A stretch of DNA of 64,000 bases from Myxococcota bacterium. GTDB taxonomy: Bacteria; Myxococcota; B64-G9. The notes beneath the pieces were generated by a model that saw nothing but the letters and a program-made list of their open reading frames with translations, searched no databases and was not told the origin of the DNA. Positions 1-64,000 of the stretch are shown here, piece by piece. The position numbers and the translations under genes are program-made. The stretch's first letter is position 1. Every line of letters starts with the position of its first letter. The DNA lies in the NCBI GenBank assembly GCA_022710975.1, contig JAKLGA010000015.1, positions 1-64,000 of the forward strand, given 5' to 3'.

Positions 1-96
1 CGCCGCGACGACGAGGAGAAGGCCCGCAAGGAGGCCGAGGAGAAGAAACGCCGCGACGACGAGGAGAAGGCCCGCAAGGAGGCCGAGGAGAAGACT
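1..96. repeat. 48-bp tandem repeat inside the coiled coil
   Basis: Two 48-bp units (1-48 and 49-96) are identical apart from the last codon. Each encodes 16 residues of the RRDDEEKARKEAEEK type. More copies may precede the window. The repeat lengthens a helical coiled coil in steps of about four turns. Confidence 0.9.
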
Positions 97-2106
97 CGCC
101 GCGAAGCCGAAGAGAAGAGGCGACGCCAGGCTGAAGAGCAGAAGCAGCGGGCGGAAGCGGAGAGCAGGCGCAAGGAGGCAGAAGAGGAAGAAGCCCTCCG
201 CCTCTTCGAGGAGAAGGAGAAGCAGCGGCTGGCCGCGCTCAGGGAACAGGAGCGGGCCGAGCAGGAGAGGACCGCGGCGGCGCCTGCGGAGGCGGCCGAG
301 CCTCCTCCTCCCGACGACCTGTGGGCCGAGGCCCTGGGCGTGGAGATGGAGGTCGAGGAGACCGAGACCGACCACGATCCGGAGGTCTCCACGGACGAGG
401 CCGAGGAGATGGCCCGCCTGGCCTCGTCCTGGATGGAGGAGAAGCTCACGGTCGAGCGCACCGCCTCGGGCCGCATCCTGCGCCCCCCGTCGGGCGAGCT
501 CGGCCGGCCGCCGGAGGGGGCGACCCCGGCCGAGGCGGAGGGCGCGGACGCCGAGGAGGAGCCCGCGGGCCGCACCATGCACGCCGGCGAGAACCTGATT
601 CGCCTCCTCGAGCGCGAGGCCGCCCTGGCCCGTGAGCGGGCGGCCGAGTGCGCCGACGAGCCGGCAGCCGATCTGGAGATCACCTCGCCGGTCCTGCCCG
701 CGCGGCCCGGCGAGGCGCCGGTGGCGGCCGCTTCGAGCGTTCGCGCCCAGGCCGGGCTCCAGACCGAGCCTGCGCCGGTCGCGACCGTGGCCGAGGTGCC
801 GCCGATCACCGAGCGCACCCGGGTCCCGCTGCCGTCCGAGCCCGAGCCGGCCAGGACGGTGACCGCGGTGGCGGCGGACGCCGAGCGCACCCGGGTCCCG
901 GCGCCGTCCGAGGCCGAGCCCGACCGGCCCGCGGTCCGCGCGCGCCCCCGGCCCGGGCGCCAGCCGCTGCCGCGCGCCCCGACCGCCGAGCCGGCGCCCG
1001 CGGAGGCGCCGGACCTGTTCGCGCCCGCGCCGCCTGCCGAGCTGAAGGCGCCCGATCCGGACCAGGCCGATCTCTCGAAGGAGCGGGTGCCCGCCCTGCT
1101 GTGGCGGCTCCACCTGCAGCAGGTGACCGGCGCGGTGCGGCTCGCCTCGGGCGGAGACTCCAAGGAGATCTTCCTCGAGCGCGGGGTGCCGGTGGCGGTG
1201 CGCTCCAGCCAGACCGCCGATCGCTTCGAGGAGCTGCTCTACCGCGAGGGGCTGATCGATCGCGAGGCCTACGCCGAGGCGCGGGTGAAGGGGCTGTCCC
1301 AGCCCCGCCCGCTGGCCGCCCACCTGGTGGAGCGCGGCTTCCTGCGGCCCGAGGAGCTGTTCCCCCTGGTGCGCCGCCACCTGGAGGAGTGCCTGATCGG
1401 CCTGTTCGAGTGGACCGCCGGCGAGGCGCGCTACCTGGAGCAGCAGGCCCGGGACGCGGACAAGGTGCGCCTGTCGCGGCCCGTGGCCGGGCTGATCATG
1501 GAGGGCATCCGCCGCAAGTACCTGCTGCTGCGCATGGCGCACGAGCTGGGCGGGCCGTCCAGCCTGCTGGCGCCCGTGCCGGCCGGCGATCGCTCCCCGC
1601 TCGCCCCGGACGCGGCCGCCCTGGGCCTGAGCGGAATGGAGCGCGAGGTGCTGCAGCTCGTGGACGGCCTGCGCCCCATCGAGGAGATCGTCTTCCTGTC
1701 GGGCCGGGACGAGGCCACCGTGTACCGCGTGCTGCTGGCCGCGGTGGTGACCGGCGTGCTGGCCGTGGCGGTGCAGGGCCTGCCGGGGACGGGCCCGGGC
1801 CCCGAGGCGGCCGTCCTCAGGGACGTGGAGGTCCGCCGCCGCAGGCTGCAGGCCAAGTTCGAGCAGCTCAACCACGGCTCCTACTTCGACATCCTGGGGC
1901 TGGCCGAGGACGCCACGCCCTACGAGATCCAGGCGGCCTTCGAGCGCCTGCGGCGGGAGTTCCACGCGGTGCACTACGCCCACCCGGCGCTGCGGGAGCT
2001 GGCCCCCAAGCTGGACGTGCTGCGGCGCACGCTGGACGAGGCCGAGGACGTGCTCTCGGACGAGCTGCTGCGCGAGGGCTACCGGCAGTCGCTCAAGAAC
2101 CGCTGA
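1..2106 (+). CDS. PATAN (DUF4388) protein with coiled coil and DnaJ-like C-terminus (5' end missing)
   Basis: The reading frame is open from the first base, so the start lies outside the window; 701 codons are visible. The first ~95 residues are a charged K/E/R-rich coiled coil built on a 16-residue repeat. A Glu/Ala/Pro-rich linker follows, then a PATAN/DUF4388 domain (about residues 358-495), a helix-turn-helix-like stretch, and a J-domain-like end (about 624-701, beginning NHGSYFDILGLAED). The HPD triad that J domains use to stimulate Hsp70 is absent (HYAHP is found instead), so chaperone stimulation is doubtful. PATAN proteins are common in myxobacterial signalling, where they are thought to mediate protein interactions; that role is inference here. 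The neighbour on the other strand begins 4 bp after the stop. Confidence 0.75.
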   Translation, partial: RRDDEEKARKEAEEKKRRDDEEKARKEAEEKTRREAEEKRRRQAEEQKQRAEAESRRKEAEEEEALRLFEEKEKQRLAALREQERAEQERTAAAPAEAAEPPPPDDLWAEALGVEMEVEETETDHDPEVSTDEAEEMARLASSWMEEKLTVERTASGRILRPPSGELGRPPEGATPAEAEGADAEEEPAGRTMHAGENLIRLLEREAALARERAAECADEPAADLEITSPVLPARPGEAPVAAASSVRAQAGLQTEPAPVATVAEVPPITERTRVPLPSEPEPARTVTAVAADAERTRVPAPSEAEPDRPAVRARPRPGRQPLPRAPTAEPAPAEAPDLFAPAPPAELKAPDPDQADLSKERVPALLWRLHLQQVTGAVRLASGGDSKEIFLERGVPVAVRSSQTADRFEELLYREGLIDREAYAEARVKGLSQPRPLAAHLVERGFLRPEELFPLVRRHLEECLIGLFEWTAGEARYLEQQARDADKVRLSRPVAGLIMEGIRRKYLLLRMAHELGGPSSLLAPVPAGDRSPLAPDAAALGLSGMEREVLQLVDGLRPIEEIVFLSGRDEATVYRVLLAAVVTGVLAVAVQGLPGTGPGPEAAVLRDVEVRRRRLQAKFEQLNHGSYFDILGLAEDATPYEIQAAFERLRREFHAVHYAHPALRELAPKLDVLRRTLDEAEDVLSDELLREGYRQSLKNR

Positions 2107-2109
2107 GGC

Positions 2110-4278
2110 TCAGAGGCTGATCTCGATCTGCTCGATCAGGGTGGAGAGCTCCACGTTGAGCTGGGCGGCCTGATCGCGCAGCGCCACCAGCTCGTCGGTC
2201 AGCCGGGAGGACTCCCGGTCCACGGCCACCAGGCGCTGGGTCTGCTCGGCCTTGAGCTTCTGGTTGCGCGACTTCTGCAGCAGCTTCAGGTTCTGGCGGA
2301 TCTCGTCCGCGCGGGTGCGCAGATCGCCGCGCTTCTGCTCCACCACCGCGATGCGGTTGTTGGCCGCGGCGAGCTTTCGCACCACCTCCACCGCGGGCCG
2401 GAGCTTCTCCACCACCTCGGGCCGGGCCTCCTTGGACTCGAGGTACATGAGGATGGCCTGCTGGGCGGCGTGATCGCCGATGCGGTAGGAGTACGAGCGG
2501 GGGTACTTCTCGCGCACCTCCAGGCGGGTCTTCTCGCCTGGCTTCACCTGGAGCATGTAGTAGCTCGTGGCGGCCGTCTCGCTCTCCAGCTTGCCGCCCT
2601 CCACCTCGACCGACCAGCCCGGGCGCTTCGGCAGGCTCACCATCAGCGGCAGCGCCTCGCCGTCCTCGGCCGAGGCCTGCACCTCCCAGCTGTGGCGCTG
2701 GATCTGGAAGGTGCGGGTCTCCACCACCCCGCGGGAGATGCGCACCAGGCCCGCCAGGGAGGAGTCGCCGCGCACCTCGTGGGTCACGTTCACCGCGGTG
2801 TCGAGCGCGTAGGCCACGTAGGACTCCTGGCCCTTCTCGATGCGCTCGATCAGCCCCTCGCCGGCGAAGGCGCCGTCGCGGATGATGCCGATCGGCCCCG
2901 GCTCCAGCACGGCCCCCGACTGGTTGCGCAGGCGCACGGCGCGGAAGGGGTGGGTGCGCGCGGCCTCCACGCCGGTGTCCGGGTTGTAGGTGTAGATGGC
3001 CGCGCCCGGGACGCGGGTGTTGATGAGCGCCAGCATGGTGCTCGAGCGGTTGGGCACGGTCATGGGCTCGCCCAGCTCGAAGCGGTACAGCGAGCCGACC
3101 TTCTGCGCGTTGGCCTGCACCTGCATGGAGCCGGCCAGGCTGGCCACGTCCGGTTCGGGCTCGGCCGGGGCGTCGTAGTCCTCCTCCGCGTCCCCGCCGA
3201 AGCTGTCGCGCAGGGAGCGCGACCGCTCCTCCTTCATCTTCTTGTCCACCAGCCCGCGCGACAGCCCGGACATGGCCGAGGCCTTGGCCGGCGGCCTGGC
3301 CGCTGGGGGCGGGGGCGGGGGTGGGGGCGCCAGGGCCAGGGTGGACTCGGCCACGGGTGGGGCGATGCCCAGGGTCCCGTAGGGGGTCAGATCCGGCCGC
3401 TCCACGAAGCGCGGGGTGTAGAGATCGTAGAGGAAGGAGGCCGGGCTGCCCGTGGTCAGCGTCAGCTTCACGTCCTTCCAGTCCGCCCCGGACACGTTGT
3501 CCACGATGGCCCAACCCTGCAGCAGCGGATCGCCCTGCTTGTCCAGCACCAGCCGGTAGGAGGACTTCCAGGTGGGCATTTCCACCAGGTAGGAGATCAG
3601 CAGGTCCCGCTTGGCCTGCGCGTGCTCGCGGTCGAGGTAGATGCGCAGCTCCACGGCCCGCCAGGCGTCCTGGCCGAGCGAGATGTCCAGCCCCTTGATC
3701 AGGCCGCCCGCCAGGGTGGCGTCCAGGATGGTGAGCGCCTGCACGTCCTTGCGCCAGAAGAGGCGGATGGCGCCCGTCTCCTCCAGCAGCGAGATCTGCT
3801 GGCCGGCCTCCCCGCCCGCGTCGTCCAGGCCCACCAGCCGCCCCTCGGCCTCGTCGTCCTGGGTCACCACCCGCACGCGGGCCCCGCGCAGCACCCGCAG
3901 GATGTCCCCCAGCGCGCCCTGCCCGAGCTCCAGGCGCGGTAGCTCGGCCAGCGCCTTGGCGCTGGCCACGTCCACCGGCAGCGCCAGGCTGCGGGCGTGG
4001 CCGCCCGAGAAGTCCACCACGGTGATGGACTTCAGGATGTCGCGGATCTGGCTGGGCCGGACCGACAGGCGCAGCTCGTCTCCGGTGAACTCTCCGCGGC
4101 GCTCCAGGTAGGCCACCCCGTTCTGGAAGAGCACCACGCGTTTCACCCCCAGCTCGGGCGCCTCGGCCGGCCGGGCCGGCTGCGTCCGCCTGGCGCCCTG
4201 CGGCGCGGCGCAACCCGGTCCGAGCAGCAACGCCAGGCCCAGCGCCAGGCAACGTTCCATCCATCTTGTCGCGCTCAT
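2110..4278 (-). CDS. DUF4139 domain lipoprotein
   Basis: 722 residues. The ATG at 4278 follows the Shine-Dalgarno sequence GGGAGGACC. A hydrophobic N-terminus ends LLLGPGC (Cys-23), a lipobox-like site, so it is probably an outer-membrane or periplasmic lipoprotein. The opening VKRVVLFQNGVAYLERRG and the long beta-rich body (WKSSYRLVL, later WSVEVEGGK) match DUF4139/mucoidy-inhibitor-A-like proteins, whose biochemical role is unknown. A proline run (about 3305-3335) and an acidic linker split the DUF4139 body, and the last ~120 residues form a coiled coil. It lies 44 bp downstream of fmt on the same strand and may be the third gene of a def-fmt operon, although a functional link is not obvious. 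Confidence 0.8.
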   Translation of the reverse strand: MSATRWMERCLALGLALLLGPGCAAPQGARRTQPARPAEAPELGVKRVVLFQNGVAYLERRGEFTGDELRLSVRPSQIRDILKSITVVDFSGGHARSLALPVDVASAKALAELPRLELGQGALGDILRVLRGARVRVVTQDDEAEGRLVGLDDAGGEAGQQISLLEETGAIRLFWRKDVQALTILDATLAGGLIKGLDISLGQDAWRAVELRIYLDREHAQAKRDLLISYLVEMPTWKSSYRLVLDKQGDPLLQGWAIVDNVSGADWKDVKLTLTTGSPASFLYDLYTPRFVERPDLTPYGTLGIAPPVAESTLALAPPPPPPPPAARPPAKASAMSGLSRGLVDKKMKEERSRSLRDSFGGDAEEDYDAPAEPEPDVASLAGSMQVQANAQKVGSLYRFELGEPMTVPNRSSTMLALINTRVPGAAIYTYNPDTGVEAARTHPFRAVRLRNQSGAVLEPGPIGIIRDGAFAGEGLIERIEKGQESYVAYALDTAVNVTHEVRGDSSLAGLVRISRGVVETRTFQIQRHSWEVQASAEDGEALPLMVSLPKRPGWSVEVEGGKLESETAATSYYMLQVKPGEKTRLEVREKYPRSYSYRIGDHAAQQAILMYLESKEARPEVVEKLRPAVEVVRKLAAANNRIAVVEQKRGDLRTRADEIRQNLKLLQKSRNQKLKAEQTQRLVAVDRESSRLTDELVALRDQAAQLNVELSTLIEQIEISL

Positions 4279-4322
4279 CGGTCCTCCCTGTGCGAGCGGA
4301 TCACGTGTCGAAGGGGGTCTCC

Positions 4323-5258
4323 TCAGCCGAGCCGATCGCCGGCCTGGAGCGGCCGGCCCGTCAGGAACGCCCGCGCGGCCAGCCGCTTCTTGCCCTCGAG
4401 CTGGACCTCCAGCAGGCCCAGGCGGCCCTGGCCGCACTGCACCACCAGGACGTCTCCCGAGGCCTCGAGGATCTGCCCGGGCGTCGCCTGGCCGGCCTGC
4501 GGCCCGAGCGGCGCGGCCCGGTGGACCTTCAGCAGCGCCCCGGCCGGGGTGCGGGTGAAGGCGCCGGGCCAGGGCTGCAGGCCGCGCACCTGGTTGTGCA
4601 GCTCGAGCGCGGTGCGGGTCCAGTCGAGCTGGCCCTGCTCCTTGCGGAGCGCCGGCGCCCACACCACCGCGCCCTCGTCCTGCGGCTCGCCGCGCAGCGC
4701 CCCCACCTCGAGCCGCTCCAGGGCGCGCACCAGGAGCTGGCCGCCCAGCGCGGCCAGGCGGTCGTGCAGCTGCTGCGCGGTCTCCTCGAGGCCGAGCGGG
4801 GTGACCTCCCGCAGCAGCACCTCCCCGTCGTCGAGCCGCGGGGTCATGCGCAGGATGCACACCCCCGTCCGGCTGTCGCCCGACAGCAGCGTCCACTGGA
4901 TGGGCGCCGCGCCCCGGAAGCGGGGCACCAGCGAGGGGTGGACGTTGAGGAACCCGTGACGCGGGAGGTCCAGCACGCCCCGGGGCAGGAGCTGGCCGAA
5001 GGAGGCCACCAGCCCCACCTCGGGGGCCAGGGCCTGCAGGCGCTCCCGGTAGGCCGGGTCTTTCTGCCGCGCGGGCTGCAGCACCTCGATACCCCGGGCC
5101 TGGGCCCAGCTCTTGACCGGCGGCGGCACGAGCTTCTGCCCGCGGCCGGAGGGCCGGTCGGGCTGGCACACCACCGCCACCGGCGCGCGGCCGGCGCGCT
5201 CGAGGTGCTCGAGCGTGAGCCGGGCGAACTCGGGGGTGCCGAAGAAGACGCTGCGCAT
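4323..5258 (-). CDS. fmt: methionyl-tRNA formyltransferase
   Basis: 311 residues, the normal length. It transfers a formyl group from 10-formyl-tetrahydrofolate to Met-tRNAfMet for translation initiation in the cytoplasm. Family signatures visible are the start VFFGTPEFA, the GRGQKL loop, the catalytic/folate segment NVHPSLVPRFRGAAPIQW, and RMTPRLDDGEVLL; the C-terminal OB-like domain contains GLQPWPGAFT. The ATG at 5258 lies 8 bp after the def stop, the classic def-fmt operon arrangement. Confidence 0.97.
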   Translation of the reverse strand: MRSVFFGTPEFARLTLEHLERAGRAPVAVVCQPDRPSGRGQKLVPPPVKSWAQARGIEVLQPARQKDPAYRERLQALAPEVGLVASFGQLLPRGVLDLPRHGFLNVHPSLVPRFRGAAPIQWTLLSGDSRTGVCILRMTPRLDDGEVLLREVTPLGLEETAQQLHDRLAALGGQLLVRALERLEVGALRGEPQDEGAVVWAPALRKEQGQLDWTRTALELHNQVRGLQPWPGAFTRTPAGALLKVHRAAPLGPQAGQATPGQILEASGDVLVVQCGQGRLGLLEVQLEGKKRLAARAFLTGRPLQAGDRLG

Positions 5259-5266
5259 GGGGGCGC

Positions 5267-5779
5267 TCAGGAGGCCGCGCGCTGGAGCTTGCGCATGCGG
5301 CGCTCCACCAGCGAGCGCTTCAGCCGCGAGAGGTGATCGATGAACAGCTTGCCCTCCAGGTGATCCATCTCGTGCAGCAGCGCCCGGGCCAGCATGCCCT
5401 CCCCGGTCAGCTCCCAGGGCTGGCCGTGGCGATCGAGGGCGCGGAGGGTGACCCGCAGGGGGCGCTTCACCTTCTCGAACTCGTCCGGGAAGCTGAGGCA
5501 GCCCTCCTCGCCGACCACCGTCTCCGGGGAGGTCGCCACCAGCTCGGGGTTGACCACCTCGAGCAGCCGGGGCGCCCCCTCGCGCTGGTCCACGTCCACC
5601 ACCAGGGCCCGCACGGGCACCCCGATCTGGGGCGCGGCCAGGCCGAGCCCCTTGTGGGCGTACATGCTCTCGCCCAGATCGTCGAGCAGCTGGTGCAGCT
5701 CCTGGTCGAAGCTGGTGACCGGGGTGCACCTCTCCCGGAGCACCGGATCGGGATGGATGCGTAGCTTGCGCACGGCCAT
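5267..5779 (-). CDS. def: peptide deformylase
   Basis: 170 residues. It removes the N-formyl group from nascent proteins. All three metal-site motifs are present: GLGLAAPQ (44-51), EGCLS (92-96, Cys ligand) and HEMDH (136-140, the HExxH ligands and catalytic Glu). It is first in the unit with fmt 8 bp downstream, so addition and removal of the formyl group are co-expressed. Confidence 0.97.
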   Translation of the reverse strand: MAVRKLRIHPDPVLRERCTPVTSFDQELHQLLDDLGESMYAHKGLGLAAPQIGVPVRALVVDVDQREGAPRLLEVVNPELVATSPETVVGEEGCLSFPDEFEKVKRPLRVTLRALDRHGQPWELTGEGMLARALLHEMDHLEGKLFIDHLSRLKRSLVERRMRKLQRAAS

Positions 5780-5870
5780 GCGTACCTCGCGCGGCCCAGG
5801 GGGCCGGGCCTGACCCAGGCAGCCTAGACACGGATCGGGCGGTTGGCAAGACCCGCGGCGGCGGGAGAGA

Positions 5871-5899
5871 TTGACAGCGCCGCAGGGGCGGTGTACCGC
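5871..5899 (+). promoter_or_regulatory. candidate sigma-70-type promoter for the hydrolase
   Basis: TTGACA at 5871-5876 and TACCGC at 5894-5899 are separated by 17 bp. The predicted transcript would begin near 5906, leaving an 11-base leader that is essentially the Shine-Dalgarno sequence of the TTG start at 5917. By eye only. Confidence 0.5.
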
Positions 5900-5916
5900 C
5901 AGACCAGGAGGGCGCC

Positions 5917-7176
5917 TTGGAGCCGATCACCGCGGGAGCCTGGTTGTTCGGCCTGGGCCTGTGGTGCCTGCTCTTCTCGCTGAACGCCCTCAGGCCCTTC
6001 TATCGGCCGGGCTGGGCCGCGCTGCTGTCCTTCCTGGCCGGCTGGCCCACGGCCGAGCTGCCCTGGCACCACCTGGCCTGGCAGGCGGCGCTGGTCCTCT
6101 GGTGGAGCCTGGCGGGTGGGCTCGACACGCAGCTCGGGCGCGCGGGGCTGGGCCTGTTCGTCCTGGCCTGGGCGGGCCTGGGCCTGTGCGCCTGGGAGGC
6201 CCTGGCCGCCCGGCGGGCGCTCGCCCGGGCGCTGGCCGGGCTGCTCGGCGCCCCTCCCCCCGCGGCCCCGCGCCCCGCCCGGCTCGGCCTGGCGCTCCCC
6301 TGGCCGGTGCGCCCGCGCGAGGTGCGCCGGGTGGGGAACCTGGTCTACCGCGAGGCGGCCGGCCGGCGCGGGCGCCTCGACCTGTTCTACTCCCCGCAGG
6401 CCGGGCCCGGGCCGCGCCCGCTGCTGCTGCAGATCCACGGCGGCGGCTGGGTGCTGGGCGACAAGCGCCAGCAAGGCCTGCCGCTGATGCACCTGCTGGC
6501 GCGCCGCGGCTGGCTGTGCGCCGCGGCCGGGTACCGGCTGGCCCCCGGCGTGCGCCTGCCCGGGCAGGTGGAGGACCTGCAGCACGCCATCGCCTGGCTG
6601 CGCGCGCGGGCCGCGGAGCACGGCGGCGACCCGCGCTTCCTGGTGCTGACCGGCGGCAGCGCCGGCGGTCACCTGTGCAGCCTGCTGGCCCTGCTGGGCG
6701 CCGAGCCCGGGGCGGAGCGCCCGGCCGCGCTCGCGGGCGCGGACCTGTCGGCCCAGGGCTGCATCCCCTTCTACGGCATCTACGACCTGTGGGACGAGGG
6801 CTGGCGGTACCCGAACGGCGGGCTGCGCACCCTCATGGAGCGGCAGGTGATCGGCCGCCCGGCCGCGGAGGCCGAGGCGCTCTACAAGGCGCTGTCGCCC
6901 ATCCACCGGCTCAGCCCGGCCGCCCCGCCCTTCCTGCTGATCCACGGGACGCGGGACAGCATGGCCCCGCTCGCGGTGGCCCGGCGCTTCCGCGCGCAGC
7001 TCGGCGAGGTGTCGCGATCCCCGGTGGATCTCCTGGAGGTGGAGGGCGCCCAGCACGCCTTCGAGGTGTTCCCCTCCGTGCGCTGCCTGGCGGCCATCGA
7101 GGCCGCGGCCGACTGGGCCGACGCCCTGTGGGCGAGGCACCGGGCAGCCAGGGCCGGAGGAGTTTCTTCGAGGTGA
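5917..7176 (+). CDS. membrane-anchored alpha/beta hydrolase (HSL/esterase type)
   Basis: 419 residues starting at TTG; AGGAGG at 5906-5911 sits 5 bases upstream. Three or more hydrophobic segments fill the first ~110 residues, so the catalytic domain is membrane-tethered. The domain has the hormone-sensitive-lipase oxyanion motif HGGG (174-177), the nucleophile elbow GGSAG (Ser-248), Asp-347 in HGTRD and His-380 in GAQHAFE, a complete Ser-Asp-His triad. The likely reaction is hydrolysis of a carboxylic ester; the substrate is unknown. The tethered N-terminus is unlike classical soluble HSL esterases. Confidence 0.85.
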   Translation: MEPITAGAWLFGLGLWCLLFSLNALRPFYRPGWAALLSFLAGWPTAELPWHHLAWQAALVLWWSLAGGLDTQLGRAGLGLFVLAWAGLGLCAWEALAARRALARALAGLLGAPPPAAPRPARLGLALPWPVRPREVRRVGNLVYREAAGRRGRLDLFYSPQAGPGPRPLLLQIHGGGWVLGDKRQQGLPLMHLLARRGWLCAAAGYRLAPGVRLPGQVEDLQHAIAWLRARAAEHGGDPRFLVLTGGSAGGHLCSLLALLGAEPGAERPAALAGADLSAQGCIPFYGIYDLWDEGWRYPNGGLRTLMERQVIGRPAAEAEALYKALSPIHRLSPAAPPFLLIHGTRDSMAPLAVARRFRAQLGEVSRSPVDLLEVEGAQHAFEVFPSVRCLAAIEAAADWADALWARHRAARAGGVSSR

Positions 7177-7193
7177 GGGCGAGGCCTGGGGGG

Positions 7194-7212
7194 CTGGGGG
7201 CGGAGCCCCCAG
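7194..7212 (+). terminator. GC-rich hairpin after the hydrolase gene
   Basis: Perfect 8-bp stem (7194-7201 with 7205-7212) and a 3-base loop GGA, 17 bp after the stop codon. There is no U tract, so it would be a U-less terminator or RNA-stabilising hairpin. Confidence 0.5.
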
Positions 7213-7309
7213 AGAGGCCCGCCCGCCGCTCGCCCCTTCAAGGAATCCTGGTCCGAGAAACCGCGCCTGACTTCCGTCCAACGTGGGCAGCCAGCCAAGG
7301 AGGCGGATC

Positions 7310-7492
7310 ATGCGCGGGATCATCGATATCATCATCGGGATCGTGATGGTGATCGGCGGACTGTCCGGGAACCTCGTCTTCCGGGGGACGGACAGCGGCG
7401 GGCTCCTGGCCGTGGTCGGCGTCGCGCTGATCGGCTTCGGGATCTTCCGCCTCATCAAGGGCAGCGCGGCCCAGGACCAGCCGACGGGCTGA
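7310..7492 (+). CDS. 60-residue two-helix membrane protein
   Basis: The ATG at 7310 follows AAGGAGG (7297-7303) at a 6-base distance, which decides this start over an in-frame GTG at 7283. Two hydrophobic segments (about 3-22 and 30-48) are joined by a short polar loop and end in a basic, soluble tail, an inner-membrane hairpin. Family and function not recognised. Confidence 0.7.
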   Translation: MRGIIDIIIGIVMVIGGLSGNLVFRGTDSGGLLAVVGVALIGFGIFRLIKGSAAQDQPTG

Positions 7493-7586
7493 GCGCTCAC
7501 CCGGGAGAATTCCTCTCCTTGCCTGCCCCGTGAGATTGCCGCACAATGCTCCGCCTGACGGGCGGGGTGCCCGCGGAGCGGTGCGG

Positions 7587-8465
7587 ATGCCGGAGACGCT
7601 ATTCGACAGGCTGATCTCCTTCCTGGGCAAGAAGTCCAGGAGCACGGCGGAGACCGAGGAGCCCTTTCAGCGCAGCCCGGAGACCATCCGCCGCTGGCGC
7701 TGGCTGGCCGACTGGACCCACCTCTACTTCTCGCCCGAGGTGCTCGGCTTCAGGCAGGTGCCGCGCTCGGGGCCGATGCTGCTGGTCGGCAACCACTCGG
7801 GCGGCGTGCTCATGTCGGACGCCTACGTGCTGATGTCCGCCTGGCTCACCCAGAGGCCGGAGCAGCCGCTGTACTCGCTCGGGCACGACATGCTGTTCAT
7901 CATCCCGCTGTTCGCCGATCTGGCCCGGGCGGGCGGGGTGTTGCCGGCGCGCGCCGGGAACGCCGAGCGGGCGCTCGAGCTCGGGCACCCGGTGCTGGTC
8001 TACCCGGGCGGCGAGCACGACATCTTCCGCCCCACCCGCGAGCGCAACCGCATCGACTTCGGCGGCCGCCAGGGCTTCGTGCGACTGGCCCTCAGGCGCC
8101 AGGTGCCGCTGGTGCCGGTGGTCAGCTACGGCGGCCATGACACCAACCTGTTCCTCACCCGCGGCGAGGGGCTGGCCAAGGCGCTGGGGCTCCACAAGGT
8201 GCGCGTGCGCGGGGTGCCCCTGATGGTCGGGCTGCCCTGGGGGCTGGCGCCGGGCTTCATGCCCACCATCCCCCTGCCGGTCAAGATCACCCTCGAGTTC
8301 CTGCCGGCGCTGCGCTGGCCGGAGCTGGGGCCCGAGGCGGCCGCGGATCCAGCCGTGGTCAAGCGCTGCTACGACGAGGTGCAGGCGGTCATGCAGGCGG
8401 GCGTGGATCGGCTGGCGGCCGAGCGGCCGAACCCCTTCTCCCGCAAGCGCCATCCCCGGCGCTGA
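7587..8465 (+). CDS. lysophospholipid/glycerol acyltransferase family protein
   Basis: 292 residues. ATG 7587 is preferred because CGGAG lies 8 bases upstream; a GTG at 7530 would add 19 Arg/Gly-rich residues without homology value. The core reads MLLVGNHSGG followed by an Asp and later VYPGGEHD, the counterparts of the PlsC catalytic NHxxxxD and FPEG motifs, in the spaced form seen in the glycerol-acyltransferase branch. It likely moves an acyl chain onto a lysolipid or diacylglycerol at the inner membrane. Its stop codon abuts the stop of the convergent lipase gene with no intervening base. Confidence 0.8.
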   Translation: MPETLFDRLISFLGKKSRSTAETEEPFQRSPETIRRWRWLADWTHLYFSPEVLGFRQVPRSGPMLLVGNHSGGVLMSDAYVLMSAWLTQRPEQPLYSLGHDMLFIIPLFADLARAGGVLPARAGNAERALELGHPVLVYPGGEHDIFRPTRERNRIDFGGRQGFVRLALRRQVPLVPVVSYGGHDTNLFLTRGEGLAKALGLHKVRVRGVPLMVGLPWGLAPGFMPTIPLPVKITLEFLPALRWPELGPEAAADPAVVKRCYDEVQAVMQAGVDRLAAERPNPFSRKRHPRR

Positions 8466-9605
8466 TCAGCTCGCGCAGGCCTGGGCCCAGCTCCCGTCCG
8501 GGCAGGGACCGGCGTCCGCGGGCAGCTCCCCGGCCAGCAGGCGCGCCAGGCCGAGGTAGAACTCCCGGTGGCGGAAGTAGGCGTTGCGCGGGTAGGCGAA
8601 GGGCAGGCCGATCTGCTCGACGTGATCGGCCCACACCACGCCCAGGAAGCGCCAGGCCCCGTGCCGGGCCGGGGGGCAGGGGCCGCGCGGCAGGTCGGCC
8701 AGCGCGCGCACCGGCCACTTGGCCGAGCTCAGGGTCACCAGGCCATCCGAGTCCTCGGCCTCGAAGCGCGGGTCGCGGCTCAGCGCCTGGTAGAAGGAGC
8801 GCAGGAAGAAGGTCACCTGGGCCGGATCGGTCCGGCCGGCCACGGAGTACAACCGCACCCCCGGGGGGTCCGGGTGGCGGCGGTTGAACGCCAGCATGGC
8901 GTCCTGGCCGAACTCGCGCAGCGCGGCCCGGCCGTCGGCGCCCTCCCGGCTCAGCCAGGAGACGAGGCGGTTGAAGCGGGGGCCCGCCAGGGTGTCCATG
9001 AGCCACAGGCCGGCGGGGTTGCCCTCGGCGTAGCGCACGCCGTTGTGCGGGCCCGCCACGGTGCACAGCGCCGAGACGCAGTCACGCACCCGCAGCCCGC
9101 GCAGCTCGGCCGGGAACTCCGGCGCGGCGAAGGGGCGCCACAGCCCCATGCCGTTCGAGGACAGCAGGAAGCGCGCGTCCAGGCAGCCCTGGCTGTGGGC
9201 GATGAGGTGCACCGGGCGCCGGGTGCGCAGCACGATCTCGGCGATGGGCGGGTGGCCCCGGCCCGGCCGGGGCCGGAAGGAGCGCGGCGCGCTCGCCAGG
9301 CCCCCGGGCAGCGGGGCGCGGCCGTAGAACCACTGGTAGGCCCGCTGCGCCACCACGTGGAGCGGGTTGACCGTGGGCGCGAAGACCTGGAAGCCCGCCC
9401 TCGAGAGCGCCTGCTCGACGTCGGTGAAGTAGGCGAGCGGCAGCGGCCCGAAGCGGCGGAAGCCGAGGAAACCGTGCATCAGCACCACCGGGTTCGCGCG
9501 GCTCGGGGCCAGCGCGCCCCAGGCGGAGGTCGCCCCGGCGCCGCCTGGCAGCAGCCGCAGGCGGGCGAGCGCCCGGTTCGACTCGATCCTCTCCGCGGGT
9601 TGCAC
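8466..9605 (-). CDS. triacylglycerol lipase-like alpha/beta hydrolase
   Basis: 379 residues from GTG 9605, with GGAGGT 7 bases upstream. Family I (lactonizing) lipase features are HGF oxyanion residues 44-46, the elbow AHSQG (Ser-138), Asp-287 in EDSDGLV and His-328 in ADHVEQIG. SDGLV resembles the Ca-associated NDG(M/L)V segment of Pseudomonas lipases. No signal peptide is visible, unlike secreted relatives, and no foldase gene is nearby. Substrate unknown; long-chain esters are likely. Confidence 0.82.
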   Translation of the reverse strand: MQPAERIESNRALARLRLLPGGAGATSAWGALAPSRANPVVLMHGFLGFRRFGPLPLAYFTDVEQALSRAGFQVFAPTVNPLHVVAQRAYQWFYGRAPLPGGLASAPRSFRPRPGRGHPPIAEIVLRTRRPVHLIAHSQGCLDARFLLSSNGMGLWRPFAAPEFPAELRGLRVRDCVSALCTVAGPHNGVRYAEGNPAGLWLMDTLAGPRFNRLVSWLSREGADGRAALREFGQDAMLAFNRRHPDPPGVRLYSVAGRTDPAQVTFFLRSFYQALSRDPRFEAEDSDGLVTLSSAKWPVRALADLPRGPCPPARHGAWRFLGVVWADHVEQIGLPFAYPRNAYFRHREFYLGLARLLAGELPADAGPCPDGSWAQACAS

Positions 9606-9663
9606 GGCGGGACCTCCACTTCCCGGTGGGGATCACAGCAAGGTGCGTGCCGCGGCGCGGCGA

Positions 9664-9698
9664 ACCGGAAAAGGACCGGAAAAGGTGCCAGCCACCTT
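9664..9698. repeat. REP-like palindromic element with direct repeat
   Basis: An 11-bp sequence (ACCGGAAAAGG) occurs twice in tandem (9664-9674, 9675-9685) and runs into the inverted repeat AAGGTG (9682-9687) / CACCTT (9693-9698) around CCAGC. The core GGTGCCAGCCACC resembles dispersed palindromes I recall from deltaproteobacterial genomes. Single copy in this window. It lies in the 206-bp gap between the lipase start and the BatA stop; I see no gene in that gap. Confidence 0.5.
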
Positions 9699-9811
9699 GC
9701 ATCTGCCTGTTCTGGAATGTCTTTCCCGGCCCACCCGGGGAGTACTCCAGGTGGGGTGCGCGCGTGCGACTTCGCACGACCGTTCGGAAGCGCGCGGGCG
9801 AGGTGGCGGTG

Positions 9812-11920
9812 TCAGCGGCGGATGAGGAGGGCCTCCAGGGTCAACAACCCGAGCGCCAGCAGCAGCAGCAGCCAGGCCTGGGCGCGACCTCCCTCGGCGC
9901 CGGAGCCGGCCAGCCGCAGGCGCGTGCCCTCGCCGACCAGCGACTGCAGGCGCTCGTCCGAGGCCGGGCCGAGATCGAGCTCGGCCCGCGGCGGATGCAC
10001 CAGCAGCGCGGCCGCGGCCCGGGCCCTGAGCGCGGTCTCCCCGCCTGGAGGGAGCTGCTCGAGGGCGTACACGCCCGGCCGGTCGGTTTCGGTGAACGCG
10101 ACCTGGCCGGCGCCGGGCGCGGCCCGCAGCACCCGCGCCTCGCCGTCTGGCCGGCGAACCCGCAGGCCGCCGGCCTCGGGCAGGAGCGGCAGGCGCGCCG
10201 GCTCGCCCACCTCGACCTCCACCGCCGGCTGCTCCTCCAGCCGCCCGGCCAGGTAGGCCGTCGCGCGCTGCAGGAAGGGCAGGAAGGAGGCCCGGGCCGG
10301 CCAGTGGGTCCAGTCCCGATCGAGCGTGGTCGTCAGCAGCATCACCCGGCCCGCCCCGCGCCGGCCCTCCACCAGGGCCGGGGTGCCGTCCGCGTAGCGC
10401 AGCAGCACGCGCACTTCCGGCCCGGCCCGGCCTGGCTCGAGGATGGCCGCGCGGAAGGTGCGCACCGCCTCCAGCGCGCGGCCGCGCTCCGCGGTGAAGG
10501 GCTTCAGCACCGGGTGCGCCGCGTCCAGCTCGCCGAAGCCGAGCCCCTGCCGGTGGACGCCGTCCGGGTCGGGAGGCCCGAGGGCGATCACGTCGCGCAC
10601 CGGCCAGGGCGTGAGCTCGCGCAGCCATTCGTCCGCCCGCTGGGGATCGAGCTGGTCGCCGCAGGCCAGGAACAGCCCGCCCCCGGCCTCGACGAAGGAC
10701 TGCAGCGCCTGGCGCTGCTCCGGGCTCAGCTCGCGCACGTTGGCCAGGAAGACCACCTGCACCCCGTCCAGGTGCTCGGGCCGCAGCCGGTCCGGGGTCA
10801 GGCTCTGGAGCTGGACGGCCGCCTGGGCGCCCCCGTCGGGCGCCAGCGCGCGCTCGAGGTAGAACAGCTCGTCCTGGTGCAGCACCGCGCGCATGTCCCC
10901 GTCGACCAGCAGCACCCGCACGGGGCGCCGGCCCGCGGCCAGGAAGGGGCGGGCGTCGTCCTCGGCCAGCCGGTCCGGAGACAGGGACACCACGCCCAGC
11001 AGCGGCCCGGTGTCGCCCTCGGCGGTGGGCGGGGCCAGGCTGAACAGCTTGGTCAGGGTCTGGCCCGGCTGCAGGCTGGCGAAGCCGCGGGTGGTCGCCT
11101 CGCCCAGGCGCACCTCCAGGGCGAGCTCCGCGGCCGGCGCCTGGCCGGTGTGCTGGAGGCTCACCCGGAGGCCCAGCTGCGCGCCGGCGGGGGCGGCCTC
11201 GACCCCGACCACGGCGTGGTTGTCGCGGCTCTCGTCCGGGGCCACGTCGCGCAGCTCCACCTCCGGGGCCTGGTCGCCGGGCCAGACCACCGGGCCGGAG
11301 AAGGCGTGGGCGGCGCCGTCGGTCAGCAGGAGCACCCGGCCCGGGCTGGCGCCGGGCGCTCCGAGCAGGCCGGCCGCCCGCCCCAGGGCCGCGGACAGGT
11401 CCGAGCGGCCGTGCTCGGGCTGCAGCTCGTCCAGCGCGTCCAGCAGCGCCGCGCGCGAGTCGGTGCAGGGCTCGACCAGCACGCGCGTCTCCCGGCCGGC
11501 CAGGATCAGGCAGGCGCGATCCTGCGGCCCCTGGCCGCGCACGTGCTCGCGGGCCGCCTCGAGCGCCGCCTCGAAGCGCGTGCCCCCCGCGTCGCGGGCG
11601 CGCATGCTGAAGGAGGCGTCCAGCACCAGGACGGTGGTGGTCGGTCCGAGGCCCGCGACCGCCGCGGCGCGTGGCTCCAGGCGGGGTCCGGCCGCGGCCA
11701 GCACCAGGCTGGCCACCAGCGTGGTGCGGATGAGCAGCAGCAGTAGCTGCCTGAGCAGCAGGCGGCGGGCGGTGCGTCTCTGGACGCGCAGCAGGAAGTC
11801 GATGGCGGCGAAGGGACGCCGCCGGGCGCGGTGGCGGTTGATCAGGTGGATGACGATCGGCAGCACCGCGAGCGGCAGCGCCCAGAGCAGCTCGGGGCGG
11901 ACGAAGGACAGCGCGCTCAT
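9812..11920 (-). CDS. BatA-type membrane protein with vWA and GATase-like domains
   Basis: 702 residues. N-terminal double membrane segment (about 8-28 and 55-78) typical of the BatA N-domain, then a von Willebrand A domain with intact MIDAS DASFS (Asp-101, Ser-103, Ser-105). A long beta-rich middle contains RVLLVDGDMRA, the glutamine-amidotransferase-like fold found in these proteins, and a final hydrophobic helix precedes LLIRR. Bat proteins act with MoxR AAA+ ATPases and DUF58 proteins in envelope or stress functions. The ATG at 11920 overlaps the DUF58 stop by 4 bp (ATGA), indicating coupled translation. Confidence 0.88.
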   Translation of the reverse strand: MSALSFVRPELLWALPLAVLPIVIHLINRHRARRRPFAAIDFLLRVQRRTARRLLLRQLLLLLIRTTLVASLVLAAAGPRLEPRAAAVAGLGPTTTVLVLDASFSMRARDAGGTRFEAALEAAREHVRGQGPQDRACLILAGRETRVLVEPCTDSRAALLDALDELQPEHGRSDLSAALGRAAGLLGAPGASPGRVLLLTDGAAHAFSGPVVWPGDQAPEVELRDVAPDESRDNHAVVGVEAAPAGAQLGLRVSLQHTGQAPAAELALEVRLGEATTRGFASLQPGQTLTKLFSLAPPTAEGDTGPLLGVVSLSPDRLAEDDARPFLAAGRRPVRVLLVDGDMRAVLHQDELFYLERALAPDGGAQAAVQLQSLTPDRLRPEHLDGVQVVFLANVRELSPEQRQALQSFVEAGGGLFLACGDQLDPQRADEWLRELTPWPVRDVIALGPPDPDGVHRQGLGFGELDAAHPVLKPFTAERGRALEAVRTFRAAILEPGRAGPEVRVLLRYADGTPALVEGRRGAGRVMLLTTTLDRDWTHWPARASFLPFLQRATAYLAGRLEEQPAVEVEVGEPARLPLLPEAGGLRVRRPDGEARVLRAAPGAGQVAFTETDRPGVYALEQLPPGGETALRARAAAALLVHPPRAELDLGPASDERLQSLVGEGTRLRLAGSGAEGGRAQAWLLLLLALGLLTLEALLIRR

Positions 11921-12813
11921 GGGCGCTCGAGCCGGCGCGCGGACAGGCGCCGCAGCAGGGGTTGGTGGGGCGGCTCGTCCGTGCGGCACAGCTCGTAGCT
12001 CAGGCCGTGCTCGGCCAGCGCCCGGCGCGTGCCTTCTAGGAAGCGGCCCATCTCCTCCAGGTAGGCCGCGCGGATCTCGCGCGGCGAGACCAGCAAGCGC
12101 CGCTCGTCCTCCATGGACTCGAACAGACAGGGCTCGTCGAACGGCAGCGCGAGCTCGTCCGGATCGAGCACGTGGAACACCAGCACCTCGTGCCCGCGGG
12201 CCGCCAGCAGCTGCAGGCCGGTGAGCACCTCCGGATCAGGGTCCAGCAGGTCCGAGAACAGGGCCAGCATGCCACGCCGCCTCACCCGCTCGGCGTAGCG
12301 CGCGGCGGCCTCCCGCAGGCGGGTGGCCCCGGAGGGCCGGGCGCGCTCGAGGGCGGCCACCACCTCGCCCAGGTGCTCGGGGCGGGCCGCGGGCGGGATC
12401 TCGATCGGTGCGCTGCCGCCCAGCACGAGCAGGCCGGCCCCGTCGCCCTGGTGGAGCAGCAAGCTCGCCAGCGAGGCGGCCAGGAGCGAGGCGTAGGCCG
12501 CCTTGGTGAAGCGGCCCGAGGCGTAGCCCATGGAGCCGGACAGGTCCACGGCCACCAGCGCCTGGAGCTCGGTCTCGTCCTCGTAGCGCTTGACCACCAG
12601 CCGGTCGAGGCGGCCCAGCACGCGCCAGTCCAGGTGGCGCAGGTCGTCCCCTGGAGCGTACTCCTTGTGATCGGCGAACTCGGTGCTGGCCCCGCGCCGT
12701 GCCGCGCGGTGCAAGCCGCCCAGCACCCCGTCCACCACTCGCTGGACCTGCACCTGCAGGCCCGCCAGCCGGGCCAGCACGTCTGGATCGAGCGGGGAGG
12801 GCGCCAGCTGCAT
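11917..12813 (-). CDS. DUF58 (vWA-like) protein
   Basis: 298 residues from ATG 12813. The DUF58 signature is clear: ADHKEYAPGDDLRHLDW then RLVVKRYEDE, and the MIDAS DLSGS (Asp-90, Ser-92, Ser-94). Cytoplasmic and probably a partner of the BatA protein encoded downstream. An in-frame ATG at 12822 overlaps the proposed -10 box (12821-12826), so the inner ATG, 7 bases after the -10, is favoured as a leaderless start. The usual MoxR ATPase gene is not in the window; the divergent neighbour is a Ser/Thr kinase instead. Confidence 0.88.
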   Translation of the reverse strand: MQLAPSPLDPDVLARLAGLQVQVQRVVDGVLGGLHRAARRGASTEFADHKEYAPGDDLRHLDWRVLGRLDRLVVKRYEDETELQALVAVDLSGSMGYASGRFTKAAYASLLAASLASLLLHQGDGAGLLVLGGSAPIEIPPAARPEHLGEVVAALERARPSGATRLREAAARYAERVRRRGMLALFSDLLDPDPEVLTGLQLLAARGHEVLVFHVLDPDELALPFDEPCLFESMEDERRLLVSPREIRAAYLEEMGRFLEGTRRALAEHGLSYELCRTDEPPHQPLLRRLSARRLERP

Positions 12814-12820
12814 GGCGCCC

Positions 12821-12850
12821 ATGGTAGGTGCTGGCGTGGCGGAGAGTCAA
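12821..12850 (-). promoter_or_regulatory. candidate promoter of the DUF58-BatA operon (leaderless type)
   Basis: On the minus strand TTGACT (12850-12845), 18 bp, TACCAT (12826-12821). Seven bases then separate the -10 from the ATG at 12813, and no Shine-Dalgarno sequence is visible. Confidence 0.55.
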
Positions 12851-12913
12851 ACGCGGATTTCTTGCGGTCCCCCCTGGGGTTCGCGGTAGACTGGGACGCC
12901 TGGAGGCAGAGGC

Positions 12914-14989
12914 GTGGCGGAGATTTTCGGAAAATTCGAGCTCCAGAGGAAGCTGGCCGTCGGCGGCATGGCGGAGATCTTCCTGGCCAGCGTGCAGGGA
13001 CCGGAGGGCTTCCTCAAGACGGTCGCCATCAAGCGCATCCTGCCTCACCTGACCGAGGATCAGGACTTCATCACCATGTTCCTGGACGAGGCGCGCCTGG
13101 TGGCGCGCTTCAACCACCCGAACATCGTGCAGATCTACGAGCTCGGCGAGGTGGACGGGCGCTACTTCCTGTCCATGGAGTTCGTCCACGGCGTGAGCAT
13201 GTCCAAGGTGCTCAAGGCCTGCCGCAAGGTCGAGCGGCCGCTGCCGCTGGAGTACGGCGCCAAGATCGTGTCTTTCGCCTGCGAGGGCCTGGACTTCGCC
13301 CACAACTTCGCCGACGCCGACGGGCAGCCGCTCAACCTGATCCACCGGGATGTCAGCCCCCAGAACCTCATGCTGTCCTACGACGGCGTGGTCAAGGTGC
13401 TGGACTTCGGCATCGCCAAGGCCGCCGGCAACCTGTTCCAGACCCGCGCCTCGTCCCTGAAGGGCAAGGCCGCCTACATGTCGCCCGAGCAGATCACCCA
13501 GAAGGCGGGGCTGGATCGACGCTCGGACGTGTTCGCGCTCGGCATCGTGCTCTACGAGTTCGCCACCGGGCGGCGCCCGTTCGAGGCGGACACCGAGCTC
13601 GAGCTGATGATGTCCATCGTGCAGAAGCCGTGCCCCGATCCGCGCGCGCTGAATCCGACCCTGCCGGCCGCTTTCACCGCCATCCTGGGGCGCGCCCTGG
13701 CCAAGGATCGCGAGCAGCGCTACCCCTCCTGCCGCGCGCTGCGCGCGGACCTGGAGCAGTTCCTGATCGATCAGCGGCTGATGGTGGACACCTACGCGCT
13801 GAGCGGCTTCGTGCGCGAGCTCATCCCGCCCGGAGACCTGCGCGTGGGCATGACGCTGCCCACCCCGTCGCGCCCGTCGATCAACCGGGAGGAGGTCGAC
13901 GGCGTGCTGAAGGGCGGCCGCTCCGACCCCGGCAAGCCCAGGCCGTCCCCGCACACCCCGACCGGCAGGCGCCCGGCGCCGCCGGTGCAGGAGCAGGAGC
14001 CGGCCACGGTGCTGACGCCCTCCAAGCCGATCTCGGCCCGGCTGGCCGCGCCTGCGGCGCCGGAGCCCCTGGCCGAGACGACCCTGCGGGAGGGCACCGC
14101 CCTGCCGCCGCGCGCCCGGACCGGCGGTCTGCCCTTGGGCTGGATGATGGCCGGCTTCGTGCTGCTGGGGTTGATCGGCGCGGGCGCCGCCTTCCTGTTC
14201 CTGGGGGGCCAGGACCCCGAGCCCCGGGGAGCCGGCCGGGACGCCGGGCTCCAGGAGCCGGGTGGCGTGGACGCCGGCCCGGCCGGGATCGCGATGGAGG
14301 TCGCGGGGCGGGACGCGGGCGCTGGCCCGGGGCAGGAGCCCGACGGGGCCTCGGGGCAGGAGCCCCCGGGCACGGCCCCGGCCGACGCGGGCGTGGCGGA
14401 GGCCCCCCCGGACGCGGGTCCGGCCGCGGACGCCGGTTCACAGGTCGCGGTCGGGCCGGCTCCCAACGGCAAGAAGCCCATCCCCCCGCACCGCAAGAAG
14501 CGCGTGGACCCGACGGAGCCCAGGCCGCCCGTGACGGTCGTCGATCCGCCCAGGCCGGTGGCGGTGGCCGAGGGCAAGGGCAAGCTGGTGGTGGACAGCC
14601 GGCCCTGGACCAACGTCAGCATCGACGGCACCGCCTACGGCACCACCCCGCTGGGCCCTGTGGATCTCGAGGCCGGCCTGCACGAGGTGGAGCTGCACAA
14701 CCGCGCCAGCGGCATCCGGGTGAAGAAGCAGCTCCGCATCCTGGCCGGCCAGACCCAGCGGGTGATGGAGAAGTTCGGCCAGGGCCAGATCCAGGTGTTC
14801 GTGAAGCCCTTCGGCGAGGTGTTCGTCAACGGGGTGAGCAAGGGCATGACGCCGCTGGACGGCCCGGTCACGCTGTACGAGGGCACCCACACGGTGCGGG
14901 TCATCAACAGCAAGGACGGCAAGGAAGAGACCCGCCAGGTGAAGCTCACCGCCGGCCAGAACCAGAAGCTGATCTTCGATCTGAGGTAG
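12914..14989 (+). CDS. Ser/Thr protein kinase with two PEGA domains
   Basis: 691 residues from GTG 12914. Kinase domain at about 8-270: Gly-loop LAVGGMAEIF, Lys-40, catalytic HRDVSPQN (144-151, the myxobacterial variant of HRDLKPxN), DFG 164-166, then MSPEQ. Then come a proline-rich linker, one membrane helix (about 405-430), an Asp/Ala/Gly-rich spacer, and two C-terminal PEGA repeats (about 556-620 and 623-690). In family terms the kinase is cytoplasmic and the PEGA region is outside, where it may sense the envelope. A TAGACT box at 12887-12892 could be the -10. Divergent from the DUF58-BatA operon, 100 bp away. Confidence 0.93.
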   Translation: MAEIFGKFELQRKLAVGGMAEIFLASVQGPEGFLKTVAIKRILPHLTEDQDFITMFLDEARLVARFNHPNIVQIYELGEVDGRYFLSMEFVHGVSMSKVLKACRKVERPLPLEYGAKIVSFACEGLDFAHNFADADGQPLNLIHRDVSPQNLMLSYDGVVKVLDFGIAKAAGNLFQTRASSLKGKAAYMSPEQITQKAGLDRRSDVFALGIVLYEFATGRRPFEADTELELMMSIVQKPCPDPRALNPTLPAAFTAILGRALAKDREQRYPSCRALRADLEQFLIDQRLMVDTYALSGFVRELIPPGDLRVGMTLPTPSRPSINREEVDGVLKGGRSDPGKPRPSPHTPTGRRPAPPVQEQEPATVLTPSKPISARLAAPAAPEPLAETTLREGTALPPRARTGGLPLGWMMAGFVLLGLIGAGAAFLFLGGQDPEPRGAGRDAGLQEPGGVDAGPAGIAMEVAGRDAGAGPGQEPDGASGQEPPGTAPADAGVAEAPPDAGPAADAGSQVAVGPAPNGKKPIPPHRKKRVDPTEPRPPVTVVDPPRPVAVAEGKGKLVVDSRPWTNVSIDGTAYGTTPLGPVDLEAGLHEVELHNRASGIRVKKQLRILAGQTQRVMEKFGQGQIQVFVKPFGEVFVNGVSKGMTPLDGPVTLYEGTHTVRVINSKDGKEETRQVKLTAGQNQKLIFDLR

Positions 14990-15017
14990 CTCCAGAGCAC
15001 CGGACGGTGCCCAGGAA

Positions 15018-15037
15018 GCGGCCGCGGCGCAGGCCGC
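15018..15037. terminator. hairpin between convergent genes
   Basis: GCGGCC (15018-15023) pairs with GGCCGC (15032-15037) around an 8-base loop, midway between the stops of the kinase and the convergent lipoprotein. No U tract; it could serve both strands. Confidence 0.35.
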
Positions 15038-15058
15038 CCCCTTCCCGCGGCGGTCGGC

Positions 15059-16360
15059 TCACTCCGGCAGGCGCGTCTCCGGGAGCGGCAGGTCGAGCAG
15101 GGTGGCGCCAGCGGGCGCGATCGGCACCTCGAACTCTCCCAGGTCGAGCGGGGTGGCGCCCACCCGGGCGCGGAAACCGACGGTGTTGTCGCAGGCCGGC
15201 AGGCCCGCCACGGCGTAGTAGCCCTTGTTCGTGGTGGCCGCCAGGGAGAGGTCGGGCACCAGGACCGAGGGGTTCTCCGCGAAGTAGTAGGCGGTCCCGG
15301 GCGCGACCGGGGGCAGGGAGGTGCCCGCGGTCACCTGGCCCAGCGGCTGGCGGTTCGGCGCGCTGCAGTCCTGCACCCGGCCGAGCAGCAGGCCGCGGCG
15401 CTCGTCCCAGCCCTCGAAGAGCTGGGAGGTGTAGCTCGCGAAGGCGCTCTGGCGCAACACGACCAGGGTGCGGGTGAGCTGCCCGGCCGCGCACAGGTCC
15501 GCGCGCAGGTCCACGGCCGGGTGCAGCGTGGTCACCGTGGGCGCGCCGTCGGAGAGCTGGCCCGCCTCGATCTCGAGCAGGTAACGCTGGTTGGTCGGCA
15601 GGTCGGCGAACTCGTACACCCCGTTCGCATCCGGGCCGGTGGTGACCTGGGTCGTGGCGATCTCGTCCCAGGGTGGGCGGCCCTGCCGCAGGCGGACGAA
15701 CAGGCCGGGCGTGAGATCCGGATCGTTCAGCGGGAAGACGCTCACCCGCCCTCCCAGGGAGCAGGCGGCCGGGCTGGCGGGCGGCGCCGGGGGCGGCGTG
15801 GCGAAGCACACCACCTGCGGGGCGCCGTCCGGGGCGGTCACGGCCGCGGCCGGATCGGGCACGCACGCGCGCCCCACGCAGCCGCCGCCGGGGCAGCCGG
15901 CCGGCGCGCAGGCCGGCCCGGGGCGGCACAGGCCGGTGCCCGCGTCGCACACCGCGCCCGCGTCCAGGCAGTCGGCGCTCTGCGCGCAGCCCAGGGCGCA
16001 GGCGCCCGTGTCCGGGTTGCAGCTCGCCCCGGCCTCGCAGCTCGCGCTCACCCGGGTCGAGTGGCCGTCCTGCTCGCAGACCTCCGCCCAGGCCTGGCCG
16101 CCCTCGGGGCACAGCGCCGCGTCGGGCTGGCAGGCGAAGGCCGCCTGCGCCGGCTGGCAGGTGCCCGCCCGCTCGGTGGCGCTGACCGGGCGGAGCACGC
16201 ACACCAGCCCGGACGGACAGGCGTGGTCCGGGTCGCAGCCCTTGCCCTCGAGCCCGAGCTCGTCGAGCACGCAGGCGCCGCCCAGGGCGCCGAGCCCCGG
16301 GAGCGCGAGGCCGAGCAGCGCGAGGCCCCGCCAGGCGCGTGGACCGCGGCCGGCGCTCAC
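15059..16360 (-). CDS. Cys-rich lipoprotein, third gene of the TPR-lipoprotein operon
   Basis: 433 residues from GTG 16360; GTGA (16357-16360) overlaps the stop of the upstream gene. Signal peptide with lipobox LGGAC, then CVLDELGLEGKGCD and a Cys-dense region (about 30-165), followed by a beta-rich domain with YEFADLPTNQRYLLEIE, the kind of segment found in carboxypeptidase-regulatory-like (transthyretin-fold) domains. It is a paralogue of the preceding gene: both mature N-termini read CVLDE-x5-GK-x-CD with CPxGxxC following. Function unknown; probably surface or periplasmic. Confidence 0.75.
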   Translation of the reverse strand: MSAGRGPRAWRGLALLGLALPGLGALGGACVLDELGLEGKGCDPDHACPSGLVCVLRPVSATERAGTCQPAQAAFACQPDAALCPEGGQAWAEVCEQDGHSTRVSASCEAGASCNPDTGACALGCAQSADCLDAGAVCDAGTGLCRPGPACAPAGCPGGGCVGRACVPDPAAAVTAPDGAPQVVCFATPPPAPPASPAACSLGGRVSVFPLNDPDLTPGLFVRLRQGRPPWDEIATTQVTTGPDANGVYEFADLPTNQRYLLEIEAGQLSDGAPTVTTLHPAVDLRADLCAAGQLTRTLVVLRQSAFASYTSQLFEGWDERRGLLLGRVQDCSAPNRQPLGQVTAGTSLPPVAPGTAYYFAENPSVLVPDLSLAATTNKGYYAVAGLPACDNTVGFRARVGATPLDLGEFEVPIAPAGATLLDLPLPETRLPE

Positions 16361-17952
16361 TTGGCCCTCGGGTGGTTGGGCTTCTCGAACAGCACCAGGC
16401 TGGCCGAGCCCGGGAACACCCGCACCGGGCGGAGCCACAGGGAGACCGGCAGGCCCGCGGACAGGGCCCAGGCGGCCACCAGCCCGCGGATGGGGGTGGC
16501 GTTCGCGGCGCCGAACCAGCCGTTCTGGCTGGTCTCGGTGAGGTCGACGTTGGGCACGGCCGGCTGCGGATCCAGGTAGAAGAAGTGCTCGTGCGGCAGG
16601 CTCAGCCCGCCCACCGCGTGCCAGATGCGCGCGCCGTCGCAGTCCTTGGCCTGGGCCAGGACCACGCCCTTGGCCGGATCGGTGTCGGCCAGGCCGGCCG
16701 GATCGGCGTACCCGTCGTAGGAGTCCTGGTAGATGGCGGGCAGCGACAGGCTGAGCTCGCCCGAGGCGTCGCCGCACTCGTCCGCGTTCAGGTACACGCC
16801 GAAGGTGAGCAGGCGGGCGAAGCCGTAGACGAGCGGGACGACGGTGCCAGGCCGGGCCAGGACCTCGAACACCAGCTCGGTGTTGGTGGGGAGATCGACG
16901 AAGCGGTAGTGGCCGTAGCCGTTCGCGCCGGCGTCTGCCTGGAAGGCCTGCAGGCTCTGGCCCAGCTCCCCGTCCAGGACGGCCTCCTGGCGGTGGACGC
17001 GCACGGTCAGCCCCACCGTGTCCGGCGTGCCGGCGCGGCTGAAGAACTCGGTCACCAGCCCCTCCACGTTGCAGGTGGCCGGGGTGGCCGAGGGCTGGAC
17101 CGGCTCGCTCACGTAGCAGCCCATGGCCGAGGGCTCCACGGGATCGGAGGAGGTGGTGGCCTCGACCGTCGGCTGCTCCAGGCACACGCCGTCCGTGCCC
17201 TCCAGGTGGCAGCCTGTCGAGCCCGCGCAGTCCGAGTCCGAGGTGCACAGCCCCATGGACACGCACTTGCGCTCGCCCTGGTCGCACGACTCGCCGGTCC
17301 AGGCGGCGCAATCCGCGTCGTGATCGCAGTAGGGCTTGCAGCTCACGTCCCACGGGTCGCAGTACCCGCCGTCGCCCGCGCAGTCCTCCTGGACCAGCTC
17401 CAGGTGGGACAGCGGATCGCAGATCATCAGCCGGGTGAAGGTGTTGTTGCAGCGCACCTCCCCCAGGGGGGTGCAATCGCCCAGCAGCTCGCAGCGGCTG
17501 TCGGCGGGGTCGCAGTACATGCCCGTGGGGCAGTCGGCGGGTTCGTCGCACTGGGCCACGCAGGCGGGCGCGCCCGCGGGGGGCGCCAGGCAGTAGGAGC
17601 CCGCGCCGCACACGACCTCGTTCCAGCCGCTGCCCTCGGCGTCGCAGCGCTCGAGCGCCAGGCCATCCGCCCGGCAGCGCGCCTCGTCCGGGCTGCAGGC
17701 CGGCCCGCCGTCGTCGGCGCCGTCCGCCCCGTCCCCGTCGTCCTCTCCGTCGCTGCCGTCGCCGCCATCGGCGAGCCCGGGTGCGCAGCCCTGGATGCCG
17801 GAGACGGTCCTGCAGTTGTAGCCGGCCGGGCAGGGGTGCGTCTCGTCGCAGGCCTTCCCGGTCGGGTCCATCTCGTCGAGCACGCAGCCGAGCCCCGCCA
17901 GTAGCAGGCCGGCCCAGGCGAGGATCCAGCGGGGGGAAGGGGTGGCCCGCAT
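16357..17952 (-). CDS. Cys-rich lipoprotein, second gene of the TPR-lipoprotein operon
   Basis: 531 residues from ATG 17952. A GTG at 17961 is in frame and overlaps the upstream stop as GTGA, so the true start may be either. The signal peptide ends LLAGLGC. An Asp/Gly-rich linker (GDGSDGEDDGDG) and some 25 Cys residues follow, then beta-rich segments including YGHYRFVDLPTNTELVFEV, shared with the downstream paralogue. The Cys pattern resembles lipoproteins that are frequent and uncharacterised in myxobacteria. Membrane-anchored, role unknown. Confidence 0.75.
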   Translation of the reverse strand: MRATPSPRWILAWAGLLLAGLGCVLDEMDPTGKACDETHPCPAGYNCRTVSGIQGCAPGLADGGDGSDGEDDGDGADGADDGGPACSPDEARCRADGLALERCDAEGSGWNEVVCGAGSYCLAPPAGAPACVAQCDEPADCPTGMYCDPADSRCELLGDCTPLGEVRCNNTFTRLMICDPLSHLELVQEDCAGDGGYCDPWDVSCKPYCDHDADCAAWTGESCDQGERKCVSMGLCTSDSDCAGSTGCHLEGTDGVCLEQPTVEATTSSDPVEPSAMGCYVSEPVQPSATPATCNVEGLVTEFFSRAGTPDTVGLTVRVHRQEAVLDGELGQSLQAFQADAGANGYGHYRFVDLPTNTELVFEVLARPGTVVPLVYGFARLLTFGVYLNADECGDASGELSLSLPAIYQDSYDGYADPAGLADTDPAKGVVLAQAKDCDGARIWHAVGGLSLPHEHFFYLDPQPAVPNVDLTETSQNGWFGAANATPIRGLVAAWALSAGLPVSLWLRPVRVFPGSASLVLFEKPNHPRAK

Positions 17953-17957
17953 GCCCG

Positions 17958-18758
17958 TCACCACCGCAGGGCGGCGCCGCCCGGCGCGGGCACCAGGCCG
18001 GGGGCCGGCGCGCCCTCGCCGTCCGCCGGGGGGTCGTCCAGCTCGACGAAGAACAGGACGAGCGCCGTCACCAGGGCCGCGCCGCCCAGGCCGTAGAGCA
18101 CGTTGGCGGCCAGCGCCCGGTCCTCGGCCTCGGCCTTGGCCTCCATGGCGTCGGCCGCCCAGGTGGCGTCCTTGAACTCCTGCTGCGAGGCGGAGGCCAG
18201 GTAGCCGCAGGTGCCGCCGGCGGCCAGGGCCGCGCCGCCCAGGCCCGCCAGGACCCAGGTCCACACCCGGCCCGCGGGCTCGGGGGCCGGGGCCGCGGCC
18301 ACCGGTCCAGGCCTGGGCTTGTCGTCGGGCCCCGTGGGTCCGGGCTTCGGCCCGACCTCGGGCTTGGCCTTCGGCTCGAGCGGCAACCTGGCGCGCACCG
18401 CCTCGAACGCCTCGGCGATCTTGGGCGAGGTGTCCGCCGGGAGCTGGAGCTTGCGATCCATGCGCAGCGCGGCCTCGAAGGCCTGCTCGGCGAGGCCCCG
18501 CTCCCCCATGGTGAACTGGACCAGCCCCAGGTAGAGGAGGATGCGCACCTGGTCGGGCCTGGAGAGGTCGGGCTGCCGCGAGGCGGCCTGGAGCAGCTCG
18601 AGCGCCTCGGCGTACTCGAAGTTCTCGTAGGCCTCGATGCCCTGGCCGAGCTCTGCCGGGCTGCCGGCCCGGGCCGTGGCCGGGGTCCACAGCCCGAGCA
18701 ACCCGAGCAGCATGCCCAGCCCCGGCGCCCAGCGCTTCCACGTGCACTTGGTCCGCAT
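17958..18758 (-). CDS. TPR-like periplasmic/membrane protein, first gene of the lipoprotein operon
   Basis: 266 residues from ATG 18758. Signal peptide (about 4-33), then helical TPR-like repeats (EAYENFEYAEALELLQAA, YLGLVQFTMGERGLAEQAF), a Pro/Lys linker, and two C-terminal hydrophobic segments (about 165-185 and 215-235). TPR modules scaffold protein complexes, so it may assemble the two coupled lipoproteins at the envelope; that is inference. A TTG at 18767 is rejected as the start because it lies inside the proposed -10. Confidence 0.75.
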   Translation of the reverse strand: MRTKCTWKRWAPGLGMLLGLLGLWTPATARAGSPAELGQGIEAYENFEYAEALELLQAASRQPDLSRPDQVRILLYLGLVQFTMGERGLAEQAFEAALRMDRKLQLPADTSPKIAEAFEAVRARLPLEPKAKPEVGPKPGPTGPDDKPRPGPVAAAPAPEPAGRVWTWVLAGLGGAALAAGGTCGYLASASQQEFKDATWAADAMEAKAEAEDRALAANVLYGLGGAALVTALVLFFVELDDPPADGEGAPAPGLVPAPGGAALRW

Positions 18759-18764
18759 GCCTCT

Positions 18765-18793
18765 CAATTACCACGCCGGCAGGGCGGCGACAA
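18765..18793 (-). promoter_or_regulatory. candidate promoter of the TPR-lipoprotein operon (leaderless type)
   Basis: Minus strand: TTGTCG (18793-18788), 17 bp, TAATTG (18770-18765). The ATG at 18758 begins 6 bases after the -10, so the transcript likely starts at or next to the start codon. Confidence 0.55.
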
Positions 18794-18810
18794 GGCCGCC
18801 CAGGCCGCGG

Positions 18811-18840
18811 TTGACCCTCGCGACCCCGGTCCGGTACACT
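18811..18840 (+). promoter_or_regulatory. candidate promoter of the OmpA/TSP3 gene
   Basis: TTGACC 18811-18816, 18 bp, TACACT 18835-18840; the ATG at 18879 has GGGAGG at 18867-18872. Back to back with the TPR-operon promoter. Confidence 0.6.
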
Positions 18841-18878
18841 GCGGCCGGACGTTCACGTCTCGACACGGGAGGCCCGAC

Positions 18879-20789
18879 ATGGCTCGGTCGCTGTTCGCGG
18901 GGTGTGTGGTGGCGCTCGCCTGTCTCGCGGTGGTCCCTGCCCGTGGCCAGGGGCTGGACACCGAGCGGTTCAAGCCGACGCTCGACAGCCAGGGCATGGT
19001 GCTGACCGAGGGCGGCCAGGGTGAGCTGGGCGGCGACCTCACCCTGGGCCTGTACTTCCACTACTCCCACAACCCCCTGGTGATCGCCGACCGGGACGGC
19101 GGCGTGGTGCGCAGCCTGGTGGAGAACCGGGTGGGCATGAGCTTCCTGATCTCGCTCGGCATGACCGACTGGCTGAGCGTCGGGGTCGAGGTGCCGGCCA
19201 GCGTGTACCAGGACGGCCAGCGCCTGGACGACTCGGGCGCGGATCTCGGCCTGGCGGACGCCGCCCTGGGCGACGTGCGGGTGTCGCCCAAGTTCACCAT
19301 CCTGCGCGAGGACAAGTTCGGCGTGGCCCTGGCGCTGGCCGTGCCGGTGACCCTGCCCTCGGGCGACGAGACGGCCTACCTGGGCAGCGACTCGGTCACC
19401 GCGTCGCCGACCCTGGCGCTGTCCGGTACGCTGTTCGACCGCCTCACGCTGGCGGTGAACCTGGGCACCTGGCTCACGGGCGGGACGAGCTACCGCGACG
19501 TGGCCGCGGACCACGAGTTCTTCTACCGGGCCGGCGCGAAGTTCCGCTTCGACGACGCGTGGGCGCTGACCGGCGAGGGCCAGGGCTCGGCGCGGCTCGA
19601 GAGCCTGGGCGAGAACCGGCCCAACGAGACCTCGCTCGAGTGGCTGGTGGCCGTGCACTACAAGACGCCCTGGGACATCCGCCTCGTGCTCGGCGGGGCC
19701 ATGGGCAGCCTGCCCGGCTGGGGCACGCCCGACGGGCGCGCCTTCCTCGGGCTGTTCTGGGAGCCGCGGGTCAAGGACGCGGACGAGGACGGCATCGAAG
19801 ACGACGAGGATCGCTGCCCGCAGGAGGCCGGCCCGGCCGAGAACGACGGCTGCCCGTGGAAGGACTCGGACGGCGACGGCCTGACCGACGACAAGGACAA
19901 GTGCAAGGACCAGGCCGGCCCGGTCGAGAACCAGGGCTGCCCCTGGGGCGATCAGGACAAGGACGGGGTGACCGACAACCTGGACAAGTGCCCGAGCGAG
20001 GCCGGCCCGGCCGAGAACCAGGGCTGCCCCTGGGGCGACAAGGACCAGGACGGGCTGACCGACAACCAGGACCGGTGTCCGGACCAGGCCGGTCCGGCCG
20101 ACAACCAGGGCTGCCCCTGGGGCGACCAGGACCAGGACGGCGTCACCGACAACGTGGACAAGTGCCCGGACGAGGCCGGCCCGGCCGACAACCAGGGCTG
20201 CCCGCTGAAGGACTCGGACGGCGACGGCCTGCTCGACAACGCCGACCAGTGCCCGCAGCAGCCCGAGGACCTGGACATGTTCGAGGACCAGGACGGCTGC
20301 CCGGACACGGACAACGACAAGGACGGCATCCCCGACGACAAGGACAAGTGCCGCGACGAGCCGGAGACCATCAACGGCTTCAAGGATGACGACGGCTGCC
20401 CGGACAAGGGCAAGGTGCTGGTGATCATCCGGGCGGAGAAGATCGAGATCCTGGACAAGATCTACTTCAACACGGCCCGGGCCACCATCCAGCCGCGCTC
20501 GTTCAAGCTGCTGGACCAGATCGCCCAGACCATGCGCGGCCACGCGGAGATCAAGAAGGTGCGCATCGAGGGCCACACCGACGCCCAGGGCCCGGACGAG
20601 GCCAACCTGAAGCTCAGCCAGAAGCGCGCCGAGGCCGTGCGGGATTACCTGGTCAAGAAGGGCCAGGTCGACCTCGGCCGCCTGGAGGCCGTGGGCTACG
20701 GCGAGGCGCGCGCGATCGCCCCGAACAACACGGCCAAGGGGCGCGAGCAGAACCGCCGGGTCGAGTTCGTCATCGTCCAGGAGCCCTAG
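18879..20789 (+). CDS. OmpA-family outer-membrane protein with thrombospondin type 3 repeats
   Basis: 636 residues. Signal peptide (about 1-23, ending VPARGQG), a transporter-like beta-barrel N-domain of ~280 residues ending in FLGLFWEPR, then Asp-rich TSP3 calcium-binding repeats of the DxDxDGxxD-x2-DxC type (about residues 300-510), and a C-terminal OmpA peptidoglycan-binding domain (IYFNTARATIQ, IEGHTDAQG, LSQKRAEAVRDYL). It probably ties the outer membrane to peptidoglycan through a Ca-stiffened stalk. Transcribed divergently from the TPR-lipoprotein operon, which may act with it at the envelope. Confidence 0.9.
   Translation: MARSLFAGCVVALACLAVVPARGQGLDTERFKPTLDSQGMVLTEGGQGELGGDLTLGLYFHYSHNPLVIADRDGGVVRSLVENRVGMSFLISLGMTDWLSVGVEVPASVYQDGQRLDDSGADLGLADAALGDVRVSPKFTILREDKFGVALALAVPVTLPSGDETAYLGSDSVTASPTLALSGTLFDRLTLAVNLGTWLTGGTSYRDVAADHEFFYRAGAKFRFDDAWALTGEGQGSARLESLGENRPNETSLEWLVAVHYKTPWDIRLVLGGAMGSLPGWGTPDGRAFLGLFWEPRVKDADEDGIEDDEDRCPQEAGPAENDGCPWKDSDGDGLTDDKDKCKDQAGPVENQGCPWGDQDKDGVTDNLDKCPSEAGPAENQGCPWGDKDQDGLTDNQDRCPDQAGPADNQGCPWGDQDQDGVTDNVDKCPDEAGPADNQGCPLKDSDGDGLLDNADQCPQQPEDLDMFEDQDGCPDTDNDKDGIPDDKDKCRDEPETINGFKDDDGCPDKGKVLVIIRAEKIEILDKIYFNTARATIQPRSFKLLDQIAQTMRGHAEIKKVRIEGHTDAQGPDEANLKLSQKRAEAVRDYLVKKGQVDLGRLEAVGYGEARAIAPNNTAKGREQNRRVEFVIVQEP
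19777..20405. repeat. 87-bp TSP3 repeat array
   Basis: Units of 29 codons (CPWGDxDxDGxTDNxDxCP then xxAGPAxNQG) recur at an 87-bp period, e.g. from about 19938, 20025 and 20112, with degenerate units on both sides. High DNA identity makes copy-number change likely. Confidence 0.85.
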
Positions 20790-20858
20790 GCCGGCGCCAA
20801 ACCGCCTGGAATTTGCTAGACTGGGCGGGTCTCCCGTTTCGGGAAAGGAGGCCCGCGC

Positions 20859-22865
20859 ATGCGTGCTGCCCAGCTGTGGATCGGCCTGTGCCTGGTGGCT
20901 TGCCTGGGCACCTCGGCCCTGGCCCAGCAGACGGTGGTCTACAAGAACGACCAGTTCGATCCCGACATCGCCACGGCCGCGACCCAGATCGCCGGCGTGT
21001 CGCTCGCGGTGCAGCCCGGCTTCGCCCAGGGCGAGGGCTTCGGCTCGGTCTTCCGCCCGGCGGCCTCGGACTACCCGGTGCGCATCCTGGGGCTGGACAT
21101 GGTGCTGGCCGGGCCGCCCAACCTGCCCGGGACCGCCGAGGCCAACGCCATGATCGAGTTTTGGTCCATCGGCGCGGGGCCCACGCCCGGCTCGAAGCTG
21201 TGGGAGGTGAGCACCGCCGATCTGTTCGATCCCAACAGCGGGCAGACCGGCATCCCGCTGACGGGCAACGTGGCCTGGAGCGTGGACTTCGACTACCAGG
21301 ACCCGCTCAACCACCCGCCCGAGATCCAGGCGGACAACTTCGCGGTGATCATCCGCTACACGCAGCCGTCCCAGGATCTCCAGACCGAGTGGGGCACGCT
21401 GCAGTGCATGTCCATGCCGGGCCTTGGCTTCTGCGGCTGCCAGCTGGTCGCGCCCATCCTGGACCAGGCCAGCACCCAGCAGGCCAACCTGATGCACATC
21501 CTGACCTCCAGCGACTGCACCGGCCCGGCGGGCAACTGGAGCTGGGCCAACTCCATCGGCGTGACCGGGGACTTCATCCTGCGCGTGCGGGCCGAGGTGG
21601 CCGGCTGCAGCCCGGACTGCGCGGGCCGCGAGTGCGGGGACGACGGCTGCGGCGGCTCGTGCGGCGACTGCCAGCCCGGCGAGAGCTGCGACCCGGGCGG
21701 CCTGTGCCAGGGCTGCACGCCGAGCTGCACGGACCTGTGCTGCGGGGACGACGGCTGCGGCGGCGCCTGCCCGGACACGTGCGGCGCGGGCACCCACTGC
21801 GACGCGGGCACGTGCGGCTGCGTGCCCGACGGGGGCTGCACCGACGGCGAGCGGCGCTGCGTGGGCGACGTGGTGGAGGTCTGCGTGGCCGGCGCCTGGC
21901 AGGAGGTGATCGACTGCTCCGCCGCGAGCCAGAGCTGCCTGGCCGGGGCCTGCGTGGCCTGCGTGGACGGCGAGCGGCGCTGCAGCGCCGAGGTGGTCGA
22001 GGTGTGCGCGGCGGGCGCGTGGCAGGAGGTGATCGACTGCGCCGGCTCGGGGCAGCTCTGCCTGGCCGGCGCCTGCGTGGCCTGCGTCGGCAGCGCGCTG
22101 CGCTGCCAGGGTGACACGGTCGAGATGTGCGTGAGCAACGCCTGGCAGACGGTGATCGACTGCGCCGCCTCCGCCCAGGTGTGCGTCGACGGCGCCTGCC
22201 AGGCGGTCTGCGACCCGGACTGCGCGGGCAAGGAGTGCGGGGACGACGGCTGCGGCGGCACCTGCGGCAGCTGCCAGGCCGGTGAGAGCTGCGACGGGAG
22301 CGGCCAGTGCGTCACCGGCTGCACGCCGGACTGCGCGGGCAAGGAGTGCGGGGACGACGGCTGCGGCGACACCTGCGGCAGCTGCCAGGCCGGTGAGAGC
22401 TGCGACGGGAGCGGCCAGTGCGTCACCGGCTGCACGCCGGACTGCACGGGCAAGGAGTGCGGGGACGACGGCTGCGGCGGCTCGTGCGGCGGCTGCGGCG
22501 CCGAGCAGACCTGCGACGCGGGCGGGCGCTGCGTGGCCTGCACGCCGGACTGCACCGGCCGGGAGTGCGGGGAGGACGGCTGCGGCGGCACCTGCGGCAG
22601 CTGCCAGGCCGGCGAGAGCTGCGACGCGAGCGGCCAGTGCGTCACCGGTTGCACGCCGGACTGCGCGGGCAAGGAGTGCGGGGACGACGGCTGCGGCGGC
22701 ACCTGCGGCGCGTGCGCGACGGCGGAGGTCTGCGAGGACTTCCAGTGCGTGGACGAGCCCGGCTCGACCGACGACTGCGGCTGCGGGGCCTCCGGGGGCG
22801 CGGGCGACGGGCTCGCGCTGCTCGGCCTGCTGCTCCTCGCCTGGCGCCGCGGGCTGCGCGCATGA
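20859..22865 (+). CDS. secreted Cys-repeat protein with MYXO-CTERM-like tail
   Basis: 668 residues. ATG 20859 has AAAGGAG 8 bases upstream; TAGACT at 20817-20822 may be the -10. Signal peptide to about residue 23 (SALAQQ), then a ~220-residue beta-rich domain without Cys repeats (N-terminal to about 245), then repeated Cys modules of two kinds: PDCxGKECGDDGCGGxCG and DGERRCxxxVVEVCxxGAWQEVIDC. The C-terminus GCGASGGAGDGLALLG followed by a hydrophobic run and WRRGLRA fits MYXO-CTERM sorting tails: cleavage and surface attachment by a membrane protease are expected from family knowledge. ATGA overlap (22862-22865) couples it to the metalloprotease gene. Confidence 0.8.
   Translation: MRAAQLWIGLCLVACLGTSALAQQTVVYKNDQFDPDIATAATQIAGVSLAVQPGFAQGEGFGSVFRPAASDYPVRILGLDMVLAGPPNLPGTAEANAMIEFWSIGAGPTPGSKLWEVSTADLFDPNSGQTGIPLTGNVAWSVDFDYQDPLNHPPEIQADNFAVIIRYTQPSQDLQTEWGTLQCMSMPGLGFCGCQLVAPILDQASTQQANLMHILTSSDCTGPAGNWSWANSIGVTGDFILRVRAEVAGCSPDCAGRECGDDGCGGSCGDCQPGESCDPGGLCQGCTPSCTDLCCGDDGCGGACPDTCGAGTHCDAGTCGCVPDGGCTDGERRCVGDVVEVCVAGAWQEVIDCSAASQSCLAGACVACVDGERRCSAEVVEVCAAGAWQEVIDCAGSGQLCLAGACVACVGSALRCQGDTVEMCVSNAWQTVIDCAASAQVCVDGACQAVCDPDCAGKECGDDGCGGTCGSCQAGESCDGSGQCVTGCTPDCAGKECGDDGCGDTCGSCQAGESCDGSGQCVTGCTPDCTGKECGDDGCGGSCGGCGAEQTCDAGGRCVACTPDCTGRECGEDGCGGTCGSCQAGESCDASGQCVTGCTPDCAGKECGDDGCGGTCGACATAEVCEDFQCVDEPGSTDDCGCGASGGAGDGLALLGLLLLAWRRGLRA
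21604..22760. repeat. Cys-rich module array (about 111-bp units)
   Basis: Modules reading CTPDCxGKECGDDGCGG, then a Cys-rich tail, recur at ~108-111 bp (for example from 22320, 22431 and 22539), interrupted at 21840-22200 by three DGERRC-type modules. Adjacent units are nearly identical at DNA level. Confidence 0.85.
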
Positions 22866-24133
22866 GGCGCGCCGCCAGCGCAGCGGCGCTCCTGGCCGGG
22901 CTGGCCCTGCTGGCGGCCGGTCAGGCCGCGGCCTTCGAGGTGAACGGCCGGCGCTGGGATCCGATGCCGGTCGGCTACTACCTCAACCCGGCCGGCTGCC
23001 CGGTGCTGTCCGGCGGAGAGGAGATCGGCGAGCTCGTGAGCCGGGCCATGGACGCGTGGAGCGCGGTCCCGTGCGCCGCGGTGGGCTTCAGCCTGCTCGG
23101 CGAGACCGACGCCACCTGGGCCCGGGACGGCCAGAACACCATCTTCTGCGTGGCGCAGGACTGGCAGTTCACCCCCGGCGCGGCCGGCGCCAGCCTGTGG
23201 CTGCCCGGCGAGCCGCAGGAGGTGGATCTCGCGCTGAACGCCGCCGATCTGGAGTGGCGCCTGGGCGGCGGGGACGCCTTGCAGAGCACGGTGATCGATC
23301 CGCTGGCCGTGCTGGTCCACGAGCTGGGTCACTGGCTGGGCCTGAGCCACAGCCCGGCGCCCTACGCCAGCATGTACTACGCCTCGCTGCCCCTGGGGCT
23401 GGGGGCGACGCTCGCCGGGGACGACCGGGCCGGCATCTGCAGCCTCTACCCGAACGGGCTGGAGATGTGCCAGCAGGACGGCGACTGCCCGGAGGACCAC
23501 GCCTGCGTGGAGATCCAGGGGGTGCGGGTGTGCGATGAGCTGCACGACCCGCCGGGCGCGTTCTGCTCCAAGGACCACCTCGACTGCGACGGCATGTGCT
23601 GGGTGTCGTTCTTCGAGTGCAGCCAGGTGTGCCTGTTCACCCGGGTGGACTATACCCAGGGCTACTGCGCCCCGCTGTGCCCGGACGGCACCTGCCCGGC
23701 GGGTTTCCACTGCCAGCACGTGAGCCAGCCCGAGGTGGACGTGTGTTTCGAGGGCGAGGTGGTCGACGGTGGTGACGGTGAAGACGGGATGGACGGGGGT
23801 GATACGGATTGGGTGGACGGAGTGGACGGAGTGGACGGCGAAGAGGGTACGGACTGGGTGGACGAAGTGGACGAAGTGGACGAAGTGGATGAAGTGGACG
23901 AAGTGGATGAAGTGGACGAAGTGGACGGAGAAGAGGGTCCGGACCGGGTGGACGAAGTGGACGACGACGACCGATCCGACGGATCGGTCGGATCCGACGG
24001 ATCGGATGAGGCGCTGGACCCGGGCGGCTGTGGCTGCGCGCCCGGCGGCGCGCCGGGGAGCCTGGCCTGGCTGCTGCTCGGCCTGGCGCTCGTCCGGCGC
24101 CGTCAGGGGGCCGGCAGGCGCGCGAGCTTGTAG
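22862..24133 (+). CDS. matrixin-like zinc metalloprotease with VDE repeat and MYXO-CTERM-like tail
   Basis: 423 residues; ATG overlaps the previous stop. Signal peptide about 1-24. Catalytic zinc motif [11 protein letters not shown]: His-153, Glu-154, His-157, His-163, as in M10-type metzincins. A Cys-rich segment (about 205-300) is followed by an acidic low-complexity linker with tandem VDE units, then GGCGCAPGG, a hydrophobic helix and VRRRQ, a MYXO-CTERM-like sorting tail. Likely a surface-anchored protease on a flexible acidic stalk. Its 3' end overlaps the convergent TraB-like gene by 31 bp. Confidence 0.85.
23858..23929. repeat. 9-bp tandem repeat encoding (Val-Asp-Glu)n
   Basis: Eight consecutive 9-bp units close to GTGGACGAA (last one GTGGACGGA), within a wider GTGGACGGA/GAAGAGGG pattern spanning about 23805-23960. 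The 9-bp period keeps the frame whatever the copy number, so slippage would alter linker length only. Confidence 0.92.
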
Positions 24134-25101
24134 CCGCGGGCTTCGAGCAGGCGACCGACGCCATCCTCGCGCAGCAGGTGCGCTGCGCCCACGGCGAAGA
24201 ACATGCCCTTGTCCGGGGCGGCCTGGATGCGGGCGGCGATGCGCTCGGCCATGCGCTGGTTGCGATCCGAGAGGAGCCGTTTCATCACCTTCTGGTCCAG
24301 CGGGTCGGTCGGATCGTAGCTCTCCATGACGGCCTGGAGCAGCTTGTCCTCGTCCCCACCCAGGTAGGCCTGCACCAGCTCCCGGATGGCGTCGCGCCCC
24401 TGCCGCTTGAACTCGTCCAGCATGTCGAGCGTCTCGCGCAGCATGCGGACCTGCTCCTCGGTGCTCAGGCCGTCGAACACGGCCACCTGCTCCTCGAGGG
24501 TCTCCAGCCCGCCGACCTGCTTGCCCAGCGACTGGGCGTTCAGGTAGAGCTGCATGTCCAGGGGCTGCTTGGCGGCGAACTCGAAGATGTGGTCGAGCAG
24601 CGTCACCTGGGTGGCGATGGCCCAGGCCTTGAACTTCGACAGCGGGGCGAAGGGCAGGCCCTTCTGGGTGAACAGCTTGTCCAGCCGGGAGTAGAGCTCC
24701 ACGGGCAGCACGTCCTTGAGCGTCTTGCCCTCGGGCAGCATGATCATCGGCGCCATGCGAAGCTGCATGGCCGGGTCCATGGGCACCTCGGTGTACAGCG
24801 CGTCGCTCGCGACGAGCGCCTGGCGCACGGCGGAGGGCAGGGCCAGGACCTGGTCGTCGGGCACGTGGATGGTGCCGTACAGGTAGGAGGGCTTGGCGGC
24901 GCCGGGCGCCTCCAGGCGCCACAGGAAGGGGCGTTCGGTGGGGCGCACTCCGTCCGCGGCCGTGGGCTCGGCGGGCGGCGGCGCCTCCGTCCGCGCGGGT
25001 GGCGCCACGGGGGCGTCCCCTGCGGGAGCGTCCCTGGTGCAGGCTGGCGCGGCCAGGCCCAGGGCCAGGCCCAGGAAGAGCGTCGCGGAGCGCATGGTCA
25101 T
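24103..25101 (-). CDS. TraB/GumN-family lipoprotein
   Basis: 332 residues. ATG 25101 is chosen because GGGAGGTGG lies 5 bases upstream; a second ATG at 25095 is possible. The N-terminus ends AAPAC (Cys-21), a likely lipidation site. TraB/GumN hallmarks are YLYGTIHVP (about 73-81) and near the C-terminus [11 protein letters not shown] with its GxxH. These proteins are proposed metal-dependent proteases or hydrolases (Tiki-like fold); the activity is unproven. The 3' end overlaps the metalloprotease by 31 bp, tail to tail. Confidence 0.82.
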
Positions 25102-25242
25102 CGGCCACCTCCCGTGTCTGCGCATTTGAAGCACGGACTGCGCGGGCGGGGCAAGAGCCTTCCGGCCAGGGCCTGGCCTTCCCGGTCCGGGCGCGCTATC
25201 CTGCCCGGCATCCCCACGCGGGAGAAAGGAGGGCCACTCTAC

Positions 25243-25754
<512 letters not shown>

Positions 25755-25761
<7 letters not shown>

Positions 25762-26540
25762 GGGGCGAGCGCGCGCACGGCCTGCAGGGCCAGCTCGAGC
25801 AGCCGGGCCCGCACCTCGACGAGCTGGTTCCAGCGCCGCGGCCGCCAGACCGGGCCGCTCACGTCGTCACCGGCGTACAGCAGCACCGCCAGCCGCGCGC
25901 CGCGGAAGCGGGCCGCCGCGAACAGCGCCGCCGCCTCCATGTCCACCACCCGGCAGCCCTCGGCCCGCCGCCGCCGGACGAGCGCGGGCGTCTCGCGGTA
26001 GACCGCGTCCGTGGTCCAGGCCGCCCCGCGCGCGCAGGCGAGCCCGGCCGCCCGGCAGGCCGCCGTGAGCGCCTGGAGCGCGGCCCGATCCGGACGGCTC
26101 CAGCGCCCGCGGGACTGGTAGGCCTGGGAGACCCCCTCGCCGCGCAGCGCCCGGGTGGGCAGGAAGGCCAGGCCCGGCCGCAGCCGGCCGTCCAGGGCGC
26201 CCGCCCCGCCCACCGAGACGAAGGTCCGCCCGCCGAGCGCCATGAGCTCCTCGAGCACCATGACCGCCAGCGGCGCGCCCACGCCCGAGAGCCCCACGGC
26301 CACCTGCCCGACCCCGGCGCCTAGGGTGTAGAAGGGCATGGGCGCCCCCTCGCGGCGGAGCTCCAGCAGGGGTCGCAGCCGGCCCGCGGCGCGCAGCGCC
26401 TCCAGCGCCTCGGGGAAGTAGGTGAGCACCACCCGGGGCGGGATGCGCGGCCGCCGGGCGAACAGGGCGGGCGGGTGGATCAGGCCGCGCGCGGCTCCAG
26501 GGCGATCGAGCACGGGGGGTGGCTGGCTGGCTCGGCGCAT
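25755..26540 (-). CDS. nucleoside phosphorylase / MTA-SAH nucleosidase family protein
   Basis: 261 residues from ATG 26540. The PNP/UDP-phosphorylase fold is shown by [17 protein letters not shown], and the substrate-site [10 protein letters not shown] with a later YAGDDV (Asp general acid region). It would cleave the glycosidic bond of a purine or pyrimidine nucleoside, in the cytoplasm; which one cannot be read from sequence. Minus-strand boxes TTGCCT (26582-26577) and CATCCT (26558-26553), 18 bp apart, could be its promoter. Divergent from nicotinamidase, hinting at nucleotide/NAD salvage. Confidence 0.82.
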
Positions 26541-26652
26541 GCGCTCGGCCCGAGGATGGCAGAGCCACCGGCCCGCAGGCAAGCGCCTCGGCCGTCGACC
26601 GCGCTTGACAGGCCGGGTGAAGGATGTGCGAAACGGGGCTCGGAGGTCCAGG

Positions 26653-27234
26653 ATGCCGAGCCCTGCCCAGAGCCTGCGGCCCGGAGACGCGCTGCTGGTG
26701 GTGGATGTCCAGGTCGATTTCCTGCCCGGCGGCGCCCTGGCGGTCCCGGCCGGCGACGAGGTGGTCCCGGCGCTCAACCGGTCCCTGGCGCTCTTCCGGG
26801 CGGCCGGCCTGCCGGTGGCGCTCACCCGGGACTGGCATCCGGCGGACCACTGCTCCTTCCTCTCGCGGGGGGGCCCCTGGCCTCCCCACTGCGTGCGGGG
26901 CACGCCCGGCGCGGCCTTCGCCCCGGGCCTCGAGGTGCCGGCCGCGGCCCACCTCGTCTCCAAGGCCACCGGCCGGGACGAGGAGGCATACTCGGGCTTC
27001 ACCGGCACGGACCTGCACGCCTGGCTCCAGGCGCAGGGCGCGCGGCGGCTGTTCGTGGGTGGGCTGGCCACGGACTACTGCGTGCTGGCCACGGTGCGGG
27101 ACGCCCTGGGCCTGGGCTACGCGGCGGTGCTGCTGCTCGACTGCGTGCGGGCCGTGGACGTCGCCCCGGGCGACGGCGAGCGGGCGGTGGCGGAGATGTT
27201 CAGCCTGGGGGCGGAGCCGCTGTACGCCGGCTGA
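26653..27234 (+). CDS. pncA: nicotinamidase
   Basis: 193 residues; GGAGG at 26642-26646 is 6 bases before ATG 26653. It converts nicotinamide to nicotinate for NAD salvage. Triad Asp-18 (VVDVQVDF), Lys-104 (LVSKATG) and Cys-143 (GGLATDYCV) is intact, as is the metal site DWHPADH (Asp-60, His-62, His-66). A perfect TTGACA lies at 26605-26610 but the matching -10 is poor. Confidence 0.94.
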   Translation: MPSPAQSLRPGDALLVVDVQVDFLPGGALAVPAGDEVVPALNRSLALFRAAGLPVALTRDWHPADHCSFLSRGGPWPPHCVRGTPGAAFAPGLEVPAAAHLVSKATGRDEEAYSGFTGTDLHAWLQAQGARRLFVGGLATDYCVLATVRDALGLGYAAVLLLDCVRAVDVAPGDGERAVAEMFSLGAEPLYAG

Positions 27235-27248
27235 GCCCGGGGGACGGC

Positions 27249-27851
27249 TCAGGCGTGGCCGGAGAGGTCGCGCATGTCCATGTCCTCGAGCTGCTGCTCG
27301 AGGCGCTGCCACACCCGCTCCAGGTCGTTCGACATGATGTGCACGTCGTGGTAGGTGCCGCGCACGTCCTTGGCGAAGCGGTGGCGGGTGGCCTCGTAGA
27401 CGAAGCCTGTCTCCACCAGCATGGCGATGTGCTCGGTCTGCTCCGGCATGACCTCGGAGTACAGCAGCTCGATGTGGGCCTGGTGACCGAGCGCGACCAG
27501 CTCGTGCAGCAGGCGCTTGCCTACCTCGGGCCTGACCTCGGGGGCGATCACGCAGCGCACCGCGGCCACGTGCCGGCTCCAGAAGAAGGGCTCACGGTCC
27601 AGGGTGCCGTCGGCCACGAGCCGCCCATCCAGCTCCGCCACCAGGCGGAAGTGATCCTTGCCGTCCAGCTGCCGCAGCCGTTCCAAGCAAGTGTCCGGGC
27701 GGGTGACGTCGCAGCGCAGGTAGTTGCGCTCCTCGGGGGGCAAGCCGGTGAAGAAGTGCACCAGGGCGTCGACGTCGGTCTCGGGCGTCGGGGCGCGCAC
27801 GCGCAGCGTGTGGCCCTCGGGCAGCTCGAAGGTCTCCGGGTTCGGTTTCAT
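27249..27851 (-). CDS. GNAT-family N-acetyltransferase
   Basis: 200 residues. A GNAT core is suggested by LRVRAPTPETDVDALVHFF, then VAELDGRLVADGTLDR and CVIAPEVRPEVGKRLLHELV, with the pyrophosphate loop replaced by PEVRPEVGKRL. The last ~40 residues form a charged helix. Acceptor unknown. Convergent with pncA, 14 bp apart; divergent from the formylglutamate amidohydrolase. Confidence 0.75.
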   Translation of the reverse strand: MKPNPETFELPEGHTLRVRAPTPETDVDALVHFFTGLPPEERNYLRCDVTRPDTCLERLRQLDGKDHFRLVAELDGRLVADGTLDREPFFWSRHVAAVRCVIAPEVRPEVGKRLLHELVALGHQAHIELLYSEVMPEQTEHIAMLVETGFVYEATRHRFAKDVRGTYHDVHIMSNDLERVWQRLEQQLEDMDMRDLSGHA

Positions 27852-27883
27852 GGGCGGCCCCCTTGAGGCGGTTGCACCCTCGC

Positions 27884-27912
27884 CTTATATCCCGTGGGCG
27901 GGGGCGGGCCAA
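27884..27912 (-). promoter_or_regulatory. candidate promoter of the GNAT gene
   Basis: Minus strand TTGGCC (27912-27907), 17 bp, TATAAG (27889-27884). AAGGGGG precedes the ATG at 27851. Confidence 0.55.
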
Positions 27913-27935
27913 GCCCTTCCTGGGCCGGCCGCGCG

Positions 27936-27965
27936 TTGACCGACCGCGCCGGCCCGGCGTAGGCT
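27936..27965 (+). promoter_or_regulatory. candidate leaderless promoter of the amidohydrolase gene
   Basis: TTGACC 27936-27941, 18 bp, TAGGCT 27960-27965; the GTG start at 27973 follows after 7 bases, leaving no room for a ribosome-binding site. Confidence 0.55.
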
Positions 27966-27972
27966 CGGGCGC

Positions 27973-28749
27973 GTGGAGCCTGCAGACGACCGGCCCTTCC
28001 TGGTGGAGCGCGGCCCCGGGCCGCTCATCGCGAGCGCGCTGCACGCCGGCCACGCGCTGCGGGCCGAGCTCGCCCCGCTGTGCGCCGTGCCCGAGGCCGA
28101 CCGGCTGCGCGAGGAGGATCCTCACACCGCGCGGCTGGCCGCCTTCGCCCCCAATCGGCTCGTGGCCCTGTGCTCGCGTTTCGAGGTCGACCTCAACCGG
28201 CCGCGCGGGCGGGCGGTCTACCGCGCGCCCGCGGACGCCTGGGGCCTCGAGGTGTGGCGGCAGGCGCCGCCCGGGGAGCTCGTCGAGCGCTCGCTCGGGC
28301 TGTGGGACCGCTTCTACCAGGCCGCCGAGGCGCTGGTCGCGGAGGTGATCGCCCGGGAGGGCGGCGCGCTGGTCCTGGACATCCACGCCTACTGCCATCG
28401 GCGCGGGGGTCCCACCGCCCCGCCCGCGGCGTCGGCCCAGAACCCCGAGGTGGATCTCAACACCGGTCCCCTGGACCGGCCGCGCTGGGCCCACGTGGTC
28501 GAGGCCCTGCGGACGGACCTCGCGGGCGCGGGGCTCGACGTGCGGGAGAACGTGAGGTTCCGCGGGGGGCACTTCGTGACCTGGTTGAACCGCCGCTTCG
28601 CCCCGCGCTGCTGCGCCGTGGCGATCGAGTTCAAGAAGACCTTCGTGGACGAATGGAGCGGCGCGCTCGATCCGGCCCGGCTCGCCCGCCTGGCGGACGC
28701 GCTCTCCGCCGCGGCCGTGGCCGCGGCGCGGGAATTTCAGCACGGCTGA
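27973..28749 (+). CDS. N-formylglutamate amidohydrolase family protein
   Basis: 258 residues from GTG 27973. Family signatures: FEVDLNRPRGRAVY, LVLDIHAYCHRR, and AIEFKKTFVDEW. Typical members hydrolyse N-formylglutamate at the end of histidine degradation, but this branch also sits beside peptide-ligase genes in other genomes, so the substrate is open. No histidine-utilisation gene is nearby. Cytoplasmic. The promoter position implies a leaderless mRNA. Confidence 0.8.
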   Translation: MEPADDRPFLVERGPGPLIASALHAGHALRAELAPLCAVPEADRLREEDPHTARLAAFAPNRLVALCSRFEVDLNRPRGRAVYRAPADAWGLEVWRQAPPGELVERSLGLWDRFYQAAEALVAEVIAREGGALVLDIHAYCHRRGGPTAPPAASAQNPEVDLNTGPLDRPRWAHVVEALRTDLAGAGLDVRENVRFRGGHFVTWLNRRFAPRCCAVAIEFKKTFVDEWSGALDPARLARLADALSAAAVAAAREFQHG

Positions 28750-28791
28750 AACCGGGCCCGGCGGCCCGCGCCACGCGGGCCTGATTCGGGG

Positions 28792-28820
28792 TTGACCGAC
28801 CCCGGGCGGTCTGCTATCAC
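28792..28820 (+). promoter_or_regulatory. candidate promoter for the zinc-knuckle regulator / CapA-MltB operon
   Basis: TTGACC 28792-28797, 17 bp, TATCAC 28815-28820 within TCTGCTA. The arrangement TTGACC-N12-TCTGCTA is the same as in front of selD (36833-36861). Confidence 0.55.
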
Positions 28821-29023
28821 CCAGGACGAGGGGTCATGGAACTACGACCTCTCGGCCGCCCGCGATGGCTAGCGGGCCGGTGGTTGGTTGCGCGTCTCCA
28901 AGCTGTGTTTCTTGCGGGACGGGCGTGACCCGGCGAGGTTGGGCCTCGCCGCCGGCCGCGCCCGTTCGGAGGCCGCGCTCGAGAGCGCGGGGGTGGAGCG
29001 TGCGGGCAGGAGGTGGTTCGGGC
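28821..29023 (+). promoter_or_regulatory. structured ~200-nt leader with short ORF and two hairpins
   Basis: After the promoter comes a 30-codon ORF (28836-28928; ATG preceded by GAGGGG), then two perfect hairpins: GGCGAGG/CCTCGCC at 28932-28950 with a 5-base loop, and CCGCGCT/AGCGCGG at 28973-28990 with loop CGAG. AGGAGG (29008-29013) and ATG 29024 follow. An in-frame ATG at 28865 would extend the protein by 53 low-complexity residues. The layout is compatible with translational attenuation, unproven. Confidence 0.4.
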
Positions 29024-30451
29024 ATGCCGAGGGCCAAGCAAGCGGCTGCGGTGGACGCGGAGGCGCGGGACCGGCTCGGCCAGGTCCTCGATGGGCTGGC
29101 CGCGGCCATGACCCGCGGCTTCCTCGACGGCCTGGAGCGGTCCGGCACGATCCAGCAGCTGGTCGGGGTGGTCGAATTTCTGCAGCAACGCGTGGACGAA
29201 CTGGAGGCCGAGGTGGCGGAGCAACGCGGCGGGGCTTCGGTGGGCGGGGATGTCAGGGTGAAGGCAGCCAAGGCGGACAGCGCCACCCAGACGGACAGGG
29301 TCTCGGCGGAGCGCCCGGCCCAGACGGAGCCGGCCGCGCCCGCGCCGGCCCAGCCCGCTCCCGCCCGGGCCGCTCCGGCCACGCCGGCTTCGGCGTCCGC
29401 GCCTCCCGCGGCGCCGGCCCCGGCGCCTGCCCCCAGGGCGGCGGCTCCGGCCGGTGCCGCCGCGGCCAGCGCCGGCCGCCCGGTCCCCCTGTCGGTCCCG
29501 CTGGGCCCCATGCCCGGCTCGCGCCCCCCGCGGCCGAAGACCCGCTCGCGGAACGCGGTCCGGCCGACCGTGGTGTACCGGACGGATCCGCGGGCCCAGG
29601 CGAACGGCGAGGGCAAGGCGGGCGGCACGGTGTGCCTGGAGCCCGGCTGCACGCGCCCGGTCCACAGCCGGGGCTACTGCGTCATCCACGTCGAGAAGCT
29701 GCTGTCCAGCGATCGGCCAGCGGCCGCGCCTCTCGGCCCCTCGGCCATCCCGATGCCCCCGCCCAAGCGCCCGGCCGCGAGCCGAGGCAAGAAGGAGGGC
29801 ACCAAGGGCGTCTTCGCCCTGCTGTACGAGGACAAGGGGCGGCGGGTGATGGCCGGGTTCATCAACCAGATGAAGTTCGACCGGCGCGATCTGGTGCAGC
29901 GGCTCAACGTCCAGTTCGCCGGCATGCCCGGCGTGCCGCTGGAGGAGGAGGACGTCATGGTCGCCCTCCACTACCACCAGCTCGGGGACGTGCTGCGGAA
30001 GCGGGAGGGCGAGATCCTCTGCCGCCACCTGACCAAGCAGCGCGGGTCGCTCACCAAGACCGCGCAGGCCATGAAGCTCGAGCCCGAGCGCCTGAAGGCG
30101 CGCGTCACCGAGCTCCACCTGGAGGACGAGGTGGCCCGGGTGCGGAACCAGTTCCGCGAGGAGATCATGGAGCGCTCGGGCTTCAGCCAGCGGCTCGAGC
30201 TGGCGCTCACCCGGGAGAAGTACCTGGCCGATCTCGGCATCCTGAACGAAGTGGACGAGTCGCTCCGGCGGGAGGTGCGCGCCGCGCTCTCCCAGCTCGG
30301 CACCGTGGGCCCGGACGCGCGCGGCCAGGCCATCCGCACGCAGTTCTCGCTGGACGACCAGGCCTACCGGCGGCTGGTCCGCCGCTACGACCTGGGCGCC
30401 GAGCTGCCGCTGCCGCCCGAGGCGCCCGCGGCCGAGGTGGCCGGGGCATGA
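29024..30451 (+). CDS. zinc-knuckle and Fis-type HTH protein (putative regulator)
   Basis: 475 residues. N-terminal helical/coiled region (to about 65), a ~110-residue Ala/Pro-rich linker, then a compact Cys/His cluster CLEPGCTRPVHSRGYCVIH (about 204-222), which matches small zinc-binding knuckles, then a basic segment and a globular C-domain. Within that, LTKTAQAMKLEPERLKARV (about 345-363) looks like a Fis-type helix-turn-helix. No signal peptide, so cytoplasmic and probably nucleic-acid-binding; targets unknown. Its stop overlaps the next ATG (ATGA, 30448-30451), an unusual coupling of a regulator-like protein to an exported envelope enzyme. Confidence 0.65.
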   Translation: MPRAKQAAAVDAEARDRLGQVLDGLAAAMTRGFLDGLERSGTIQQLVGVVEFLQQRVDELEAEVAEQRGGASVGGDVRVKAAKADSATQTDRVSAERPAQTEPAAPAPAQPAPARAAPATPASASAPPAAPAPAPAPRAAAPAGAAAASAGRPVPLSVPLGPMPGSRPPRPKTRSRNAVRPTVVYRTDPRAQANGEGKAGGTVCLEPGCTRPVHSRGYCVIHVEKLLSSDRPAAAPLGPSAIPMPPPKRPAASRGKKEGTKGVFALLYEDKGRRVMAGFINQMKFDRRDLVQRLNVQFAGMPGVPLEEEDVMVALHYHQLGDVLRKREGEILCRHLTKQRGSLTKTAQAMKLEPERLKARVTELHLEDEVARVRNQFREEIMERSGFSQRLELALTREKYLADLGILNEVDESLRREVRAALSQLGTVGPDARGQAIRTQFSLDDQAYRRLVRRYDLGAELPLPPEAPAAEVAGA

Positions 30452-32328
30452 AGGCGCTCGCAGCCTGGCTGGGGGTGCTCCTGGTGGGGATCAGCGTGTC
30501 CGCGGCCGGGGGCGAGGTCGTGCGGGTGACGGCGGTGGGGGACATCAACCTGGGCAGCGACTTCCCCACGGTGGACAGCCTGCCGCCGGAGGGGGGCGCC
30601 CGCCTGCTCGAGCCGGTCCGCGAGCTGCTGCGGGGCGACGTGGTCTTCGGCAACCTGGAGGGCCCGCTGCTCGACGGGGGCGAGTCCAGCAAGTGCCGCG
30701 GCGGCGGGAACTGCTTCGCGTTCCGCACCCCGACGACCTACGCCCCGCTGCTCAAGGCGGCCGGGTTCAGCGTGCTGGGCCTGGCCAACAACCACGCCCT
30801 CGACTTCGGCGAGGAGGGCCGGGCGAGCTCCACCCGGGTCCTGGACGGCCTGGGCATCGCCCACTCGGGCGCGCCCGGGGACGTGGCCCGGCTCGAGGTG
30901 AAGGGCAAGAAGCTCGCCCTGGTGGCCTTCACCACCTCCGCGCACTCCAACAACCTGCTCGACCTGGAGAGCGCCGCGGGCACGGTGGCTGCGCTGGCCA
31001 AGGAGCACGATCTGGTGATCGTCTCCTTCCACGCCGGGAGCGAGGGCGCCGGGGCCGCGCACGTGCCCGACGGGCCGGAGTTCCTGGGGCAGGAGCCGCG
31101 CGGGCACCTGATCCAGTTCGCCCACGCGGTGATCGACGCCGGCGCGGACCTGGTCATCGGCCACGGCCCGCACCTGATGCGCGGCCTGGAGCAGTACCGC
31201 GGGCGGCTGATCGCCTACAGCCTGGGCAACTTCTGCACCTTCGGGCGCTTCAGCCTGCAGGGCCCGCTGGGCCGGGCCGGGGTGCTGCAGGTGGACCTGG
31301 ACGCGGGCACGGGCGCCTTCCTGGGCGGCCGGCTGCACGCGACCCTGCAGGAGAAGCCGGGCGGTCCGCGGCCCGATCCCGCCAACCAGACGGTGCAGGA
31401 GGTGCGCGCGCTCAGCGCGGCCGACTTCCCTTACAGCGCCCCCTTGCTCGCGGAGGGCGGCGCGCTCGCGCCCGGGCCGGGCGAGGGCGGCGGGCTGTTC
31501 GGCCTGCCCACGGCCGAGGCGCGGGCCCGGCTGCGGACCCTGCTCGGGGAGCTTGAGCGGCGCGGCTTCCAGCGCGACGAGCTCAGGCGCTGGTTCGGAG
31601 ATGCGCGGGCCTCGCTGGCCCCGCGGGTGCTGGAGAAGTTCGCCCGGCCGGCGGAGAAGGCGCTCACCTACGCGCAGTACCGCAACATCTTCATGCAGCC
31701 CGAGCGGCTCGAGGCGGGCCAGCGCTGGCTGGAGGAGCAGCGGGCCCTGCTCGACGCGGTCGAGGCCGAGTACGGCGTGGATCGGGCGGCGCTGGCCGGG
31801 ATCATCGCCACCGAGACCAAGTTCGGCCTGCACCCCTTCCCCTTCCGGGCCTTCGACGCGCTGGTCACCCAGGCGCTCGAGATGCCGCGCCGGGCGAAGT
31901 GGGCCACCGACCAGCTCGCCGCGCTGCTGCGCGTGTTCCGCGACGATCCGCTGCGGCCGATGGCCTCCTACGCCGGGGCGGTCGGGCTGGTGCAGTTCAT
32001 GCCCTCCAGCATCGAGAAGCACGCCCGGGACGGGGACGGCGACGGCAAGATCGATCTCGAGCAGTGGCCCGACGCGGTGGCCTCGGCGGCCAACTACCTG
32101 AAGGCCCATGGCTGGAAGCAGGGCGAACCGATCACCGCGGGCAGCCGCAACGCCAAGGCCATCTGGGGCTACAACCCGGCCGGGCACTACGTCAAGGTGG
32201 TCACCGAGCTGAGCGAAGCGTTCGGGATGAAGAAGGTGGAGAAGAAGTCGGGCAAGAAGTCGGACAAGAAGTCGGACAAGAAGTCGGACAAGTCGGACAA
32301 GTCGGACAAGCCGGACAAGAAGCCCTAG
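30448..32328 (+). CDS. CapA-like metallophosphatase fused to MltB-type lytic transglycosylase
   Basis: 626 residues. Signal peptide (about 1-21). Domain 1 (about 23-320) is a CapA/PgsA-like calcineurin-fold domain: TAVGDINLG (Asp-32), NLEGPL, LGLANNHALDFG (His-116), VIGHGPHLM. Domain 2 (about 365-595) matches MltB/Slt35: GIIATETKFG with catalytic Glu-456, YAGAVGLVQFMPSS, an EF-hand-like loop DGDGDGKIDLE, and ANYLKAHGW. The tail is a Lys/Ser/Asp repeat. MltB cleaves peptidoglycan glycan strands. CapA domains act in capsule or poly-gamma-glutamate assembly. Joining both suggests wall remodelling at sites of surface polymer attachment (inference). Confidence 0.88.
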   Translation: MKALAAWLGVLLVGISVSAAGGEVVRVTAVGDINLGSDFPTVDSLPPEGGARLLEPVRELLRGDVVFGNLEGPLLDGGESSKCRGGGNCFAFRTPTTYAPLLKAAGFSVLGLANNHALDFGEEGRASSTRVLDGLGIAHSGAPGDVARLEVKGKKLALVAFTTSAHSNNLLDLESAAGTVAALAKEHDLVIVSFHAGSEGAGAAHVPDGPEFLGQEPRGHLIQFAHAVIDAGADLVIGHGPHLMRGLEQYRGRLIAYSLGNFCTFGRFSLQGPLGRAGVLQVDLDAGTGAFLGGRLHATLQEKPGGPRPDPANQTVQEVRALSAADFPYSAPLLAEGGALAPGPGEGGGLFGLPTAEARARLRTLLGELERRGFQRDELRRWFGDARASLAPRVLEKFARPAEKALTYAQYRNIFMQPERLEAGQRWLEEQRALLDAVEAEYGVDRAALAGIIATETKFGLHPFPFRAFDALVTQALEMPRRAKWATDQLAALLRVFRDDPLRPMASYAGAVGLVQFMPSSIEKHARDGDGDGKIDLEQWPDAVASAANYLKAHGWKQGEPITAGSRNAKAIWGYNPAGHYVKVVTELSEAFGMKKVEKKSGKKSDKKSDKKSDKSDKSDKPDKKP

Positions 32329-32816
32329 AAGCCGGGCCCGCCGCCGGGCCCGCGGCCGGGTCCGCCCGGTCCGCCACCGCCGCCCAGCCCGCGGCGCTTG
32401 TCCCGCTTCTGCATGCGGTGCTCGGCCTGGATGGCCTCCATCTTCTGCCACTGCTCGGGGGTCATCAGCTTGCGGATCTGGAGCATCAGGCCCACGCGGT
32501 TCTTCTTCAGCCGGGTCTGGACGGCGCCGATCTTGTCGAGCTGGGAGAAGACCGCGCCCTGCTCGGGCTGGGCCGCGATCATGAGCTGCTGCAGCTCCAG
32601 GCGCGCCTTCTCGAGCTCGTAGCGGATCTCGAGCTTCTCCCGCTCGGCCTTGAAGTGCAGCTCCTCGATCTGCTTGATCTGGCCGTCGCTCAGGCCGACG
32701 TCCTTCATGATCTTCTTCATCACCGCGGGCGGGGGGCCGCCCTTGCCCGGACCGGCCAGGGCCGCGAGGGGCAGGGCGAGCATCGACAGGGCGACGAGCA
32801 CGGCGAGCTTCCGCAT
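32325..32816 (-). CDS. Spy/CpxP-like periplasmic helical protein
   Basis: 163 residues. Signal peptide 1-22 (ALAGPGKG). Three or four amphipathic helices rich in K/E/L/Q with MKDVGLSDGQIKQIEEL and RKLMTPEQWQKMEAIQ, the LTxxQ-like pattern of Spy/CpxP/zinc-resistance proteins, then a Gly/Pro/Arg-rich tail. Likely a periplasmic chaperone or envelope-stress component. The four bases CTAG (32325-32328) serve as stop for this gene and the convergent CapA-MltB gene. It is on the same strand as, and 86 bp after, the anti-sigma candidate. Confidence 0.75.
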   Translation of the reverse strand: MRKLAVLVALSMLALPLAALAGPGKGGPPPAVMKKIMKDVGLSDGQIKQIEELHFKAEREKLEIRYELEKARLELQQLMIAAQPEQGAVFSQLDKIGAVQTRLKKNRVGLMLQIRKLMTPEQWQKMEAIQAEHRMQKRDKRRGLGGGGGPGGPGRGPGGGPGF

Positions 32817-32902
32817 GACGGGCCTCCTTGGATCGGAATCGGTTTCCACCGCCTGTGTCTCGAGCGTACGGACCCACCAGGCACGGGCGCGGTAGACAGC
32901 CC

Positions 32903-33391
32903 TCACAGCACCTCGCTGTCCACCTCGCCCGACAGCACTCCGTCCAGCCAGCCGTAGGCGCCGGGGTACTCCTCGGGGCCGGGCTCCTCCGCCTCGCCCT
33001 GGACCCACCAGTCGGGCGCCGAGGCCAGCTGATCCTCGTAGGCGGCCTCCTCGGTCTCCGCGCCGGCGCGGGCGAAGCCCGGGTAGGCGATGGACTCCAC
33101 CTCGTCCAGCAGCGCGAGCGTGCGCTGGTCCACGTCCTGCGGCGCTGCGGCCGGCCGCCACGGGGCGAGCCAGGCGAGCACCGCCAGGCCGGCGGCCAGC
33201 CCGAGGCCGGACAGCGCCAGCGCCAGCCGCGCCCTGGGCCGGGGCACCCCATCCAGCCGGGCGCGCACGCCCGCGCGCAGCGCCTGGAGCTCGGCCGGCT
33301 CGACCCGCCCGAAGGCGCCGAGCGTCTGGCCGGCCGCGCTCACCCGCGCCTCGAAGGCGGCCGGGTCTCCCACGGGTTGCTTCTCCTCCAC
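32903..33391 (-). CDS. putative anti-sigma factor (single-span membrane protein)
   Basis: 162 residues from GTG 33391 (GGGAGGTGA 4 bases upstream). Cytoplasmic N-terminus of ~55 residues, one membrane helix (about 57-76, LALALSGLGLAAGLAVLAW), and an acidic C-terminal part. Located 21 bp after an ECF sigma gene, the standard sigma/anti-sigma layout; no zinc-binding ZAS motif (HxxxCxxC) is visible, so the assignment rests on context and topology. Confidence 0.6.
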   Translation of the reverse strand: MEEKQPVGDPAAFEARVSAAGQTLGAFGRVEPAELQALRAGVRARLDGVPRPRARLALALSGLGLAAGLAVLAWLAPWRPAAAPQDVDQRTLALLDEVESIAYPGFARAGAETEEAAYEDQLASAPDWWVQGEAEEPGPEEYPGAYGWLDGVLSGEVDSEVL

Positions 33392-33412
33392 GGCTCACCT
33401 CCCTGCCCGGGC

Positions 33413-34054
33413 TCAGCGCTCGCCCAGCTCGACCCGCAGCTTGCGCAGCGCGCGGACCAGGTGCGTCTTCAGCGTGCCCGGGCCCACGCCCAGCGCCTCG
33501 GCGGCCTCCTCGACCGACAGCCCCTCGAGGTGGCGCAACACCAGGGCCGCCCGCTGCATGGCCGGGAGCAACTCCAGGGCGCGGGCCAGCCGGGCGGCGT
33601 CCTCGCGGGCGGCGAGCGCGGCCTCCGGGCTCGGGCTGGCCTGCAGGCCGTAGCCCGGGGCGGAGGCCGGTTGCTGCCCGATCAGCCCCAGGATGCGCCG
33701 CTTCAGGGTCCGGCGCCGGAGGCGCCGGAGCGCCTCGTGCACCGCGATGCGCGTGACCCAGGTGCGCAGGCTGGACTCGCCGCGGAAGCTGCCCAGCTGC
33801 GCGTGCGCCCGGACCAGGGCGTCCTGGGTGGCGTCGCGGGCCTCCTCGGCGTCGCCCAGGAGCCGCCGCACCACCCCCAGCAGCGAGCCCGCGTGGTTCG
33901 CCAGCAGCTCCTCGAAGGCCCGGGCCGGGTCCTCGCGCGGCAGCGCGAGCGGGGCGCGCTCGATGGCCTGCATGGCGATGGGCGCGCTGCCGCTCAAGGC
34001 CTGGCGGTCCTCCTGCTGGGGTACTGACCCGCCGGAGGGAGCGCCGGTAGACAT
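33413..34054 (-). CDS. ECF-family RNA polymerase sigma factor
   Basis: 213 residues from ATG 34054; alternatives are ATG 33974 and a longer in-frame start that would run into the neighbouring gene. Region 2 is seen in AEEARDATQDALVRAHAQL with FRGESSLRTWVTRIAVHEA, and region 4 in RAALVLRHLEGLSVEEAAEALGV and GTLKTHLVRALRKLR. It would direct RNA polymerase to envelope-stress or similar promoters. The downstream membrane protein is its probable antagonist and the Spy-like gene a candidate target. Confidence 0.9.
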   Translation of the reverse strand: MSTGAPSGGSVPQQEDRQALSGSAPIAMQAIERAPLALPREDPARAFEELLANHAGSLLGVVRRLLGDAEEARDATQDALVRAHAQLGSFRGESSLRTWVTRIAVHEALRRLRRRTLKRRILGLIGQQPASAPGYGLQASPSPEAALAAREDAARLARALELLPAMQRAALVLRHLEGLSVEEAAEALGVGPGTLKTHLVRALRKLRVELGER

Positions 34055-34088
34055 GGCGGGCGGGAGGCGCACGGCCGGGAAGCTCCCT

Positions 34089-34472
34089 TCAGCCCGGGGC
34101 ACACACCGACAGCCCGGGCCGGCTGGTGGCCCGGCAACCCCAGCCCGCCCGGCAGTCCGGGAGCCCGTCGCCGCAGGTCCGCAGGCAGGCGCTGCCCAGC
34201 TCGCCCTGGCCCTCGGAGATCACCCGCACGCAGGTGCTGCCCGCGGGGCACAGCTGGTCCGCGGCGCAGTCCCGGCTGCACAGGCCCCCAGGCACCTGGG
34301 TCAGGCAGTCGAGCTCGCCCCCGCAGTCCTCCTGGACCCGGCAGCACCCGCCCAGCTCTCCGTCGGGGGCGCAGGCGGGCTCCCCGCAGCCGCCCGCGAG
34401 CGCGCCGGCCGCGGCCATCGCCAGCCAGGCGATCAGGCTCCGAGATCTTGATCGCTTCGCCGGGAGGGGCAT
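34089..34472 (-). CDS. small Cys-rich lipoprotein
   Basis: 127 residues. N-terminal Arg/Ser/Lys then a hydrophobic stretch ending LAGGC (lipobox), then 12 Cys in ~95 residues with CCRVQEDCGGELDC and CPAGSTC. Probably disulphide-rich and exported; no known function. Stands 34 bp upstream of the sigma gene on the same strand, so it may be co-transcribed. Confidence 0.65.
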   Translation of the reverse strand: MPLPAKRSRSRSLIAWLAMAAAGALAGGCGEPACAPDGELGGCCRVQEDCGGELDCLTQVPGGLCSRDCAADQLCPAGSTCVRVISEGQGELGSACLRTCGDGLPDCRAGWGCRATSRPGLSVCAPG

Positions 34473-34568
34473 ACAATCCGCCTCGAAACGCGCACGTTGC
34501 GCGGGTCGATTGTCGACCATCCGCTCCCGGCGCGCAACCGCGGCGCCGGGGCGACCGCGGGAGGAGCC

Positions 34569-35147
34569 ATGCAGGACGGAGCCGATCTGGGCGAGGTGAA
34601 GGCGCGGGTGCGCCGGCGGACCTTCCTGGTCGACCGGAAGTTCCAGTTCAAGTGGACCGCGATCATCGTGTCGGTGGGCGTGCTGATCTCGGCCGGACTG
34701 GGCTTCTTCATCGTCAAGCTGACCATGGATCTCAACGAGTCCCTGGGCATCGACGAGGCGCTGCTGGCCGAGGCCACCCGGGCCGACAGCTTCGCCATCT
34801 ACTACCTGGTCGGGTTCGTGGCCGTCATGGCCGTGGCGCTGTTCGTGTGGGGCATCTTCATGACCCACCGGGTGGCCGGGCCCATCTTCATCATCTCCCG
34901 CTACCTCCACCAGATCGGCGAGGGAGAGGTGCCCCGGCCCCGGCCGCTGCGGCGCGGGGACGACCTGCAGGAGTTCTTCGAGACCTTCTCGGGCATGCTG
35001 GCCAAGCTCCAGGAGCGGCACCTGGCCGAGGCCGCGCTCATGACCCGGGCCGCCGTGGCGCTCCGGGACAAGGGCGGGGATCCCGCCCTGGCGGGCGAGC
35101 TGGAGCAGGCCGCCGTGGCCAAGCAGGCCTGGCGTCCGCGGGCCTGA
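34569..35147 (+). CDS. two-span membrane protein with HAMP-like domain
   Basis: 192 residues; GGGAGGAG precedes ATG 34569. Membrane helices at about 28-50 and 76-100 flank a short periplasmic loop; after the second comes MTHRVAGPIFIISRYL and GEGEVPRPRPLRRGDDLQE, a HAMP pattern, then a helical tail. No kinase or methyl-accepting output domain follows, so it may be an adaptor or stand-alone sensor. Similar short HAMP proteins occur in deltaproteobacteria. Confidence 0.7.
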   Translation: MQDGADLGEVKARVRRRTFLVDRKFQFKWTAIIVSVGVLISAGLGFFIVKLTMDLNESLGIDEALLAEATRADSFAIYYLVGFVAVMAVALFVWGIFMTHRVAGPIFIISRYLHQIGEGEVPRPRPLRRGDDLQEFFETFSGMLAKLQERHLAEAALMTRAAVALRDKGGDPALAGELEQAAVAKQAWRPRA

Positions 35148-35157
35148 GCCCTCCGAC

Positions 35158-35730
35158 TCAGCGCTTCAGCCTGGCGGCCAGGGCCCGGGCCTGGCGCTGG
35201 AGATCCTTGCGCTCGCGGGTCTGGGCGGGCTCGTCGCAGCGCACGCCCGCCAGGCTGCCGCGGTACGCGGCCCGGCCGTACGCGCTCAGGCGCTTGAGCA
35301 TCTCCACGCACAGGTCGAGGCCGTCCCGCTTGTCCCCGCCCGCGGTGAACACGCCGGCCACCTGCTTGCCCTCGATCAGGCTGCGGCCGGACTCCTTGAA
35401 GAAGCAGTAGAAGCGATCGAGCGCCGCGGCGGTGGGGCCGGACACCTTCCAGCAGTAGACCGGGCTGGCCACCACCAGCGCGTCCGCCCAGACGACGTCG
35501 TCCAGGACCTCGCGCAGGTCGTCGCGCAGCTTGCAGGCCGGCGCCTCGTCGCGCCGCTTGCAGCTGTCGCAGTGGAGGCAGCCGCGGAAGGCGAGCCAGT
35601 GCAGCTCGTGCCGGCGCAGCTTGGCGCCCTGCTCCTCCAGCGCCTGCTCCACCCAGCCCAGCGCCGTCGCGGTGTTGCCCTTCCTGCGCGGGCTGCCGTT
35701 CAGCAGCACGACCTTGAGTTTCTTGCCCAT
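35158..35730 (-). CDS. flavodoxin-like NAD(P)H-dependent FMN reductase
   Basis: 190 residues; GGAGGAA is 9 bases before ATG 35730. NGSPRRKGNT (11-20) is the FMN phosphate loop, ASPVYCWKVSGP the second flavin contact. A Cys cluster CLHCDSC plus Cys-66 (spacing C-x2-C-x2-C-x8-C, residues 51-66) recalls iron-sulfur flavoproteins, although the last gap is longer than in Isf. Likely an electron-transfer or quinone/metal reductase. 17 bp downstream of the degenerate GGDEF gene. Confidence 0.85.
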   Translation of the reverse strand: MGKKLKVVLLNGSPRRKGNTATALGWVEQALEEQGAKLRRHELHWLAFRGCLHCDSCKRRDEAPACKLRDDLREVLDDVVWADALVVASPVYCWKVSGPTAAALDRFYCFFKESGRSLIEGKQVAGVFTAGGDKRDGLDLCVEMLKRLSAYGRAAYRGSLAGVRCDEPAQTRERKDLQRQARALAARLKR

Positions 35731-35747
35731 GTGGTTCGTTCCTCCGC

Positions 35748-36758
35748 TCACAGGATGAAGGTGCGCGGCCCCAGCTTGCCGCCGCTGTCGGTGCACGCCT
35801 GCGGACCCGCGGCGCCGTCCGGGCTGCGGCACAGGATGACCAGATCCCCGCCCTTGAGCTCGGCTTCCTTGAGCGCCCGCATGGCGGCCTGGATCATCTT
35901 GCCGAAGCTCGCCTCCGGCCCGCCCGTGGCCGCCACGGCCACCGACACGGTCACCTTGAGCGAGGTCAGGCTAGCCGGCACCGGCTGGGCGTGGATGCGA
36001 TCGCGGATGCGGTCGCCCACCACGGCCGCCCCCTCGAGCTCGGTGTGCGGCAACACCAGCAGCACCTTGTCCTCGGCGAACAGCAGCGGGATGTCGATGT
36101 CGCGGATGGCCTCGCCGACCACCTTGCGCAGCGCCTCGTACAGCGCCCGGCGCGACTCGAGGTTGAGCCAGCCGGACACCTTCTGGAAGTTGTCGAAGGC
36201 CACCAGCACGATGGACAGGGGGTAGCCGTAGCGCTGCGCCCGCTTCACCTCCAGCAGCATGACCTGCTTGAAGAGATCGAAGCGGTAGAAGTGGGTGTCC
36301 GGATCGATCAGCGTCTTGCCCGCCAGCGAGCGCCTGAGCGCGGCGTTCTCCTCCTCCAGGTGCTGCGCCCGGCTGGCGAGCGCGTGCCGCTCGAGCAGGA
36401 GCTCACCGAGCGCGCCCAGGTGGCCCAGGTCGGCGGGCAGCCGCAGCGCGGCGGTGACCCCCAGCTCCCGCCGCAGCCTGTCCAGGTCGGCGTCCGGCTC
36501 GGGGGTGAGCAGCACGAAGGGCAGCCCGGCCTGGCCGAAGTCCCGCAGGTACTCCCACAGCCCGGCCGCGCCCATGCCGGCGATGGCCTGGTGGCACAGC
36601 ACGAGATCCAGGTTGGGATCCTCGAGCTGCGGGAGCGCGGCCTCGCAGGTGTCCACCTGGTTGAGCTCGAACCCGGCCGCCTCGAGCCGCTCGCGCAGCG
36701 CGGCCGCGGCCTCCGCCGCCGAGTCCGGGATGACCACGAGCGCTCTGCGCACCGCCAT
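35748..36758 (-). CDS. degenerate receiver-GGDEF protein
   Basis: 336 residues. N-terminal CheY-like fold (ALVVIPDSAAEAAAALRERL, LDLVLCHQAIAGMG) in which the phospho-acceptor Asp position is not acidic, then a coiled coil (LEEENAALRRSL) and a GGDEF-fold domain (ALYEALRKVVGEAI) where the signature is replaced by FAEDKV. Both domains look catalytically dead, so it may bind a ligand or partner. A TAAGAT box with TGC extension (36806-36801 minus) may be the -10. The flavodoxin gene follows. Confidence 0.75.
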   Translation of the reverse strand: MAVRRALVVIPDSAAEAAAALRERLEAAGFELNQVDTCEAALPQLEDPNLDLVLCHQAIAGMGAAGLWEYLRDFGQAGLPFVLLTPEPDADLDRLRRELGVTAALRLPADLGHLGALGELLLERHALASRAQHLEEENAALRRSLAGKTLIDPDTHFYRFDLFKQVMLLEVKRAQRYGYPLSIVLVAFDNFQKVSGWLNLESRRALYEALRKVVGEAIRDIDIPLLFAEDKVLLVLPHTELEGAAVVGDRIRDRIHAQPVPASLTSLKVTVSVAVAATGGPEASFGKMIQAAMRALKEAELKGGDLVILCRSPDGAAGPQACTDSGGKLGPRTFIL

Positions 36759-36832
36759 GCTCGCTCCAGCCCGCGGCCCGCGAGGGCCCTGGGGTGGAGC
36801 ATCTTAGCACGGGCCCAGGTGGGCGCGCGAGG

Positions 36833-36861
36833 TTGACCCGCCCGGGCGGGTCTGCTACCTG
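36833..36861 (+). promoter_or_regulatory. candidate leaderless promoter of selD
   Basis: TTGACC 36833-36838, 17 bp, TACCTG 36856-36861; seven bases then reach ATG 36869. GGGGGAG ends only one or two bases before the ATG, too close to act as a normal Shine-Dalgarno sequence. Confidence 0.55.
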
Positions 36862-36868
36862 GGGGAGC

Positions 36869-37915
36869 ATGGGCAAGGACGAGCACGTGCGCCTGACCCA
36901 GTGCGCCTCCGCGGCGGGTTGAGCTGCCAAGCTGGGGCCAGGGGACCTGGCCCGGGCGTTGAGCGGCCTGAAGCTGCCGGAGGACCCGAACCTCCTGGTC
37001 GGACTGCACACGTCCGACGACGCGGGCGTGTACCGTCTGGACGCCGGGACCGCGCTGGTGCAGACCGTGGACTTCTTCACCCCGGTGGTGGACGACCCGG
37101 AGACCTTCGGGCGCATCGCGGCGACGAACTCGCTCTCGGACGTGTACGCCATGGGCGGCCGGCCGCTGACCGCCATGAACGTGGTGGGCTTCCCGGTGAA
37201 GAAGCTCGGCCTGGAGGTCCTGCAGGCCATCCTGCGGGGCGGGGTGGCCAAGCTGCGCGAGGCCGGGGTGGTGCTGGCCGGCGGGCACAGCGTGGACAAC
37301 CCGGAGGTGCTCTTCGGCCTGTCGGTCACCGGGCTGGTGCACCCGGACTGGGTGTGGCGGAACACGGGCGCCCTGCCGGGCGACGCGCTGGTGCTCTCCA
37401 AGGCGCTCGGCACGGGCGTCATCACCACCGCGCTCAAGGCCGGCCTGGCCGCGGCCGGGGACGTGGCGGCGGCGGTGGCCTCCATGGAGACGCTCAACCG
37501 CCAGGCGGCCGAGCGGGCCGCGGATCTGGCCATCCACGCCGCGACCGACGTGACCGGCTTCGGCCTGGCCGGGCACGCCTGCGAGATGCTCGGCGACCAG
37601 CCGGTGGGCTTCGAGCTGGACGCCCGCGCGCTGCCGCTGCTGCCCGGCGCCGCGGGCTACGCCGCGCAGGGGCTCATGCCGGGCGGGCTGCACCGCAACC
37701 GGGAGCACTTCGGCCCGCGGGTGGAGCTCGGCCCGGAGGTCCCGGCCGCGGCGCGCGATCTCCTCTTCGACCCGCAGACCTCGGGTGGGCTGCTCTTCGC
37801 CCTGCCGGTAGGGCAGGCCGAGGCCCTGGCCGAGGAGCTCCGCGCGGACGGCCTCCCGGCCGCGGTCATCGGCCAGGTCACCTCCGACCACCCCGGCCGC
37901 ATCGCGGTGCGCTGA
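36869..37915 (+). CDS. selD: selenide, water dikinase (selenocysteine-containing)
   Basis: 348 residues if the UGA at 36920-36922 is read as selenocysteine (residue 18). The frame before it reads MGKDEHVRLTQCASAAG and after it AAKLGPGDLARAL: exactly the SelD active-site segment where Cys or Sec precedes the catalytic Lys (here Lys-21). The rest is full-length SelD: HTSDDAGVY, DFFTPVVDD, VLAGGHSV, TDVTGFGLAGHA, LLFDPQTSGGLL. It makes selenophosphate from selenide and ATP. A plain gene finder would start it after the UGA and lose the active site. ATG 36869 fits a leaderless promoter; GTG 36887 is an alternative. Confidence 0.93.
36935..36953 (+). promoter_or_regulatory. bacterial SECIS-like hairpin in selD
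   Basis: Perfect 8-bp stem GGGCCAGG (36935-36942) / CCTGGCCC (36946-36953) with loop GGA, whose loop begins 20 bases after the UGA, inside the range for bacterial SECIS elements bound by SelB. A lower helix GCTGC (36923-36927) with GCGGC (36963-36967) is possible. Confidence 0.75.
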
Positions 37916-38003
37916 CCCCTCTCGGCACCGAGGAAACTCCGTCCTGGCTCGCGTTGTCCGTGGTTCGTCTGTCAGGAAAGAACAGAGCCGCTGAGAGGTG
38001 AGG

Positions 38004-39323
38004 ATGGGCGGGCGAGTCGCGCGGGCGGGCTGGGTGCTGGGGCTGCTGGTCCTCCTGGGCCCGCAGTTGCCCGCCGCGGGGGAAGCGCCCATCACCAAGG
38101 CGCTCGACGGGCGGGATGTGCTCTGGGCGCGGCCCATCGTGGACAAGCGGAGTTGTTCCTTTCAGGCAAGCGAGATCCTGCCGCCCTTCATCGCAGGTGG
38201 GGTTGTTTACTTCATAGCCGATCCCGATCACCTCGTGGCCGTGGAACTGGTTTCGGGTAGCGTGCGCTGGCGTGTGAGCATGGCCGACAGCCACTGGGGA
38301 TGCAATCCGAGGAGCGTCGATCCCTATCGCTATCGTCAAGGGATGCTCGGCGACGAGGGAGATCTCATCCTGTCCTGCGGGATCGGACGCGTCGTCCGCC
38401 TGCGCGGACGTGATGGCAAGGTCTTGTGGACCCATGAGCTCGGAGATCAGCTTCCGCGCCTGCCCATTCTCGCAGGAGAGGCGCTCCTGCTCGTGGGTGA
38501 ACATGGACGGATCGATTCCATCGACAGGCGGACCGGAGTCCAGAACTGGTCGGTCAAGGTCGGGGAGACCTGCTACGCATCGGGCAGGCACACCGATTGC
38601 CCTTTCCCTGCGATGGCGAACGAGCACTTGGTGGTGGGCACCTTCTCTCAGGATGGCATGTCGGCTGTCTCGGGTCACGGCCTGGTTTGCATCGATCTGC
38701 AGGACGGACGTGCTGAAACCCTGCTCTACGAGGGAGGCAGGCGGGCCCTGGACCTCTGGGCGCTGGGCGATGATGACTTTCTGGCGGTGGTGGTCGAGAC
38801 GCAGAAGGTCGATGGGTCGATCTACTCCCATCAGCATGGGAGTTCCCGGGACCTCCGGCAGGCTCGTAGAGTAACTCTCCCGTCCGAGCTCGATCCGCAC
38901 CACATCCTCGCCTCGAACCCTTCGGGGTTGGTTGTGCTGCTGGGCGGGCGTTTCTTGAGAGTGGAAGTGCCGTCTGGGCGGGTGCAGCCGCTCGGAGATT
39001 TTCCACGCTTGGGCTACCGGGCTCTACGAAACACTAACGCCTTGGTCATGACCAAACCCCACGGGATCCCCGTGGTCGCCTCGGTCGACAACGAAATGGG
39101 GGAGATACGCGCCCTGCTCGATCTCGGCAATGTCCTCGGTGGGATGCGCTGGTACATGGAAGGGCGAGGTGGTGATCCGATGCGCCTGTCCTGGTTGGCC
39201 TTCACCTTCAAGGAGGGTGTCCTCCTCGTGGTGGTCCAGGTTCGGCTGCATGGTTTCCCGTGGCGCTGGGCCGAACCGGCCCGCAGCTCGAGCTGGCTCC
39301 TCGCCTTCAGGGTGCCTGAATAG
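38004..39323 (+). CDS. exported PQQ-type beta-propeller protein
   Basis: 439 residues from ATG 38004 (GTG 37998 also in frame). Signal peptide about 1-25 (PQLPAAGEA). Repeated blades with G-x-V/L-x-W spacing: SGSVRWRVS, DGKVLWTHEL, TGVQNWSVKV, typical of PQQ-like/BamB-type propellers. No PQQ dehydrogenase active-site residues are recognised. Base composition and codon use are visibly less GC-rich than the neighbours, suggesting a more recent arrival. The 3' end overlaps the convergent DUF2891 gene by 17 bp. Confidence 0.75.
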   Translation: MGGRVARAGWVLGLLVLLGPQLPAAGEAPITKALDGRDVLWARPIVDKRSCSFQASEILPPFIAGGVVYFIADPDHLVAVELVSGSVRWRVSMADSHWGCNPRSVDPYRYRQGMLGDEGDLILSCGIGRVVRLRGRDGKVLWTHELGDQLPRLPILAGEALLLVGEHGRIDSIDRRTGVQNWSVKVGETCYASGRHTDCPFPAMANEHLVVGTFSQDGMSAVSGHGLVCIDLQDGRAETLLYEGGRRALDLWALGDDDFLAVVVETQKVDGSIYSHQHGSSRDLRQARRVTLPSELDPHHILASNPSGLVVLLGGRFLRVEVPSGRVQPLGDFPRLGYRALRNTNALVMTKPHGIPVVASVDNEMGEIRALLDLGNVLGGMRWYMEGRGGDPMRLSWLAFTFKEGVLLVVVQVRLHGFPWRWAEPARSSSWLLAFRVPE

Positions 39324-40575
39324 GTTCGGTCAGGGCCAGGAGCGCGAAGGACGCCAGCCAGTGCTCGCCGCCGTAGCCCGCGCCGAACATCCTGTCGTGC
39401 GCCTCCCGGCGGTGCAGGCGGGCCAGCGCCAGGAGCGGCTCGCGCCAGGGATCGCCCGCCTCCAGGGCCGAGGCGACGCCGGCCAGGCTCCAGGCCCGCG
39501 ACCACGACAGCCCGATCAGGTGGCCGAGGCGCGGATCCTCGGGATCGCGCACCTCCGGCGGGCGGGCGAGCGGGCCGAAGCCGGCCGACAGCGGGTCGGG
39601 CAGGAAGACCCGCAGCCAGGCCCGGAACTCCCCGGGCGGCAGCACCCGGCGCATGAGATCGGCCTCGGTCAGGCAGGGCGACAGGAAGTCCTCGCCCGAG
39701 GGCTCGTAGGCCGCGGGGCAGCCGCGGTCGGCCAGGTAGAAGTCCCGCGCCCGCTGGCCGATGGCCGCGGCCAGGTCGGGCTCGCCCGCGGCCCGGGCGT
39801 AGTCGAGCGCGTGGACGAGCGCGAAGGCCGTGTTCTGGTGGGTGCCGTCCCGCACCGGCGCGCTCAGCCGCTCGAGGTACGCGCGCAGCCTGCCCGCCAG
39901 CTCGCCCGACAGCGGCCGGAGCGCGTCGCGCCAGGCCGCCGCGGCCGGGTCCGGGTGGGCGGTGAGCTCCGCCTGGAGCCGGAGCAGCCAGCCCCAGCCG
40001 TAGGGCCGCTCGAAGATCTTGTTGCGCGGCTCCCGGAAGAAGGCGAGCTCGGCCGCCAGCAGCTCGGGCCGCAGGTGGGCGGACAGCGCCTGGCGCAGGG
40101 CCGCGGCCTCGGGCAGGCCGGGGAACAGGCGCAGCGCCCGGGCCATGGCCCAGCAGCCGTGCACCGACGAGTGCCAGTCGAAGCAGCCGAAGAAGGCCGG
40201 GGTGAATTCCCGGTGCGGCCGGGCCTGCTCGGGACCCTCCTGGACGTGGCCGGGCTTGTTGGGGTAAGGCCGCTCCTCGCAGGCGAGCGACAGCCCCACC
40301 AGCCGCGAGGCCAGGGCCGGGTCTAGCCGGAGGTCGGCCGCGGGCGGCTCGGGCTGCGGCGGGGCGAAGCCCGCGGGCGGCGGGTAGCCCTCCGGCGCGT
40401 CCCCCTCGACGGTCGCGGGCAGCCCGACCCACACCAGGTAGACCCCGCCAGCCGCGGCCAGCATCGCGACCACCAGCAGCACCCGGCCCACCTGCCAGCG
40501 CCAGGACTTGCGCGGAGTCGGACCCGTCGGGAGCTGCGCCGGCGCGGGATCGTTCGGGTCAGCGGGTCCAGGCAT
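39307..40575 (-). CDS. DUF2891 family protein with N-terminal membrane anchor
   Basis: 422 residues; GGGGAGGT 5 bases before ATG 40575. A proline-rich start, one membrane helix (about 29-50), then an alpha/alpha-type domain. PNKPGHV, FFGCFDWHSSVHG, WGWLLRLQAEL and GLSWSRAWSL match DUF2891, whose members are uncharacterised but look like (alpha/alpha) toroid glycan-active proteins. The tail ends AGYGGEHWLASFALLAL. Probably anchored in the inner membrane facing the periplasm. Confidence 0.8.
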   Translation of the reverse strand: MPGPADPNDPAPAQLPTGPTPRKSWRWQVGRVLLVVAMLAAAGGVYLVWVGLPATVEGDAPEGYPPPAGFAPPQPEPPAADLRLDPALASRLVGLSLACEERPYPNKPGHVQEGPEQARPHREFTPAFFGCFDWHSSVHGCWAMARALRLFPGLPEAAALRQALSAHLRPELLAAELAFFREPRNKIFERPYGWGWLLRLQAELTAHPDPAAAAWRDALRPLSGELAGRLRAYLERLSAPVRDGTHQNTAFALVHALDYARAAGEPDLAAAIGQRARDFYLADRGCPAAYEPSGEDFLSPCLTEADLMRRVLPPGEFRAWLRVFLPDPLSAGFGPLARPPEVRDPEDPRLGHLIGLSWSRAWSLAGVASALEAGDPWREPLLALARLHRREAHDRMFGAGYGGEHWLASFALLALTEPIQAP

Positions 40576-40594
40576 GGAGACCTCCCCGCCACAG

Positions 40595-40624
40595 AGGCTA
40601 TCCCTGCCTCTGGCCTGCCCGCAA
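40595..40624 (-). promoter_or_regulatory. candidate promoter of the DUF2891 gene
   Basis: Minus strand TTGCGG (40624-40619), 18 bp, TAGCCT (40600-40595). Confidence 0.45.
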
Positions 40625-40630
40625 CCCGCC

Positions 40631-40659
40631 TTGATTTCCCCGCGCGATGTCCTCAGAAT
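40631..40659 (+). promoter_or_regulatory. candidate promoter of the EGF-glycosidase operon
   Basis: TTGATT 40631-40636, 17 bp, CAGAAT 40654-40659, 34 bases before ATG 40694. Confidence 0.5.
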
Positions 40660-40693
40660 GGCCCCCGTCACGGGGTCTCTCGAGGAGGACTGG

Positions 40694-43600
40694 ATGCCTG
40701 AGCGCCTCTCCGCGTTGGTGGCCGGATGGCTCTCGCTCGTGGCGCTCTCCGCCGGGACCGGGTGCAGCGGGGGGGGAGGGGAGGACGCCTGCCAGGGCGT
40801 GACCTGCTCGGACCACGGCGCGTGCGGGCTGGTAGACGCCCGGGCGGTGTGCCTGTGCGAGCCCGGCTACCAGGCCGAGGGGCTCGCCTGCGTGGAGATC
40901 GTCAGCCCCTGCAACCCCAACCCCTGCCTGCACGGGGAGTGCACGGCGGACGGCGCGGCCTTCGCCTGCGCCTGCCAGGCCGGCTACGCGGGCGAGCGCT
41001 GCGACGGCTGCGCGCCGGGGTTCCACGCCGAGGGGCTGCGCTGCCTGCCGGACGGGGTCGATGCGTGCCTGCCGAACCCCTGCCCCGTGGACTGGCACCG
41101 CGGGCGCTGCCAGGCGGACGGCGCGGGCGGCTACACCTGCCTGTGCGACGCGGGCTACCACGAGGACGGCGGGACCTGCGTCGAGGACAGCGTGTGCGAT
41201 CCGGCCACCACCTGCTCGGGCCACGGGCAGTGCACGGGGGTGGGCCTGGGCTGCGGGTGCGACGCGGGCTACGCGGGCGTGCACTGCGAGGGCTGCGCCG
41301 CGGGGTACCACCTCGAGGCCGGGGCCTGCGTCGAGGACCGCGTGTGCGAGCCTGCCACCACCTGCTCGGGGCACGGGCAGTGCACCGGGGTGGGGCTCGC
41401 CTGCGCCTGCGACACCGGCTACACCGGCCCGGATTGCGGGGCCTGCGCGGCCGGCTACCACGTCGAGGCCGGCGCCTGCGCGATCGACACCGTGTGCGAG
41501 CCCGCCACCACCTGCTCGGGCCACGGGCAGTGCACCGGGGTCGGCCTGGCGTGCGCCTGCGACGCCGGCTACACCGGTGCGCATTGCGAGGGCTGCGCCG
41601 CGGGGTACCAGGACGAGGACGGCGACCGGGTATGCTGGCCCGACTGCGCCACCGCGGCCCTGGACTGCGGGTCGCACGGCCACTGTGCGGTGCAGGCCGG
41701 CCAGGCGCGCTGCGCCTGCGACGACGGCTACCAGGACCGCGACGGGGACGGCGCCTGCCTGCCCACCTGCGCCACCGCGGGGCTCACCTGCCCCGGCGGA
41801 GAGGTGTGCTCGGACGCCTCGGGGGAGGCGCGCTGCGTCTCGGCGGTGAAGCCGCCCATCTACATCTCCTTCCACTGGCACATGCACCAGCCCATCTACT
41901 ACCCCTACGAGAGCATCGTCGAGACCGAGGCCCAGAACCACATGGGCTTCTCGGTCTACCAGGTGCACTTCGACCGCACCGGGCCGTACACCTCCTGGCC
42001 CCGCGACGCCGTGTCCGCCGGCGCCGCGCTCCCGCACCTCGGGGCGCAGGTGTCGCTGTCCGGCTCGCTCATGGAGAACCTGAACAGCCTCGCGGCCGCG
42101 GGCGCGGGCTTCCAGGGCTGGACCGCGGGCTGGAGCGAGGCCGCCGGCTGGGACACCTCGCTCGGCAACCCGCGCCTGGATCTGGTGAACTTCGGCTACC
42201 ACCACCCGCTCATGGGGCTCATCGACCCGCTCGACATCCGCTTCCAGGTCCAGGCCCACCAGACCATGGTGGATCGCCACCTGGGCGGCCGGCGCTCGAA
42301 GGGCATCTTCCCGCCCGAGTGCGCCTTCAGCCCGCGCATGATCCCGGCGCTCACGGCCGAGGGGATCGAGTGGGCCCTGGTGGACAACGTGCACTTCGAC
42401 CGCTCCCACCGCGACTACCCCTGGGTGCCCGAGTCCAACCTGCCCCGGCCCAACCAGGCCGACCAGGTGAACGCGCAGGCGACCGACTGGGTGGCGCTCC
42501 ACGGCCTGTGGGCGCCCTCCCGCGTGGCCGCCCCCTGGGGTTACCAGCCTCACTGGGTGGAGTACGTCGAGCCCGACAGCGGGCAGGTGAGCCGGATGAT
42601 CGCCGTCCCGGCCGCGCGCTACGAGGGCAACGAGGATGGCCGGGGCGGGTTCGGGGCCCTCAACTACGAGACGGTGATGAGCCAGTACGAGGCCCAGAAC
42701 ACCGACCCGCTGCACCCCATGCTGATCGTGCTGCACCACGACGGGGACAACTACGGCGGCGGGACCGAGTCGTACTACCACGGCAACTTCCAGGCCTTCG
42801 TGAGCTGGGCCGCGGGCCAGCCCGCGCGCTTCGTGCCCACCACCATCCAGGACTACCTGGACCAGTTCCCGCCCGACGCGGACGACGTGATCCACGTGGA
42901 GGACGGCTCCTGGAGCGGCGCGGACAACGGCGACCCGGAGTTCCACAAGTGGAACGGCGACCCGGCCGCGGACGGCTACTCCCCGGACCGCAACTCCTGG
43001 GCGGTGATCACCGCGGTGAAGAACCGCGTGCTGACCGCCGAGGCCATCCTGGCGCACACCTCGGCCGCGGCCATCGTGGACGGCACGGGCAACGACACGG
43101 ACCGGGCCTGGCGCCACCTGCTCAACGCCGAGACCTCCTGCTACTGGTACTGGGACAACTCGGCCGGCGGGCTGTGGGACAGCCACCCCACGCGCGGAGC
43201 CAACCTGGCCGCGGGCTACGCCGACCTGGTGCTGGCGCAGGGCGCGGACACGCTGCCGCCGACCATCTACCTGCCGCAGCGCGAGCCCTACAACCCGGGC
43301 CTGGCGCCGGAGCCGTCCGACTTCGAGGTGTGGACCTTCGTCTACGACGTCTCGGGCCTGGCGCAGGTCGAGCTGCGCTGGCGCGTGGACGCCGACGGCG
43401 TGCGCGACGGGGCCAACGAGCTGTACGCCGGGGGCGCCTGGCAGGCGGCGGAGATGGACGGCACGACCCTGGCCCCGCGCACGGATCCGCTGCCGCTCTA
43501 CCAGGCCGCCCAGTACCAGGCCGAGATCGCGGGCCTGCGCGACGCGCTGGTGGACTACTACGTCGCGGCCACGGACACCCTGGGGCACGAGGCGCGCTCG

Positions 43601-43969
43601 CCGTTCATGCACGTGTGGGTGGGCGACGCGGCCGGCCAGCCGAGCGACATCTGGTCTCCGGCCGAGCCCACCTCCGCCGACGAGATCACCATCACCTGGA
43701 ACCGGGCCGGCAGCCTGCACTGGGGCGTGGACGGCTCGCTGAACGGCCACTGGCTGGCGCCGCCGGCCGAGTACTGGCCGGCCGGCTCCACGCTGTGGGC
43801 GGACGGGCGGGCGATCGAGTCCCCGCTCGCGGGGCCCGACGCCGAGGGCAATTACACCCTGCGGCTCGGTCCCTTCGACGGCGCGCCGGTCCAGGAAGTG
43901 AACTTCGTCTTCCACCACGCCGACGGGAGCTGGTCGTCCCCCGACCACACCATCCCGATCGCCCCCTGA
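40694..43969 (+). CDS. EGF-repeat lipoprotein with GH57 glycosidase domain
   Basis: 1091 residues; GAGGAGG 5 bases before ATG 40694. Signal peptide ends AGTGC, a lipobox. Residues ~30-385 hold about eight EGF-like modules (CSGHGQC, CDAGYTGAHCEGCAAGY). From ~390 to ~800 lies a family GH57 catalytic domain: WHMHQP (395-400), PEC with candidate nucleophile Glu-542, HHDGDN with candidate acid Asp-683 or Asp-685. Two beta-sandwich modules follow, the last with WNRAGSLHWGVDG, resembling starch-binding CBM folds. GH57 enzymes act on alpha-glucans. Likely surface-attached, together with the GH13 gene 22 bp downstream. Confidence 0.9.
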   Translation: MPERLSALVAGWLSLVALSAGTGCSGGGGEDACQGVTCSDHGACGLVDARAVCLCEPGYQAEGLACVEIVSPCNPNPCLHGECTADGAAFACACQAGYAGERCDGCAPGFHAEGLRCLPDGVDACLPNPCPVDWHRGRCQADGAGGYTCLCDAGYHEDGGTCVEDSVCDPATTCSGHGQCTGVGLGCGCDAGYAGVHCEGCAAGYHLEAGACVEDRVCEPATTCSGHGQCTGVGLACACDTGYTGPDCGACAAGYHVEAGACAIDTVCEPATTCSGHGQCTGVGLACACDAGYTGAHCEGCAAGYQDEDGDRVCWPDCATAALDCGSHGHCAVQAGQARCACDDGYQDRDGDGACLPTCATAGLTCPGGEVCSDASGEARCVSAVKPPIYISFHWHMHQPIYYPYESIVETEAQNHMGFSVYQVHFDRTGPYTSWPRDAVSAGAALPHLGAQVSLSGSLMENLNSLAAAGAGFQGWTAGWSEAAGWDTSLGNPRLDLVNFGYHHPLMGLIDPLDIRFQVQAHQTMVDRHLGGRRSKGIFPPECAFSPRMIPALTAEGIEWALVDNVHFDRSHRDYPWVPESNLPRPNQADQVNAQATDWVALHGLWAPSRVAAPWGYQPHWVEYVEPDSGQVSRMIAVPAARYEGNEDGRGGFGALNYETVMSQYEAQNTDPLHPMLIVLHHDGDNYGGGTESYYHGNFQAFVSWAAGQPARFVPTTIQDYLDQFPPDADDVIHVEDGSWSGADNGDPEFHKWNGDPAADGYSPDRNSWAVITAVKNRVLTAEAILAHTSAAAIVDGTGNDTDRAWRHLLNAETSCYWYWDNSAGGLWDSHPTRGANLAAGYADLVLAQGADTLPPTIYLPQREPYNPGLAPEPSDFEVWTFVYDVSGLAQVELRWRVDADGVRDGANELYAGGAWQAAEMDGTTLAPRTDPLPLYQAAQYQAEIAGLRDALVDYYVAATDTLGHEARSPFMHVWVGDAAGQPSDIWSPAEPTSADEITITWNRAGSLHWGVDGSLNGHWLAPPAEYWPAGSTLWADGRAIESPLAGPDAEGNYTLRLGPFDGAPVQEVNFVFHHADGSWSSPDHTIPIAP

Positions 43970-43991
43970 CGGAGCCCGTGAGGTGAACGCG

Positions 43992-46900
43992 ATGTTGAAG
44001 ACGTGCTGGCCCGGTCTGGTCCTGCTGCTGGCGCTCGCCGCCGGCTGCGACGACGGCGGCGTGGACCTGTGCGCGGCGGTGGACTGCGGCAGCCACGGGA
44101 GCTGCGCGCTGGTGGACGGCCTGCCCGCCTGCGCCTGCGACCCGGGCTACACGGCCGACGGGCGGAGCTGCATCCTCGACCCGTGCTCGAGCTCGCCCTG
44201 CGTGCACGGCACCTGCTCGCCCAGCGGGCGGAACGCGGTGTGCGCCTGCGAGGCGGGCTACGGCGGCCCGCTGTGCGACAGCTGCGCGGCCGGCTACCAC
44301 GCCGAGGAGCTGGTGTGCCTGCCCGGCTCGCCCTGCGCGGACGACCCCTGCGTCTACGGCCTGTGCCGCAGCGTGGACGGGCTCGCGCGCTGCGAGTGCC
44401 AGCTCGGCTACGCCGGGGAGCGCTGCGACGGGTGCGCCCCGGGTTTCGTGGCCGAGGGCCTGCGCTGCGTGGCCGATCTGGCCTGCGACCCCGACCCGTG
44501 CGTGCACGGCACCTGCGCGCCCCAGGCCGGGGTGGCCGTGTGCAGCTGCCGCGAGGGCTACGCCGGTGAGCGCTGCGACGCCTGCGCGGCCGGCTACCAC
44601 GCGGAGGAGCTGTACTGCGTGCCCGACATCGGGGGCCCCTGCGATCCGAACCCCTGCCAGGAGGCGAACCGCACCCGCTGCCAGGTGGCGGACGGCGAGG
44701 CGGTCTGCCTGTGCGATCCGGGCTACCACGAGGACGCGGGCGCCTGCGTCGCGGACACGGCCTGCGAGCCGAACCCCTGCCAGGAGGCCCACCGCGGGGT
44801 GTGCCAGGACGACGGGGCCGGCGGCCACACCTGCGCGTGCGACCCGGGCTACCACGAGGAGGAGGGCGCCTGCGCCGTGGACACGGCCTGCAGCCCGAAC
44901 CCCTGCCCGGTGGGCGAACACCGCGGGCGCTGCCAGGACGACGGCGCGGGCGGCCACACCTGCCTGTGCGATCCGGGCTACCACGAGGACGCGGGCGCGT
45001 GCGTCCAGGACACGAGCTGCGACCCGCTCACCACCTGCGCCGGCCACGGCCAGTGCACAGGCGCGGGGCTCGAGTGCGCCTGCGACGCCGGCTACGCCGG
45101 CGCGAACTGCGCGGACTGCGCCGCGGGCTACCACGCCGCGGGCGGGCTGTGCGTGAGCGACACCTCCTGCCAGCCCAACCCGTGCACCCAGCCGGATCGC
45201 ACCCGCTGCGTGACCGGCCCCGGCGGCGAGGCCGTGTGCCTGTGCGACGAGGGGCTGCGCGAGGAGGCCGGCCTGTGCCTGGGGGTGTGCGACACGCTGC
45301 TGAGCTACACGCCCGCGGCCGGCGAGAACATCACCCGGCTCTACGCGCGCGGCGAGTGGAACGGCTGGGGCCTGGGCGACGAGCTCGCGCGCGGCGAGGA
45401 CGGGGTGTACCGGGTGGTGCTGGAGCTGGCCGCCGGGGACTACGCCTACAAGCTGTTCGAGCAGGGCGCGGCCCGCTGGTTCGAGCACCCGGGCAACCCC
45501 TACTTCAAGTGGTTCGGGACCCCGGCCACGCGCAACTCGCGCCTGCACGTGCGCGACTGCGATCAGCCGCTGCTGCGGCTGGTGGCCCAGCCCAGCGTCG
45601 GCCCGGGCTCCATCGCCTTTCAGGTCGAGTACCTGGACGGCGCGGCCGGGGCCGGGGTGGATCCGGCCGGGGTGGAGGCCACCCGCAACGACGCGCCGAT
45701 CCCGGGCGCCTTCGACCCGGCCACGGGGCTGTTCACCATCCAGGACACGGGGCTCCCCGACGGCAAGCAGACCTACCGCTTCCGCGCCCGGGATCAGGCC
45801 GGCCGCGCGGCCGAGCGGCTGTACGTGCCGGTGTGGCTCGAGGCGCAGCCCTTCGCCTGGGAGGACGCGGTCCTGTACTTCGCCATGACGGACCGCTTCG
45901 TCAACGGCGACGCGGGCAACGACGCGCCGGTGGGCGGGGTGGTCGACTACCGCGCGGACTGGCAGGGCGGCGACTTCGCCGGGCTGCTGGCCAAGGTGGA
46001 GAGCGGCTACTTCACCGAGCTGGGGGTGAATACGCTGTGGCTGTCCTCGGTCACCATGAACACCCAGGGCGCCGGTCAGGGCTCGGGCGCGGACACGCAC
46101 TACTACACGGGCTACCACTCGTACTGGCCGATCACCCTCGGCTGGCGCGAGGGGCAGGAGTTCCCCGGGCTGCACCCGGTCGAGCCGCACTTCGGCGAGC
46201 TCGCGGAGCTCAAGGCGCTGGTGGCCGCGGCCCACGCCCGGGGTATCCGGGTGCTGGTGGACTTCGTGGCCAACCACGTGCACGCGGACAGCCCGCTGTG
46301 GACCGAACACGGCTGGGCCTGGTTCAACGACGATCCCAACACGGCCGGGCAGCAGCCCTACATCTGCGGCTGGGACCAGCCCATCATCTGCTGGTTCGCC
46401 GCCTACCTGCCGGACTTCGACTACCGCGTCCTGGAGGCCATGGACACGGTCGTGGAGCACGCCATCTGGCTCATCCAGGAGACCGACGTCGACGGCTTCC
46501 GCCTGGACGCGGTCAAGCACATGATCCACGACTTCTGCTACACGCTGCGCGGCCGCATCCAGGAGAGCGTCACCACCACGGGGTTGCGCTTCTACATGGT
46601 GGGCGAGACCTTCACCGGAGAGGGCGAGGGCGAGGCCTCGCTGATCCGCTCCTTCGTGCGGCCCGAGGAGCTCGACGGGCAGTTCGACTTCCCGCTCTTC
46701 TGGCAGATGGTGACCGTGTTCCTGCGCGAGGAGCGCACCTACCAGAGCCTGGAGGGCTTCCTGCAGCAGTTCCAGGGCTACTACGGCGACTGGGCGGTCA
46801 TGTCCAACTTCCTGGGCAACCACGACGTGCCCCGGGCCATCTCGCACGCCAACGGCGACATCGCCGACATGTGGGGCAACGGCGCGCGCGACCAGGGCTG

Positions 46901-47411
46901 GAACGACCCGCCCGGCGCGCCCACCGCGGCCCTACCCTTCAAGAAGCTGCGCCTGGGCTGGACGTTCTTGCTGAGCGTGCCGGGCATCCCCATGGTCTAC
47001 TACGGCGACGAGTACGGCCTGCCCGGGGCGGGCGATCCCGACAACCGGCGCATGATGCAGTTCGGCGCCCAGCTCAACTCCGAGCAGGCGCTGACCCTGC
47101 AGCACCTCCAGCGGCTCGGCCAGGCCCGCGCCGCCCACCCGGCCATGCGCTACGGCAGCCGCCAGCAGCTCGCCCTGGACGGGGACGGGCTGTACTGGGC
47201 CTTCGGCCTGAGCTCGGGCGCGGACCGGGTGGTGGTGGTGTTCAACCGCAAGGCCGACCCGCAGACCCGCTCCATCCCGGTCGCGGCGCTCGGCCTGGCC
47301 GACGGCACCAGCCTGCGGGACGTGGTGCACCAGACGAACGCCAGCGTGTCGGGTGGCAACCTGAGCGTGACCCTCCCCTCGCGTGACAGCGCCGTGTTCG
47401 TCCTCGAGTGA
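43992..47411 (+). CDS. EGF-repeat lipoprotein with GH13 alpha-amylase domain
   Basis: 1139 residues from ATG 43992; GAGGTG lies 6 bases upstream, and GTG 43983 is an alternative. Lipobox LAAGC at about residue 19; nine or so EGF-like modules to ~430 (CACEAGYGGPLCDSCAAGY). A CBM48-like N-domain (RGEWNGWGLGDELARGEDG) leads into the GH13 barrel. The four regions are intact: I, Asp-757/Asn-761/His-762; II, GFRLDAVKH with nucleophile Asp-839; III, VGETF with acid/base Glu-872; IV, NHD 943-945. Predicted to hydrolyse alpha-1,4-glucans outside the cell, with the GH57 partner. Confidence 0.92.
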   Translation: MLKTCWPGLVLLLALAAGCDDGGVDLCAAVDCGSHGSCALVDGLPACACDPGYTADGRSCILDPCSSSPCVHGTCSPSGRNAVCACEAGYGGPLCDSCAAGYHAEELVCLPGSPCADDPCVYGLCRSVDGLARCECQLGYAGERCDGCAPGFVAEGLRCVADLACDPDPCVHGTCAPQAGVAVCSCREGYAGERCDACAAGYHAEELYCVPDIGGPCDPNPCQEANRTRCQVADGEAVCLCDPGYHEDAGACVADTACEPNPCQEAHRGVCQDDGAGGHTCACDPGYHEEEGACAVDTACSPNPCPVGEHRGRCQDDGAGGHTCLCDPGYHEDAGACVQDTSCDPLTTCAGHGQCTGAGLECACDAGYAGANCADCAAGYHAAGGLCVSDTSCQPNPCTQPDRTRCVTGPGGEAVCLCDEGLREEAGLCLGVCDTLLSYTPAAGENITRLYARGEWNGWGLGDELARGEDGVYRVVLELAAGDYAYKLFEQGAARWFEHPGNPYFKWFGTPATRNSRLHVRDCDQPLLRLVAQPSVGPGSIAFQVEYLDGAAGAGVDPAGVEATRNDAPIPGAFDPATGLFTIQDTGLPDGKQTYRFRARDQAGRAAERLYVPVWLEAQPFAWEDAVLYFAMTDRFVNGDAGNDAPVGGVVDYRADWQGGDFAGLLAKVESGYFTELGVNTLWLSSVTMNTQGAGQGSGADTHYYTGYHSYWPITLGWREGQEFPGLHPVEPHFGELAELKALVAAAHARGIRVLVDFVANHVHADSPLWTEHGWAWFNDDPNTAGQQPYICGWDQPIICWFAAYLPDFDYRVLEAMDTVVEHAIWLIQETDVDGFRLDAVKHMIHDFCYTLRGRIQESVTTTGLRFYMVGETFTGEGEGEASLIRSFVRPEELDGQFDFPLFWQMVTVFLREERTYQSLEGFLQQFQGYYGDWAVMSNFLGNHDVPRAISHANGDIADMWGNGARDQGWNDPPGAPTAALPFKKLRLGWTFLLSVPGIPMVYYGDEYGLPGAGDPDNRRMMQFGAQLNSEQALTLQHLQRLGQARAAHPAMRYGSRQQLALDGDGLYWAFGLSSGADRVVVVFNRKADPQTRSIPVAALGLADGTSLRDVVHQTNASVSGGNLSVTLPSRDSAVFVLE

Positions 47412-47414
47412 GCC

Positions 47415-48221
47415 TCACTCCCGGGGCGGCTGCGCGCTTGGGGCCCGCGGGCGGCCCGACAGAATCTCGGAGAGCAGCTCGCCGAACCAGTTGATGTCGG
47501 CGGGGCACTCCTGCCCCACGCGCACGAAGGCGGGGCTGATCTCCTCGACCAGCAGGCCGACCTCCGCCTGGAGCCGCGCGCTGTAGGCCGCCATCGCGTC
47601 CGGGGAGAGCTGGGACTGCAGCTTCTCGACGGCCCCGGCCAGCGAGCCGAACTCGGCCCGCTGCGCGGCCGCGAAGGCCTCCGCCGCGCGCCGGGTGCCC
47701 GCGCAGTCCGCGCCCTTCTCGCGCATGATCCCCAGCACCGCCCGCACGGTCTGGATGGCGTGCGCGGCCGGATCGAAGTAGCGGGTCAGGTGGCCGAAAC
47801 GCCCGCCCACCGCGAGCACCGCGGCCTGGATGCGCGGCCACTGCCTGGGGCACTCGGGCCGCACCACGCGCACCTGCTCCTCCACCTCCGGCCCGAAGGC
47901 CTGGCGGGCCAGCGCGTCGAGCCGCCCGAGGATCGCGCGGCGCCCCGCCTCGCCGGCCGCGCGGAAGCGCGCGTCGGCCTCGGCCTGGAGCCGCGCCAGG
48001 CGCGGCCTGCGCTCGGCCACGAAGGCCTCCAGCGAGGCCGCCACCGCCTCGCAGCCCCGCTCGCGCACGTCCACCCGCCCGACGGCCTCGGCCAGCAGCC
48101 CGAACAGCTCCTCCTCGGGGGGCGGAGGCGGCGCCTCGGCCTCGGCCGCGCCGGCCGAGGCCACGGCCGTCCCCAGGACGAGGGCCAGGACCTGGGCCAC
48201 GACGAGGGTGTGTGCTCTCAT
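47415..48221 (-). CDS. periplasmic alpha-helical protein of unknown function
   Basis: 268 residues. Signal peptide 1-26 (ASAGAAEAE). The mature part is helical with four Cys (ERGCEAV, PECPRQW, GADCAGT, QECPAD), which could form two disulphides. No family recognised. Only three bases separate its stop from that of the GH13 gene. Confidence 0.6.
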   Translation of the reverse strand: MRAHTLVVAQVLALVLGTAVASAGAAEAEAPPPPPEEELFGLLAEAVGRVDVRERGCEAVAASLEAFVAERRPRLARLQAEADARFRAAGEAGRRAILGRLDALARQAFGPEVEEQVRVVRPECPRQWPRIQAAVLAVGGRFGHLTRYFDPAAHAIQTVRAVLGIMREKGADCAGTRRAAEAFAAAQRAEFGSLAGAVEKLQSQLSPDAMAAYSARLQAEVGLLVEEISPAFVRVGQECPADINWFGELLSEILSGRPRAPSAQPPRE

Positions 48222-48227
48222 GGCTCG

Positions 48228-48257
48228 ATTGGACCCCCGCGGAGCGGTCGCGGTCAA
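48228..48257 (-). promoter_or_regulatory. candidate leaderless promoter of the helical-protein gene
   Basis: Minus strand TTGACC (48257-48252), 18 bp, TCCAAT (48233-48228), then six bases to ATG 48221; no Shine-Dalgarno sequence. Confidence 0.45.
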
Positions 48258-48269
48258 CCCGGGAAGCCC

Positions 48270-48298
48270 TTGACCCCGGGTCGGGGCCGGGGAGAATG
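48270..48298 (+). promoter_or_regulatory. candidate promoter of the DUF6265-AHSA1 gene
   Basis: TTGACC 48270-48275 and AGAATG around 48293-48298 at 17 bp; diverges from the promoter at 48228-48257, with the two -35 boxes 12 bp apart. Confidence 0.4.
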
Positions 48299-48318
48299 GG
48301 CCCCTGGAGGTGGAGCGC

Positions 48319-49305
48319 ATGCGAACTGCGGCCTTCCTGGGGTGCGCGTGCCTGTCCGGCGCGCTGGCGTTCGGGGCGTGCGCGGCCAACCCCGGCTCCG
48401 CTCCGCGGCCGGCGGCCCCCGCGGCCGCGCTCGACGGGCTCGGCTGGCTGCCCGGGGTGTGGAGCGGGCCCGACGGCGAGGACGTGGTCGAGGAGCACTG
48501 GTGCTGGGCCGAGGCCCCGGGCGGCGGCCGGCGCCTGGAGGGGCTGGGCCGGCGGCTGGCGGGCGAGCGGCTGGTCTTCCAGGAGGTGCTGGCCATCGAG
48601 GCGGAGGCCGACGGCCTGGTCTACCGGGCCTGGCCCCGGGGCGAGCCGCTGACCGGCTTCGCGCTGGAGCGGCTCACCGGCGACGAGGCGCTGTTCGCCA
48701 ACCGGGCGCACGACTTCCCCGCACTCATCCGCTACGCCCGCGAGGGCGAGCGGCTGCGCACCCGGGTGGCGGGCGACGGCCCGGGGGCGCCCGCGCCGAA
48801 GGAGTGGCTGCTCGAGCGCCAGGCCGGCCGGACGCCGGACTGCGCCCGCGCGGTGCGGAAGCGGATCGAGGTGGCCGCCCCGGCCGGGGCCGTGCGCGAG
48901 GCCTGGAGCACGGAGGCCGGCGTGCGCACCTTCCTGGCGCCCGCGGCCAAGGTGGAGGCCCGCGCGGGCGGCGCCTTCGAGCTGTACTTCGCCCCGGAGG
49001 CCGAGGCGGGCACGCGGGGCAGCGAGGGCTGCGTGTTCCTCGAGCTCGCCCCGGCGCGGCTGGCCTTCACCTGGAACTTCCCGCCCAGCCTGCCCGCCAT
49101 CCGCGGCGAGCGCACCCTGGTGGAGGTGCGCCTCGAGGCGCTGGCCCCGGAGCGCACCCGGGTGTGGCTCGACCAGCGCGGCTTCGAACCGGGCGCGGAC
49201 TGGGAGGCGGGCCAGGCCTACTTCGAGCGCGCCTGGGGCCTGGTGCTCGCGCGGCTCGCGCAGCGCTTCGAGGCCGGCCCCGTGGACTGGAGCGCCCCGG
49301 GCTGA
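48319..49305 (+). CDS. lipoprotein fusing DUF6265 and SRPBCC/AHSA1 domains
   Basis: 328 residues; GGAGG 8 bases before ATG 48319. Lipobox-like ALAFGAC at ~20. Domain 1 (about 40-165) is DUF6265-like: LGWLPGVWSGPD, EEHWCWAEAPGG, ANRAHDFPALIRYAREG. Domain 2 (about 180-320) is an AHSA1/START-type hydrophobic cavity fold: RIEVAAPAGAVREAW, FLELAPARLAFTW, TRVWLDQRGF. Both folds bind small hydrophobic ligands in other proteins; the ligand here is unknown. Combining them in one exported lipoprotein is unusual. Confidence 0.7.
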   Translation: MRTAAFLGCACLSGALAFGACAANPGSAPRPAAPAAALDGLGWLPGVWSGPDGEDVVEEHWCWAEAPGGGRRLEGLGRRLAGERLVFQEVLAIEAEADGLVYRAWPRGEPLTGFALERLTGDEALFANRAHDFPALIRYAREGERLRTRVAGDGPGAPAPKEWLLERQAGRTPDCARAVRKRIEVAAPAGAVREAWSTEAGVRTFLAPAAKVEARAGGAFELYFAPEAEAGTRGSEGCVFLELAPARLAFTWNFPPSLPAIRGERTLVEVRLEALAPERTRVWLDQRGFEPGADWEAGQAYFERAWGLVLARLAQRFEAGPVDWSAPG

Positions 49306-49323
49306 GACCGGGGTGGAGGGACG

Positions 49324-50661
49324 ATGGCCAAGTGGAAGACGATCAAGTGCCCCAACTGCGCCGCGCCGCTCGAGGTCGAGGAGGGCGCCAGGCGGGCGCG
49401 TTGCTCCTACTGCGGCTCGACCTCCGAGGTCGGGGCCACGGGCATGTTCCAGGTGGTGGTGACCCCGCCGGTCGAGGTCCGCGTCGATCTCCAGGCCGAG
49501 CTGGCGCGCATCCCCGAGGAGGTGCGGGCCCAGGCGGCGCGCGGCGGGCGGGTGATCCGGCTGATCGCCCTGTCCGCCTTCCTGGTGGCGGGCGGGGCGG
49601 TGCTGCTGGCCCTGCGGCTGACCGGCGCGCTGGGCGGCGGCGGCGCGGGGCTGTTCGAGCACATGCAGTGGGACGGCGGGCGCCAGGCCATCCTGCACGA
49701 CGTGACCGGGGACGGTCGGCCCGAGGCGTTCGGCATGATCCGCCTCCTGGGTGGGGACGAGACCCCGCTGCACCTGGCGGCCTTCGATCTGGCCGCGGGG
49801 AGCCGGCTGTGGGACGTGCAGGTGCAGCCCACCACCGACGACTCGCACCGCTGCCACGTGGTGCTGTTCGGAGGGCGGCTGTGGGTGGCGGACGCGACCG
49901 GGACCCTGCGGGGCCTGGAGCCCGAGACCGGGCAGGAGGTGGTCCGCCTCCCGGTGGGCGAGCAGGTCGAGGCCCTGTGCGGCAACAGCCGGGGCGGGGT
50001 CGAGGTCTGGCTGGTGGACAAGCGGGCGCTGCGCCTGGACCCGGCCGCGGGCACGGTCGAGCCGCTGGGCAACTGGAGCTACGGCACGGCCTGCGGCGGG
50101 GTGTGGAGCGACGAGGAGGGCAGCACCCCGACCACGCGCCTGGACGGCTGGCCGCGGGCGCGACCCGAGGCCTTCTGGCCCGAAATCGCCGAGGTGCCCG
50201 GGAACGTCGGGCCGGTGTTCGACGGGGTGGAGGTCGAGCGCCTGCTGCGCGATCTGCAGGGCAAGGTGGACTTCGCCCTGGGGCGGCGCAAGCAGGGCAC
50301 GCGGGTGCCGGCCGTGCTGGCGGTCGAGCGCGCCACCACCCGGGTGCTGTGGAAGGCCGACCTGCCCCTGGGCAACCCGCTGGCGGCCAAGGACGACGAG
50401 ATCCGCGTGGCCGGGCTCGGGGGTGGGAAGGTGATCGTGCCCTACCAGGTGAAGGGCGCGGGCGACACCTGGCACCTGGCGGCCTTCGACGCGGCCAGCG
50501 GCCAGCGGGTGTGGGACGTGGTCCTGTCGGACTCGGCCAGCCTCAGCGGGCCGGGCGGGATCGCGTCCGACGGCACCCGGGTGTACGTGTCGCAGTGGAC
50601 CTGGCTGCGGGTGCTCTCCCTCGCGGACGGCGCCCAGGAGACCGTGCTCGGGCGCTGGTGA
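49324..50661 (+). CDS. zinc-ribbon membrane protein with beta-propeller
   Basis: 445 residues. N-terminal zinc ribbon CPNC/CSYC (residues 9-30), a membrane helix (about 78-97), then a propeller-like region with repeats such as AAGSRLWDVQVQP, TGTLRGLEPETGQEVVRL and ASGQRVWDVVLSD. The zinc ribbon would be cytoplasmic and the propeller outside. Function unknown; 18 bp after the previous gene, hence probably co-transcribed. Confidence 0.75.
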   Translation: MAKWKTIKCPNCAAPLEVEEGARRARCSYCGSTSEVGATGMFQVVVTPPVEVRVDLQAELARIPEEVRAQAARGGRVIRLIALSAFLVAGGAVLLALRLTGALGGGGAGLFEHMQWDGGRQAILHDVTGDGRPEAFGMIRLLGGDETPLHLAAFDLAAGSRLWDVQVQPTTDDSHRCHVVLFGGRLWVADATGTLRGLEPETGQEVVRLPVGEQVEALCGNSRGGVEVWLVDKRALRLDPAAGTVEPLGNWSYGTACGGVWSDEEGSTPTTRLDGWPRARPEAFWPEIAEVPGNVGPVFDGVEVERLLRDLQGKVDFALGRRKQGTRVPAVLAVERATTRVLWKADLPLGNPLAAKDDEIRVAGLGGGKVIVPYQVKGAGDTWHLAAFDAASGQRVWDVVLSDSASLSGPGGIASDGTRVYVSQWTWLRVLSLADGAQETVLGRW

Positions 50662-50679
50662 GCCCCCCGGCCGGACGGC

Positions 50680-50931
50680 TCACTCGCGGCGGTACTTGAA
50701 GCTCAGCTTCACCTTGGCCCGGTAGGCCACCACCTTGCCGCCATCCAGGCGCATGTCGAGGTCGGTCACCTCGGCCACGCGGATGTCCTGCAGGCTCTCG
50801 GCGGCCATCTCGACCGCGTTGCGGGCCGCGTCCTCCCAGCTCTTCGCGCTGGTGCCGACCAGCTCGATGATCTTGTAGACGCTGTCCAGATCCTTCGTCT
50901 CCTTCTTGTCCTTCTTGTCCTTCTTGCCCAT
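50680..50931 (-). CDS. dodecin family protein
   Basis: 83 residues from ATG 50931 (AAAGGGG 7 bases upstream). A Lys-rich lead (KKDKKDKKETK) precedes the dodecin core VYKIIELVGTSAKSW, EDAARNAVEMAAESL, DIRVAEVTDLDMRLDGGKV, YRAKVKLSFKY. Dodecins form hollow 12-mers binding flavins or CoA and buffer flavin pools. The Lys-rich extension is unusual. Confidence 0.93.
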   Translation of the reverse strand: MGKKDKKDKKETKDLDSVYKIIELVGTSAKSWEDAARNAVEMAAESLQDIRVAEVTDLDMRLDGGKVVAYRAKVKLSFKYRRE

Positions 50932-50970
50932 GGTCGTCCCCTTTCTGTGAGGCTCCTCGCTCGGGCCTGG

Positions 50971-51000
50971 AGCGTAGGCAGGGCGGCGCGGCGCCGTCAA
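50971..51000 (-). promoter_or_regulatory. candidate promoter of the dodecin gene
   Basis: Minus strand TTGACG (51000-50995), 18 bp, TACGCT (50976-50971). Confidence 0.6.
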
Positions 51001-51034
51001 GCCGGGGACGTCAGGGTGCCGGCCGGTGGCGGTG

Positions 51035-51259
51035 TCAGCGGCGGGGGGCGATCAGGTCCTGGAGCTGCACCCCGAGCCCCACGGCGATGCGCTGCAGATC
51101 GTCCAGGCTGGGCAGGCTGACGCCGGACTCGATCGACCGCAGGCGCTCCTCGGGGATCCCCGTCCGCGCGCTGAGGGTCTGCTCACCGAGGCCGTGCTGG
51201 ACGCGGAACTCCTTGATCCTGGTGGGGATCGTCGCCACCAGCTCGCGTGCGTGGAACAT
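51035..51259 (-). CDS. XRE-family helix-turn-helix regulator
   Basis: 74 residues. The HTH_3 fold is nearly the entire protein: RIKEFRVQHGLGEQTLSART, IPEERLRSIESGVSLPSLDDL, then IAVGLGVQLQDLIAP. GGAGGAGG lies 9 bases upstream. No ligand or toxin partner domain. Targets unknown; it sits between dodecin and asnA, both on the same strand. Confidence 0.85.
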   Translation of the reverse strand: MFHARELVATIPTRIKEFRVQHGLGEQTLSARTGIPEERLRSIESGVSLPSLDDLQRIAVGLGVQLQDLIAPRR

Positions 51260-51323
51260 GCTGCCTGCCTCCTCCCCCCCTTGCCTCGACTACGCTCGGC
51301 AGGGGGCCGGAGGTCACATTTTT

Positions 51324-52364
51324 TCACAGCAGCTGGACGCCGGCCTGCAGGCAGGCTGCCCGCATGTCCTCGGGCCACAGGCTGGCCTGCACCTCGCCGA
51401 TGTGGGCCTTCCTGAGCAACAGCATGCACAGGCGCGACTGGCCGATGCCCCCGCCCACGCTGAGCGGCAGCTCCCCGGCCAGCAGCCGCCGGTGGAAGTA
51501 GAGCCCGGCCCGCTCCGGGCAGCCGCGCGCCTCGAGCTGGCGGCGCAGCGCGGCCGGATCCACGCGGATGCCCATGGAGGACAGCTCGAAGGGGCACTCC
51601 AGCAGGGGGTTCCACACCACCAGGTCGCCGTTCAGGCCCTGGCGGCCCGGGCCCGTCTCGGTGCTCCAGTCGTCGTAGTCCGGGGCGCGCCCGTCGTGCG
51701 GCTGGCCGTCGGCGAGCGGCGCGCCGATGCCGGCGATGAACACCGCCCCGTGCTGGCGGGCGGCGCGTGCCTCGCGCGCGCGCGCCGGGAGCCCGGGGTA
51801 GCGCGCGCACAGCTCTGCGGCGTGCAGGAAGGTGAGCTCCTCCGGCAGGCGCGGGCCGAGCTCGGGGTGGCGGCCGGCCAGGTGGAGCTCCAGGCGCTTG
51901 AGGACCGCGTAGATGCGGCGCGCGAGCGCCTCGAGGAAGGCGAGGGAGCGCTCCCCGGGGCTGATGACCCGCTCCCAGTCCCACTGGTCCACGTAGATGG
52001 AGTGCAGGTTGTCCAGCTCCTCGTCCGGCCGGAGCGCGTTCATGTCGGTGTAGATGCCGTGGCCCGGCCCGAAGCCGTAGTCGGCCAGCGCCAGGCGCTT
52101 CCACTTGGCCAGCGACTGGACCACCTCGGCGGTGGCCTCGCCCAGCGCCCGCACCGGGAAGGTCACCGGCCGCTCGACGCCGTTGAGATCGTCGTTGATG
52201 CCCGTGCCGCGCAGCACGAACAGCGGCGCAGTGACCCGGGTCAGGTGAAGCTCGGCGGCCAGGTCTGCCTGGAAGAAGTCCTTGATGAGCTTGATGGCCT
52301 GCTCGGTCTGCCCGAGGCCGAGCAGCGCCCGGTAGCCCGGGGGGAGCTGCAGGTGAGAGGTCAT
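51324..52364 (-). CDS. asnA: aspartate-ammonia ligase (ATP, AMP-forming)
   Basis: 346 residues, close to the family length. It makes asparagine from aspartate, ammonia and ATP. Conserved class II-synthetase-like segments: GTGINDDLNGVERPVTF, LADYGFGPGHGIYTDMNALR, SIYVDQWDWERVI, and LPLSVGGGIGQSRLCMLLL. GAGGAGAT precedes ATG 52364. Cytoplasmic. Confidence 0.95.
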   Translation of the reverse strand: MTSHLQLPPGYRALLGLGQTEQAIKLIKDFFQADLAAELHLTRVTAPLFVLRGTGINDDLNGVERPVTFPVRALGEATAEVVQSLAKWKRLALADYGFGPGHGIYTDMNALRPDEELDNLHSIYVDQWDWERVISPGERSLAFLEALARRIYAVLKRLELHLAGRHPELGPRLPEELTFLHAAELCARYPGLPARAREARAARQHGAVFIAGIGAPLADGQPHDGRAPDYDDWSTETGPGRQGLNGDLVVWNPLLECPFELSSMGIRVDPAALRRQLEARGCPERAGLYFHRRLLAGELPLSVGGGIGQSRLCMLLLRKAHIGEVQASLWPEDMRAACLQAGVQLL

Positions 52365-52517
52365 CGGATCTCCTCGGGCTGGGGCGCCCTGGGCGGTGGG
52401 TCCCTGCGGCGCGCGGGCCTGGCCCCCATGGTAGCCCAGCCAGAAAGGAAATGCCCGCCGCCCGGGACCAAGCCCCGGGGAGGTGGAAGCTGCGCCCGAG
52501 GGGCGAGGAGGAGAGCC

Positions 52518-53159
52518 ATGAAGGTAGGAGTGTTGGGGACGGGCGATGTGGGCCGCGCGCTGGGAAGGGCCTTCCTGACGCTCGGACATGAGGTGATGCT
52601 GGGCGCCCGGGAGGCCGACAACCCCAGGGCGCGGGCCTTCGCCGCGGAGCACGGCCCCCGGGCCTCGGCGGGCACCTTCGCGCAGGCGGCCGAGTTCGGC
52701 CCGATCGCGGTGCTGGCCACCCGCGGACTGGCCAACGAGAATGCGCTGCGCCTGGCCGGGCCCGAGCGCCTCGTGGGCAAGCTGGTGCTCGACGTGACCA
52801 ACCCGCTGGACAGCTCGGCAGGTGTCCCGCGGCTGGCCGTGGGGCACACCGACTCGGGCGGCGAGCAGGTGCAGCGCCTGCTCCCCGGGGCGCGGGTGGT
52901 CAAGGTGTTCAACACCGTGGGCAACCCGCACATGTTCAGGCCCGACTTCCCCGGCGGCCCGCCGGACATGTTCATCGCTGGCGACGACGAGGGGGCCAAG
53001 CGCCAGGTGTCCGAGCTGCTGCGGGACTTCGGCTGGAACGCGATCGACCTCGGCGGTATCGAGGCCTCGCGCCTGCTGGAGGCCCTGTGCCTGGTGTGGG
53101 TGACCTACGCCGTGCGCACCAACACCTGGAACCACGCCTTCAAGCTGCTGACGAAGTGA
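52518..53159 (+). CDS. NADP/F420-dependent oxidoreductase (FNO-like)
   Basis: 213 residues; GAGGAGGAG precedes ATG 52518. N-terminal Rossmann motif GTGDVG (7-12) with LGAREADNP, which favours NADP, DVTNPLD, and VKVFNTVGNPHM. The family includes archaeal F420:NADP oxidoreductase, but many bacterial members have unknown substrates and no F420 gene is nearby. Confidence 0.85.
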   Translation: MKVGVLGTGDVGRALGRAFLTLGHEVMLGAREADNPRARAFAAEHGPRASAGTFAQAAEFGPIAVLATRGLANENALRLAGPERLVGKLVLDVTNPLDSSAGVPRLAVGHTDSGGEQVQRLLPGARVVKVFNTVGNPHMFRPDFPGGPPDMFIAGDDEGAKRQVSELLRDFGWNAIDLGGIEASRLLEALCLVWVTYAVRTNTWNHAFKLLTK

Positions 53160-53209
53160 CGCCGCCCGTCCGGCTGGCTTCCGGGCGCGGCTTCTGCTAG
53201 GCAAGCGGC

Positions 53210-54016
53210 ATGGCGAGCCAGCGGAGCTTCGCGGAGCGGTACGGACCCTGGGCGCTGGTGGCCGGGGCGGGCGAGGGGCTGGGCGCGGCCTGGGCCCGGG
53301 CGCTGGCCGCCCGCGGCGTGCGCCTGGTGCTCGTGGACCGGCGGCCCGAGCTGCTGGCGCCGCTCGTGGCCGAGCTCGGCCCGACCGCCGAGGGGCGGGT
53401 CTGCGATCTCGGCCTGGCCCACGAGCTCGACCGGCTGCTGGCCCTCGCCCGGGAGCGTGCCGTGGGCCTGCTGGTGGTGAACGCGGCCGCCTCGCCCGTG
53501 GGGTCCTTCCTGGAGCGCCCGCCCGCCGAGCTCGAGGAGGTGGTGGCGGTCAACTGCCGGGCGCCCGTGCTCCTGTGCCACGCGTTCGGGCGCGAGATGG
53601 CCGGTCGCGGCCGGGGCGGCCTGGTGCTGACCGGCTCGCTGGCCGGGCTGGCGGGCAACGCCCGGCTGGCGCTGTACGCCGCCAGCAAGGCCTACGCCCT
53701 GGTGCTGGCCGAGGGGCTGGGGCGGGAGCTGAGGCCCGCGGGCGTGGACGTGCTCTGCTGCCTGCCCGGGGCGACCGACACCCCAGGCTTCCGGGCCCAG
53801 CAGGGCGAGGCCGGTCGCCGCGGGGGCGTGCGGCCGATGGCCCCCGAGGCCGTGGTCGCGGAGGCCCTGGACGCGCTCGGCCACGGCTCGCTGTGCGTGC
53901 CGGGCCGCCTGAACCGCGCGGCCGCCTTCGCCCTGCAGCGCCTCCTGCCCCGCCGGCTGGCGGCGGCGCTCATGAGCCGCATGACCGAGAGGACGATCGC
54001 ATGCCCGACCCGCTGA
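53210..54016 (+). CDS. short-chain dehydrogenase/reductase
   Basis: 268 residues. Classical SDR: cofactor loop GAGEGLG (19-25), VDRR, NAAA (91-94), and catalytic Ser-143, Tyr-156, Lys-160. The C-terminal extension is basic and hydrophobic (AAAFALQRLLPRRLAAALMS), as in membrane-associated SDRs of the SDR12/3-ketoacyl reductase group. Substrate unknown. TAGGCA (53198-53203) is 6 bases from the ATG and no Shine-Dalgarno sequence is seen, so possibly leaderless. Confidence 0.9.
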   Translation: MASQRSFAERYGPWALVAGAGEGLGAAWARALAARGVRLVLVDRRPELLAPLVAELGPTAEGRVCDLGLAHELDRLLALARERAVGLLVVNAAASPVGSFLERPPAELEEVVAVNCRAPVLLCHAFGREMAGRGRGGLVLTGSLAGLAGNARLALYAASKAYALVLAEGLGRELRPAGVDVLCCLPGATDTPGFRAQQGEAGRRGGVRPMAPEAVVAEALDALGHGSLCVPGRLNRAAAFALQRLLPRRLAAALMSRMTERTIACPTR

Positions 54017-54372
54017 GCATCTCGGCCGCGCTGCTGTCCTTCGCCCGGCCGCTGCTGCGCGCGGTGGGCCAGCCCGAGCGCGAGGAGGAGCTCGACGCCG
54101 TGCTGCGGGTGGCGGTGACGATCTGGAACGCGGTCGTGCTGGAGCAGAGCGGCCAGGCCGGGCGCTACCTGGACCAGGCGCGCCGGCAGATCGAGGAGTG
54201 GTCCCTGCCGGCCGCGGCCCAGCTCTTCGAGGCCCTGGTGGAGCACAAGCACCAGGCCTTCGAGGACGACCTGCGGCTGATCCTGGACTACCGCGTGATG
54301 CGCGACGACGGGGGGAGGCTGGGGGTCGAGGTCACCGCGGGCCCGGCCTCCGACCTGCCCGGCCCGGCCTGA
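54001..54372 (+). CDS. small helical protein coupled to the SDR gene
   Basis: 123 residues; ATG 54001 lies 16 bp inside the SDR gene, with GAGAGGA ~9 bases upstream. Mostly helical (RPLLRAVGQPEREEELDAVLRVAVTIWNAVV). Proteins with the pattern WNAVVLE-x10-YL resemble a widespread unannotated bacterial family. Cytoplasmic; function unknown. Confidence 0.65.
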   Translation: MPDPLSISAALLSFARPLLRAVGQPEREEELDAVLRVAVTIWNAVVLEQSGQAGRYLDQARRQIEEWSLPAAAQLFEALVEHKHQAFEDDLRLILDYRVMRDDGGRLGVEVTAGPASDLPGPA

Positions 54373-54430
54373 GGTCGGCTGCTTCCTCGAGACGCGGACC
54401 GGGGCCTGGACCCTTCCTCGGCGGCGCGAG

Positions 54431-54448
54431 GCGGGGTAGCATCCCCGC
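54431..54448. promoter_or_regulatory. inverted repeat around a -10-like TAGCAT
   Basis: GCGGGG (54431-54436) and CCCCGC (54443-54448) flank TAGCAT, which could be the -10 of the kinase unit. This geometry would suit an operator; the -35 region (TTCCTC near 54414) is weak. Confidence 0.3.
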
Positions 54449-54460
54449 CCGGAGGAACCC

Positions 54461-54556
54461 ATGCCGTTCCCACGAATCGACGATCTCCTCCGTGGCTCCT
54501 CCCGGGAGTCACGGCACTGCGCGGAGCACCCTCTCCGCGGAGGAGCCGCGCTGTGA
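54461..54556 (+). CDS. 31-residue upstream ORF coupled to the kinase
   Basis: ATG 54461 with GGAGGAA (54451-54457) just 3 bases upstream. The frame begins MPFPRIDDLLRG, is Arg/Glu-rich, and stops at TGA 54554-54556, overlapping the kinase GTG as GTGA (54553-54556). Likely a leader peptide or translational-coupling ORF; no sequence family seen. Too short for composition tests. Confidence 0.4.
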   Translation: MPFPRIDDLLRGSSRESRHCAEHPLRGGAAL

Positions 54557-56169
54557 CTCAGGATAGCAGCTCGTCCCAGCGCGGCTGCCTGCCGGTCGGC
54601 GAGGCGCCCACCGTGGACATGAAGCCGCCCGGCGCCAGGGCGCCCAGGGCGCGCGAGGTGCGCCTGGAGCAGGACCCGGCCCTGGGCGTGCTGTCGCTGG
54701 AGGAGCGCTTCACCGACGAGGGTGAGATCGGCCGCGGCGGGATGGGCTCCATCCACCGGGTGTGGGAGCGCACCCTGAACCGCCCGGTGGCCATGAAGGT
54801 GCTGACGCCCGAGCGGGCCCACGAGTCCACGGTACGCCAGCGCTTCCTGGCCGAGGCCCAGGTGACCGGCCAGCTCGAGCACCCCAACATCGTGCCGGTT
54901 TACGAGCTGGGCGCTGACGACAAGGGCAAGCTGTTCTTCACCATGCGGCTGATCGACGGCAGCTCCTTCTCCGAGTACCTGAAGGATCACCCGCCCCAGA
55001 CCGACGAGGACATCGAGCACGCCCTGGAGATCTTCTTCCGCGTGTGCGACGCGCTGAGCTTCGCCCACAGCCGCGGGGTGATCCACCGGGACGTGAAGCC
55101 TGCCAACATCATGGTGGGCGAGCACGGCCAGGTCTACCTGATGGACTGGGGCATCGCCCGGCTGCACCAGGCCTCGATCGGGGGCGAGGGCGAGGAGCGG
55201 CGCCGGCGCACTGCGACCGCCACCCTCAGCATCCCGGCCGTCGACGAGCGCGGGCTGGTGCTGGGCACCTACTCCTACATGTCGCCCGAGCAGGCCCGCG
55301 GCGACGCGGACGCCCTCGACCACCGCACGGACGTGTTCATGCTGGGCGCGGTGCTGTACCGCATCGTGGTCGGCCGCCCGCCCATCACCGGCCGGACGGC
55401 CATCGAGGCCCTGGCTATCGCGGCCGAGGCCAAGATCCCCGACGTCCGCGACGAGGTCCCGGGCATGCTGCGCCGCTCGCTGGTCGAGGTGGCCATGCAG
55501 GCCATGGAGAAGGAGCAGGCCCGGCGCTTCCAGACCGTGGCAGCGCTCAAGGCCGCCGCCCAGCAAGTGCTGCGCGGGCGCTTCCGCTTCCCGGTGCGCG
55601 CAGTGCCTGCGGACTCGCTGATCCTGCGCGAGGGCGAGCCCGGCGACGACGCCTACTACATCCGCACCGGGCAGTGCGAGGTGTTCACCGAGCGGGAGGG
55701 GGTGCGCGTGTCGCTGCGCACGCTCGGGCCCGGGGAGGTGTTCGGCGAGACGGCCGTGTTCACCGGCCAGCCGCGGAACGCCTCGGTGCGCTCGCTGGGC
55801 GCGGTGGAGCTGATCGTGGTGCCGGGGCGCTTCATCTCCGGCGCGCTGGGGCTGGACTCGTGGACGGGCGGCTTCGTGCGCTCGCTGGGGCTGCGCTTCA
55901 CCGAGGGCAGCCGGGCCCTGGCCGACTCCGAGCGCGGGCGGCTGCGCTCCGAGGTGGCCGCGGCGGCCTGGCGGCTGCTGGCGCGGCACGGCGCGCGGCG
56001 CGCGGACGGCTCGCTCGAGGCGCCGCTCGGCCGGCTGGCCGCCGAGCTCGAGGCGCTGGTGCCCGAGCCGGATCAGCTCGAGACCTTGCTCGCCGAGGCC
56101 GGCCTGGGGATCGAGGCCGCGCCCGCCGGCGGGAAGAGCGTGGTGGCGGGCGAGAGGAGCGAGCCATGA
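54553..56169 (+). CDS. Ser/Thr protein kinase with C-terminal cyclic-nucleotide-binding domain
   Basis: 538 residues from GTG 54553 (GGAGGAG 8 bases upstream). Kinase core: Gly-loop GRGGMG (60-65), Lys-82, HRDVKPAN (178-185), DWG in place of DFG (198-200, a frequent myxobacterial variant), MSPEQ. A cNMP fold follows (about 348-427): LREGEPGDDAYYI and the phosphate-binding-cassette segment FGETAVFTGQPRNASV with its Arg. No membrane helix, so cytoplasmic. The cNMP domain may control the kinase; cNMP binding is unproven. Stop overlaps ribA start (ATGA). Confidence 0.92.
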   Translation: MTQDSSSSQRGCLPVGEAPTVDMKPPGARAPRAREVRLEQDPALGVLSLEERFTDEGEIGRGGMGSIHRVWERTLNRPVAMKVLTPERAHESTVRQRFLAEAQVTGQLEHPNIVPVYELGADDKGKLFFTMRLIDGSSFSEYLKDHPPQTDEDIEHALEIFFRVCDALSFAHSRGVIHRDVKPANIMVGEHGQVYLMDWGIARLHQASIGGEGEERRRRTATATLSIPAVDERGLVLGTYSYMSPEQARGDADALDHRTDVFMLGAVLYRIVVGRPPITGRTAIEALAIAAEAKIPDVRDEVPGMLRRSLVEVAMQAMEKEQARRFQTVAALKAAAQQVLRGRFRFPVRAVPADSLILREGEPGDDAYYIRTGQCEVFTEREGVRVSLRTLGPGEVFGETAVFTGQPRNASVRSLGAVELIVVPGRFISGALGLDSWTGGFVRSLGLRFTEGSRALADSERGRLRSEVAAAAWRLLARHGARRADGSLEAPLGRLAAELEALVPEPDQLETLLAEAGLGIEAAPAGGKSVVAGERSEP

Positions 56170-56861
56170 GCGGCGCCCTGGAGACCTTCGAGCAGGCCAT
56201 CGCGGACGACCTCGGCTCGATGAAGAGTTGCCCGCACGGGCTGGACTGCGCGCATTGCCCCGAGGCGCTGTGCGTGAAGATCGTGGCCGCGGCGGACTTC
56301 CCCTCCGAGTTCGGCGCCTTCCGCATCCTCGGCTTCGTCAACAACAAGGACGGCAAGGACCACACCGTGGTGCTCAAGGGCGAGGTGGGGGACGGGCAGG
56401 GCATGCTGACCCGCATCCACTCGGCCTGCCTGACGGGCGACGCGCTGGGCAGCCGGCGCTGCGACTGCGGCCCGCAACTCCACGAGGCGCTCCGGCTCAT
56501 CGAGCGCGAGGGCCGCGGGCTGGTGCTCTACCACCAGGCCGAGGGGCGCGGCATCGGGCTGGCGAACAAGCTGCGCGCCTACGTGCTGCAGGATCGCGGG
56601 CTGGACACCCTGGAGGCCAACACCGCGCTCGGCTTCAGGCCCGACGAGCGCGACTACGCCATCCCGGCCGAGATGCTGCGCCGGCTCGGGGTGCGCTCGG
56701 TGCGGCTCCTGACCAACAACCCGGACAAGGTGGCCGCGCTCGAGGCGCACGGGGTCCAGGTGGCCGAACGCGTGATCCTGCAGCCGTCCTTCCACGAGGA
56801 CAACGCGCGCTACCTGCACACCAAGCTGGAGCGCTTCGGCCACCTGCTGCACCTGGAGTGA
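56166..56861 (+). CDS. ribA: GTP cyclohydrolase II
   Basis: 231 residues. First step of riboflavin synthesis from GTP. Zinc ligands Cys-88, Cys-99, Cys-101 in CLTGDALGSRRCDCG; YHQAEGRGIGLANKLRAY, LGFRPDERDY, LLTNNPDKV are diagnostic. The usual HSEC reads HSAC here. An N-terminal extension with four Cys (22, 28, 31, 36) is not part of E. coli RibA. It overlaps the kinase gene by 4 bp and is not fused to RibB. Confidence 0.93.
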   Translation: MSGALETFEQAIADDLGSMKSCPHGLDCAHCPEALCVKIVAAADFPSEFGAFRILGFVNNKDGKDHTVVLKGEVGDGQGMLTRIHSACLTGDALGSRRCDCGPQLHEALRLIEREGRGLVLYHQAEGRGIGLANKLRAYVLQDRGLDTLEANTALGFRPDERDYAIPAEMLRRLGVRSVRLLTNNPDKVAALEAHGVQVAERVILQPSFHEDNARYLHTKLERFGHLLHLE

Positions 56862-57157
56862 ACCACCTCAACCAGGATTTCTTCGAGGGAATGTGGCCGG
56901 GCTGCGCCATGGGCCTCCGGCGCACAGGCGCGCATTGTGTGACCGGCTTTCTTGGCGTGGTCCAGCGTGAGAGCCGCGCGCCGCGATCGCACCCTGACTG
57001 GCTCGCCGCGGCGGCTTGCTGGGCGGCGTCGTGCGCTGCAGCCTGCATGATTCCTGGCTTCTCTCCGCGATTGGGGATGGCTTGACTCGCTCCGCGACGA
57101 GGGCCTAGCGTGGGTGAAATCTTCCGATAGGAAGCAGCGCGAGGGAGGATCGACGCG
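56862..57157. other. 296-bp gap between ribA and the unknown-gene island
   Basis: No credible gene in either strand. A promoter-like TTGACT/TAGCGT pair lies at 57082-57111. Less GC-rich than the flanking ribA gene. Confidence 0.6.
57082..57111 (+). promoter_or_regulatory. candidate promoter of the membrane-protein gene at 57158
   Basis: TTGACT 57082-57087, 18 bp, TAGCGT 57106-57111; GGGAGGA precedes ATG 57158. Confidence 0.5.
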
Positions 57158-57799
57158 ATGAACGTGTTCAACATCCTCGCTATCGTTGCCACCTTCGGGG
57201 TCGGGTTCTTCTTGAGACTGCGCCTGAAAAAGGACATCCCGGCGTTTCTGGCAGCCTGTGGGGTCCTGCCTGTCTGGATCCTGTTCGCTGAGTTCGCGCT
57301 GCCCTACCAGGGCGGGGGCGCGTCCTTCTGGCCGATCGCCGTGGTCTACGGGCTCGTCGTCGGCTCTCTGGTCGGCGGCCTGGGCGTCTTCCTGGGCAGG
57401 CTGTGGTCCGGGGAGCGAACTGCCGCAAAGAAGCGCGTGGATCCCGAGAACCCGCCCCCTCTGGCCCTTGGAGCTGCCGAAGTTGAGATCGACATCGGCC
57501 ATCTCGGTGGCGAGGAGCACAGGGAGGCGTTCGCCACCATCTTCGAGCGGATGCTCCGCGACAACGCCTCGCTGTTCGCGGGGCGCCAGCTCGTTGGAGC
57601 GCAGGGGCGGAGACCCATCGCCTGGCACCTGGCGGCGCCGCCATTTCCTGCGGCAGAGCTCACCGGAGAGAAGGCCAAGGAAGTGGCGCGGGCGCTCTAT
57701 GACAGCCACAACGAGCAGGTGGACCTCGAGTTCTCTGGCCAGGACAGAACGATCCTCCTCGTGGTCGGGTTTGACAACCCACGGTTCTGCATTCGCTGA
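57158..57799 (+). CDS. unknown protein with two N-terminal membrane helices
   Basis: 213 residues; GGGAGGA 8 bases upstream. Hydrophobic segments at about 3-20 and 28-50, a third weaker one at 60-80, then a soluble C-domain (about 95-213) with EVEIDIGHLGGEE and TILLVVGFDNPRFCIR. No family recognised. Codon use is less GC-biased than in the surrounding core genes. Confidence 0.6.
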   Translation: MNVFNILAIVATFGVGFFLRLRLKKDIPAFLAACGVLPVWILFAEFALPYQGGGASFWPIAVVYGLVVGSLVGGLGVFLGRLWSGERTAAKKRVDPENPPPLALGAAEVEIDIGHLGGEEHREAFATIFERMLRDNASLFAGRQLVGAQGRRPIAWHLAAPPFPAAELTGEKAKEVARALYDSHNEQVDLEFSGQDRTILLVVGFDNPRFCIR

Positions 57800-57838
57800 G
57801 CGTATCGGGACGCCCGGGCGGCAGAGGATGACGGGTCC

Positions 57839-58174
57839 ATGAAAACGAGGATCATGTACATCGAGTTGAAGTCGACAACGGACGGGCACACGGATCGCGG
57901 GCCGGCCTGGATCGGCCGGGTCACCTTCAACCGGACCGGCAAGACCCTCTCCTGGCGAGGCAAGCGCTTCCAGAGGGGCTGCCTGGAGGGTTGCGGGAAC
58001 TACCACGACGTCGAGACCGGCGAGGGCTACTGGATCTCGGGCGCCAAGAAGGACGGGAACGATCGCTTTGGCTGGGCGACCGGGGCCAAGGTCGAGATCG
58101 ACGAGGACGTGCGCGAGGAGTACTGGACCGCCATCCGCTGCCAGCCGGAGAGGGCCGCGGAGAAGTTCACCTGA
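57839..58174 (+). CDS. small conserved protein (often mislabelled DXS)
   Basis: 111 residues, ATG 57839. MKTRIMYIELKS, GPAWIGRVTFNRTGKTL, FQRGCLEGCGNYHDVETGEG, YWISGAKKDGNDR and DEDVREEYWTAIR form a conserved small family. From memory, relatives are sometimes annotated 1-deoxy-D-xylulose-5-phosphate synthase, which a 111-residue protein cannot be. True role unknown. Confidence 0.7.
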   Translation: MKTRIMYIELKSTTDGHTDRGPAWIGRVTFNRTGKTLSWRGKRFQRGCLEGCGNYHDVETGEGYWISGAKKDGNDRFGWATGAKVEIDEDVREEYWTAIRCQPERAAEKFT

Positions 58175-58188
58175 GGGAGCGTGAGGGG

Positions 58189-58473
58189 TTGGATACGATC
58201 GTCGCCAGGAGATGCCTGTTCGCGATCGCGCCGGACGGTACCGAGCATGAGATCGTCCTGGCTGTGGGGGCGCCCAGGTTGCACCCTGGAGGAGAGTGGA
58301 GCGCGGACGTTTCTCTCGGTGTACTCCCGTACAAGCCGTTCACGGTGTTCGGAGTGGATTCCTGGCAGGCCCTCGAGCTGGCCATGCGCTACGTAGCACT
58401 CCAGGTCGAACATTTCACGGAGCAGGGCTGGCGGTTCTTTCAGGAGAAGGGCGGCGAGAGCGCCTCGAGGTGA
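58189..58473 (+). CDS. DUF6968-like small protein
   Basis: 94 residues from TTG 58189 (GGGAG ~9 bases upstream). IVARRCLFAIAPDGTEHEIVLAVGAP, then VFGVDSWQALELAMRYVALQVE, resemble DUF6968. Such genes often lie in small-gene islands near toxin/immunity loci; no toxin is seen here. Start uncertain. Confidence 0.5.
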   Translation: MDTIVARRCLFAIAPDGTEHEIVLAVGAPRLHPGGEWSADVSLGVLPYKPFTVFGVDSWQALELAMRYVALQVEHFTEQGWRFFQEKGGESASR

Positions 58474-58747
58474 ATGTGCTGTCAGCCTCTGATGCCCGGG
58501 AACGCTCCTGGGTCGGCCTGCGTGGCCGCCGCGAGCGGGCGATCTCGCTCAATCAACGGCGTGCGGCCCCACCTCCAGCCGAAGGACGCCGGCCGGTAAC
58601 ATCGCGCTCAGTCGAACGCCGGAGGCAATTGGGATGGCCGCTCCACGCCACCCTCACCGCCTCCTTGCCCTTCCCGTCGTCTTGCATTCGCCTTCCCGTT
58701 CTGGCAGGAATGGGGCAGGGAAGCCCGACAACCAGGAGGATGGGGAG
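58474..58747. other. 274-bp gap before the lipoprotein pair
   Basis: No gene supported. Its 3' end holds the 32-bp leader shared with the second lipoprotein (58714-58745). Confidence 0.6.
58714..58745 (+). repeat. 32-bp leader repeat, copy 1
   Basis: Identical to 59282-59313; contains AGGAGGA, the ribosome-binding site for ATG 58748. Its preservation outside coding sequence dates the duplication as recent or indicates selection. Confidence 0.85.
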
Positions 58748-59260
58748 ATGGACATGCGGATCTCGGGATGGACGTGGGCTGTGTGCCTGGGCTTGTTTAC
58801 CGTGGCGCTTGCTGGGCTCGCGCTCACCGGGCCAGGGTGTGGCAGCAAGGACTGTACCTTGGCGACGTGCGCATCCCACTTCGAGATCGTGCTCGAGCAC
58901 CCGGGCGCCTGGGCGGTAGGCACCTTCTCCGTGGAGGTGGAGGCGGACGGGGCCGTGGGGAGCTGCGACGTCACCTTCGGCGCCGACGGTTCGGCAGAAT
59001 GGCCAGCGTGCACTGGGACTCGCGGCTGGGAGCTCTCCCTGGTCGGCGACACAGGGACGGCTGCAGAGCGGCCGCTCTCGGTCCTGTTCGCGGGCTATGG
59101 CGTCGTGATGCCTGACTCGATCGCGGTCCGGGTGAGATCGGGCGGGGTGGAGATCGGCGCCCAGACCTACACCCCCACCTACGAGCGCCACCGCCCGAAC
59201 GGCCCCGGCTGCGACCCGGTGTGCGAGACCGCGAACCCGGTCACCTTGACGGTGCAGTAG
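58748..59260 (+). CDS. lipoprotein, copy 1 of a tandem duplicate
   Basis: 170 residues; AGGAGGA 7 bases upstream; a second ATG at 58754 is possible. The signal peptide ends LTGPGC. The mature part is beta-rich: EVEADGAVGSCDV, TRGWELSL, GGVEIGAQTYTPTYER, RPNGPGCDPVC. Clearly homologous to the next gene over its full length. Function unknown. Confidence 0.75.
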   Translation: MDMRISGWTWAVCLGLFTVALAGLALTGPGCGSKDCTLATCASHFEIVLEHPGAWAVGTFSVEVEADGAVGSCDVTFGADGSAEWPACTGTRGWELSLVGDTGTAAERPLSVLFAGYGVVMPDSIAVRVRSGGVEIGAQTYTPTYERHRPNGPGCDPVCETANPVTLTVQ

Positions 59261-59281
59261 CTGCCGGACCGCCAGGGATGT

Positions 59282-59313
59282 GGCAGGGAAGCCCGACAAC
59301 CAGGAGGATGGGG
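59282..59313 (+). repeat. 32-bp leader repeat, copy 2
   Basis: Second copy of the leader at 58714-58745; contains the AGGAGG used by ATG 59316. Confidence 0.85.
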
Positions 59314-59315
59314 GC

Positions 59316-59822
59316 ATGCAGAGGAAAGCGTCGCGCGTGTGGCAGGGAAGTCTGGCTGCAGGGGCGGCCCTGACATTCCTCGCGCTCGCGAACCTCGGGT
59401 GTGACATGGGAGCTTGCACCCTGTTGGCGTGCGGCGTTCCCCTCGAGGTCAAGGTCGAGCACGCAGGCGGCTGGCCGGCCGGAGCCTACATCCTGGAGGT
59501 GGATCAGGACGGGGTCGTGGGGAGCTGCGAGTTCTCCTCCCCTCCCGCCTGTGAAGGTTGGCAGCCGGTGTGCAACCCGGTCCGCGGATGGGAGCTCGAC
59601 CTCGACGACTGCATCGAGCCATACACGGGGCAAACCCTCCGGATCGCCTTCGGGGGCTGGGGCGCCCCGGAGCCGGCCTCGGTCACGGTCCGGGTGAGCC
59701 TGGACGGGGTCGAGATCGGCGCGGAGACCTTCGTCCCCACCTACGAGCGCTTCCGCCCGAACGGACCCGATTGTGATCCAGTGTGCCAGCGCGCCGACCC
59801 GGTCACCCTCACGCTGCAGTAG
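59316..59822 (+). CDS. lipoprotein, copy 2 of a tandem duplicate
   Basis: 168 residues; AGGAGG 8 bases upstream. Signal peptide ends ALANLGC. Matches copy 1 at EVDQDGVVGSCEF, VRGWELDL, DGVEIGAETFVPTYER and RPNGPDCDPVC but has two extra Cys (CEGWQPVC). Strong divergence in between suggests changing specificity of a surface lipoprotein. Convergent with GH44, 25 bp apart. Confidence 0.75.
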   Translation: MQRKASRVWQGSLAAGAALTFLALANLGCDMGACTLLACGVPLEVKVEHAGGWPAGAYILEVDQDGVVGSCEFSSPPACEGWQPVCNPVRGWELDLDDCIEPYTGQTLRIAFGGWGAPEPASVTVRVSLDGVEIGAETFVPTYERFRPNGPDCDPVCQRADPVTLTLQ

Positions 59823-59847
59823 CCGCCGGCCGGAGGCCGGGCAACCC

Positions 59848-62247
59848 TCAGGGGACGAGGACCAGCGTGGTCACGCTCATGGCCGGCAGGGTGTCGATGA
59901 AGGCGTTGACCAGGGTGATGGGGATGTCGGCCCCGCGCACCGGGGTGGCGCTCCCCGCGGTCACCCGGTAGACCTGGGCGGTGTGGAGCTGCTGGGTGTG
60001 GGTCACGCGGAAGCCCGCGTCGAGCGCCCCGCCGGTCTTGTTGATGGCCACGATCACCAGCCGCTCGGGGTGGCCGGCGTCCAGGCTGCCGTAGGCCGTG
60101 ACGCGCTCGAGCTCCGCGGTCGCCTGGGGATCCGCCAGCAGGGTCTGCAGCGAGGTGTCGCCGAAGGCGCCGCCGGCGCCGTCGTAGTCGAGGAAGGCCT
60201 TGAAGCCGCCGTGGATGAAGTCGAGCGTGCCGCTCATCGGCCACAGGGCCGCGGCGAACACCCCCTCGCGCCCGAAGATGCCCAGCACGTCCGCCTCGGC
60301 GAGGGCCCCGGAGATGTGGTTGGCGCCGCCGTAGTAGTACTCGGTGAAGGCCAGGCCGGTGCCGGGGTAGGTGGCGGCGATCTTCTCCTGCATGAGCGGG
60401 ATGAGCGCGATCGGGCCCAGGGTGGAGTACTCGCTGATCCAGCTGTCCTCGGTGTAGGTCGGATCCCACAGCGAGCGCGGGGCCTGGACGCGGGCGGTGA
60501 CCACCTGCGCGGAGGCCTCCTCGCCGGTGATGCGCACCCCGCCGCCCATGGCCTCCGGGTACCAGTGCAGGTCGAGGGCGTCGAGCAGCCGCCGGCCCTG
60601 CTCCGCCGAGGCCGTGGCCAGGGCGTCCAGGAAGAACTCCAGGAAGTCGCGGCCGCCCCCGTCGGGTGCGTCCTGCAGGGTGACGAACCCGTACCAGCCG
60701 TAGCTCACCGGCCCGAGCACCAGCGCCTCGGGCACCAGGTCCTTGATCACCGCGGCCAGCTCGATCGACTTCTGCTCGAGCTCCGCGTAGGTGGCCGGGT
60801 CGGGGTGGATGCGCACGTGGGTGCCGGACCACAGGTCCGGCTCGTTGTCGAGCTCGTACAGGAGGTTCGGCGCGCCGGCCTGGTGGGCGCCGGGGAAGGT
60901 GGTCTCCAGGAAGTTGACCAGCTCGTCCATGTACACCACGCCGTCGCCCAGGTCCGGGCTGAGGCTGAGCGGGCTGCCCTTGCGGAACTGGATGGGATCG
61001 AACAGCACCTCGAGGTAGTTCGCGGTGCCGTTCACGTCGCCGTCGGAGGCGCCGGTGGCGACGTAGCCGAGCATCTGGATGGTGACCAGCATGTCGGCGC
61101 CCGCGTCGAACGCCCGCTGGGTGGCCACCCGCACGGCCTCGCCGGGCACGTCCTGCCGGTCGGCGGGGAGATCCATGGCCATGTAGCCGTCGTTCTGGTT
61201 GAGCCAGTCGGTGCCCGCGTGGCTCAGGTTGTTCTCCCAGTTGTAGGCGCTCAGCCGGTTGCCGCCCTGGCGGGCCAGGCGCGGGGCGCCCGGACCGTCG
61301 AAGATGGCCGCGCCCAGGCCGTTGTGCCCGTAGATGCGGGGCGAGATCGGCCGGCCGTGCTCGGAGTCCACGTCCACCTGGACGTCGGCCCCGCCCGGGT
61401 CGTCCGGGGTGATGTACGTGCCGTCGTCGGCTACGCAGGTGAGGCCCACCGCGTGGAAGCCCGCCTCGCACTGGCAGGCGGCCACCCCGCCGTTCACCTG
61501 GCAGGTGCCGTGGCCGGAGCAGGTCACCCCGTCGCAGGGATCCGCGTCCGCCACGCAGGTGAGTCCCACCGCGTGGAAGCCCGCCTCGCACTGGCAGGCG
61601 GCCACCCCGCCGTTCACCTGGCAGGCGCCGTGGCCGGAGCAGGTCACCCCGTCGCAGGGATCCGCGTCCGCCACGCAGGTGAGCCCCTGGGCGTGGTAGC
61701 CGGAGTCGCACTGGCAGGCGGCCACCCCGCCGTTCACCTGGCAGGCGCCGTGGCCGGAGCAGGTCACCCCGTCACAGGGATCCGCGTCGGACACGCAGTC
61801 GAGCCCCTGGGTGTGGTAGCCGGAGTCGCACTGGCAGGCGGCCACCCCACCGTCCACCTGGCAGGCGCCGTGGCCGGAGCAGGTCACCCCGTCGCAGGGA
61901 TCCGCCTGTCCGGCCACCGTGACCGTGGCGCGGTCCTGGACCGCGGGATCCGCGTGGCTCGCGGCCACCACGTGGAACGTCCCCTCGGCGGCCGGCGCGG
62001 TGTACAGACCGTCGGGGTCGATGGTCCCGCCCCCGGCCTCCTCGACGGAGTAGAGCACCTGGGTGTCACTCGTGCCGGCCACCGCGGCCGCGAACTGCTG
62101 GGTCGCGCCCGGGGCCAGCTCGACCTCGTGCGGGGAGAGGGCCACGCGGATCCCGGCCTCGATGCCGCCGTCGCAGGCGAACACCGTCAGGGACAGCAAG
62201 GACAGCAAGGATAGTAAGGATAGTAAGGACGGGCGAGCGAGGGTCAT
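59848..62247 (-). CDS. EGF-repeat lipoprotein with GH44 endoglucanase domain
   Basis: 799 residues; AAGGAGGAGAC precedes ATG 62247. Signal peptide with a repetitive Leu/Ser core ending VFAC; an Ig-like bacterial domain (about 32-110), four EGF-like modules (112-272), then GH44: GHNGLGAAIF, GGNRLSAYNWENN, acid/base Glu-469 in ELDNEPDLW, nucleophile Glu-636 in FTEYYYGG. GH44 enzymes cut beta-1,4-glucans such as xyloglucan. Its ATG overlaps the stop of the PHP gene upstream (62244-62247). Confidence 0.9.
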   Translation of the reverse strand: MTLARPSLLSLLSLLSLLSLTVFACDGGIEAGIRVALSPHEVELAPGATQQFAAAVAGTSDTQVLYSVEEAGGGTIDPDGLYTAPAAEGTFHVVAASHADPAVQDRATVTVAGQADPCDGVTCSGHGACQVDGGVAACQCDSGYHTQGLDCVSDADPCDGVTCSGHGACQVNGGVAACQCDSGYHAQGLTCVADADPCDGVTCSGHGACQVNGGVAACQCEAGFHAVGLTCVADADPCDGVTCSGHGTCQVNGGVAACQCEAGFHAVGLTCVADDGTYITPDDPGGADVQVDVDSEHGRPISPRIYGHNGLGAAIFDGPGAPRLARQGGNRLSAYNWENNLSHAGTDWLNQNDGYMAMDLPADRQDVPGEAVRVATQRAFDAGADMLVTIQMLGYVATGASDGDVNGTANYLEVLFDPIQFRKGSPLSLSPDLGDGVVYMDELVNFLETTFPGAHQAGAPNLLYELDNEPDLWSGTHVRIHPDPATYAELEQKSIELAAVIKDLVPEALVLGPVSYGWYGFVTLQDAPDGGGRDFLEFFLDALATASAEQGRRLLDALDLHWYPEAMGGGVRITGEEASAQVVTARVQAPRSLWDPTYTEDSWISEYSTLGPIALIPLMQEKIAATYPGTGLAFTEYYYGGANHISGALAEADVLGIFGREGVFAAALWPMSGTLDFIHGGFKAFLDYDGAGGAFGDTSLQTLLADPQATAELERVTAYGSLDAGHPERLVIVAINKTGGALDAGFRVTHTQQLHTAQVYRVTAGSATPVRGADIPITLVNAFIDTLPAMSVTTLVLVP
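61430..61909. repeat. four 120-bp EGF-coding tandem repeats
   Basis: Exact 120-bp period; the two units nearest 61430 differ at only a few bases, the others at about 10 percent or less. Each encodes DPCDGVTCSGHGxCQV, then GGVAACQC and a GYH/GFH segment. Confidence 0.93.
62191..62226. repeat. 9-bp tandem repeat in the GH44 signal peptide
   Basis: Four units of GGACAGCAA/GGATAGTAA on the plus strand; translated from the minus strand they give the repeated Leu-Leu-Ser core of the signal peptide. Copy-number change would lengthen or shorten the h-region by three residues. Confidence 0.85.
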
Positions 62248-63779
62248 GGAGTCTCCTCCTTGCGCCCGCGACGCAGCCGCCACGGGAGCAGGCAGATGAA
62301 CGCGGTCAGGCTCACGGCGCCCGGGCCCGCCGAGGCGCAGCCGCCGCCGGCCTCCTCCTCGTCGGGGGCGATCCACAGGTGGCTGGTGAGCGCCAGCGGC
62401 ATGCCCTGGCCGTCCCGCACCTCCACCCGCACCCGGAGCTCGCCCTGCTCCGGGGCTTCGACCTGGAGCTCGGCCAAAAAGGGCTCGGCGTCGATGGCGC
62501 GCTCCTCGCTCACCCGGCCCCCCCGCACCCAGCGCAGGACCTGGCCCTGGCCGCCCCGCACCAGGGCCGTCAGCCGCGCGGAGCCGGTCACCGTGTCGCC
62601 CGCGGGCGGCGGCTGGCTGGACAGCTCGATCATGGGCCCGCCGGGCCCGCGCAGCTTGACCACGGTGCGGCCCGCGCGGATGCCCTCCAGCAGCGGCGCG
62701 ACCCCCAGCCCCTCGGCGAACACCAGGGTGGTGGGCGTGCCCGGCTGGATCTCGACGCCGCCCGGCTCCGCCGGCAGCCAGTGCGCGTCGCTGCCCCCCA
62801 GGGCGGCCACGTGCCGGCCCTGGGCGCACAGCCCGTCCCAGAGCTCGATGGCGCTGTCGCCCAGGACGGGCCAGGTGCCGGCGATGTCGCTGCTGCACAC
62901 CTCGACCGCGTCCACCTGCGCGGCTTCGAGCGCGTGCTCCCAGGCGCAGCCCAGGCACAGCTCCCCGACGTCCAGGGTCGGGTGATTGAGGCTCAGCAGC
63001 GCGCCCTGGGCATGCACGTCCGTGGCCACCTGCTCGATGGTGCGGCCGTCCAGCCCGACCAGGTGGCTCACCCAGGCCGTGAGGCCGAGCGCGTTGGCGT
63101 GCCCCCCGTAGGTGGTCACCTCCTCGCCGGGCAGGAACAGGAAGTCCGGGTGGCGGGCCTGGGCGTCGACGATGAGCTCGAGCTGGGCCGCGTTGTTGTG
63201 GTCGGTGAGCGCCACGAAGTCGAGGCCCCGCTGGCTCCCGAACGCGGCCAGCTCGTCCAGGCTGGCCTGGCCGTCGTTGCTCTGGTTCGAGTGCACGTGG
63301 AAGTCGCCCGCGTACCAGCGCGCGGCCGGGTCGAGCACGCCCGCGGAGGCGTAGGGCGCGCGCCCGGGCTGGGCCAGCAGGGTCGGCTGGTCCCGCAGCG
63401 CGACCACCAGGCGGTAGGGTGCGGGCGCGACCTCGAGCCAGGCCGCGCCGATGATCACCCGCCAGGCGCCGGGCGTGAGCGGGCCCGTGGCGCAGCCGCG
63501 CGAGGCCGCCCGCGCGCCGGTGATGGAGGGTTCGGTCGAGGAGCCGGTCCAGCAGCGGAACCCGTCCGGGGCGAGCAGGCCGAAGTCGAGGGTGTTGCGC
63601 GCCTCCAGGCCCTGGTGCTGGACCTCGAGCTCGCCCACCCCGGCCGGCACCTCGAAGGGGAGGGCCGTGTACGTGCCCTGCTCCGCCGCCAGCGTGCCCG
63701 ACAGATCCAGCACCTGGTCGGCCCGGGCCGGCGTCGCAAGAGCCAGGACCAGCAAACCCATCGGCCCGGTTTTCGTCAT
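62244..63779 (-). CDS. PHP-domain metallohydrolase (CehA/McbA-like) with MYXO-CTERM-like tail
   Basis: 511 residues; ATG 63779. Signal peptide 1-20. A beta-rich N-domain precedes a PHP fold with metal ligands in DFHVHSNQSNDG (His-161, His-163), LTDHNN (Asp-193, His-194), PGEEVTTYGGHANALG and GGSDAHW. PHP hydrolases of this group cleave phosphodiester or carbamate bonds. The end GGGCASAGPG, a hydrophobic run and WRLRRGRK resembles MYXO-CTERM. First in an operon with GH44 by ATGA overlap. Confidence 0.85.
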   Translation of the reverse strand: MTKTGPMGLLVLALATPARADQVLDLSGTLAAEQGTYTALPFEVPAGVGELEVQHQGLEARNTLDFGLLAPDGFRCWTGSSTEPSITGARAASRGCATGPLTPGAWRVIIGAAWLEVAPAPYRLVVALRDQPTLLAQPGRAPYASAGVLDPAARWYAGDFHVHSNQSNDGQASLDELAAFGSQRGLDFVALTDHNNAAQLELIVDAQARHPDFLFLPGEEVTTYGGHANALGLTAWVSHLVGLDGRTIEQVATDVHAQGALLSLNHPTLDVGELCLGCAWEHALEAAQVDAVEVCSSDIAGTWPVLGDSAIELWDGLCAQGRHVAALGGSDAHWLPAEPGGVEIQPGTPTTLVFAEGLGVAPLLEGIRAGRTVVKLRGPGGPMIELSSQPPPAGDTVTGSARLTALVRGGQGQVLRWVRGGRVSEERAIDAEPFLAELQVEAPEQGELRVRVEVRDGQGMPLALTSHLWIAPDEEEAGGGCASAGPGAVSLTAFICLLPWRLRRGRKEETP

Positions 63780-63842
63780 GCCCTGGTACCTCTCGGGACA
63801 CCAAGGTAACATGTTCTGGCCCTCCTTGGAGGGGGCGACCGC

Positions 63843-64000
63843 ATGGACGCCTACTTCATCCTGTACGTCGAGGATCAGCGCAGGAGCGCGGCCTTCTACC
63901 GGGCCGTGCTCGGGCGCGCGCCCCGGCTGGACGTGCCGGGCATGACCGAGTTTCAGCTCGGGGCTGACAGCGTGCTCGGGCTCATGCCCGCGGCCGGCAT
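63843..64000 (+). CDS. VOC/glyoxalase-family protein (3' end missing)
   Basis: 52 residues visible before the window edge. YVEDQRRSAAFYRAVLG and TEFQLGADSVLGLMP fit the first half of a vicinal-oxygen-chelate fold. GGAGGGGG precedes ATG 63843. Confidence 0.75.
   Translation, partial: MDAYFILYVEDQRRSAAFYRAVLGRAPRLDVPGMTEFQLGADSVLGLMPAAG

Follow-up and report, generated by a model that had tools for sequence, protein, structure and literature searches.

Selenoprotein forms of SelD (selenide, water dikinase, or selenophosphate synthetase) have been described in other bacteria, as an earlier note on this DNA had stated. Mariotti et al (2015, PMC4561486) reported selenocysteine (Sec), invariably at one position, in 19% of the prokaryotic SelD genes detected in their reference set, and Zhang et al (2006, PMC1794560) listed SelD among the selenoproteins of Anaeromyxobacter dehalogenans. 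The selD gene described here lies in a stretch of 64,000 nucleotides, which we call the window. It shares with the A. dehalogenans case (PMC1794560) the enzyme, a single UGA, the Sec pathway and co-resident formate dehydrogenase selenoproteins, and the two differ in sequence divergence only, with nothing of substance to set them apart.

The earlier note had proposed that the selD of the window is itself a selenoprotein gene. The pathway genes, the alignment to cysteine and the agreement with bacterial SECIS (bSECIS) constraints support this, and we put the probability that the gene encodes the selenoprotein form of selenophosphate synthetase, with UGA codon 18 read as selenocysteine, at about 0.97. 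Since Sec-SelD has already been reported (PMC4561486, PMC1794560), the finding is an ordinary one: the gene is genuine and well supported, and it is a known arrangement of low novelty. The relevant features, all on the forward strand, are the following.

36869..37915 (+): selD (selenide, water dikinase / selenophosphate synthetase), 348 aa with predicted Sec at position 18; matches TIGR00476, PRK00943 and 3u0o
36869..36871 (+): probable start codon ATG, a Met/Val codon at a constant position (M/V-x6-RLT)
36920..36922 (+): UGA codon 18, predicted selenocysteine, opposite the catalytic Cys of the E. coli and A. aeolicus SelD
36923..36967 (+): predicted bacterial SECIS element, full stem-loop; MFE -34.4 kcal/mol for 36920-36979
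36935..36953 (+): predicted bSECIS upper stem (8 bp) with GGA apical loop, the part expected to bind SelB, based on covariation and the bSECIS constraints
36959..37915 (+): TTG-initiated 318-aa frame in the mechanical ORF list, the expected product of a standard-code caller, without the active-site loop

The selD frame and its UGA codon

The translation of 36869-37915 reads MGKDEHVRLTQCASAAG*AAKLGPGDL...IAVR*, with stop codons shown as asterisks. A TGA is the sole internal stop in its 348 codons, and the terminal stop (37913-37915) is TGA as well. The frame belongs to the SelD family by NCBIfam TIGR00476, which it matches with 386 bits (cut-off 125) over profile positions 1-307 of 311, and it matches PRK00943 with 357 bits. 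PDB 3u0o, which we take to be the E. coli SelD, aligns with it over residues 5-346 (E=1.7e-79), and solved SelD structures align along the entire protein. The E. coli enzyme (3u0o) is thus a whole-length homologue with the same active-site loop, but it has a Cys codon and needs no SECIS where the window gene has UGA. An Rfam search of the window returned no match.

The internal TGA (36920-36922) is codon 18 and is flanked by ASAAG and AAKLGPGD, as the earlier note had it. The note also placed this codon at the active-site Cys/Sec position of SelD, and the alignments agree: AAG-U-AAK in the window stands against GAG-C-GCK of 3u0o and SSG-C-AAK of 2yye, presumably the Aquifex (A. aeolicus) SelD. 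Both the catalytic Cys/Sec position and the Lys of the N-terminal glycine-rich loop (G-C/U-x-x-K) are present in the predicted protein. The equivalent codon was collected from 89 homologous SelD loci, made up of the one in the window, 8 in its order and 80 in a genome collection, and was TGA in 52, TGC in 31 and TGT in 6, with no other codon seen. An in-frame UGA opposite the Cys of homologues (here 52 TGA and 37 TGC/TGT) is one of the marks of a bacterial selenoprotein. Of the seven further genomes of the order that gave a match, six have the same in-frame TGA, at 54-62% protein identity. The position of the only stop on the catalytic residue, the Cys/TGA split among homologues and the order-wide TGA all argue from sequence that this in-frame TGA is beyond chance.

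A Met or Val codon, and so a possible ATG or GTG start, stands at the M/V-x6-RLT position in the window and in each of the six UGA relatives from its order (L023-L028). This constant position before RLT favours ATG 36869 over GTG 36887, although an AAGGA read directly from the sequence is better spaced for the GTG. Translation could instead begin at TTG 36959 and give a 318-aa protein without the N-terminal loop, the upstream part being non-coding. This is the frame that a standard-code ORF search gives, and its presence in the ORF list bears out the earlier warning that automated callers would report selD truncated, without its active site. We consider it a very unlikely account of the gene, because nearly all loci conserve the upstream peptide RLT...AG in frame, with the possible start at a constant distance in the order, and because the product would have neither the catalytic Cys/Sec nor the Lys. 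A comparable N-terminally truncated trypanosomatid enzyme without Cys/Sec and Lys did not complement an enzyme-deficient E. coli strain (PMC7595633). For the full-length reading, the practical consequence is mainly one of annotation: a standard gene caller would report a SelD cut short and deprived of its active site.

A hairpin downstream of the UGA

The 8-bp hairpin that the earlier note had described at 36935-36953 is found exactly as claimed, starting 12 nt past the UGA, with arms GGGCCAGG (36935-36942) and CCTGGCCC (36946-36953) around the loop GGA. A lower stem extends it to 36923-36967. The bSECIS constraints (PMC13188914) are a loop of 3-9 nt with a G within its first two positions, an upper stem of 4-16 bp, a UGA-to-loop distance of 16-37 nt and an MFE of -7.5 kcal/mol or lower. 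With a 3-nt loop beginning with G, 8 bp, 20 nt from the UGA and -26.5 kcal/mol, the hairpin agrees with every one of these and shows no departure from the consensus (PMC13188914).

Because the stem lies inside the conserved peptide GPGDL, it was tested whether the protein sequence alone explains the hairpin, by recoding 55 UGA genes and 44 Cys genes with synonymous codons. The mean z was -1.69 for the UGA genes versus +0.21 for the Cys genes (Mann-Whitney p=2.7e-11), the contrast persisted with the GPGDL peptide held fixed (27 versus 8, p=0.001), and the window gene alone gave only p=0.039; as related sequences were treated as independent, the p-values make the case look stronger than it is. 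The contrast is clear, and it indicates that synonymous codons favour the hairpin in UGA genes and not in Cys genes. In 24 UGA genes chosen for equal spacing, 93.8% of upper-stem cells were paired and compensatory changes were found at 4 of the 8 pairs, with a covariation score reached by 0 of 500 shuffles and by no slid register. In some distant UGA selD genes the best hairpin lies elsewhere; the precise placement of the stem is therefore a trait of this group that not every Sec-SelD shares.

The Sec pathway in the genome

The earlier note had predicted SelA, SelB and SelC elsewhere in the genome, and a genome search found all three: selA (512.7 bits), selB (314.7 bits, C-terminal winged-helix domains included) and a tRNA-Sec with anticodon UCA (76.8 bits), on three contigs other than that of selD. 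Their presence in one genome is a further mark of a bacterial selenoprotein. Thus the whole pathway is present, and like the gene, the position of its codon and the hairpin with its covariation, it can be read from the sequence.

These genes also bear on the possibility that the organism has a code in which UGA stands for an amino acid throughout, with no Sec. A UGA within a conserved gene would fit such a code, but a dedicated tRNA-Sec, SelA and SelB would not, and TGA ends selD itself and 34 of the 39 coding-like window ORFs of at least 150 aa. UGA is the main stop codon and hence not globally reassigned; we regard general reassignment as extremely improbable.

For selD as a selenoprotein gene, we infer actual Sec insertion and enzyme activity, with the following steps. 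Translation would start at ATG 36869, and at UGA codon 18 SelB with Sec-tRNA(UCA) would bind the stem-loop 36923-36967, so that selenocysteine enters the chain, termination is avoided and the ribosome proceeds to the UGA at 37913. Sec18, with Lys21 nearby in the glycine-rich N-terminal loop, would serve selenophosphate synthesis from selenide and ATP. SelA would then use selenophosphate to make Sec on tRNA-Sec, and the Sec-tRNA would supply, besides SelD, at least two formate dehydrogenases.

Two molybdopterin formate dehydrogenases of the genome contain a UGA (ARLUHSPTV and ARTUHAPTV), in both cases at the known Sec position, and they are exposed to the same annotation error as selD. The second selenoprotein of the genome would be a formate dehydrogenase alpha subunit with the in-frame UGA in VEHQARLUHSPTV (L148:1351-4518 (+), G000:C11:141824-144841); it shares a contig with the tRNA-Sec gene, at a distance of about 24 kb. 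The third would be a formate dehydrogenase-like molybdopterin oxidoreductase with the UGA in IDHCARTUHAPTV (L149:1201-3738 (+), G000:C25:127602-128339) and with N-terminal ferredoxin-type domains. A search of the genome for the 2-selenouridine synthase YbbB/SelU (TIGR03167) did not find it, which leaves a role of SelD in supplying selenouridine unsupported here.

SelD across the phylum and its possible self-dependence

Among 156 genomes of the phylum, each at least 90% complete, selD was found in 129, and 68 of these have the in-frame TGA form. SelA was found in 127 genomes, including 67 of the 68 with a TGA selD. A stop-free SelD copy accompanies the TGA form in one of the 68 (G005), which leaves 67 of the 129 selD-bearing genomes with a UGA selD and no stop-free copy. 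The UGA form is the usual state of selD among the relatives.

With these counts in hand, the UGA could still be thought a nonsense mutation or a sequencing error in a SelD meant to carry Cys. TGA is one base from TGC and TGT, and the assembly (7.13 Mb) is a draft in 29 contigs. An accident of this kind would, however, have to recur in the six other genomes of the order, at their 54-62% identity, and in 68 genomes of the phylum; the downstream hairpin is selected only in UGA forms, and outside this codon the gene is intact, its GC by codon position being of the coding type. We judge it highly improbable.

The only TGA-selD genome with no SelA match, a point against the selenoprotein reading, is G010, whose gene (G010:C28:1894-2829) scores low; the genome is 92% complete, and this is either an assembly gap or a decaying gene. 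Its missing selA is possibly due to that incompleteness. In G005 (L030 / L128, G005:C477:126-1151) the UGA selD is accompanied by a Cys-type SelD that is contained in an open frame of 829 aa, perhaps a fusion, and that resembles the GLGCACKLRP type of a Bacteroidales locus (L110). G077, an apparently complete genome, has a stop-free SelD and no SelA match; its selenophosphate probably goes to a use other than Sec.

In the genome of the window only one SelD scored above the cut-off. This sole gene requires Sec, which in turn requires SelD, so the pathway depends on itself, and the phylum count raises the question of how a Sec-dependent, sole-copy SelD is first made. It is conceivable, though we hold it doubtful, that a cell left without SelD protein, for instance during prolonged selenium starvation, would restart only via leaky UGA readthrough, in which case Sec competence would be partly protein-inherited and possibly bistable. 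If true, self-dependence would be a general property, given the 67 genomes with a UGA copy alone. Neither a discussion of SelD bootstrapping nor papers on myxobacterial SelD were found in the literature searched.

A scan by codon usage searched the window for other in-frame UGA codons flanked by coding signal on either side and returned a single candidate, at 49303 (+). This resembles a pair of neighbouring genes that share a frame, with the TGA followed by an in-frame, ATG-started, coding-like stretch, and it was rejected as a recoded UGA. The scan missed selD itself and is therefore too insensitive to exclude other selenoproteins in the window.

Directly upstream of selD, on the opposite strand, is an FMN reductase family protein (35158-36758 (-)) with no obvious selenium link; its longest frame and the end of a GGDEF-domain protein overlap. 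Further downstream, two long adjacent proteins (40508-43969 and 43983-47411, both +) have N-terminal EGF-like Cys-rich repeats, joined to domains that by eye resemble the glycoside-hydrolase/amylase type.
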